From: a virus
Length of the DNA stretch: 29,288 nucleotides
Strand: one strand, 5' to 3'
IMG/VR virus record: IMGVR_UViG_3300032093_000619
Location: 1-29,288 of that record
Made by a program: the position numbers and the translations under genes. The notes under the pieces are model-generated. The model had not been told where the DNA came from, searched no databases, and worked only from the letters and a program-made list of their open reading frames with translations. Shown here in pieces: positions 1-29,288 of this stretch (position 1 is the stretch's first letter; each line of letters begins with the position of its first letter).

Positions 1-836
1 ACGCTGCCACGCTGTCCCAGCGCCTCGTGCAGTACCAAGCGGTCATTCAGCTCTCGCAAACCGCGCCGGACATCTACAACCTGCCGCAGCTCCACCGTGG
101 GATGCTGGAGGTGTTGGGTATCAAGAACGCGGACAAACTCGTGCCCCTGCCGGAGGACCAGAAGCCCAAGGACCCGGTGACTGAGAACATGGCCTGTCTC
201 AAGGGCGAGCCGCTCAAAGCGTTCCAGTACCAAGACCACGAGTCCCATATCAAGGTGCACATGTCGGCCATGCAGGACCCGATCATCATGCAGCTTGTGG
301 GACAGAACCCCCGCGCTCCGATGATCCAAGCAGCCATGATGGCGCACATCGCCGAGCACGTTGGCTTCGCTTACCGCCAGAAGATCGAGCAGCAGCTGGG
401 CATGCCCCTGCCACCCGAGGACGAGAAACTGCCGCCGCAGATCGAGCTGTCGCTGTCTCAGATGATGGCCCAAGCCGCGCAGCAGGTGCTCCAGCAAAAC
501 CAAGCCATGGCGGCGCAGCAACAAGCTCAGCAGCAGGCGCAAGACCCGGTGCTCCAGATGCAGCAGAAGGACTTGGAGATCAAAGAGAAGAAGGTGCTGG
601 CCGACGCGGCTGCCAAGGCAGACGACCTCGAACTGCGCAAGCAAGAGCTGGATGCGCGCATGGAGTTGGAAGGCCGCAAGCTTACGGTGCAGGCTCAGAA
701 AGACATGCTGACTCTGGCCGCCAATCAAGAACGAGAAGGCGTCCGCATGGGCGTCGATATCGCAAAGAGCAAAGCCCAAGCGGCGGCGCAAGCCCGTGCG
801 CAAGCACAACAACAGAGGACCAAGCCTACTAAATGA
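1..836 (+). CDS. Portal protein, C-terminal part (5' truncated)
   Basis: This reading frame is open from base 3 with no convincing start, so it is the last 277 residues or so of a longer gene cut by the window edge. The part PVTENMACLKGEPLKAFQYQ, followed by DHESHIKVHM, matches from memory the portal proteins of podovirus-like phages. The last ~130 residues are rich in Gln, Ala, Lys and Glu and look helical or coiled-coil, as expected of the portal crown/barrel that faces the capsid interior. The portal forms the dodecameric vertex for DNA packaging and tail attachment. Its place just before GroES-like, scaffold and capsid genes supports the call. It overlaps the next gene as ATGA. The GTG at 27 is internal, not the true start. 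Confidence 0.8.
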   Translation, partial: AATLSQRLVQYQAVIQLSQTAPDIYNLPQLHRGMLEVLGIKNADKLVPLPEDQKPKDPVTENMACLKGEPLKAFQYQDHESHIKVHMSAMQDPIIMQLVGQNPRAPMIQAAMMAHIAEHVGFAYRQKIEQQLGMPLPPEDEKLPPQIELSLSQMMAQAAQQVLQQNQAMAAQQQAQQQAQDPVLQMQQKDLEIKEKKVLADAAAKADDLELRKQELDARMELEGRKLTVQAQKDMLTLAANQEREGVRMGVDIAKSKAQAAAQARAQAQQQRTKPTK

Positions 837-1027
837 TCCAAGACTTCGCACGCGTACTGCGCGACAAGATACGCACCGACATGAACAACTACGCCGATGA
901 CTTGGCCGGCGGGGCATGTCGCTCTTTTGACGAGTACCAAAAACTCTGTGGTGTCATTCAAGGTCTAGCCACTGCAGAGCGCCATCTCCTCGACCTTGCA
1001 GAGAAAGTTGAAAAATCAGATGAGTGA
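833..1027 (+). CDS. Small hypothetical protein, portal-GroES junction
   Basis: A 64-residue charged, probably helical protein with no family I recognise. It starts in an ATGA overlap with the portal stop and itself overlaps the GroES-like gene by 8 bases, so translation of the three is probably coupled. There is no signal peptide or membrane segment. Tight packing on both sides is the main evidence that it is real. A role in head assembly is inferred only from position. Confidence 0.6.
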   Translation: MIQDFARVLRDKIRTDMNNYADDLAGGACRSFDEYQKLCGVIQGLATAERHLLDLAEKVEKSDE

Positions 1028-1454
1028 AATCATTCTGCCGCCGGGCATTACGTTGCCCAAGCACGTCCAACCTCTTGATGCCCCTGAGGCGGATGCAGAC
1101 AACGAAACCAAGGCCACGGCTTTGCCAACGCCCGCCGGTTACAAGCTGCTGTGTATCGTCCCAGAAGTTGATGAGAAGATTGCTGGCACGTCCCTCGACC
1201 TCGTTCGAGATGCCGCGACTTTGCGAGTAGAAGAACACGCCACCACAGTGTTGTTCGTGCTCCGAGTCGGCCCCGACGCGTACAAAGATACCGCCAAGTT
1301 CCCCACAGGTGCGTGGTGCAAGGAAGGTGACTTTGTTCTCGTGCGTACCTACACCGGCACGCGGTTCAAGATTTTCGGAAAAGAGTTCCGAGTCCTGAAC
1401 GACGATCAGGTGGAGTGTGTTGTTCAAGACCCTCGCGGGCTCACCCGCGCATAA
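1020..1454 (+). CDS. GroES-like co-chaperonin
   Basis: A 144-residue protein whose residues ~40-140 follow the GroES fold pattern: PAGYKLLCIVPEVDEKIAGT resembles the first strands, then comes a mobile-loop-like stretch, then VGPDAY..., GAWCKEGDFVLVRTYTGTRF and a C-terminal VLNDDQVECVV, which parallels the VGDIV...ILAIVE layout of GroES. Phage GroES-like proteins (for example T4 gp31) cap host GroEL so that it folds the capsid protein. Its place between portal and scaffold fits that role. The ATG at 1020 is chosen over the TTG at 996 because it gives the usual 8-base overlap. About 40 extra N-terminal residues, Pro- and acid-rich, precede the domain. I do not see the classical Ile-Val-Leu triplet in the mobile loop. 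Confidence 0.75.
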   Translation: MSEIILPPGITLPKHVQPLDAPEADADNETKATALPTPAGYKLLCIVPEVDEKIAGTSLDLVRDAATLRVEEHATTVLFVLRVGPDAYKDTAKFPTGAWCKEGDFVLVRTYTGTRFKIFGKEFRVLNDDQVECVVQDPRGLTRA

Positions 1455-1463
1455 GGAGAGTTC

Positions 1464-2441
1464 ATGTCTGAATATAAGTTTCCCGACGAGCAAGACGACA
1501 ACACTAGTGTTGACGTCGAGTCCAAGGAAGACAGCGAAGTAAAAGTCGGCGTTAATGCCGATGAAGTCGAGATCGAGATCGTCGATGACACCCCCGAGCG
1601 TGACCGTGGCCGCAAGCCGCTGGATCGTGAAGTGGCTGATCCGACGGACGAGGAGATCGATGGCTACTCCGACAACGTCAAGAAGCGCATCAAGGAACTG
1701 ACCCATGCGCGTCACGACGAACGCCGCGCTAAAGAATCTCTCCTGCGCGAGAAGCAAGAGCTAGAGCGTCTTGCACAGTACATGGCCCAAGAAAACCAGC
1801 GGCTCAAGCAATATGTGCAAACCGGGACCGAGCAGTACGCCGCGTCTCAGGTGCAAGTTGCGGAGTCTGAGCTGGAAAAGGCCAAGAGTCAGTTGCGCCA
1901 AGCCACCGAGTCTTTTGATTCGGACGCCATCATCGCGGCCCAAGAGGCCATGATGGAAGCTAAGATGAAAGTGCAACAGGCTAAATCTTTTAAGGCGCCC
2001 GCTTTACAAGAGCAAGAAGTTGAGGTACAACCCGCTTCACAACCTGCACCCCGGCAGGAACTGGACCAAAAAACCCTGAGCTGGCAGGCAAAAAACCAGT
2101 GGTTCGGTTCGCAGGGGTACGAGGAACTTACCAGCTTCGCACTGGGGCTGCATCAAAAACTGGTGAACTCGGGGGTAGACCCCCGCTCTGATGAGTACTT
2201 CGAGAGGATCGACTCTCGCATGAAGGACAAGTTTCCCGAAGTTTTCGGGGAGCAACGGTCCCAGCCGCAATCCGGCGGTGGCTCCAGAAAGCCTACGACG
2301 GTTGTTGCCCCGGCGTCTCGTTCGACGGGTGCAAAGAAAATCCAACTCACGCCGAGGCAAGTCGCTTTGGCTAAAAAGTACGGACTGACCCCGCAGCAAT
2401 ACGCTGCTGAAGTAGCAAAACTGGAGAAATCGAATGGCTGA
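1464..2441 (+). CDS. Scaffold-like capsid assembly protein
   Basis: A 325-residue protein with a strong AAGGAG site. Residues 1-65 are very acidic. Residues ~70-175 are a charged heptad-rich region that should form a long coiled coil (ERRAKESLLREKQELERLAQ). A Gln/Pro linker follows, then a basic C-terminal part (GAKKIQLTPRQVALAKKYGL) that could form a helical capsid-binding hook. Acidic N-terminus, coiled coil and basic helical C-terminus are the hallmarks of phage scaffolding proteins, and the gene lies just upstream of the capsid genes. Scaffold sequences diverge fast, so the call rests on architecture and position. The stop overlaps the next start by 8 bases. Confidence 0.7.
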   Translation: MSEYKFPDEQDDNTSVDVESKEDSEVKVGVNADEVEIEIVDDTPERDRGRKPLDREVADPTDEEIDGYSDNVKKRIKELTHARHDERRAKESLLREKQELERLAQYMAQENQRLKQYVQTGTEQYAASQVQVAESELEKAKSQLRQATESFDSDAIIAAQEAMMEAKMKVQQAKSFKAPALQEQEVEVQPASQPAPRQELDQKTLSWQAKNQWFGSQGYEELTSFALGLHQKLVNSGVDPRSDEYFERIDSRMKDKFPEVFGEQRSQPQSGGGSRKPTTVVAPASRSTGAKKIQLTPRQVALAKKYGLTPQQYAAEVAKLEKSNG

Positions 2442-2892
2442 AACTTCTACCCGGACCCCTCGTGACCTCGTGTCACGCGACAAAAGTGCTCGTTTGGTGT
2501 ACACCCCGCCGAACGCGCTTCCTGATCCGACACCCGAGCCCGGGTATGTGTATCGCTGGATTGCGACGCACGTCCTTGGTGAGGCCCAGAACACGAACGT
2601 GTCTACCAAGATGCGTGAAGGTTGGGAGCCGGTGAAGGCGGCGGACCATCCGGAACTGATGCTGGAAGGTAATGCGAAAACTGGCAACGTCGAACTCGGC
2701 GGCCTCATGCTCTGCAAGATGCCCCGTGAACGTGCGCAGGCCCGTGACGACTATTACGCAAACCAGAATCGCGCCCAGATGGAATCTGTCGATAACAGCT
2801 TCATGCGAAATAACGACCCGCGTATGCCTCTGTTCGCCGACCGCAAGTCGTCGGCCAGTCGCGGAAGCGGATTTGGTTCTGGTTCAAAGTAA
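2434..2892 (+). CDS. Conserved head-region protein
   Basis: 152 residues, starting 8 bases before the scaffold stop with GGAG upstream. The motif PGYVYRWIATHVLGE, followed by TKMREGWEPVKA, recurs, as I recall, in hypothetical proteins placed between scaffold and capsid genes of uncultured aquatic phages. The C-terminal third is charged and ends in a flexible Gly/Ser tail (GSGFGSGSK). There is no membrane segment or catalytic motif. It is probably a minor head component or assembly factor, inferred from position. Confidence 0.65.
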   Translation: MAETSTRTPRDLVSRDKSARLVYTPPNALPDPTPEPGYVYRWIATHVLGEAQNTNVSTKMREGWEPVKAADHPELMLEGNAKTGNVELGGLMLCKMPRERAQARDDYYANQNRAQMESVDNSFMRNNDPRMPLFADRKSSASRGSGFGSGSK

Positions 2893-2907
2893 TCTTTGGA
2901 GTTTTAA

Positions 2908-3534
2908 ATGGCTTCTACCGCTTCTCCCTACGGGCTACGACCCGTAAACCAGTTGGGTGGCACCCCCTATGCAGGTGCAACCCGCACTTACCTGATTGAC
3001 CCGGCAGGTACCGCTTCGAACATTTACAACGGCTCGCCCGTGTACGTGAACTCGTCCGGTTATCTGGCTGTGGCTACCGCCACCGGCGCTGACGCGACGA
3101 CTAACGGCTTCCCTGTCGGCACCTCTAACACCGGTATCGTGGGTGTGTTCGTTGGCTGCTCGTACTACAACGCCCAAGGCCAATTGATCTTCTCCCAGTA
3201 CTACCCCACCGGTGTGACTGGCGTGATCCAAGCCTCGGTTGTTGACGATCCCAACGTGGTGTTCCAAGTCCAGTCCGCTGGCTCTGTGACGCAAGCCGCT
3301 GTGGGCGCGAACGTGTTCTTCAGCACTGGCGCTGTTGCCACTGGCAGCACCACCACGGGCAACTCCACGGCTTCTATCGTGGCAGGCGCTTCGGCTGTGA
3401 CCACCACCGCAGCTTTCCGTGTTGTCGGGTTCCCCAACGTGCAAGGCTTCTCGGTTGTGGGCGACGCCTACACCGACGTCTATGTGAAGATCAACCCCGG
3501 CTATCACACATTTACCAACGCCGTTGGTCTGTAA
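2908..3534 (+). CDS. Head decoration-like virion protein
   Basis: 208 residues beginning MASTASPYGLRPVNQLGG, an N-terminus that I recall from capsid-adjacent structural proteins of aquatic phages. The rest is rich in Gly, Ser, Thr and Val and looks all-beta (GVFVGCSYYNAQGQ, then VVDDPNVVFQVQSAG). It lies immediately before the major capsid gene with its own GGAG site. Lack of charge clusters and the beta-rich composition fit a capsid-surface decoration protein or a second coat component. The assignment is by composition and order, not a catalytic motif. Confidence 0.6.
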   Translation: MASTASPYGLRPVNQLGGTPYAGATRTYLIDPAGTASNIYNGSPVYVNSSGYLAVATATGADATTNGFPVGTSNTGIVGVFVGCSYYNAQGQLIFSQYYPTGVTGVIQASVVDDPNVVFQVQSAGSVTQAAVGANVFFSTGAVATGSTTTGNSTASIVAGASAVTTTAAFRVVGFPNVQGFSVVGDAYTDVYVKINPGYHTFTNAVGL

Positions 3535-3547
3535 GGAGTAACATAAA

Positions 3548-4477
3548 ATGGCTATCTCTCGTGCACAGCTACTTAAGGAACTCCTCCCCGGCCTGAACGC
3601 TCTGTTCGGTATGGAGTACGCTCGCTACGGCGAAGAGCACAAAGAAATCTACGAAATCGAAAAGTCTGAGCGTTCCTTTGAAGAGGAAACCAAGCTGGCC
3701 GGTTTCGGTGCTGCACCCGTCAAGAACGAAGGCTCTGCCATCGCTTACGACAACGCGCAGGAAGCTTTCACTGCTCGCTACACCCACGAAACCATCGCCC
3801 TTGGCTTCTCGATCACCGAGGAAGCTGTGGAAGACAACCTGTACGACAGTCTGTCTGCCCGCTACACCAAGGCTCTGGCTCGTGGTATGTCCTACACCAA
3901 GCAGGTCAAGGGCGCTGCCGTCCTGAACAACGGCTTCAGCCAGAACTACCTCGGTGGTGACGGCGTGTCCCTGTTCGGCGTGAACAGCTCCGGCACCCGT
4001 GTTGGTCACCCGCTGGTTGGCGGCGGCCAGAACTACAACAGCCCGACCACTGGCGTCGATCTGAACGAAACCTCGCTGGAAAACGCCACGATTCAAATCG
4101 CTGCGTGGACCGATGAGCGTGGACTGCTGATCGCTGCCAAGCCGGTCAAGCTGGTGATTCCGCCGAGCCTGATGTTCGTTGCCAAGCGTCTGCTGGACAC
4201 CGAACTGCGTGTTTCTACTGCTGACAACGACATCAACGCTATCAAGCAACTGGGCACCATCTCTGGCGGCTACACCGTCAACCACTTCTTGACCGACACG
4301 AACGCTTGGTTCCTGACCACGGACGTTCCCAACGGCATGAAGATGTTCGAGCGTGCAGCGCTGACCACCTCTATGGACGGCGACTTCGACACCGGCAACG
4401 TCCGCTACAAGGCCCGCGAGCGTTATTCGTTCGGCTGGTCTGATCCCCTCGGCATGTGGGGTTCTTCTGGTTCTTAA
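3548..4477 (+). CDS. Major capsid protein
   Basis: 309 residues with an AAGGAG site 8 bases before the ATG. Features that fit an HK97-fold coat protein, and resemble from memory the Mu gpT-type group, are the acidic N-arm region (EEHKEIYEIEKSERSFEEET), the helical ALARGMSYTKQVKGAAVLNN segment, and a C-terminal KMFERAALTTSMDGDFDTGN followed by VRYKARERYSFGW. It sits after scaffold- and decoration-like genes and directly before a strong terminator, the usual position for the most highly expressed late gene. It would form the icosahedral shell and is the likely substrate of the GroEL/GroES-like pair. Confidence 0.85.
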   Translation: MAISRAQLLKELLPGLNALFGMEYARYGEEHKEIYEIEKSERSFEEETKLAGFGAAPVKNEGSAIAYDNAQEAFTARYTHETIALGFSITEEAVEDNLYDSLSARYTKALARGMSYTKQVKGAAVLNNGFSQNYLGGDGVSLFGVNSSGTRVGHPLVGGGQNYNSPTTGVDLNETSLENATIQIAAWTDERGLLIAAKPVKLVIPPSLMFVAKRLLDTELRVSTADNDINAIKQLGTISGGYTVNHFLTDTNAWFLTTDVPNGMKMFERAALTTSMDGDFDTGNVRYKARERYSFGWSDPLGMWGSSGS

Positions 4478-4494
4478 TCGACCGGAAACTATGG

Positions 4495-4523
4495 AAAAGG
4501 GGCCTTGTGCCCCTTTTTCTTTT
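4495..4523 (+). terminator. Intrinsic terminator after capsid gene
   Basis: A 9-bp perfect stem, AAAAGGGGC (4495-4503) with GCCCCTTTT (4509-4517), closes a 5-base loop and is followed by TTTTTCTTTT. It lies 18 bases after the capsid stop. It should end or reduce transcription past the capsid gene, as Tphi does after T7 gene 10. Confidence 0.85.
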
Positions 4524-4533
4524 GCTGTATATT
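4505..4533 (+). promoter_or_regulatory. Weak sigma70-like promoter candidate
   Basis: TTGTGC at 4505-4510 and TATATT at 4528-4533 are 17 bases apart, so a transcript would start near 4540 and re-enter the downstream genes after the terminator. The -35 overlaps the terminator hairpin and is a poor match, so this could be chance. Having a promoter directly after a terminator makes functional sense. Confidence 0.3.
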
Positions 4534-4554
4534 GCTTCAAACCCGGGGTCATCC

Positions 4555-4614
4555 GGTGTTGCTGACAGGTCCCGGCCTGACGACATGCAGACAGCAGCAC
4601 CCCAACTCGCATGT
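4555..4614 (+). promoter_or_regulatory. Structured leader RNA with possible pseudoknot
   Basis: GGTGTTGCTG (4555-4564) pairs with CAGCAGCACC (4592-4601) over 10 bp with one G-U. CAGG (4566-4569) pairs with CCTG (4576-4579) inside it. ACATGC (4583-4588) in the loop can pair with GCATGT (4609-4614) outside the stem, making an H-type pseudoknot. The last strand touches the GAGG ribosome site at 4615-4618 of the gene at 4625. The fold is by hand; conservation is unknown. Confidence 0.4.
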
Positions 4615-4624
4615 GAGGTCATAA

Positions 4625-5164
4625 ATGGCTCGTACTACCTTCCAAGGTCCCGTCCGTTCGCTGGGCGGTATTTATCAACAGGGCCCCGCTGCCGTTGTCG
4701 CAATCACGGCCAGCACCACTCTGAATCCCATTGATCATGGCGGTCGCATTCTGACTGTTGGTGGCACTCTGGCTGCTAACGTCGTGCTGACGCTGCCCAC
4801 GATCAACGCCTCGAACAACGACATCACCTCTGGCCCCGGTCAGGACCCCAACACCCTGAACAACGAAGGTGTGGTTTACACCATCTGGGTTCCCACCACC
4901 ATCGCCACCTCCTCGCTGAAGATCGGCACTGACGGCACCGACCGTTTTGTTGGCTCGGTTCTGTCCATCGACACCGATAGCTCGGGTGCCGCAGTGGGAT
5001 TCACCGCTGGCGCTAACGACGACTTCATCAACCTGAACGGCGGCACCACCGGCGGTGTGGCTGGCACTTGGATTCAGATCGTCGCTGTTGCCGCGCTGAA
5101 GTACATGGTCACCGGCACCGTGAATGGCACGGGCACTGTTGCCACTCCGTTTGCAACCTCTTAA
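4625..5164 (+). CDS. Structural protein, possible capsid decoration
   Basis: 179 residues, no membrane segment, rich in Thr, Gly, Ala and Val. It opens with MARTTFQGPVRSLGGIYQQG and continues with beta-like strands such as ANVVLTLPTI and TWIQIVAVAALKYMVTGTVN. Similar N-termini (MART.F.GPV.S) are familiar to me from virion proteins just after the capsid gene in aquatic phages. GAGG at 4615-4618 is its ribosome site. It is the first gene after the terminator and the structured leader, so its expression may be set separately from the capsid protein. A head decoration or head fibre role is inferred. Confidence 0.55.
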   Translation: MARTTFQGPVRSLGGIYQQGPAAVVAITASTTLNPIDHGGRILTVGGTLAANVVLTLPTINASNNDITSGPGQDPNTLNNEGVVYTIWVPTTIATSSLKIGTDGTDRFVGSVLSIDTDSSGAAVGFTAGANDDFINLNGGTTGGVAGTWIQIVAVAALKYMVTGTVNGTGTVATPFATS

Positions 5165-5176
5165 TAGGGCCGCATC

Positions 5177-5467
5177 ATGACGATGCAATATGACGTTAAG
5201 TCAACCCATAGAAACTCCTCGGGGTCCATTTTTGGCTCCCGGGCGCGTATCAAGGGGTTTTCTATCTGCGCGACTGCCAGCCTAGCTGGCTCGTTGTTGC
5301 TGAAGGACGGCGGTTCCGGCGGGACCACGGTGATTGAAGTTGACATCCCATCTAACTCCAACCCGAACTCGTTTTATATTTTGGTGCCGGGTGAGGGGGT
5401 GCTGTGCTCGACTGACATCTACGCATCGCTGACGAACATCGCCAGCGTCACGGTGTTCTATGGCTAA
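5177..5467 (+). CDS. Conserved small structural-like protein
   Basis: 96 residues. The stretch MQYDVKSTHRNSSGSIFGSR and the later ARIKGFSICATASLAGSLLL followed by KDGGSGG look like a small beta-sandwich protein that I recall as a conserved hypothetical next to the capsid-associated genes in uncultured phages. Two in-frame ATGs (5177 and 5183) are both possible starts; the ribosome site is weak. Its stop overlaps the next gene by 8 bases. Function unknown; a minor virion component is plausible. Confidence 0.5.
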   Translation: MTMQYDVKSTHRNSSGSIFGSRARIKGFSICATASLAGSLLLKDGGSGGTTVIEVDIPSNSNPNSFYILVPGEGVLCSTDIYASLTNIASVTVFYG

Positions 5468-5714
5468 GACCGCAGCATGGACTCGCAAGGAAGGCAAGAA
5501 CCCCAAAGGCGGCCTGAACGCCAAGGGACGAGCCTCCTACAACGCAGCCAATCCGGGCAAGCCCGGCTTAAAGGCCCCTCAACCAGAGGGCGGCAAACGC
5601 CGCGACTCTTTCTGTGCCCGGATGACTGGCATGAAGAAAAAGCTGACCTCGGCCAAGACCGCGAACGACCCCAATAGCCGGATCAACAAGAGCCTTCGGG
5701 CTTGGAAATGCTGA
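5460..5714 (+). CDS. Small basic conserved protein (possibly DUF6321-like)
   Basis: 84 residues, strongly basic. The sequence RKEGKNPKGGLNAKGRASYN, then KPGLKAPQPEGGKRRDSFCA and a C-terminal NKSLRAWKC, is a family I have seen in many phage genomes and connect, from memory and unverified, with DUF6321. Two cysteines (in DSFCARM and the final WKC) could bind metal or form a disulfide. It overlaps the previous gene by 8 bases. The charge suggests nucleic-acid contact, but the function is unknown. Confidence 0.6.
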   Translation: MAKTAAWTRKEGKNPKGGLNAKGRASYNAANPGKPGLKAPQPEGGKRRDSFCARMTGMKKKLTSAKTANDPNSRINKSLRAWKC

Positions 5715-5715
5715 C

Positions 5716-5919
5716 ATGACTGAGAAAACAGAAACCGTTAAAAACGTTCTGGACTTCGTGGCCGTGTTCACGGCGATTGGCTCGTTCTTGCAGATTCTTA
5801 CCCCGGTGTTTGGTCTGATCGGCGCTATCGTGGGGGTCATGCGCATCTACGAGATGGCGACCGGGAAAGAGTTTTCTACGCTTTGGCGCAAGAAGGCTGC
5901 TGATGCCGAGCACGAGTAA
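5716..5919 (+). CDS. Small membrane protein, holin-like candidate
   Basis: 67 residues with a hydrophobic stretch at residues ~12-43 (DFVAVFTAIGSFLQILTPVF, then GLIGAIVGVM) that can form one long or two short membrane helices, a charged N-terminus and a charged C-terminal tail (KEFSTLWRKKAADAEHE). Size and layout suit a small holin or an inner-membrane protein. The window has a better holin at 20944, so this may be an accessory holin or unrelated to lysis. It overlaps the next gene by 17 bases. Confidence 0.45.
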   Translation: MTEKTETVKNVLDFVAVFTAIGSFLQILTPVFGLIGAIVGVMRIYEMATGKEFSTLWRKKAADAEHE

Positions 5920-6250
5920 GAAGCAGCACAACTTTATGGCTGCGGTGGCTAACAGCCCCGCGTTTGCCAAGAAGGCCGGAGTCCCCGCGAGCGTGGGGAA
6001 AGACTTCATCAACGCGGACAAGGGCCGCAAATTTAAAGAAGGTGGTGACACTATGGCTTCCAAAATGAATGCGGGCTTTATGGCGATGATGGCTAAGAAA
6101 AAAGGCATGCCCGCCAAGAAAATGGCTTCTGGTGGAATGACCAAGATGGGCGCTGTGAAGACCGCCGCCCCCAGCAAAGACGGTATCGCGTCCAAAGGCA
6201 AAACCAAGGGCAAGATGGTCAAGATGGCCTACGGTGGCAAATCCTGCTAA
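5903..6250 (+). CDS. Small basic Lys/Gly/Met-rich protein with TKGKMV tail
   Basis: 115 residues, very basic. Its N-terminus, KKQHNFMAAVANSPAFAKK and GVPASVGKDFINADKG, is a familiar unnamed phage family. The C-terminal half is low-complexity (many Met, Lys, Gly) and has KEGG, MASGG and MAYGG motifs. Residues 91-106 (SKDGIASKGKTKGKMV) align with the tail shared by the next three genes, here followed by nine extra residues ending KSC. The start lies 17 bases inside the previous gene. Possible roles, all inferred, include DNA compaction or cargo packed in the head. Confidence 0.6.
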   Translation: MPSTSKKQHNFMAAVANSPAFAKKAGVPASVGKDFINADKGRKFKEGGDTMASKMNAGFMAMMAKKKGMPAKKMASGGMTKMGAVKTAAPSKDGIASKGKTKGKMVKMAYGGKSC

Positions 6251-6258
6251 GGACTACC

Positions 6259-6456
6259 ATGTACGACGAACTTCAAGCCAAGAAGAAGCCTCGGGGCCTC
6301 AAGGGCGGCGTCTATACGGAGGATTCTGGCCTCCCGCCCCCGCAGGATATTGACGGCGGCTCTGCCCCCCGCAAGCCCAAACCTATGGCCAAAGGCGGCG
6401 TTACCCGTGCAGACGGATGCATTGTTAAAGGTCACACCAAAGGTCGGATGGTCTAA
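6259..6456 (+). CDS. Small protein with RADGC...TKGRMV tail
   Basis: 65 residues with an AAGGA site. The N-terminal 42 residues (LKGGVYTEDSGLPPPQD, Pro- and Gly-rich) are unlike the neighbours. Residues 43-65 begin MAKGG and end RADGCIVKGHTKGRMV, the tail repeated in the genes at 6459 and 6662. No domain or membrane segment is visible. The next gene starts two bases after its stop. Function unknown. Confidence 0.55.
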   Translation: MYDELQAKKKPRGLKGGVYTEDSGLPPPQDIDGGSAPRKPKPMAKGGVTRADGCIVKGHTKGRMV

Positions 6457-6458
6457 AA

Positions 6459-6662
6459 ATGGCCGAGATGTTGACGACCAAAAAGATGTATGAGCAGCTC
6501 ACTACTGAGCCAGCAAAAGCATCGATGGCGCACACCACCAAGGCTATGAACATGGCGAGCAAGATGGGCAAGCCGCCCGAAGAGAAGAAGATGGCCAAGG
6601 GTGGCTGCTGCCGTGGCGACGGCATCGCTCAGCGGGGCAAGACGAAAGGCAGGATGGTGTAA
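6459..6662 (+). CDS. Small protein with GDGI...TKGRMV tail
   Basis: 67 residues. The first 44 look helical (MLTTKKMYEQLTTEPAKAS) and Met/Lys-rich. Residues 45-67 begin MAKGG and continue CCRGDGIAQRGKTKGRMV, the same tail as the genes on both sides but with adjacent cysteines. The stop overlaps the next start (TAATG). I do not recognise the N-terminal part; tight coupling and the shared tail argue that it is expressed. Confidence 0.55.
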   Translation: MAEMLTTKKMYEQLTTEPAKASMAHTTKAMNMASKMGKPPEEKKMAKGGCCRGDGIAQRGKTKGRMV

Positions 6663-7021
6663 TGGCTAAAGGCAGGAAAACAGCGGCTATGCTTGGGCTT
6701 CTTGGCGCAGGCGCACTTGCAGCTAAACAGATTCCGTACTTAGGAAGAGTTGACCTCGACGCCGGCCCCAAAGCAACAAGGCCCGAGCTTGAGAATAGGA
6801 TGCCTGAGTACCCGGTTGTATCTGAGGAAGATCGAACAGCCGCCCGCAAGCGAGTTTATGCCACTGAGCCCAGCCTTCGTGGCACGCTCAGGACTGAAGA
6901 CTACCGACCAATCCTTTCAGGCACGGGCCTTCCTATTAAGACTGGTGGGATGAAAAAAGGCGGTGTCACCCGTGCAGACGGGTGCATCACCAAGGGCCAC
7001 ACCAAAGGCAGACTCGTATGA
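6662..7021 (+). CDS. Protein with RADGC...TKGRLV tail
   Basis: 119 residues. An N-terminal hydrophobic stretch (AAMLGLLGAGALAAKQI, residues ~8-24) could be a short membrane anchor. A polar middle (PELENRMPEYPVVSEEDRTA) follows. Residues 97-119 start MKKGG and end RADGCITKGHTKGRLV, nearly identical to the tail of the 6259 gene. It overlaps the previous gene as TAATG and the next as ATGA. This is the longest clear member of the tail-sharing set. Function unknown. Confidence 0.55.
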   Translation: MAKGRKTAAMLGLLGAGALAAKQIPYLGRVDLDAGPKATRPELENRMPEYPVVSEEDRTAARKRVYATEPSLRGTLRTEDYRPILSGTGLPIKTGGMKKGGVTRADGCITKGHTKGRLV

Positions 7022-7293
7022 TGGCCAGTCGCGGTATGGGCGCTATTGCCCCCAGCAAGATGCCCAAGGGAGTCCGTAAATCTCGGAGAGACGACACGGA
7101 TTTTACGGAATATGCTGAGGGCGGCAAGGTCAACGCTGCGGGCAACTACACCAAGCCGGGGATGCGCAAGTCGCTGTTTGAGTCCATCAAGTCTCAGGCG
7201 GTGCAGGGCACGGCGGCAGGGCAGTGGAGCGCGAGAAAAGCGCAGCTTTTGGCTAAGAAGTACAAGGCCAAGGGCGGCGGGTATAAGGACTGA
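7018..7293 (+). CDS. Small basic conserved phage protein
   Basis: 91 residues from the ATG at 7018 (an ATGA overlap); the ATG at 7021 is equally possible, and the upstream in-frame ATG at 6982 would intrude far into the neighbour and is rejected. The C-terminal half, AAGNYTKPGMRKSLFESIKS and then GQWSARKAQLLAKKYKAKGG, is a motif I recall from very many phage genomes, always unnamed. It also carries YAEGGKV at residue 32. Strong basic charge suggests DNA or RNA contact; function unknown. Confidence 0.65.
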   Translation: MMASRGMGAIAPSKMPKGVRKSRRDDTDFTEYAEGGKVNAAGNYTKPGMRKSLFESIKSQAVQGTAAGQWSARKAQLLAKKYKAKGGGYKD

Positions 7294-7295
7294 AC

Positions 7296-7529
7296 GTGAA
7301 GGCCCCGCAGCAATCGCTCAAGGACTGGACCGCCCAGAAGTGGAGGACTAAAAGTGGCAAACGCTCTTCTGACACAGGTGAACGGTATCTTCCGGAGGCT
7401 GCTATTAAAAGTCTCACTCCGTCTGAATACGCTGCTACAACCCGGGCCAAAAGAGCGGGTAAAGCCGCCGGAAAACAATTCGTAAAGCAACCACCTAAAG
7501 TGGCAGCAAAAACGGCGAGGCATCGATAA
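7296..7529 (+). CDS. Small basic conserved protein
   Basis: 77 residues from a GTG at 7296, three bases after the previous stop. The segment LKDWTAQKWRTKSGKRSS, followed by TGERYLPEAAIKSLTPSEY and AATTRAKRAGK, is another familiar unnamed phage family of basic proteins. There is no Cys and no membrane segment. The stop overlaps the next gene as TAATG. No in-frame ATG lies near the start, which favours the GTG. Confidence 0.6.
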   Translation: MKAPQQSLKDWTAQKWRTKSGKRSSDTGERYLPEAAIKSLTPSEYAATTRAKRAGKAAGKQFVKQPPKVAAKTARHR

Positions 7530-8227
7530 TGGCAACCTCTGGGACCTCAAGCTTTAACCTCGACCTCTCCGAGATCGTTGAAGAGGCGTTTGAGCGCTGT
7601 GGCTCAGAACTGCGCACGGGCTATGATCTGAAGACGGCGCGTCGGTCTTTGAACCTGATGTTCGCTGACTGGGCCAACCGTGGCATCAACATGTGGACGT
7701 TTGAGCAGGGCACGCAGACCCTGACTCCGGGGGTGGCTACCTACACCCTGCCTGCCGACACGGTTGATCTTCTTGAACACGTCATCCGTACCGGTGCTGG
7801 GAATGCCGCCACGCAGGCAGACCTGACGATCACGCGTATCAGTGTTTCTACCTACGCCACCATCCCCAACAAGCTCCAACAAGGCCGCCCCATCCAGATT
7901 TGGATCGAGCGTCTGAACACCCCGCAGTTCACTGTCTGGCCGGTGCCGGACAGCTCTCAGACCTACCAGCTCGTCTACTGGCGGCTGCGCCGCATCCAAG
8001 ACGCGGGTAACGGCACCAACACCATGGACATGCCGTTCCGGTTCATCCCATGCATGGTGGCGGGTCTGGCCTACTATTTGTCGATGAAGGTCACGGGGGC
8101 CGAGGCGCGCATGCCCGTGCTGAAGCAGCAATACGACGAAGCGTGGGCGCTGGCCGCTGAGGAAGACCGGGAAAAGGCCGCTGTGCGGTTCGTCCCGCGC
8201 CGGCAGTACTTGGGTAGCGGCACCTAA
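7529..8227 (+). CDS. Head-tail connector / adaptor-like protein
   Basis: 232 residues. The N-terminus (LDLSEIVEEAFERCGSELRT, then GYDLKTARRSLNLMFADWAN) is a helical domain followed by a beta-rich middle (TLTPGVATYTLPADTVDLLE) and a helical C-terminus (DMPFRFIPCMVAGLAYYLSM). I know this arrangement from phage proteins compared with T7 tail tubular protein A and P22 gp4, which form the ring under the portal and recruit the tail hub. It starts in a TAATG overlap and its stop overlaps the next start. The precise subfamily is uncertain because a second adaptor-like gene lies at 9028. Confidence 0.6.
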   Translation: MATSGTSSFNLDLSEIVEEAFERCGSELRTGYDLKTARRSLNLMFADWANRGINMWTFEQGTQTLTPGVATYTLPADTVDLLEHVIRTGAGNAATQADLTITRISVSTYATIPNKLQQGRPIQIWIERLNTPQFTVWPVPDSSQTYQLVYWRLRRIQDAGNGTNTMDMPFRFIPCMVAGLAYYLSMKVTGAEARMPVLKQQYDEAWALAAEEDREKAAVRFVPRRQYLGSGT

Positions 8228-8616
8228 TGGCTAATCGGTTTGCTTCAGGCAAAAACGCCATCGCCATGTGCGATAGGTGTGGGCAGCGCTTTAAGCTGAC
8301 CGAACTCAAGACTGAGATCATCAAGACCAAACGGTATCAACTGCTGGTCTGCGGCTCTTGCTGGGACCCGGATCATCCGCAGCTTCAGTTAGGCATGTAC
8401 CCGGTGGACGATCCACAGGCACTTAGGAACCCCCGCCCAGACAGCACGTATCAGGTTGCCGGTACTGGGCCTGATGGGTACACGACTGGGGGCAGTCGGG
8501 TTTTTCAGTGGGGGTGGAACCCTGTTGGGGGCGCATCGTTTTTTGATGCGGCGCTGACACCAAATAACTTGGTTTTGTCAGTGCAAATTGGTACAGTAAC
8601 GGTTGCAACGACGTAA
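8227..8616 (+). CDS. Zinc-ribbon phage protein
   Basis: 129 residues. Cys15-x2-Cys18 and Cys42-x2-Cys45 make a typical four-cysteine zinc ribbon (MCDRCGQRFKLTEL and LLVCGSCWDPDHPQLQL). The rest (MYPVDDPQALRNPRPDSTYQ and RVFQWGWNPVGG) is Pro/Gly-rich and extended. It resembles unnamed proteins found next to the connector gene in aquatic phages. It overlaps that gene as TAATG, so it may be a small tail-interface protein or assembly factor. No catalytic residues are visible. Confidence 0.6.
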   Translation: MANRFASGKNAIAMCDRCGQRFKLTELKTEIIKTKRYQLLVCGSCWDPDHPQLQLGMYPVDDPQALRNPRPDSTYQVAGTGPDGYTTGGSRVFQWGWNPVGGASFFDAALTPNNLVLSVQIGTVTVATT

Positions 8617-8626
8617 GGAGTCGATC

Positions 8627-8821
8627 ATGGACAAGAAAGATTTGGCACAGGACAAAAAGACGGCGGCAAAGGCTGTGCATATGCACGAGAAAACTCTGCA
8701 CCCCGGCAAGCCTCTGACCAAAATGAAGGCTGGTGGCAAGACCAACGCCGACATGCTCAAGTACGGGCGCAACATGGCTAAGGTCATGAACCAGCGTAGC
8801 TCTGGTCGCAAGGGAGGCTGA
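8627..8821 (+). CDS. Small Lys-rich protein
   Basis: 64 residues from the ATG at 8627, preceded by AAGGAG at a spacing of about 6; the in-frame upstream start at 8603 lies inside the previous gene and lacks such a site. The protein is Lys/Ala-rich and helical (KDLAQDKKTAAKAVHMHE), has MKAGGKTNADMLKYG at residue 33, and ends RSSGRKGG. It resembles the small basic proteins at 5903-7293 in style. Function unknown. Confidence 0.5.
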   Translation: MDKKDLAQDKKTAAKAVHMHEKTLHPGKPLTKMKAGGKTNADMLKYGRNMAKVMNQRSSGRKGG

Positions 8822-8822
8822 T

Positions 8823-9020
8823 ATGGCAACGTACAAACAACCCACTAAGGTCGCAACTCCGGTTGTCGGTCAGATGCCGGTGAAGGAAGCTTTGAAGGCA
8901 AACGTCTCCGTTGCCAACGAGCGCACGAACGAATACGACGGGGTAAAGACCTCGGGCATCAAGATTCGTGGCACTGGCGCGGCTACCAAGGGCGTGATGG
9001 CCCGTGGGCCCATGGCTTGA
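8823..9020 (+). CDS. Small conserved protein, TSGIKIRGTGAATKG family
   Basis: 65 residues beginning one base after the previous stop. The C-terminal stretch KTSGIKIRGTGAATKGVMAR is a sequence I recall from many phage genomes without a named function. The N-terminal half is polar (ATYKQPTKVATPVVGQMPV). The protein is small and basic and ends in GPMA. Its tail has TKG, like the tail-sharing genes, but no full match to them. Confidence 0.55.
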   Translation: MATYKQPTKVATPVVGQMPVKEALKANVSVANERTNEYDGVKTSGIKIRGTGAATKGVMARGPMA

Positions 9021-9027
9021 GGTTTAA

Positions 9028-9735
9028 ATGAACTACGCCGCGTTGGTCACCGCTATTCAGGACTACACTGAGAACACGTTCGACTATTCGACGACGCCGT
9101 CGATCATCAACACGTTTATCAAGCAGGCCGAGCAGCGCATCTACAACACGGTGCAGTTCCCTGTACTCCGCAGGAACGTCACTGGCTCCACATCCTCCAG
9201 CAACAAGTACTTGTCCTGCCCGGGCGACTTCCTGTCCGTCTATTCGATGGCTGTGATTGATGCGTCGGGCAACTACGAGTACCTGCTGAACAAGGATGTG
9301 AGCTTCATCCGTCAGGCGTACCCCAACCCCAGCACTACGGGCATCCCCAAGTACTATGCGCTGTTCGGCCCCACGACCACCAGCGGTCCTAGCCCTGTGT
9401 TGACGGACGAGTTGAGCTTCATCCTTGCCCCCACGCCAGATGCCGTTTACACCATCGAGCTTCACTACTTCTTCTATCCGGAGTCGATCACGGTTGCTGC
9501 GGACGGGCAGACTTGGCTGGGCGATAACTTCGACACGGTGCTGCTCTACGGTTCGCTGGTAGAGGCGTACACCTACATGAAGGGTGAGACGGACATGATG
9601 GCCCTGTACTCTCAGCGGTACAGCGAGGCCCTGTCTCAGGCCAAGCGTCTGGGTGATGGTCTGGAGCGCAGCGATGCGTATCGCAGTGGTCAGGCTCGCA
9701 TGGCTCCTCTACCTCAGAATAACGGAGTTGCCTGA
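9028..9735 (+). CDS. Adaptor protein (gp6 / tail tubular A-like)
   Basis: 235 residues. MNYAALVTAIQDYTENTFDY and FIKQAEQRIYNTVQFPVLRR form the helical N-terminal part; a beta-rich middle includes KYLSCPGDFLSVYSMAVIDA; the C-terminus (DNFDTVLLYGSLVEAYTYMK, then RYSEALSQAKRLGDGLERSD) is helical. I recall this protein from uncultured phages as an adaptor that links portal and tail. Two such genes (7529 and 9028) suggest a two-layer connector. Start has GAGG upstream; the stop overlaps the next gene as TGATG. Confidence 0.6.
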   Translation: MNYAALVTAIQDYTENTFDYSTTPSIINTFIKQAEQRIYNTVQFPVLRRNVTGSTSSSNKYLSCPGDFLSVYSMAVIDASGNYEYLLNKDVSFIRQAYPNPSTTGIPKYYALFGPTTTSGPSPVLTDELSFILAPTPDAVYTIELHYFFYPESITVAADGQTWLGDNFDTVLLYGSLVEAYTYMKGETDMMALYSQRYSEALSQAKRLGDGLERSDAYRSGQARMAPLPQNNGVA

Positions 9736-10151
9736 TGGCCTTCACAGGTAACTTTGCCTGCAACACGTTCAAGACGGGGCTGATGAAGGGCACCTTCGAC
9801 TTCGATGTCGATACCTATTACATCGCCCTGTACACCAACGCAGCCTCGTTTGACTACTCGACAACCGAGTACACCTCGACCGGGGAAGTTGTTGCGTCCG
9901 GATATTCGGCCAGTCCTCTGACGGTGACTGTGACCCCTACAACTGGGTCCACCGGGACGGTGGCCTACATCTCGTTCAGTAATGTCTCGTGGACCGCAGC
10001 GTTTACAGCACGCGGTGCGCTCATCTACAAGCCCGGGGCTAACGGGGCTATCTGCGTGCTAGACTTTGGAAGCGATAAGACTTCCACGACGACGTTCACA
10101 GTGCAGTTCCCCGCAGCCACCAACACCTCTGCAATCATCCGAATCGCGTAA
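9735..10151 (+). CDS. Small beta-rich virion protein
   Basis: 138 residues, mostly Thr, Ser, Ala, Gly and Tyr with a beta-sandwich look: DTYYIALYTNAASFDYSTTE, then GEVVASGYSASPLTVTV, then FTARGALIYKPGANGAICVL and DFGSDKTSTTTFTVQF. Similar proteins in phage structural clusters are, as I recall, unnamed. There is no membrane segment. It starts in an ATGA overlap with the adaptor gene. It shares a layout with the next gene, suggesting distant paralogues. A tail or fibre-junction role is inferred from position. Confidence 0.55.
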   Translation: MAFTGNFACNTFKTGLMKGTFDFDVDTYYIALYTNAASFDYSTTEYTSTGEVVASGYSASPLTVTVTPTTGSTGTVAYISFSNVSWTAAFTARGALIYKPGANGAICVLDFGSDKTSTTTFTVQFPAATNTSAIIRIA

Positions 10152-10160
10152 GGAGCGACC

Positions 10161-10736
10161 ATGTCTCACGAAATTGCTAAAGCCTCTGATGCTGTTGCTG
10201 GCGGTCTGGTCGCTGGTACCCGTCACACTGAAACCGCCAAGGCCACGGGCCGGTTCCGCATGGAATGCTACGACAAGGACGGCCTACTCAAGTGGTCCGC
10301 CGAGGAGAGCAACCTTGTTGTGAACGTCGGCCTCCAGTACATGGCTGGCACTGCCCTGACCAGCACTGCGCAGATCACCACTTGGTACATCGGCCTGTAC
10401 GGCGCTGGCGCTTCTAACACCCCGGCGGCTGGCGACACGATGTCGTCCCACGCTGGCTGGACTGAGGTGACCCCGTACTCTGGTGCGCGTCCCACGGCTA
10501 CCTTTGCTGCGGCTACCAACGCCAACCCCTCGGTGGTGACCAACAGCGCCTCCCCGGCCTCGTTCTCCATCAACGCCACGCAGACTGTGGGCGGAGCCTT
10601 CCTAGTGAGCAACAGCACCGCTGGTGGCTCGACGGGTACTCTGTTCTCTGCTGCTGACTTCCAGTCCCCCGGCGACCGCTCGGTTGTGTCTGGCGACACG
10701 CTGAACGTCACCTACACCTTCAGCTTGGCGGGTTAA
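10161..10736 (+). CDS. Beta-rich virion protein, tail-region
   Basis: 191 residues with an AAGGAG site. After a polar N-terminus (RFRMECYDKDGLLKWSAEES) the order of elements parallels the previous gene: TTWYIGLYGAGASNTPAAGD, GWTEVTPYSGARPTATFAAA, TVGGAFLVSNSTAGGST and a closing LNVTYTFSLAG. I recall it as an unnamed minor structural family near fibre genes. It may be a baseplate-like or fibre-anchoring piece. No enzymatic motif is seen. Confidence 0.55.
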   Translation: MSHEIAKASDAVAGGLVAGTRHTETAKATGRFRMECYDKDGLLKWSAEESNLVVNVGLQYMAGTALTSTAQITTWYIGLYGAGASNTPAAGDTMSSHAGWTEVTPYSGARPTATFAAATNANPSVVTNSASPASFSINATQTVGGAFLVSNSTAGGSTGTLFSAADFQSPGDRSVVSGDTLNVTYTFSLAG

Positions 10737-10743
10737 TGAGGGT

Positions 10744-10941
10744 ATGGTCAAGATCGACTTCGAGTTTGACTCCCAGTACGGCGTCTTTCGGGACGCCCTT
10801 CACTTGCCCGAGGATCACGGGCTGAGTGACGCTGAGATTCAGGCGCTGAAACAGCAGCGCTTCGACAACTGGCTCGCCATCGTAACCGCCCCCTCCGAAG
10901 AACTACCTCCGGTAGAATCGCCCCCTGAACCGGGGGTGTAA
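10744..10941 (+). CDS. Small acidic protein before giant fibre
   Basis: 65 residues, acidic, with VKIDFEFDSQYGVFRDALHL and PEDHGLSDAEIQALKQQRF then NWLAIVTA; the C-terminus is Pro/Glu-rich. The type is familiar as an unnamed phage gene near tail fibres. Its stop abuts the start of the 2450-residue gene with no gap, so the two are likely translated together. It could be a fibre chaperone or adaptor, but nothing in the sequence proves that. Confidence 0.5.
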   Translation: MVKIDFEFDSQYGVFRDALHLPEDHGLSDAEIQALKQQRFDNWLAIVTAPSEELPPVESPPEPGV

Positions 10942-13900
10942 ATGGCTGATCGTTACTGGGTAGGTGGCACGGGGACGTGGAACACCACCAGCACAACAAA
11001 CTGGTCCGCATCAACTGGCGGAGCTAGTGGCGCATCTGTCCCCACCGTAGCGGACAGCGTCTTCTTTGATCAGGCAGGCACTTATACCGTTACGGTGAAC
11101 GGAGCCTTGGCGTGTTTGGATATCACGGTATCAGCAGGAACTGTTACATTTTCTAGCGCCGGGCTTCCTGGTCTTACAGTTGCCGGATCGATGAGTTTGC
11201 TTGCTACCACTACATGGAGCGCTCAAACTACATTTACATTTACCGCCACTACTACCGGAAAAACTGTAACAGCCAGCAATCCATTTTCTGCTTCAGCCTT
11301 TAACTTTAACGGTGTTGGCGGTGGATGGACACTTGGCAGCGCAATATCGACTGGTGGTGGAACGTTTGTTGTAACGGCGGGTAGCGTTGATTCTGCAAAT
11401 TACAGTATTACCTGCAATCAATTAGGTTTTTCAGGATCATCAGTTCGATCTTTAATTCTTGGATCAAGTACGGTTACGGTAACCGGAACTCAAGTAAATG
11501 TAATCATCGCTGGAACGATAACAAACCTAACTTTTAATGCCGGAACTAGCCAAATTAATCTTACAAGTGGCTTGCTCTCAGGGATTTCTTCGGGCGGGCT
11601 GACTTTTTATAATATTGCATTTACCGGAACAACTGCCGGAACGCACGCCATTACTGGCAGTAACACGTTCAACAACCTTGCATTCACCGCCCCTTCCGCC
11701 GCAGGTTTGTCCCTAGTAACATTTAACGCGCAGCAGACCATCAACGGCACCCTGTCCACCACGGGCACGGCGGGCAACCGGCGGGTGTTCTTTTCCTCCG
11801 CCACCTACGGCATCTCTGTTGACCTAGTAGTCAACTCTGCCCCCAGCCTGACAGACGCAGACTTCCGGGGTCTCTATGTCAGGGGCACATCGGCCCCCAT
11901 CAGCGGCACACGAATCGGCAACCGTGGCGAGTGCAGGGGCATCACGTTCAGCACGCCAAAGACGGTGTACTTCAACGGATCGGGCGCTGGGCTTAACTGG
12001 AGTGGTAATTCATGGGCTTTATCTTCTGGTGGCGCAGTCAGTACAGATAACGTGCCTTTGGCGCAAGATACGGCCATCATAAACAACTCTTCAGTATTTA
12101 CGCAGTTGGTCTTAGATACTGCCGTATTGGCGCTCCCGACAATTGATTTTTCTACTAGAACCAATGCGTTGAGTGTTACGGGAACTGCGGCAAATACAAT
12201 TTACGGTTCTTGGACTAATGGGTCTGGCATAACTGTAACGATGGCAACAATACTTATCTTTCAGGGTGGAGCAACCCAAACCATCACCAGCGCAGGTAAA
12301 ACATTTTCTGGCCCCATCACCGTCGACACCTACGGCGGCACAGTACAGCTTGCTGATGCGTTGAACCTTACGGGGCAGACCTTTACGGTTACAAACGGGA
12401 CGTTTAGTACGGCAGGCTTTGCAGTAACTGCTGGTATATTTTCGTCCAGCAACAGCAACGTAAGGACTATTAACCTTGGCGCAAGTGCTATAGTTTTGTC
12501 AACCACAAGTGCTCCTGTTGTTTTTACCACCGTAACTAATTTAACTTTTAATGCCGGAACATCTACTGTTACTGTTAGTTTTAACGCTGGCGGAAACCAA
12601 ACTTACAATTGGGGTCAAATAACTTGGTACAATGTAATATACGTAAATCCATCCTCATTTTCTTATATATTCGGCCAAGCAACAACTTTCAATAACTTAA
12701 CATTTCCTACGCAGAGTTCGCTTGTACTGACAAATAATATTACAGTTAATGGCACATTAACATGTAGTGGAGCATCTGCGTCTTCAAGAAACAGCATAGT
12801 ATCCAATACTCTTGGCACTCAACGCACACTCTCAGTCAACAGCCTCTCTGCCACTGACTGCGACTTCCGAGACATTAATCTTGCTGGCACTGCTGCGGGG
12901 TCTTCGCCAACTCGTGCGGGCAATCTCGGTGGTAATACAAATATCAACTTCCCCGCAGCCAAGACGGTTTACTGGAACCTAGCGGGCACGCAAAACTGGA
13001 CAGCCAATGCATGGGCTGCATCATCGGGGGGCTCACCTGCCGTCAACAATTTTCCGCTGGCGCAGGATACGGCAGTGTTTGATAACGCCGGTGCTGCGGG
13101 CACGATAACATTTAACGGTTCTTTGCCAAATATTGATGCGTCGGGCAGGACAACCGCCGTCACGTTTACCACTAGTATATTTAGCTTCAATATCTATGGC
13201 GATCTAAAACTTGGAACAGGTGTAACTTCTTCCAGTGCATCTGGCGCACTTGTTTTTGCTAAAGACGGCTCTCAGACAATCACCAGCAACGGCGTTCAGT
13301 TTGGCTGCAACGTCACCATCAACCGCCCATCCGCAACCGTCCAGCTTGCCGATGCGCTATCCCTAAACTCGGCCCGTACCCTGACCCTCACCAGAGGGAC
13401 GTTTGACGCTGTCACCTACAACGTGACTACGGGGTTGTTTGGAAATAGTTCTACCAGCAACACCCTAAGAATGGGGTCCGGCACGTGGACGCTGTCTGGT
13501 ACGGGGACGGTTTGGAGTTGTTCTGTAGCACCCACGATAGTTTGCGGAATATCAACAATTGTTATATCTGATACGTCCACAACTGCCAGAGCTTTTGATG
13601 GCGGCAACCTGTACTACAACAAGCTGACCGTTGGTGGTGCGACGGGGACATCTACGCTAACGATTACTGGATCGAACACATTTGGTGAACTAGCTTCTAC
13701 CAAGACGGTGGCCCATACCATCACACTGCCGTCTAGCACAACAACAACGGTTGGAAAATGGTCCGTCACGGGCACTGTGGGCAACGTAGTCACACTGGCC
13801 CCATCCACCGCTGTTACCGCGTACACACTCTCCATATCTGGTCCCGCCAACACCGGCATCGACTACTTGTCGATCAGCTACTGCACTGTTGCCACCACCA

Positions 13901-16900
13901 GCCCCGGAGAGTTCTATGTTGGTGTAAACAGCACCAACACCGCTGGCAACACGCGAGTTATCTTCACTGCTACCCCTGCGGCCCGGACACTCTACTGGGT
14001 AGGCGGTACGGGCAACTGGTCTTCTACGACCAAGTGGTCAACATCTTCTGGTGGTGGCTCTGGCGCGGCTATCCCAACATCCCTAGACGCGGTTGTCTTT
14101 GACTCTGCTTCCAACGCCACGGCCTACACAGCCACCATTGACGCAGGCGTGACTCTGGCTCGGTGTGCATCGTTCACCATGGCTGGCCCCGCCGCAGGTA
14201 ACGTGACCTTTGCCGGGACTGTGGGTATCGCCTTCCACGGCAACGTCAGCTTTGCGGCCACCGGTATCACCCGGACATACACGGGCGGTATGCAATGGGC
14301 CGGTAATGCCAGCTACACGTTTACCACGAACGGGTTGACGCTAAACTCTAATTGCACGGTTACGGGTATTGGCGCGACGTGGACGCTTGGCTCGGCCATT
14401 ACAACAGGCTCAAATACAACAATAACATATGGAACTTTTAATACTGCCAATTTTAATTTAACAGGTTCCCTTTTTTCTAGTAATAACGGAAATATAAGGT
14501 CTATAAGTTTGGGGTCCAGCACGATCACAAACAATACCACCACAGCATCGCCTGTCAACCTTACAAATAATACAAACCTTACATTTAATGCTGGCACGTC
14601 AACTTTTTTAGATACAACAAATAAAGGTGGCGCTAATTTTAACGGCGGCGGGTTGACGTTCTATAATGTTTCTTATACTGGGACACTATCTGTTGGTGGG
14701 TCTTTGAATATTATAGGAACCAACACGTTTAATTCACTGTCATTTGCTGGGCAAACGGCTGTTGGTATTTTTACTGTTACGTTTAGTGCCAATCAAACAA
14801 TTACCACCCTGACTTTGAATGCGGGTTTTTCTTCTGCCTGCCGTACATTCCTAGCCTCTGACACAATTGGGACCGCCAGAACCCTAGCAGTCACGACGCT
14901 AACCGCAGGCGCTACGGATGTTGATTTCCGAGACATTACGGTTACTGGCGCGGCGGCCCCCATTTCAGGCACACGGTTTGGCGATGCTAAGGGCAACTCA
15001 GGCATCACGTTCCCGGCAGCGAAGACGGTCTACTGGGCAGTGAACACTGCTAACTGGGGGGCGGGAAGCGCGGGTTCTTGGGCCGCAACATCAGGCGGCG
15101 CTGCCGCGAACGATCAGTTCCCCCTCCCCCAAGACACTGCCTACATCCCGTTTGCCACGCCCACCAGCGGCAGCACCATCACGGTCAACGCCAACTACAA
15201 CATTGGCACGATAGAGATGAGCAACCGTAACGGCAGTGCGCTGGTTACGTTTGCAACGGGCACGACAACGCCTTCGATCTATGGCAACTGGATCAACGGG
15301 ACGGGAACGACGTTGAGCGGTAACGGAACAATGACGTTTGCTGGTCGGGGCAGTCAAACAATTAGAAGCGAAGGGAAGACGTTTACGCAAGGCTTCACAA
15401 TAAATACGCCGGGAGGGTCGGTAACCCTTCAAGATGCCTTTGTCTGTAATTTAAATGCGGCGGGGGCACTAAGTCCTTTGCAGGGTACTTTTGATGCCGC
15501 AACGTATAACGTCACTTTATCAGGGGCGTCATCAGCGGTAAGCGCTTCCGGGACGGGTGTTCGGACGGTGGCTATCGGTTCTGGAACTTGGACTATTGCC
15601 GGAACTACTGGATGGACTGCGGGTACTTCTACCAACCTTACCGTCACAGGTACTGGCACCATCACCATGACCAGCGCCTCCTCCAAAACCTTTAACGGAG
15701 GCGGTATCTCCTACTCCGGCATCACTCTTGATCAAGGCGGCGCGGGCGCATTGAGCATCTCGGGCAACAACACCTTCAAGACAATCACCAACACGTACAG
15801 CGCCACGGGCGCTACGTCTATTTCTCTTGGTGGCACAACAACAACTCTGACCGATCCTTGGACTGCCACGGGCGCAGCCACCCGGGTTCTGACTCTTAGC
15901 GGAACGTCTGCCGCTTCTCCCGCCACTCTGGTTTACACCGGCGCAGGAGTAGCCGCAAACACGGTTGACTACCTTTCCATCAGCAACGTCCGTGCTTACC
16001 CACTTGTTGATGAGTGGTACGCAGGGGCCAACTCCACCAACGGCGGCTCTCTAGGCTGGTACTTCGTTGCCGCAGGCGGCACGGTCTACGCTGCGACCAT
16101 TACTGAGACGGGTACTGGCTCCGACTCTATCCTTGCCCGGGCGATCTTCAACAGCATCATCTCCGAGACCGGCACCGGCACGGACTCCATCAGCGCAAGC
16201 CTTGGAGGGATCACCTACCTCGGCACTATTGAAGAGCTTGCCACTGGCTCTGACGCTGTTCTGGCTCAAGCTATCTTCCGGGCATCGCTGGCTGAGTCTG
16301 GCACAGGCACCGACACCATCTCCGCACGGTCTGCGTTTGGCACTGCGATCCTTGAGTCCGCAACCATTGCCGACACTAACCTTGCCCGGCTGATCGCCCG
16401 CGCTACGCTGTCTGAGACCGCCACTGGGTCTGACACTGAGTCCGCCAGTCTGTCCGCAAACTCTACGCTGGCAGAGACCGCCACAATCACCGACGCGAAT
16501 GTTGGGCGCATCAGCTTCCCTACGGTCATCAGTGAAACGGCCTCTGGCTCCGATACCGACGCAGCCAGCCTAACTATTAATCCTGCGATCTCTGAGACTG
16601 CCACGGGTACGGATGCTGTTTCTGCCCGGGCGATCTTCCTTGCTGCGGTTGCTGAGTCCGGCACGATCACAGACCTGATCTCCGCAATCAAGGGGTACTT
16701 CGTTGCCATCCTTGAGAGCGCTACTGGCACGGACACCTTCTCTGCCAAGTACACCACCCTGCCCAGCGTCTCCGAGACTGCCACCATCACCGACGCCAAC
16801 GTCGGGTTCATCAGTTTTCCCACGACGATTTCCGAGACCGCAACCGGTACGGATACTGACTCCGCCCAGTACATCACCCGGCCCAGCATTGCTGAGTCCG

Positions 16901-18294
16901 CTACTGGCACTGAGACTGTCTCTACCCTCTACAGCACCAACCCCAGCGTTGCCGAGTCTGCTACCGGCACTGAGACTGTCAGCCCGCGCTATATCGCCAA
17001 TCCCAGCATCGTGGAGTCTGCGTCCATCACTGACGCAGTGGCTGCCCGGTACATTGCCCTGCCCAGCATCTTTGAGTCTGCCTCCGGGTCGGACATCATC
17101 GTTGGTGGCCTGCGCTTCATAGGCGTTATTGCAGAGACTGCTACGGGTACTGAGACCGTCGCCGCCCGGTACATCACCAACCCATTCATCGCAGAGACAG
17201 CCACCGGCTCTGACACAGACGCAGCCAGACTGTCTGCCGCAGGGATCATCTCCGAGACCGCAACCGGCACTGAGACCATCACCACCCGGGCCACGTTTAA
17301 ATCAGATATTGCCGAGTACTCATCAGTCGTTGAGATTGTCCGGGCATTCTTCACCGCCGCCGCGCAGGTTAGCGAGCTTGCCACGGGTACTGATCAGGTC
17401 AGCGCCTTGCGTGCGTTGGCTGCGGCGGTTGCTGAGACAGCCACGATCACAGACAGCCTGTCCGCCCGGGCGGTGTTTATCGGGCTTCTCCAAGAGGCAG
17501 CTACAGCCCAAGACGCTGTAAACGCTCCGGGCTCGACCTACAACATCTTGATGCAGGAGCTTGCGCAGGCGCAGGATGCGATTACCACGCAGGCCATCTT
17601 CTTGGCTTCTCTGGCCGAGACCGCCACCGGCACCGAGACCAACAGCGCAGCCTTTATCCCCCGGGCCACGATCACCGAGTCGGCCACCATCACGGATGCA
17701 GTGAGCGCCCTCCAAGCGTTTGCCGCCAGCATTTCCGAGACCTCCGCAGCCTCTGACTCAGTGCTGGTTGCTCCGTCAATCTTCAACGCCATTGCTGTTG
17801 CCTCTGCTACAGCCCTAGACAATTTAAACGCACCGGGCAGCATCTACAACGTCACTATCCCCGAGAGCGCCACCCTGTCCGACAGCGTGATCGGGGCGTT
17901 CCTGTGGAACCTGATTGACGATTCCCAGCCGGAAAGCTGGCAGAACGTGCTGGACGCACAGTCTGTTACTTGGAGCGCCATAAATGCCAGCCAGACTGCG
18001 GGCTGGGGGGAAGTTGATAGTGCGCAGGCTACCTCATGGGGTAACGCAGACTCTGCTCAGGCCCCGGGCTGGCAGGACGTGCAGACCTCCCAAACTGGGA
18101 CTTGGAACTCCGTGGATGACTCCCAGAGCGTTAACTGGCAAAATGTGGTAGATACGCAGTCGGTTAGCTGGAACGACATAAACGCCAGCCAGAATGCCGG
18201 GTGGGGGAACACGGGGAACGCTCAGTCTGGGACATGGAACAACATTGACGACGACCAAGACCCGGACTGGGTAGACATCCCGACATTGAATTAG
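10942..18294 (+). CDS. Giant repetitive fibre/adhesin-like virion protein
   Basis: 2450 residues, by far the largest gene here. Residues ~5-1713 are five ~340-residue beta-solenoid-like modules starting near residues 5, 343, 677, 1018 and 1364, each opening with a YW-type motif (YWVGGTGTW, YFNGSGAGLNW, YWNLAGTQNW, YWVGGTGNW, YWAVNTANW). Residues ~1722-2323 are about 30 copies of a 20-residue repeat (E-T/S-A-T-G-T-D...). Residues 2333-2450 are ten 11-residue repeats with Trp every 11. No catalytic motif, signal peptide or membrane segment is visible. Composition (Thr, Ser, Gly, Asn) and its place between small virion proteins and a tail fibre gene suggest a receptor-binding or surface-exposed fibre. 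There is no obvious separate N-terminal anchor domain. Base composition alternates strongly within modules. A cell-surface adhesin-like origin is possible. Confidence 0.7.
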   Translation: MADRYWVGGTGTWNTTSTTNWSASTGGASGASVPTVADSVFFDQAGTYTVTVNGALACLDITVSAGTVTFSSAGLPGLTVAGSMSLLATTTWSAQTTFTFTATTTGKTVTASNPFSASAFNFNGVGGGWTLGSAISTGGGTFVVTAGSVDSANYSITCNQLGFSGSSVRSLILGSSTVTVTGTQVNVIIAGTITNLTFNAGTSQINLTSGLLSGISSGGLTFYNIAFTGTTAGTHAITGSNTFNNLAFTAPSAAGLSLVTFNAQQTINGTLSTTGTAGNRRVFFSSATYGISVDLVVNSAPSLTDADFRGLYVRGTSAPISGTRIGNRGECRGITFSTPKTVYFNGSGAGLNWSGNSWALSSGGAVSTDNVPLAQDTAIINNSSVFTQLVLDTAVLALPTIDFSTRTNALSVTGTAANTIYGSWTNGSGITVTMATILIFQGGATQTITSAGKTFSGPITVDTYGGTVQLADALNLTGQTFTVTNGTFSTAGFAVTAGIFSSSNSNVRTINLGASAIVLSTTSAPVVFTTVTNLTFNAGTSTVTVSFNAGGNQTYNWGQITWYNVIYVNPSSFSYIFGQATTFNNLTFPTQSSLVLTNNITVNGTLTCSGASASSRNSIVSNTLGTQRTLSVNSLSATDCDFRDINLAGTAAGSSPTRAGNLGGNTNINFPAAKTVYWNLAGTQNWTANAWAASSGGSPAVNNFPLAQDTAVFDNAGAAGTITFNGSLPNIDASGRTTAVTFTTSIFSFNIYGDLKLGTGVTSSSASGALVFAKDGSQTITSNGVQFGCNVTINRPSATVQLADALSLNSARTLTLTRGTFDAVTYNVTTGLFGNSSTSNTLRMGSGTWTLSGTGTVWSCSVAPTIVCGISTIVISDTSTTARAFDGGNLYYNKLTVGGATGTSTLTITGSNTFGELASTKTVAHTITLPSSTTTTVGKWSVTGTVGNVVTLAPSTAVTAYTLSISGPANTGIDYLSISYCTVATTSPGEFYVGVNSTNTAGNTRVIFTATPAARTLYWVGGTGNWSSTTKWSTSSGGGSGAAIPTSLDAVVFDSASNATAYTATIDAGVTLARCASFTMAGPAAGNVTFAGTVGIAFHGNVSFAATGITRTYTGGMQWAGNASYTFTTNGLTLNSNCTVTGIGATWTLGSAITTGSNTTITYGTFNTANFNLTGSLFSSNNGNIRSISLGSSTITNNTTTASPVNLTNNTNLTFNAGTSTFLDTTNKGGANFNGGGLTFYNVSYTGTLSVGGSLNIIGTNTFNSLSFAGQTAVGIFTVTFSANQTITTLTLNAGFSSACRTFLASDTIGTARTLAVTTLTAGATDVDFRDITVTGAAAPISGTRFGDAKGNSGITFPAAKTVYWAVNTANWGAGSAGSWAATSGGAAANDQFPLPQDTAYIPFATPTSGSTITVNANYNIGTIEMSNRNGSALVTFATGTTTPSIYGNWINGTGTTLSGNGTMTFAGRGSQTIRSEGKTFTQGFTINTPGGSVTLQDAFVCNLNAAGALSPLQGTFDAATYNVTLSGASSAVSASGTGVRTVAIGSGTWTIAGTTGWTAGTSTNLTVTGTGTITMTSASSKTFNGGGISYSGITLDQGGAGALSISGNNTFKTITNTYSATGATSISLGGTTTTLTDPWTATGAATRVLTLSGTSAASPATLVYTGAGVAANTVDYLSISNVRAYPLVDEWYAGANSTNGGSLGWYFVAAGGTVYAATITETGTGSDSILARAIFNSIISETGTGTDSISASLGGITYLGTIEELATGSDAVLAQAIFRASLAESGTGTDTISARSAFGTAILESATIADTNLARLIARATLSETATGSDTESASLSANSTLAETATITDANVGRISFPTVISETASGSDTDAASLTINPAISETATGTDAVSARAIFLAAVAESGTITDLISAIKGYFVAILESATGTDTFSAKYTTLPSVSETATITDANVGFISFPTTISETATGTDTDSAQYITRPSIAESATGTETVSTLYSTNPSVAESATGTETVSPRYIANPSIVESASITDAVAARYIALPSIFESASGSDIIVGGLRFIGVIAETATGTETVAARYITNPFIAETATGSDTDAARLSAAGIISETATGTETITTRATFKSDIAEYSSVVEIVRAFFTAAAQVSELATGTDQVSALRALAAAVAETATITDSLSARAVFIGLLQEAATAQDAVNAPGSTYNILMQELAQAQDAITTQAIFLASLAETATGTETNSAAFIPRATITESATITDAVSALQAFAASISETSAASDSVLVAPSIFNAIAVASATALDNLNAPGSIYNVTIPESATLSDSVIGAFLWNLIDDSQPESWQNVLDAQSVTWSAINASQTAGWGEVDSAQATSWGNADSAQAPGWQDVQTSQTGTWNSVDDSQSVNWQNVVDTQSVSWNDINASQNAGWGNTGNAQSGTWNNIDDDQDPDWVDIPTLN
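10954..16080 (+). repeat. Five ~340-residue fibre modules (two blocks, 3+2)
   Basis: Module heads are at nt 10954, 11968, 12970, 13993 and 15031, that is 338, 334, 341 and 346 residues apart. Modules 1 and 4 open with YWVGGTG; 2, 3 and 5 open with KTVY(F/W). Modules 1, 2 and 4 contain NLTFNAGTS and end with a DFR-type stretch (DADFRGL, DCDFRDI, DVDFRDI). Modules 3 and 5 contain GSGTWT and end with DYLSIS and a (F/W)Y-x-G-x-NSTN motif. Confidence 0.8.
16105..17910 (+). repeat. ~30 tandem 60-bp (20-residue) repeats
   Basis: The repeat ESATGTETVSPRYIANPSIV recurs about 30 times, nearly always at exactly 20 residues (three copies are 21-23). E at position 1, A at 3 and D/E at 7 are best kept; positions 11-20 vary. 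Adjacent copies at about 16891-16990 are close to identical in DNA. Confidence 0.85.
17938..18270 (+). repeat. Ten tandem 33-bp (11-residue) Trp/Gln repeats
   Basis: Ten consecutive 11-residue units of the form W-x-x-h-x-x-x-Q-x-x-x, for example WQNVLDAQSVT, WSAINASQTAG and WNDINASQNAG, end in WVDIPTLN at the protein C-terminus. The period is exact. Confidence 0.9.
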
Positions 18295-18310
18295 TTACAA
18301 GGAGCAACGA

Positions 18311-19297
18311 ATGCCTTCTTCTTATACCCCTCTGTTGGGATTTGTTCAGCCATCACCGGGGGAACTCACGAATACGTGGGGCGGTGTTGTTAACACCCAG
18401 CTTACTGACTTGGTTGAGGACGCGATTGCTTCCGCGTCCACTCAGAGCGTAACGGCTGGCGATTGGACGCTGACTACTGATGGCGGCGGCGCTGCCAACC
18501 AAGCACGTAGTGCGATCCTGATTGCTACGGGGACTCCGGGCACGACACGCAACATCTATGCGCCCAAGCAGGACAAGGTTTACGTTGTTATCAACAACTC
18601 AGACAGCAGCGTAGTTCTCAAGGGCGGTCCTACCTCCCCGACAACGGGTGTCACTGTTGTGGCTGCTGGGATTTCTCTAATTGCTTGGAACTCCAACGTC
18701 GGAGATTTTGTTGCTGCGGCGGCAGGTGTTACGAGCCTAACTGCCGGGTCGGGGGTAAGTGTCAGCGCTTCAACCGGTGCAGTGACGGTAGCCAACACGG
18801 GCGTGACCAGCGCAGTTGCTGGGACAGGTATTGGTGTCAGCGGCGCTACGGGCGCAGTGACCTTTACGAACTCTGGGGTCACCAGTCTCGTTGCGGGGAC
18901 TGGAATTAGTGTCAGCGGCGCTACTGGCGCAGTCACTGTGAGTTCAACCGCTGCCGGTACGGTTACATCTATCACCGCAGGTGCTGGCCTGACCGGCGGC
19001 ACCATTACTACCAGCGGGACTATTGCGCTGGACTACTACACGGGTAGCTCTACTTCTAATAGCAGTTTCCCGATTGGTTCTTATGTATTTGTTAATGATC
19101 AATCTACTCCCCCTAACAGAAATCAATCAGCGTCTGTTTATTTTAATTCTTCTACGCTTTATGATTTTAATTTTTTCTCTGGTGGTGGTTCAACAGCTCT
19201 AGCTGGAACATGGCGATCCCGAGGGGTAACTAGCATTTCCCAAGGTTATCCTTGCTCTTATGGTTTAAATTTAACCCTAATGCAACGCACCGCCTAA
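18311..19297 (+). CDS. Tail fibre / receptor-binding protein
   Basis: 328 residues with an AAGGAG site. The N-terminus, TPLLGFVQPSPGELTNTWGG, is a common phage fibre opening and probably anchors the fibre to the tail. Residues 139-213 hold three 25-residue repeats (GVTSLVAGTGISVSGATGAV plus five more), typical of beta-fibre shafts. The last ~85 residues (PIGSYVFVNDQSTPPNRNQS; RSRGVTSISQGYPC) look like a globular tip and are markedly AT-rich compared with the shaft, suggesting replacement by transfer. It follows the giant fibre by 16 bases, so this phage probably carries two types of appendage. Confidence 0.7.
   Translation: MPSSYTPLLGFVQPSPGELTNTWGGVVNTQLTDLVEDAIASASTQSVTAGDWTLTTDGGGAANQARSAILIATGTPGTTRNIYAPKQDKVYVVINNSDSSVVLKGGPTSPTTGVTVVAAGISLIAWNSNVGDFVAAAAGVTSLTAGSGVSVSASTGAVTVANTGVTSAVAGTGIGVSGATGAVTFTNSGVTSLVAGTGISVSGATGAVTVSSTAAGTVTSITAGAGLTGGTITTSGTIALDYYTGSSTSNSSFPIGSYVFVNDQSTPPNRNQSASVYFNSSTLYDFNFFSGGGSTALAGTWRSRGVTSISQGYPCSYGLNLTLMQRTA
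18725..18949 (+). repeat. Three 75-bp (25-residue) fibre shaft repeats
   Basis: Three consecutive 25-residue units begin GVTSLTAGSG, GVTSAVAGTG and GVTSLVAGTG and continue with a (V/I)(S/G)VS...TGAVT strand. A degenerate fourth unit (GTVTSITAGAGLTGG) follows. They form the shaft of the fibre at 18311. Confidence 0.85.
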
Positions 19298-19306
19298 AGG
19301 AACATC

Positions 19307-19603
19307 ATGCATACTATTGGCACCATTACTTTTGGCGCGATCCGCAACGTCCGCAAGTCGGGCGACGAAGAAGGCGTTTATTTCGCGGATGTAGAAATCT
19401 CTCCTGAAGAAGGATTCCCGTTTGAGGTCTGCCTGTACTGCGCTCGCTCTGACGACTACGCCAAAACCGGCAAGTGGGTGTACCAGCAGATCGTTGACGG
19501 CAACATCGAAGGCCAGATCACCCAGCTTGCGCCCGGCGTTGACCCAGTGACTGGGCAGCCTCAACCGCAGCAACCAACCACTCAAGGGGCGCAGACGCTG
19601 TGA
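19307..19603 (+). CDS. Small conserved protein after tail fibre
   Basis: 98 residues with AAGGA upstream. IGTITFGAIRNVRKSGDEEG, then EVCLYCARSDDYAKTGKWVY and QQIVDGNIEGQITQL recall an unnamed phage family placed next to fibre genes; the C-terminus is Gln/Pro-rich. It may be a fibre assembly chaperone or a small virion protein, inferred from position. Its stop overlaps the next start as GTGA. Confidence 0.55.
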   Translation: MHTIGTITFGAIRNVRKSGDEEGVYFADVEISPEEGFPFEVCLYCARSDDYAKTGKWVYQQIVDGNIEGQITQLAPGVDPVTGQPQPQQPTTQGAQTL

Positions 19604-19872
19604 TCCCGGTCGCTCCCCGCTTCACCGTCACGCAGAACGGGACGACGCTTACCGTCTACCATGCCGACGCTGGGCAGGGGCTACCGCGCCATGAGCACCT
19701 GTACTCTCATCTAACCATCTGCACCGCCGGGCGTTGCGTTGTCCGCAAGGAAGGCCGTCAGTTGGAGATGACCAAAGACACCCAGCCCGTGAACCTTGTG
19801 GGCAGCGAATGGCATGAGATTGAAGCGCTTGAAAACGGCACGGTTTTCGTGAATGTCTTTGCCTCTGTCTAA
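19600..19872 (+). CDS. Small cupin-fold protein
   Basis: 90 residues from a GTG in a GTGA overlap. His31, His33 and His37 in RHEHLYSHLTICTAG fit cupin motif 1 (with His where Glu is usual), and His72 in VNLVGSEWHEIEAL fits motif 2, together giving a plausible metal site in a small beta-barrel. The length suits a minimal single-domain cupin. Cupins may be enzymes or binding proteins; no substrate can be read from the sequence. Position between fibre and lysis genes does not settle whether it is virion-borne or an enzyme acting in the infected cell. Confidence 0.65.
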   Translation: MIPVAPRFTVTQNGTTLTVYHADAGQGLPRHEHLYSHLTICTAGRCVVRKEGRQLEMTKDTQPVNLVGSEWHEIEALENGTVFVNVFASV

Positions 19873-19874
19873 TC

Positions 19875-20330
19875 ATGATCGACCCAATCACCGCATTTGC
19901 CACTGCGCAAGCTGCGGTGGCGGGCATCCAGAAAGCGCTCAAGCTGGGAAAGGACATTACCGGCTGCATCAAGGAGTTCTCGGCGCTTTTTGAATCAGCC
20001 GACGTTATCAACAAGGCAGCGAACGATGCCAACGCTGGGAAGTCCGATGCGGCGCAGGCGATGGAGATCGTCATGCAGCAAAACAAGCTGCGTGAGGACA
20101 TGGAGCATTTAAAGCATCAATTGGTCTACGGAGGTTACCCAGAGTTGTGGACCCTCTTTCTCCAGAAGCACATGGAGATTCAAAGGGCTAGGAAGAAGAG
20201 GGAAGCAGAGGAGAAGGCGGCGAAGCTAAAGCGTAGGCAAGAGCAGGCGATGTTTGTCCTGTACACCTGCATCACCGTTGGGTTTGTTGCTTTCCTCATC
20301 GGCTTCGTTTACATCATCATGCAGGTATGA
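19875..20330 (+). CDS. Tail-anchored membrane protein, lysis region
   Basis: 151 residues. The N-terminus, MIDPITAFATAQAAVAGIQK then ALKLGKDITGCIKEFSALFE, is a helical family I recall near lysis genes of aquatic phages. A charged coiled-coil-like stretch (residues ~96-123, ARKKREAEEKAAKLKRRQEQ) leads into a membrane helix at ~126-149 (VLYTCITVGFVAFLIGFVYI). It overlaps the next gene as ATGA. It might be a spanin-like or lysis accessory protein; no lipobox is seen, so this remains a guess. Confidence 0.55.
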   Translation: MIDPITAFATAQAAVAGIQKALKLGKDITGCIKEFSALFESADVINKAANDANAGKSDAAQAMEIVMQQNKLREDMEHLKHQLVYGGYPELWTLFLQKHMEIQRARKKREAEEKAAKLKRRQEQAMFVLYTCITVGFVAFLIGFVYIIMQV

Positions 20331-20944
20331 GTGAAGAGAAGATCAACCACAACAGCCTGATCGACAAGGTCCTCGGGTATGTGGACTCTCCGTTTAAATT
20401 GTTTGCCATCGTGCTGATGGCTGTCTTCGCGTTCACTGGATACTTTGTCTGGCAGAACCAAGAGTTTCTGATCGGTGCGTACAAGGAGCAGAAGAAGCTG
20501 CCCACGATTGCCGAGGACCGGGTAGAGGACGTGGCCGCGCATCTGTTTAAAAACACAGGTGCCGTGGTGGTAGCGATCTTTAAAGTGAACCCGATCTTTG
20601 GAACTCGTGTCCTGTACCGGGCCTACACCAAAGACGGGCGAGATAAGACGCATGAGGGGCTAGATGTTGGCCTGTTCACCCCCAACGCCGCTAACAATCG
20701 GGATGTAGTGGCACTCATGGCAGGAGAGATTCCGTGTGGCGCGTACAAAACCGCGCAGTCTGAGATCGGGCTGTGGTATATCGAAAAGGGCGTCGTCTAC
20801 GGCTGCCGAGTCAGCGTCCCGCCCGAGCAGGGTAAATTTATAGGCCAGATCACGGTAGGCTGGAAAGAGGAGCCACCGGATGTAGATGCGTACAGGGTTC
20901 TTTTGCAGATCGCAGCAACCATGTTATCTAGGAGCAAACAGTAA
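20327..20944 (+). CDS. Membrane-anchored protein with GAF-like domain
   Basis: 205 residues. KVLGYVDSPFKLFAIVLMAV and the following FAFTGYFVWQ form one N-terminal membrane helix (~25-45). The soluble part runs from a helix (DRVEDVAAHLFKNTGAVVVA) to IFKVNPIFGTRVLYRAYTKD, CGAYKTAQSEIGLWYIEKG and VSVPPEQGKFIGQITVGW, an order of strands that resembles GAF/PAS-type sensor domains. Orientation is probably cytoplasmic-N, with the domain on the far side, but this is not certain. It lies directly before the holin in a TAATG overlap. A lysis-timing role is an inference; the protein type recurs in related phages as hypothetical. Confidence 0.55.
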   Translation: MSEEKINHNSLIDKVLGYVDSPFKLFAIVLMAVFAFTGYFVWQNQEFLIGAYKEQKKLPTIAEDRVEDVAAHLFKNTGAVVVAIFKVNPIFGTRVLYRAYTKDGRDKTHEGLDVGLFTPNAANNRDVVALMAGEIPCGAYKTAQSEIGLWYIEKGVVYGCRVSVPPEQGKFIGQITVGWKEEPPDVDAYRVLLQIAATMLSRSKQ

Positions 20945-21441
20945 TGGAATGGCTTAAACAAATCGCCCCCACTATCGCTACAGCGATGGGTGGCCCCTTG
21001 GCCGGTATGGCCGTCTCTGCAATCTCCAAGGCTATTGGCGTGGAGCCGGAGAAGGTCGGAGACATGATCTCCAACAACAAACTGACCGCCGAGCAGATCG
21101 CGCAGGTCAAGATAGCTGAGATTGAGCTTCAGAAACAGGCGCAAGAGCTTGGCCTGAACTTTGAAAAGCTGTCGGTAGAAGACCGCAAATCCGCTCGGGA
21201 GATGCAGGCTACGACCCGCTCTATCGTGCCCCCGGCGCTGGCTGCGATTGTCACCGTCGGGTTCTTTGGCATCCTTGTGATGATGCTGCTGGGCAAAGTG
21301 GACTCCAACAACCCCGCCATCCTGATGATGCTGGGCTCCCTCGGCACCGCATGGACGGGCATCATTGCATACTACTTTGGCTCCAGCGCAGGCTCCCAAG
21401 CCAAGACCGATCTTCTCTCTAAGGCACCAGCAATCAAATGA
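20944..21441 (+). CDS. Holin, GTA 3TM type
   Basis: 165 residues. The N-terminus (IAPTIATAMGGPLAGMAVSA, residues ~7-26), a charged middle with QKQAQELGLNFEKLSVEDRK, and two membrane helices at ~94-116 and ~124-146 match the family of three-TM holins named from gene transfer agents. Such holins make lesions in the inner membrane that release the endolysin. The endolysin gene follows directly in an ATGA overlap, which strongly supports the call. Confidence 0.8.
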   Translation: MEWLKQIAPTIATAMGGPLAGMAVSAISKAIGVEPEKVGDMISNNKLTAEQIAQVKIAEIELQKQAQELGLNFEKLSVEDRKSAREMQATTRSIVPPALAAIVTVGFFGILVMMLLGKVDSNNPAILMMLGSLGTAWTGIIAYYFGSSAGSQAKTDLLSKAPAIK

Positions 21442-21959
21442 AAGAAAACTTCGACTCCGCTCTTGAAGCCATCCTCCACCACGAGGGTGGGTATGTAAAT
21501 CATCCGGCTGACCCCGGCGGCATGACCAATCTGGGCGTCACCAAGCGCGTCTGGGAAGAATGGGTCGGCCACGAGGTGGACGAGAAGACCATGCGGGCGC
21601 TGACCCCTGAGATTGTTGGCCCCATGTACAAGGCCAAGTACTGGGACAAGATCAAGGGCGACGATCTCCCTGCCGGGGTGGACTACATCGTGTTTGATGC
21701 CGCTATTAACTCTGGCCCGGGCCGGGCGGCTAAGTGGCTACAGCAAACCGTGGGGGCGATTCCAGACGGGATGATTGGCCCCGGAACGCTGGGTAAAGTG
21801 GCGGCTATGCCTGCGGACGATATTGTGGAAAAATACCAGCAAACCCGCTTGGAGTTTCTGCGGTCCCTGTCAACTTGGAACACCTTTGGTAAGGGGTGGG
21901 GTCGCCGGGTCCAAGAGGTCCAAGTCACTGCCGCCAAGATGACCGAGTCTGAGGCGTAA
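21438..21959 (+). CDS. Endolysin, GH108 N-acetylmuramidase
   Basis: 173 residues. HHEGGYVNHPADPGGMTNLG at residues 14-33 holds the Glu16 expected as catalytic in the EGG-Y motif of glycoside hydrolase family 108. The C-terminal part, INSGPGRAAKWLQQTVG and IPDGMIGPGTLGKV, matches the peptidoglycan-binding domain usually joined to it. It would cut the MurNAc-GlcNAc bond of peptidoglycan after holin action. There is no signal peptide, consistent with holin-dependent export. It overlaps the holin gene as ATGA. Confidence 0.9.
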   Translation: MKENFDSALEAILHHEGGYVNHPADPGGMTNLGVTKRVWEEWVGHEVDEKTMRALTPEIVGPMYKAKYWDKIKGDDLPAGVDYIVFDAAINSGPGRAAKWLQQTVGAIPDGMIGPGTLGKVAAMPADDIVEKYQQTRLEFLRSLSTWNTFGKGWGRRVQEVQVTAAKMTESEA

Positions 21960-21969
21960 GGACGCACCC

Positions 21970-24315
21970 ATGCCGCTCCAAAAAATCCTTCTCAAGCCCG
22001 GTGTAAACCGAGAAAACACCCGCTACACCAATGAAGGCGGTTGGTACTCGTGCGACAAGGTGCGGTTTCGTCAGGGTACGCCCGAGAAGGTTGGCGGCTG
22101 GGAGCAGATTTCTGCCTACACATTTGAGGGCATATGCCGGTCCTTGTGGACATGGTCGTTAATCAGCAACCCATCGGTGGTGACGGGGGTCGGCACAAAC
22201 CTCAAGTTCTACATTGAACAGGGTGGCGCTTACAACGACATCACCCCCATCCGGGCAAACTCCGGGGCGCTTAGCAACCCCTTTGCAGCCACCACAAGTT
22301 CTACAACCGTCACCGTCACGGACACGGCACACGGCTGCACCACAGGGGACTTTGTTACCTTCGCCGGTGCGTTGGGTCTTAGTTATCAGACGTTTACACG
22401 CTCCACGGCTACGCAGTTTATTTTGACTTCCGCACTGGCTACCAACACGCCGGTGGTTTTGTCCGTCTCTTCTGGTGGCTCTCTACCGGCGGGGTTGACC
22501 GCCGGAGTGGTGTATTACATCCTTGTGGTGTCTGGCACCACAGTCAGCTTCACCAACAACATAGGCGGTGCGGCCATCACCACAACCACGGCAGGCTCTG
22601 GCACTTTCTCTCTGGAGGTTAATCAGGGCATTACCGCCGCTGTGTTGAACCAGAACTTCCAAGTCACGGTCCTCACCGCCAACACCTACACCATTACCAC
22701 TTCTGTCGCTGCCACTGCATACGATACTGGAGGGGGTGGTACTAGCGTCAACGCCACGTATGAAATCCCGGTTGGCAACGCAACGCCGACACCGCTAACT
22801 GGCTGGGGCGCGGGGGCATGGGGATCGGGTGCGTGGGGCATTGGAACATCCAGCACGCAAGGCGCTCGCCTTTGGTATCAGAGTAACTTTGGTGAAGACC
22901 TGATCTATGGCTACCGAGGCGGCGAGCTTTATTACTGGAACGCCCTGCTTGGAATTCTTGCGCAGGCATTTACAGTAACCATCGCATCCCCGGGGGTGGT
23001 GACATATCTGGGCTCCCCACTACTGGATAACACGGCGGTTGTCTTGGAGACAACTGGGGCGCTACCTACCGGGCTCACTGCCGGTACTGTCTACTACGTG
23101 GTGAACTCCACGGGCACGACATTCAATCTGGCGGCCACTTCTGGTGGGGCCGCAATTACCACTACCGGGACGCAGTCTGGAACGCACACTATTTCTGTGC
23201 GCGGCATACCGCTTACCAGTCTGTCCGGCGCATCGGATGTGCCGACAGTGGTGAACAACATGATTGTCTCGGATGTCAGTCGGTTTGTGATTGCCTTTGG
23301 GTGCAACGCTATCGGTGAGACAGAAATTGACCCCATGCTGATCCGCTGGTCGGATCAAGAATCGGCAGTCAACTGGACCCCTGCGGCCAACAACCAAGCG
23401 GGCGGTGTGCGCCTGTCGCACGGCTCTGAGATTCGCACCTATGTGCAAAGCCGTCAGGAGATCGCAGTCTTTACGGACTCGGCAATTTACTCGCTTCAAT
23501 ATCTTGGCCCTCCGTATGTTTGGGGTGTCCAGCTTCTTGGCGACAACATCTCCATGGCGGGGGTCAATGCGGTTACCACAGCCTCCAGCGTCTTGTACTG
23601 GATGGGTGTGGACAAGTTCTACAAGTACGACGGTCGCCTTCAGACCCTGCGCTGTGACCTGCGGCAGTATGTCTTTGGCGACATCAACCTTGCGCAGCAG
23701 GATCAGTTCTTTGCTGGAACCAACGAAGGCTTTAATGAGGTCTGGTGGTTCTACTGCTCTGCGGATTCGACCACTGTCGATAAGTATGTCGTCTACAACT
23801 ATGCCGAAGATATTTGGTATTACGGCGACATGGCGCGGACAGCTTGGATCGACTCTGGTTTAAATGAGCACCCACTGGCTGCCACGTACAGTGAGAACCT
23901 TGTGTTCCATGAGCTTGGGGTGGACGACAACGTGACCGGGACCCCGGCAGCTATCGACTCCTATATCACCTCTGCCGAGTTTGATATTGGTGACGGGCAC
24001 AACTTCGGTTTCGTCTGGCGCTTGCTGCCAGACATGACGTTCCGGGGGTCCTCCGCTGCCAACCCGCAGGTGACCATGACGCTCCTGCCCTTGCAGAACT
24101 CCGGCTCTGGCTACAACGTCCCGCCTTCTGTTGGCGGAACGGACAACGCTTCAGTGGTTCGCTCTGCGGTGGTTCCTGTTGAGCAGTACACCGGGCAAGT
24201 GCTGATCCGGGTGCGCGGACGGCAGATGTCCATCAAAGTTCAGGGTAACCAAGTCGGGCTTCAGTGGCAGCTTGGCGCTCCCCGTATCGACATCAAACCT
24301 GATGGTCGGCGCTGA
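21970..24315 (+). CDS. Tail hub / DNA stabilisation-like protein (P22 gp10, T7 gp12-like)
   Basis: 781 residues. The N-terminus, LLKPGVNRENTRYTNEGGWY then RFRQGTPEKVGGWEQI, and the later YGYRGGELYYWN, VSRFVIAFGCNA, RWSDQESAVNWTPAANN and VWWFYCSADSTTVDKYVVYN resemble repeated propeller-like blades of podovirus tail hub proteins that plug or extend the connector. Two insertions, at residues ~105-245 and ~340-410, carry a GLTAGxVYY element and look like added beta domains. It would form the nozzle through which DNA leaves. It is separated from the adaptor genes by fibres and lysis genes. Start has AAGGA upstream. Confidence 0.65.
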   Translation: MPLQKILLKPGVNRENTRYTNEGGWYSCDKVRFRQGTPEKVGGWEQISAYTFEGICRSLWTWSLISNPSVVTGVGTNLKFYIEQGGAYNDITPIRANSGALSNPFAATTSSTTVTVTDTAHGCTTGDFVTFAGALGLSYQTFTRSTATQFILTSALATNTPVVLSVSSGGSLPAGLTAGVVYYILVVSGTTVSFTNNIGGAAITTTTAGSGTFSLEVNQGITAAVLNQNFQVTVLTANTYTITTSVAATAYDTGGGGTSVNATYEIPVGNATPTPLTGWGAGAWGSGAWGIGTSSTQGARLWYQSNFGEDLIYGYRGGELYYWNALLGILAQAFTVTIASPGVVTYLGSPLLDNTAVVLETTGALPTGLTAGTVYYVVNSTGTTFNLAATSGGAAITTTGTQSGTHTISVRGIPLTSLSGASDVPTVVNNMIVSDVSRFVIAFGCNAIGETEIDPMLIRWSDQESAVNWTPAANNQAGGVRLSHGSEIRTYVQSRQEIAVFTDSAIYSLQYLGPPYVWGVQLLGDNISMAGVNAVTTASSVLYWMGVDKFYKYDGRLQTLRCDLRQYVFGDINLAQQDQFFAGTNEGFNEVWWFYCSADSTTVDKYVVYNYAEDIWYYGDMARTAWIDSGLNEHPLAATYSENLVFHELGVDDNVTGTPAAIDSYITSAEFDIGDGHNFGFVWRLLPDMTFRGSSAANPQVTMTLLPLQNSGSGYNVPPSVGGTDNASVVRSAVVPVEQYTGQVLIRVRGRQMSIKVQGNQVGLQWQLGAPRIDIKPDGRR

Positions 24316-24318
24316 TCT

Positions 24319-25704
24319 ATGACTCTTATTGTTACCTCAGAGTTTGAACTCAACAGGGTTGTTGCGCCCCGTCTACCGAACGCGCCGGAGTTGTATGAGA
24401 AGCGCTACCACGATCAGTTTGCAGACATTCTGCGGCTGTACTTCAACCGGCTGGACAACATTCTGGGGCAACTCACAGCGGCTATGGAAACCATTCCTGT
24501 CTCAATCGGCGGCACCAACATAGATGCCTTCGGGCGGCTGCGGGTCAGCAACCCTCTGACTCTGTTTGACTCCTCCCACCGCTACGCGGACAACAACCTG
24601 TGGGTCAACAGCATCACCGGCACCGCAGCAGCCACGTTCAGCGCGGATGAAGGCTTGATCAACCTGACTGTTGGCTCTGCCAGCGGCGATCAGATCATCC
24701 GCGAGACCATCAAAGTCTTTGCCTACCAGCCGGGCAAGAGCCTGTTGGTAATGAGCACCTTTGTGTTTGGTACGGCCAAGGCGAACCTGCGTCAGCGTGT
24801 CGGCTACTACGGCGCTGCCAACGGCATCTACTTCGAGCGTGACGGGACGACCAACTATATGGTCGAGCGCAGCAGTGTGACGGGGTCCGTGGTCAACACC
24901 CGGGTGGCTCAGGCTGACTGGAACCAAGACCCGATGGATGGCACCGGCCCGTCAGGGCTGACGCTGGATTCCTCCAAGGCGCAGATTCTGTACATGGACG
25001 TTGAGTGGCTGGGCCTTGGCACGGTCCGCACGGGCTTCATCATCAACGGGGCTTTTGTCCCGGTGCATAACTTCGACCACGCCAACCTCGTCACCACCAC
25101 ATACATCACGACCGCCTCCCTGCCCCTTCGGTATGAGATGACCAACACGGCGGCCACCACCGGGACCAGCACGCTCAAACAGGTCTGCTCGACGGTAATC
25201 TCTGAGGGCGGGTATGAACTGCGTGGGGCGCAGCTATCCGCCGGAACTCCCATCACAACCCCGAAAACGCTGACCACTGCCGGGACGGTTTACCCAGTTG
25301 TTTCGTTCCGCCTAAAATCAACGCGGCTGGACGGTATCGCCATCCTGACGGCCATATCAATCTTAGGTGTTACCAACAACGCAAACTATCAATGGTCTGT
25401 AGTTGTAAACGGCACCACGACCGGCGGCACTTGGGTAAGCGCGGGGACAAACTCTTCGGTTGAATACAACATCACCGGCACGGCGTTTTCCTCTACTGGG
25501 GGGCGCATCTTGGCGACGGGCTATTTCCAAGGCTCCAACCAAGGGGCTACCAGCGTTGACATTTTGAAAGCCGCGCTGTTTACCACCCAGTTAGAACGCA
25601 ACCCTTTCACCCCGACTGCTTATGAGATCACGCTGGCCTGTACAGCGGCATCCAACGGGGATCAGGTGCTTGGCTCTCTGGATTGGGAAGAGATCAGCCG
25701 CTAA
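24319..25704 (+). CDS. Virion protein with FGRLRVSNPLTLFDS motif
   Basis: 461 residues. An N-terminal helical part (ELYEKRYHDQFADILRLYFN) is followed by TNIDAFGRLRVSNPLTLFDS, a motif I recall from large structural proteins in aquatic phages. The rest is beta-rich (VNLTVGSASGD-like strands, WVNSITGTAAATFSADEG, and a C-terminal GYFQGSNQGATSVDILKAAL). There is no membrane segment. It starts three bases after the hub gene, so it is probably a tail-associated or spike-like protein. The exact role is unknown. Confidence 0.55.
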   Translation: MTLIVTSEFELNRVVAPRLPNAPELYEKRYHDQFADILRLYFNRLDNILGQLTAAMETIPVSIGGTNIDAFGRLRVSNPLTLFDSSHRYADNNLWVNSITGTAAATFSADEGLINLTVGSASGDQIIRETIKVFAYQPGKSLLVMSTFVFGTAKANLRQRVGYYGAANGIYFERDGTTNYMVERSSVTGSVVNTRVAQADWNQDPMDGTGPSGLTLDSSKAQILYMDVEWLGLGTVRTGFIINGAFVPVHNFDHANLVTTTYITTASLPLRYEMTNTAATTGTSTLKQVCSTVISEGGYELRGAQLSAGTPITTPKTLTTAGTVYPVVSFRLKSTRLDGIAILTAISILGVTNNANYQWSVVVNGTTTGGTWVSAGTNSSVEYNITGTAFSSTGGRILATGYFQGSNQGATSVDILKAALFTTQLERNPFTPTAYEITLACTAASNGDQVLGSLDWEEISR

Positions 25705-25733
25705 TTGCCTCTGAAGTTACCCCATGATACTAT
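25705..25733 (+). promoter_or_regulatory. Sigma70-like extended -10 promoter candidate
   Basis: TTGCCT (25705-25710) and TACTAT (25728-25733) are 17 bases apart, with TGA directly before the -10 (an extended -10). It lies in a 57-bp gap, unusually long for this window, and a start near 25740 would drive the internal-protein genes. The next gene has a GAGG site and ATG at 25762. Confidence 0.5.
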
Positions 25734-25761
25734 CCACTAACCCTTCTTCCGTGAGGCCACA

Positions 25762-27609
25762 ATGAGCCTAGCCCTTGCCGCTCAACACCTTGCAGCCAAA
25801 GGTCGCCACGGCGACTCCACGCTTGTGCACATGACTCCCGGCGAGGTTGCTGGGCTCCAAGCTTTGGCACGCGCTCATGGTCAAACGCTAACCATCAATC
25901 CCGAGACTGGCCTTCCTGAAGCGTTCAGTCTAAAGTCTTTGCTGCCGATGATTGCTGGCGCGGGTCTGTCGATGATCCCCGGTGTAGGTCCCGTCATGGC
26001 GGCTGGCCTCGTTGGTGGTGGCACTGCGCTGGCTACCGGCAGTTTGCAAAAGGGTCTCATGGCCGGCCTCGGTGCCTATGGTGGCGCGGGTATTGGCGGG
26101 GCTTTGTCGGGTGCTGGCGCAGTTCAAGGTCTGAACGCAGCCAGTGCTGAGGCTGCTGCAGCAGGTCAAGCTGAAGCCGCAAAACAGTTGGCTGACGCCA
26201 ACATGATGGCAAAGTACCAAGCGGCAGGTATTAGCCCGGAGCAAGTTGCTCAAAGTGCTCGTGAGTTTGGTTCAAACCAATTTACCCCTGCTGCGCGTGC
26301 TGCGCTCGTCCCGCCATCTGCTACGTCTAACTTCGACAACATGGTGTCGGGCTTCAAAGGTCTTGGTACTGAGGCTGGCCGCAGCGCAGTGATGGAACAG
26401 ATGGGCGGCCTCAAGGGTTTGGGCAAGTATGGTCTGGCAGCGCTCAGCCCGTTGATGATGTCGCAATCTGAGCAAGCTGCTCAGCGTCCGACAGAGTACC
26501 CACACCGGTTTGAGTTTGACGCTGGTGCTACGGGCGCTATTCAACGTCCGGGGGCCGGCCCGGTCAGCTATTTCAACCCGCGCCTGCGGCAAATGGCTGA
26601 AGGTGGCAGCACCGGCATGACGGGCCAGTCGGATGAGTACTACCGTTACTTGATGGGCCTTGCCCCATCTCCTTCCGCAGCCTATGCCGCACCTGTTGCT
26701 GCCCCCGCTGCGACTCAAGCTGATACTGCCCCTCTGACCGTCACCAATCCTTTGGCTGCACGCCGTGATGTCAATTACTCTGACCCCGGAAGCATGGCGT
26801 TTGACGATCCCAACAACCCGCAGAATCCAAACGCTTGGGGGAACCTAACGCCTCTGGAGCAAGCTCAGTTCTATTCCATGAATTCGGGACTGCAAAAGGC
26901 TTCAGGCTTTTTGCAAGATGCTTTTGGCCGCACCGCCCTTGGAGCTATTCAAAATTATTTTGTTCCGGGGTATGTTCAGCAGCAAAAAGATATTGTTAGT
27001 GGGAAAATGCTAAATGATTACATGCAGCAGTACGACCACTTTGGTAACCCACTGACAATCCCAGATATTGAAGCCGCGATGGCTAACGCCATTGAGGCGC
27101 AATACAATGGCGCGGACAACGATGATGCAGCCATGGGCGCTGCAATTGCAGCGGCAGGCCAGCCCGGCGTGGACATTGGTTCTATAGGCCCTTCAATTGG
27201 CGACGCTGTTGCTGGCATTACTGATGCTGATGTTAGCGCCGCTGCTGACGCTGCCGCCGCCGCCGAAGGCGACGGTCTAGCTCGCGGCGGTCTCTCCTCC
27301 CTCGCCTTTGCCCAAGGCGGCTACAACCTTGGCGACTACTCCGACGGCGGCAGGCTTCTGCGTGGCCCCGGTGATGGTGTGAGTGACTCCATCCCTGCGT
27401 CTATTGCCAACAAGCGCCCCGCCCGGTTGGCTGATGGTGAGTTCGTAGTGCCGGCCCGCATCGTGTCTGAGTTGGGTAACGGCTCTACAGAAGCTGGCGC
27501 TCGGCAACTCTACGCCATGATGGATCGTATTCAGCGTGCCCGTAAGAAGTCTGTCGGTAAAGGTAAGGTCGCCGTTAACTCTCGCGCTAGCAAGCTACTG
27601 CCGGCATGA
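25762..27609 (+). CDS. Internal virion / DNA ejection-type protein
   Basis: 615 residues. Residues 57-122 are Gly/Ala-rich and hydrophobic (LLPMIAGAGLSMIPGVGPVM, AAGLVGGGTAL...), able to enter membranes, as seen in podovirus ejection proteins. A long Ala/Gln-rich helical part follows. The C-terminus (GGRLLRGPGDGVSDSIPASI, RPARLADGEFVVPARIVSE, LGNGSTEAGARQLYAMMD) is a conserved ending I recall from many phages, with unknown role. It carries QMAEGG near residue 278 and FAQGG. It sits at the head of the internal-protein cassette, with an ATGA overlap to the GNAT-like gene. The hydrophobic N-terminus and position support an ejection role. Confidence 0.6.
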   Translation: MSLALAAQHLAAKGRHGDSTLVHMTPGEVAGLQALARAHGQTLTINPETGLPEAFSLKSLLPMIAGAGLSMIPGVGPVMAAGLVGGGTALATGSLQKGLMAGLGAYGGAGIGGALSGAGAVQGLNAASAEAAAAGQAEAAKQLADANMMAKYQAAGISPEQVAQSAREFGSNQFTPAARAALVPPSATSNFDNMVSGFKGLGTEAGRSAVMEQMGGLKGLGKYGLAALSPLMMSQSEQAAQRPTEYPHRFEFDAGATGAIQRPGAGPVSYFNPRLRQMAEGGSTGMTGQSDEYYRYLMGLAPSPSAAYAAPVAAPAATQADTAPLTVTNPLAARRDVNYSDPGSMAFDDPNNPQNPNAWGNLTPLEQAQFYSMNSGLQKASGFLQDAFGRTALGAIQNYFVPGYVQQQKDIVSGKMLNDYMQQYDHFGNPLTIPDIEAAMANAIEAQYNGADNDDAAMGAAIAAAGQPGVDIGSIGPSIGDAVAGITDADVSAAADAAAAAEGDGLARGGLSSLAFAQGGYNLGDYSDGGRLLRGPGDGVSDSIPASIANKRPARLADGEFVVPARIVSELGNGSTEAGARQLYAMMDRIQRARKKSVGKGKVAVNSRASKLLPA

Positions 27610-28034
27610 AAATCAGCGTCGTCCCGATGAGCCAATTACTGGGCGTCGTGTCGGCGCTCAGGCCATATCTTGAAGAGTCGGCAAAATGGTCTCGCGGGCG
27701 CGCTACTCCTGAGGACATCGTCCGGTTCCTGATCAACGGCCAGATGCTCTTGCTTGCGGTGCACAATGATGACTCGGTGTACGGGCATGTGATCTGTGAG
27801 GTCAAGGCGTATCCTCAGTGCAAGATGCTGACTGTTCAGTACTGTGCAGGGGAGCCGCACCACATGGAGTTTGTGGAAGACGAGATGTACGCGTTGCTGG
27901 ACAATCTGGCAACGCAAGCCGGGGCTGCTGGTATTGAGTTTGTGGGCCGTCCCGGCTGGAAAAAGTCTGCGCAGAGCCATGGCTACGAAGTGCAAAGCGT
28001 GACCTACCAAAAGTTTTTTGAGGTGACCAAATGA
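27606..28034 (+). CDS. GNAT-like protein in T7 gp13 position
   Basis: 142 residues. The strand-helix order (LLLAVHNDDSVYGHVICEVK then CKMLTVQYCAG, then MYALLDNLATQAGAAGIEFV and GRPGWKKSAQSHGYEV) resembles GNAT acetyltransferases; RPGW...HGY is the usual late motif. The acetyl-CoA-binding (Q/R)xxGx(G/A) loop is not clear, so it may not be an active enzyme. T7 gp13, of nearly equal length and with a remote GNAT-like fold, lies in the same place before the internal core proteins. Start and stop both overlap neighbours as ATGA. Confidence 0.6.
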   Translation: MKISVVPMSQLLGVVSALRPYLEESAKWSRGRATPEDIVRFLINGQMLLLAVHNDDSVYGHVICEVKAYPQCKMLTVQYCAGEPHHMEFVEDEMYALLDNLATQAGAAGIEFVGRPGWKKSAQSHGYEVQSVTYQKFFEVTK

Positions 28035-28954
28035 TTATTCCGAGCAAACATTGCGGCTATGGCGAAGGCGGTCGCCTCACCAGCACCCGGCGCGTCTATG
28101 ACAGCGGCGGCGGTTCTCAGACTTCAACGCAGATTGCTGATCTTCCCGACTGGGCAAAAGGTACGGCAAAGAACGTGCTTGGTGCCGCAGAGAGTACGGT
28201 TTTCCGAACAGACCCCACCAGCGGCAAGATTTCCGGGTTTCAGCCGTATCAGCGTTATGCTGGAGAGCGCACGGCGCAGTTCACCCCCTTGCAACAGCAA
28301 GCGTACGGTGCCGCGTACAACATGGATGCTGGCCCCCAAGGATTTGCGCAGGACATCGGCCAGTACATGTCGCCGTACCAGCAGAACGTCATTGACCGGG
28401 AGAAAATGGAGGCTGCTCGCACCTCCCAGATGCTAGGTCAGCAACAACAAGCGCAGGCTACCCAAGCAGGTGCGTTTGGCGGCTATCGTGAAGGTATTCA
28501 GCGTGCGGAGCGTGAGCGGGGCCTCCGCTCTCAGATGCAGGACATTCAGGCCCGTGGCTCTCAGGCAGCGTATGACCGCGCTGCGGATCAGTTCCGTCAG
28601 GGTATCAACCAGCAGATGGCTGTGGGTCAGCAGCAGGCGCAGTTTGGTACGCAGCAACAAGGGCAAATTCAAAAAGCGCTGGACACAAACTACCAGAACT
28701 TTTTGGCAGAGCGGCAGTACCCATACCAGCAAGTTGAATTTCTGTCGAACATCCTGCGCGGTACCCCGATGGGCATGACCAACTCGCTCTACGGCGCTAA
28801 CCCCTCTATCGGATCGCAGCTCGCTGGCCTTGGCACTGCTGCGTACGGAGCAAGTAGGCTGGGCATGTTTGCCGAAGGCGGCGAGGTAACCGCTAAACCC
28901 AAAAGCAAGAAGAAAGCCGCCGGCCTTGCCGAGTTGGCTATGACCAAAATTTGA
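28031..28954 (+). CDS. Internal virion protein, Gln-rich (T7 gp14-like position)
   Basis: 307 residues. The core, YMSPYQQNVIDREKMEAART, AFGGYREGIQRAERERGLRS and NYQNFLAERQYPYQQVEFLS, is a helical Gln/Arg-rich family I recall from virion clusters in many uncultured phages. It begins with YGEGGRLTSTR and ends with MFAEGGEVTAKPKSKKKAAG, both with the GG motif, and a basic tail. It follows the GNAT-like gene in ATGA overlap. A role as a core or ejection protein is inferred from order. Confidence 0.6.
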   Translation: MIIPSKHCGYGEGGRLTSTRRVYDSGGGSQTSTQIADLPDWAKGTAKNVLGAAESTVFRTDPTSGKISGFQPYQRYAGERTAQFTPLQQQAYGAAYNMDAGPQGFAQDIGQYMSPYQQNVIDREKMEAARTSQMLGQQQQAQATQAGAFGGYREGIQRAERERGLRSQMQDIQARGSQAAYDRAADQFRQGINQQMAVGQQQAQFGTQQQGQIQKALDTNYQNFLAERQYPYQQVEFLSNILRGTPMGMTNSLYGANPSIGSQLAGLGTAAYGASRLGMFAEGGEVTAKPKSKKKAAGLAELAMTKI

Positions 28955-28961
28955 GGACGCC

Positions 28962-29288
28962 ATGCTGAACGTCAACGCAATCACTTCCACGCTGGCAAAG
29001 ATGCCAGATGCGGCGTTGCAGAAGTACGCTTCGTTGCACAAGGACGACCCGTACATCATGGCGCTGGCTGTGTCCGAGTCCAACCGCCGCAAGCAAATGC
29101 GTGGTGCTGCGCAGGCACCGCAGGGTATGCCCGAACCGCCCAAGGTGGCTGATCAAGCCGTGGCCGAGATGGCACCCCAAGAGCTGCCTGAAGATCAGGG
29201 TATTGCACGTTTGCCTGCCGGCGACATGAACTTCGCCGATGGCGGCATCATTGCGTTTGGCGATGGTGGGGAAGTTGAGCGGTATCAG
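28962..29288 (+). CDS. Large internal-protein gene, N-terminal part (3' truncated)
   Basis: 109 residues are visible; the frame is open to the window end with no stop. It starts with GAGG upstream of ATG at 28962. The N-terminus (LNVNAITSTLAKMPDAALQK, then YASLHKDDPYIMALAVSESN) is helical, followed by a Pro/Glu-rich part and FADGGIIAFGDGGEVERYQ. From memory this opening belongs to very long structural proteins at the end of such clusters, possibly the T7 gp16-like counterpart. Any lytic domain would lie outside the window. Confidence 0.6.
   Translation, partial: MLNVNAITSTLAKMPDAALQKYASLHKDDPYIMALAVSESNRRKQMRGAAQAPQGMPEPPKVADQAVAEMAPQELPEDQGIARLPAGDMNFADGGIIAFGDGGEVERYQ

Follow-up and report, generated by a model that had tools for sequence, protein, structure and literature searches.

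A conserved C-terminal tail on small, rapidly exchanged proteins of a podovirus-like phage clade: a candidate address tag for head loading

Tail-bearing genes between capsid and adaptor

The window, i.e., the whole stretch of DNA analyzed here, comprises the 29,288 bases of an IMG/VR virus record. Between the genes for the major capsid protein and the adaptor protein (Table 1) it contains a densely packed cassette of small genes, in some of which stop and start codons overlap. Three adjacent genes of this cassette, coding for proteins of 65, 67 and 119 amino acids, carry exact tail termini of 23 residues and end in MAKGGVTRADGCIVKGHTKGRMV, MAKGGCCRGDGIAQRGKTKGRMV and MKKGGVTRADGCITKGHTKGRLV, each followed by the stop codon. 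An earlier note on this DNA had described four genes that end in the same tail, which holds for these three but not for the SKKQ-domain protein encoded upstream of them. The latter ends in PSKDGIASKGKTKGKMVKMAYGGKSC before its stop codon, and its diverged tail core (SKDGIASKGKTKGKMV, at about 6173-6220) is followed by KMAYGGKSC and thus lies nine residues short of the C-terminus, without the KGGxxR spacing. All four proteins match a tail profile, which itself includes the tails of the window (E 1.2e-16, 1.2e-16, 1.7e-13 and 5.1e-7).

The N-terminal parts of the four proteins are unrelated, as the earlier note had proposed: profile-profile comparison with hhalign detected no homology among them (all probabilities 0.2% or less), so that the homology which would have spoken for simple duplication did not emerge. 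The SKKQ N-terminus matches phrog_16759 and two PHROGs named virion structural protein. AlphaFold2 models were of low confidence, with pLDDT values of 57.6 for the 67-residue protein and 60.2, and left the tail unordered. Further downstream, positions 10942-18294 of the window code for a repetitive, Ser/Thr/Gly-rich protein of 2450 residues, which takes up a quarter of the record.

Table 1. Features of the cassette, its borders and proteins with related motifs in the window.
Coordinates	Strand	Feature	Basis
3548..4477	+	major capsid protein; upstream cassette border, clade marker	phrog_371 major head protein, E 6.3e-18
5460..5714	+	DUF6321 protein, untagged in the window	Pfam PF19846, E 1.2e-19
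5903..6250	+	SKKQ-domain protein, diverged non-terminal tail	tail profile, E 5.1e-7
6259..6456	+	65-aa protein, tail 6385-6453	tail terminus and tail profile; homologues in 13 loci
6459..6662	+	67-aa protein, tail 6591-6659	tail terminus and tail profile; homologues in 12 loci
6662..7021	+	119-aa protein, tail 6950-7018	tail terminus and tail profile; homologues in 7 loci
7529..8227	+	adaptor protein; downstream cassette border	homologous to annotated adaptor of Pag-Yong1, DSL-LC04, CRP-901
8627..8821	+	small basic protein with a GG motif; possible partner, or packaged alongside	inference
8823..9020	+	small protein ending ..IRGTGAATKGVMARGPMA	C-terminus like tail core; almost exclusive to tail-bearing genomes
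25762..27609	+	putative internal protein, repeated hydrophobic-A-x-GG motifs	putative role; no PHROG match
28031..28954	+	putative ejection protein, one GG motif	phrog_4287 DNA ejection protein, E 0.001, weak

A peptide under selection on changing N-terminal parts

The consensus of the tail, read to the C-terminus, is S-[KS]-R-[AG]-D-G-[IC]-A-Q-[RK]-G-K-T-[KR]-G-[RK]-[MIF]-[VCIL]. Its conserved part spans about 16 residues, i.e., RxDGIAQRGKTKGR and two mostly hydrophobic positions; the Asp and Gly are invariant, the register to the C-terminus is fixed and the last residues are hydrophobic. The profile match ends at, or no more than two residues from, the C-terminus in 229 of 345 non-redundant ORFs. 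About one third of the tagged proteins have extra residues beyond the tail, which argues against a strict need for a free C-terminus, and many of these extensions, like those of the SKKQ proteins, are some nine residues long and contain a further GG motif. The GG motif that makes up the front half of the tail is defined as a hydrophobic residue followed by [AKRS]-x-GG. The median net charge is +7 for the tail and +5 for the N-terminal parts.

Comparison of orthologues revealed that amino-acid change in the tail is half that of the protein body, while change at synonymous sites is equal (0.45 in the tail and 0.46 in the body). Tail identity is likewise the same within genomes (0.68) and between genomes (0.69). 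Taken together, these values indicate that selection acts on the peptide and not on the DNA, and they point neither to recent duplication nor to a DNA element. Searches of Pfam, PHROGs, NCBIfam and PADLOC gave no hit for the tail; family matches among tail proteins were limited to the SKKQ N-terminus and DUF6321 (of unknown function or named virion proteins), and the peptide did not appear in a limited literature search.

The N-terminal parts are highly diverse: 322 of them fall into about 117 clusters, 77 of which have a single member. A single-linkage cluster of tail-protein homologues (cluster 0) was set aside, as it had been chained by low-complexity sequence. The N-terminal parts are rich in Lys, Ala, Gly and Pro, with a fraction of order-promoting residues of 0.19 compared to 0.34 in the capsid protein. 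Genomes compared at capsid identities of at least 98, 95-98, 90-95 and 85-90% share 89, 60, 14 and 4% of their tagged N-terminal parts, respectively, whereas seven neighboring families remain 91-100% detectable over that range, a contrast that is somewhat inflated since the control families were picked as recognizable and disordered regions are less readily matched. For the same reason, turnover of the N-terminal parts may be overstated. The correlation of their lengths at equal positions, however, drops from 0.82 to 0.38 and 0.08 in the capsid-identity bins of 95-98, 90-95 and 85-90%, indicating that real replacement contributes to the turnover. Tail addition onto a finished domain is seen directly in DUF6321 proteins. 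These usually end in ..SLRAW(K/N)C, and in nine of the 78 listed from the loci selected by DNA pattern this end is followed by a GG motif and then the tail. In these nine, the tail is placed after ..SLRAWNC, the very end seen in the untagged protein of the window.

The proposal of the earlier note that different cargoes bear a common tag, as opposed to being ordinary paralogues, is therefore well supported by the lack of N-terminal homology, the number of N-terminal clusters, the tail on complete DUF6321 domains and the turnover of cargo next to a constant tail. Duplicates whose N-terminal parts had diverged past recognition would fit the tandem layout and the disordered, fast-evolving nature of these parts. 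Yet homology is absent even at the profile level, the length correlation is lost at 85-90% capsid identity, and the tail sits on DUF6321 and SKKQ domains that also occur without it, which makes such paralogy very improbable. The chance that the DNA or RNA is the conserved unit, for example a recombination site or regulatory repeat with the peptide being incidental, is negligible. Tandem repeats at gene ends beside the next start codon would suit such an element, but synonymous sites change as freely in the tail as in the body and the codon agreement among the tails of one genome (0.45) is near the 0.37 expected from codon usage; at their sensitivity, these codon tests refute it.

Distribution in the phage lineage

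A search with the gene of the 67-residue protein identified 461 relatives in viral contigs, and the tail was present in 30 of 30 related records tested, with one to five copies each. A degenerate DNA pattern for [AG]DGIAQRGKTKG, chosen to avoid bias from this query gene and scanned against viral contigs, independently yielded at least 120 stretches in at least 116 loci. The occurrence in all tested records and in these loci indicates that the tail is not a chance product, and bears out the statement in the earlier note that similar tails exist in uncultured phages. Among the 116 loci listed, all but three share neighbors of the head module of the window, and these three are shorter than 1.7 kb. 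The 64 listed loci that span both borders contain 204 of 206 true tails between the capsid or g5177 gene and the adaptor gene, most commonly with three tagged genes per cassette (36 of 64). The ten matches outside the cassette in the same loci comprise two true tails just beyond the adaptor gene and eight weak matches, which belong to the 8627-8821 family and are not tails.

Random occurrence in non-phage proteins, which would have spoken against a phage tag, was not observed: among 84,980 GTDB species genomes, a non-exhaustive search with a single 80-aa query protein matched one short MAG contig. Tail peptides gave no tblastn match to cultured-phage records, where short basic queries are probably filtered or low-scoring, and a cultured carrier was reached via the capsid gene instead. 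This is phage Pag-Yong1, in which UMO75986.1 carries the tail at its C-terminus (E 2.5e-6) in the same cassette. In contrast to the window, Pag-Yong1 has just one tagged protein, and it is basal within the tail-bearing clade. The records Pag-Yong1 (OL906435.1), MinM2 (OQ594354.1) and Pra-JY27 (PP438419.1) bear three host names, have an equal length of 65,014 and give the same capsid match; they may be triplicate deposits of a single phage, possibly a contaminant.

The capsid protein of the window shares 69% identity with its counterpart in Planktothrix phage Pag-Yong1, 62% with that in phage DSL-LC04 and 60% with that in Pelagibacter phage HTVC023P; values are lower still for Roseobacter, Alcaligenes and Caulobacter phages. 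The gene order portal, GroES, scaffold-like, capsid, cassette and adaptor is common to the lineage, which is podovirus-like (short-tailed) and mostly uncultured. The GroES-like co-chaperonin gene (996-1454 in the window) is kept within the head module across the lineage. In the structurally studied cyanophage Pam1, the cement and adaptor genes enclose no others, which leaves nothing to compare with the cassette. Among capsid-selected relatives, a tail was found in 1 of 48 DSL-LC04-like, 0 of 31 HTVC023P-like and 0 of 22 QDWS535-like complete cassettes. A quick version of a capsid tree places 45 of 46 tail-bearing rows in one clade with a support of 100. The lone bearer outside this clade, L291, represents a separate acquisition in the tree, and the near-identical capsid protein of L299, a genome without the tail, makes the tail of L291 look recently acquired. 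This tail, the only one found in the DSL-LC04-like clade, is carried by L291:5678-6049, which ends in RRGDGIAIRGRTKGKLY.

A possible address for head loading

Short tags on diverse proteins are known from other capsids. In phage T4, the tag is N-terminal and is cut off by the gp21 prohead protease. The internal proteins that share this capsid targeting sequence are highly diverse and small (PMC3012670). As with the proteins considered here, only the short tag is conserved, relatives differ by fast change and the genes are encoded by the phage along with head proteins; the tail differs in being C-terminal and of unrelated sequence, and its packaging is a proposal by analogy. The closest C-terminal analogy is the cargo of encapsulins, in which a short, conserved C-terminal targeting peptide with the motif GSLxIGSLK serves an HK97-type shell (PMC10960027). 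That motif is absent from the tail consensus SxRADGIAQRGKTKGRMV, and encapsulin cargo consists of folded enzymes, whereas the shell here is a phage capsid with portal, scaffold-like and adaptor genes. The tail thus belongs to neither type of tag, since its position or its sequence differs.

Likenesses to the tail were also found in other proteins of the window and its relatives. GG motifs number 36 in the family of the putative internal protein (11 homologues), compared to 6.3 in shuffles, and nine compared to 2.8 in that of the putative ejection protein; no enrichment was detected in portal, adaptor, scaffold or capsid proteins. The counts for families g2434 and g5177 were discounted, since the same conserved sites recur from one homologue to the next and thus do not count independently. 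The putative internal protein has a conserved C-terminal part, GPGDGVSDSIPASI..LADGEFVVPARIVSELGNGS, besides several hydrophobic-A-x-GG motifs. The tail core R-G-x-G-x-A-x-[RK]-G recurs seven to eight residues from the end in the 8823-9020 family and in HTVC023P gp32 and gp51, and capsid-selected relatives contain six such C-terminal cores, compared to none in shuffles. The 8627-8821 family was recognized in tail-bearing genomes and in none of the tail-less relatives. The GG-motif and core likenesses, like the SKKQ match to PHROGs named virion structural protein, would link the tail to virion proteins and are suggestive only.

The tail is almost certainly a functional tag, and the data support its reading as a clade-specific C-terminal address on fast-changing cargo, judged from sequence comparison. 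A clade-specific head or virion component would be the favored partner; a processing site is disfavored, given that conservation runs up to the very C-terminus. Among the mechanisms considered, loading of proteins into the virion, by analogy with T4 internal proteins and encapsulin cargo, is the most favored, at about even odds. In this model, the tail would act as a short linear docking motif on small, basic, mostly disordered and rapidly exchanged proteins that would be produced alongside head proteins. During assembly, the conserved end would bind a constant component of the head; candidates include the capsid protein on its inner side, the portal and a small protein packaged along with the cargo (8627-8821 or 8823-9020). 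Binding would enclose the cargo in the head, and it would later exit with the DNA. Loading is suggested by the presence of the tail on unrelated N-terminal parts, its confinement to the head module and the clade, its addition to DUF6321, the selection on the peptide, the equal tail identity within and between genomes and the cargo turnover, and also by the SKKQ match to virion structural PHROGs and the GG motif common to the putative ejection proteins. Confinement to a clade, on the other hand, is equally expected from plain vertical inheritance of the cassette, and the extra residues beyond the tail in about one third of the tagged proteins also weigh against the model.

The main rival holds that the tail is a nucleic-acid-binding peptide, with small basic proteins coating or neutralizing DNA in the head or the cell and no protein partner involved. 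The net charge of tail and N-terminal parts, which counts against loading to the extent that DNA binding explains it too, the RG-rich core and the likewise small and basic neighbors such as DUF6321 all agree with this. We regard it as unlikely, as the invariant Asp and Gly, the fixed register and the hydrophobic last residues exceed the needs of charge and the tail is confined to one capsid clade. The MuA end, recognized in the ClpX-type manner, consists of basic residues followed by two non-polar ones, and the tail similarly runs from basic to hydrophobic, which could make it a localization signal or an end read by such a host factor. A host-cell signal is nonetheless improbable: the approximately 16 conserved residues are longer than known degrons, and other phage lineages or genome regions, in which it would be expected, did not contain the tail. 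Quite improbable, too, is a role of the tagged proteins as minor components of the structure or its assembly, disordered and associated with scaffold or neck, whose tail would serve assembly and not delivery. Their genes adjoin the adaptor gene and they have few order-promoting residues, but replacement between genomes with 90-95% identical capsids is unexpected for such parts.

If the tail is a loading signal, sequence alone would mark the proteins, mostly of unknown function, that are carried or injected by a very common clade, and a small portable peptide would be at hand for steering proteins into the heads of phages. Should DNA binding be its sole role, the tail would still be a module that is specific to the clade, under strong selection and so far undescribed, and a search for its partner is feasible with one cultured carrier. 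It is conceivable, though we would not count on it, that the clade has its own head-loading code, independent of that of T4, which carries changing and possibly counter-defense proteins into the host with the DNA, and that pelagiphages have related codes. The C-termini of HTVC023P gp32 and gp51, IRGVGAAIRGHKFIGVK and SRGGGAAVRGMGFKGVF, share R-G-x-G-x-A-x-R-G seven residues from the end with the tail; they differ from it in lacking D-G-I-A-Q and KTKGR and in the location of their genes elsewhere in the genome. They possibly represent a second, related C-terminal code. The two proteins (L124:5873-6610 and L124:16698-17081) are unrelated to each other and have the same RGxGAAxRG with a seven-residue end. 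In tail-less relatives, a small cassette protein found at many loci (e.g., L123:12016-12243) starts with MAGRGMG(C/A)ATRGGGAV and thus carries the same core at its N-terminus.
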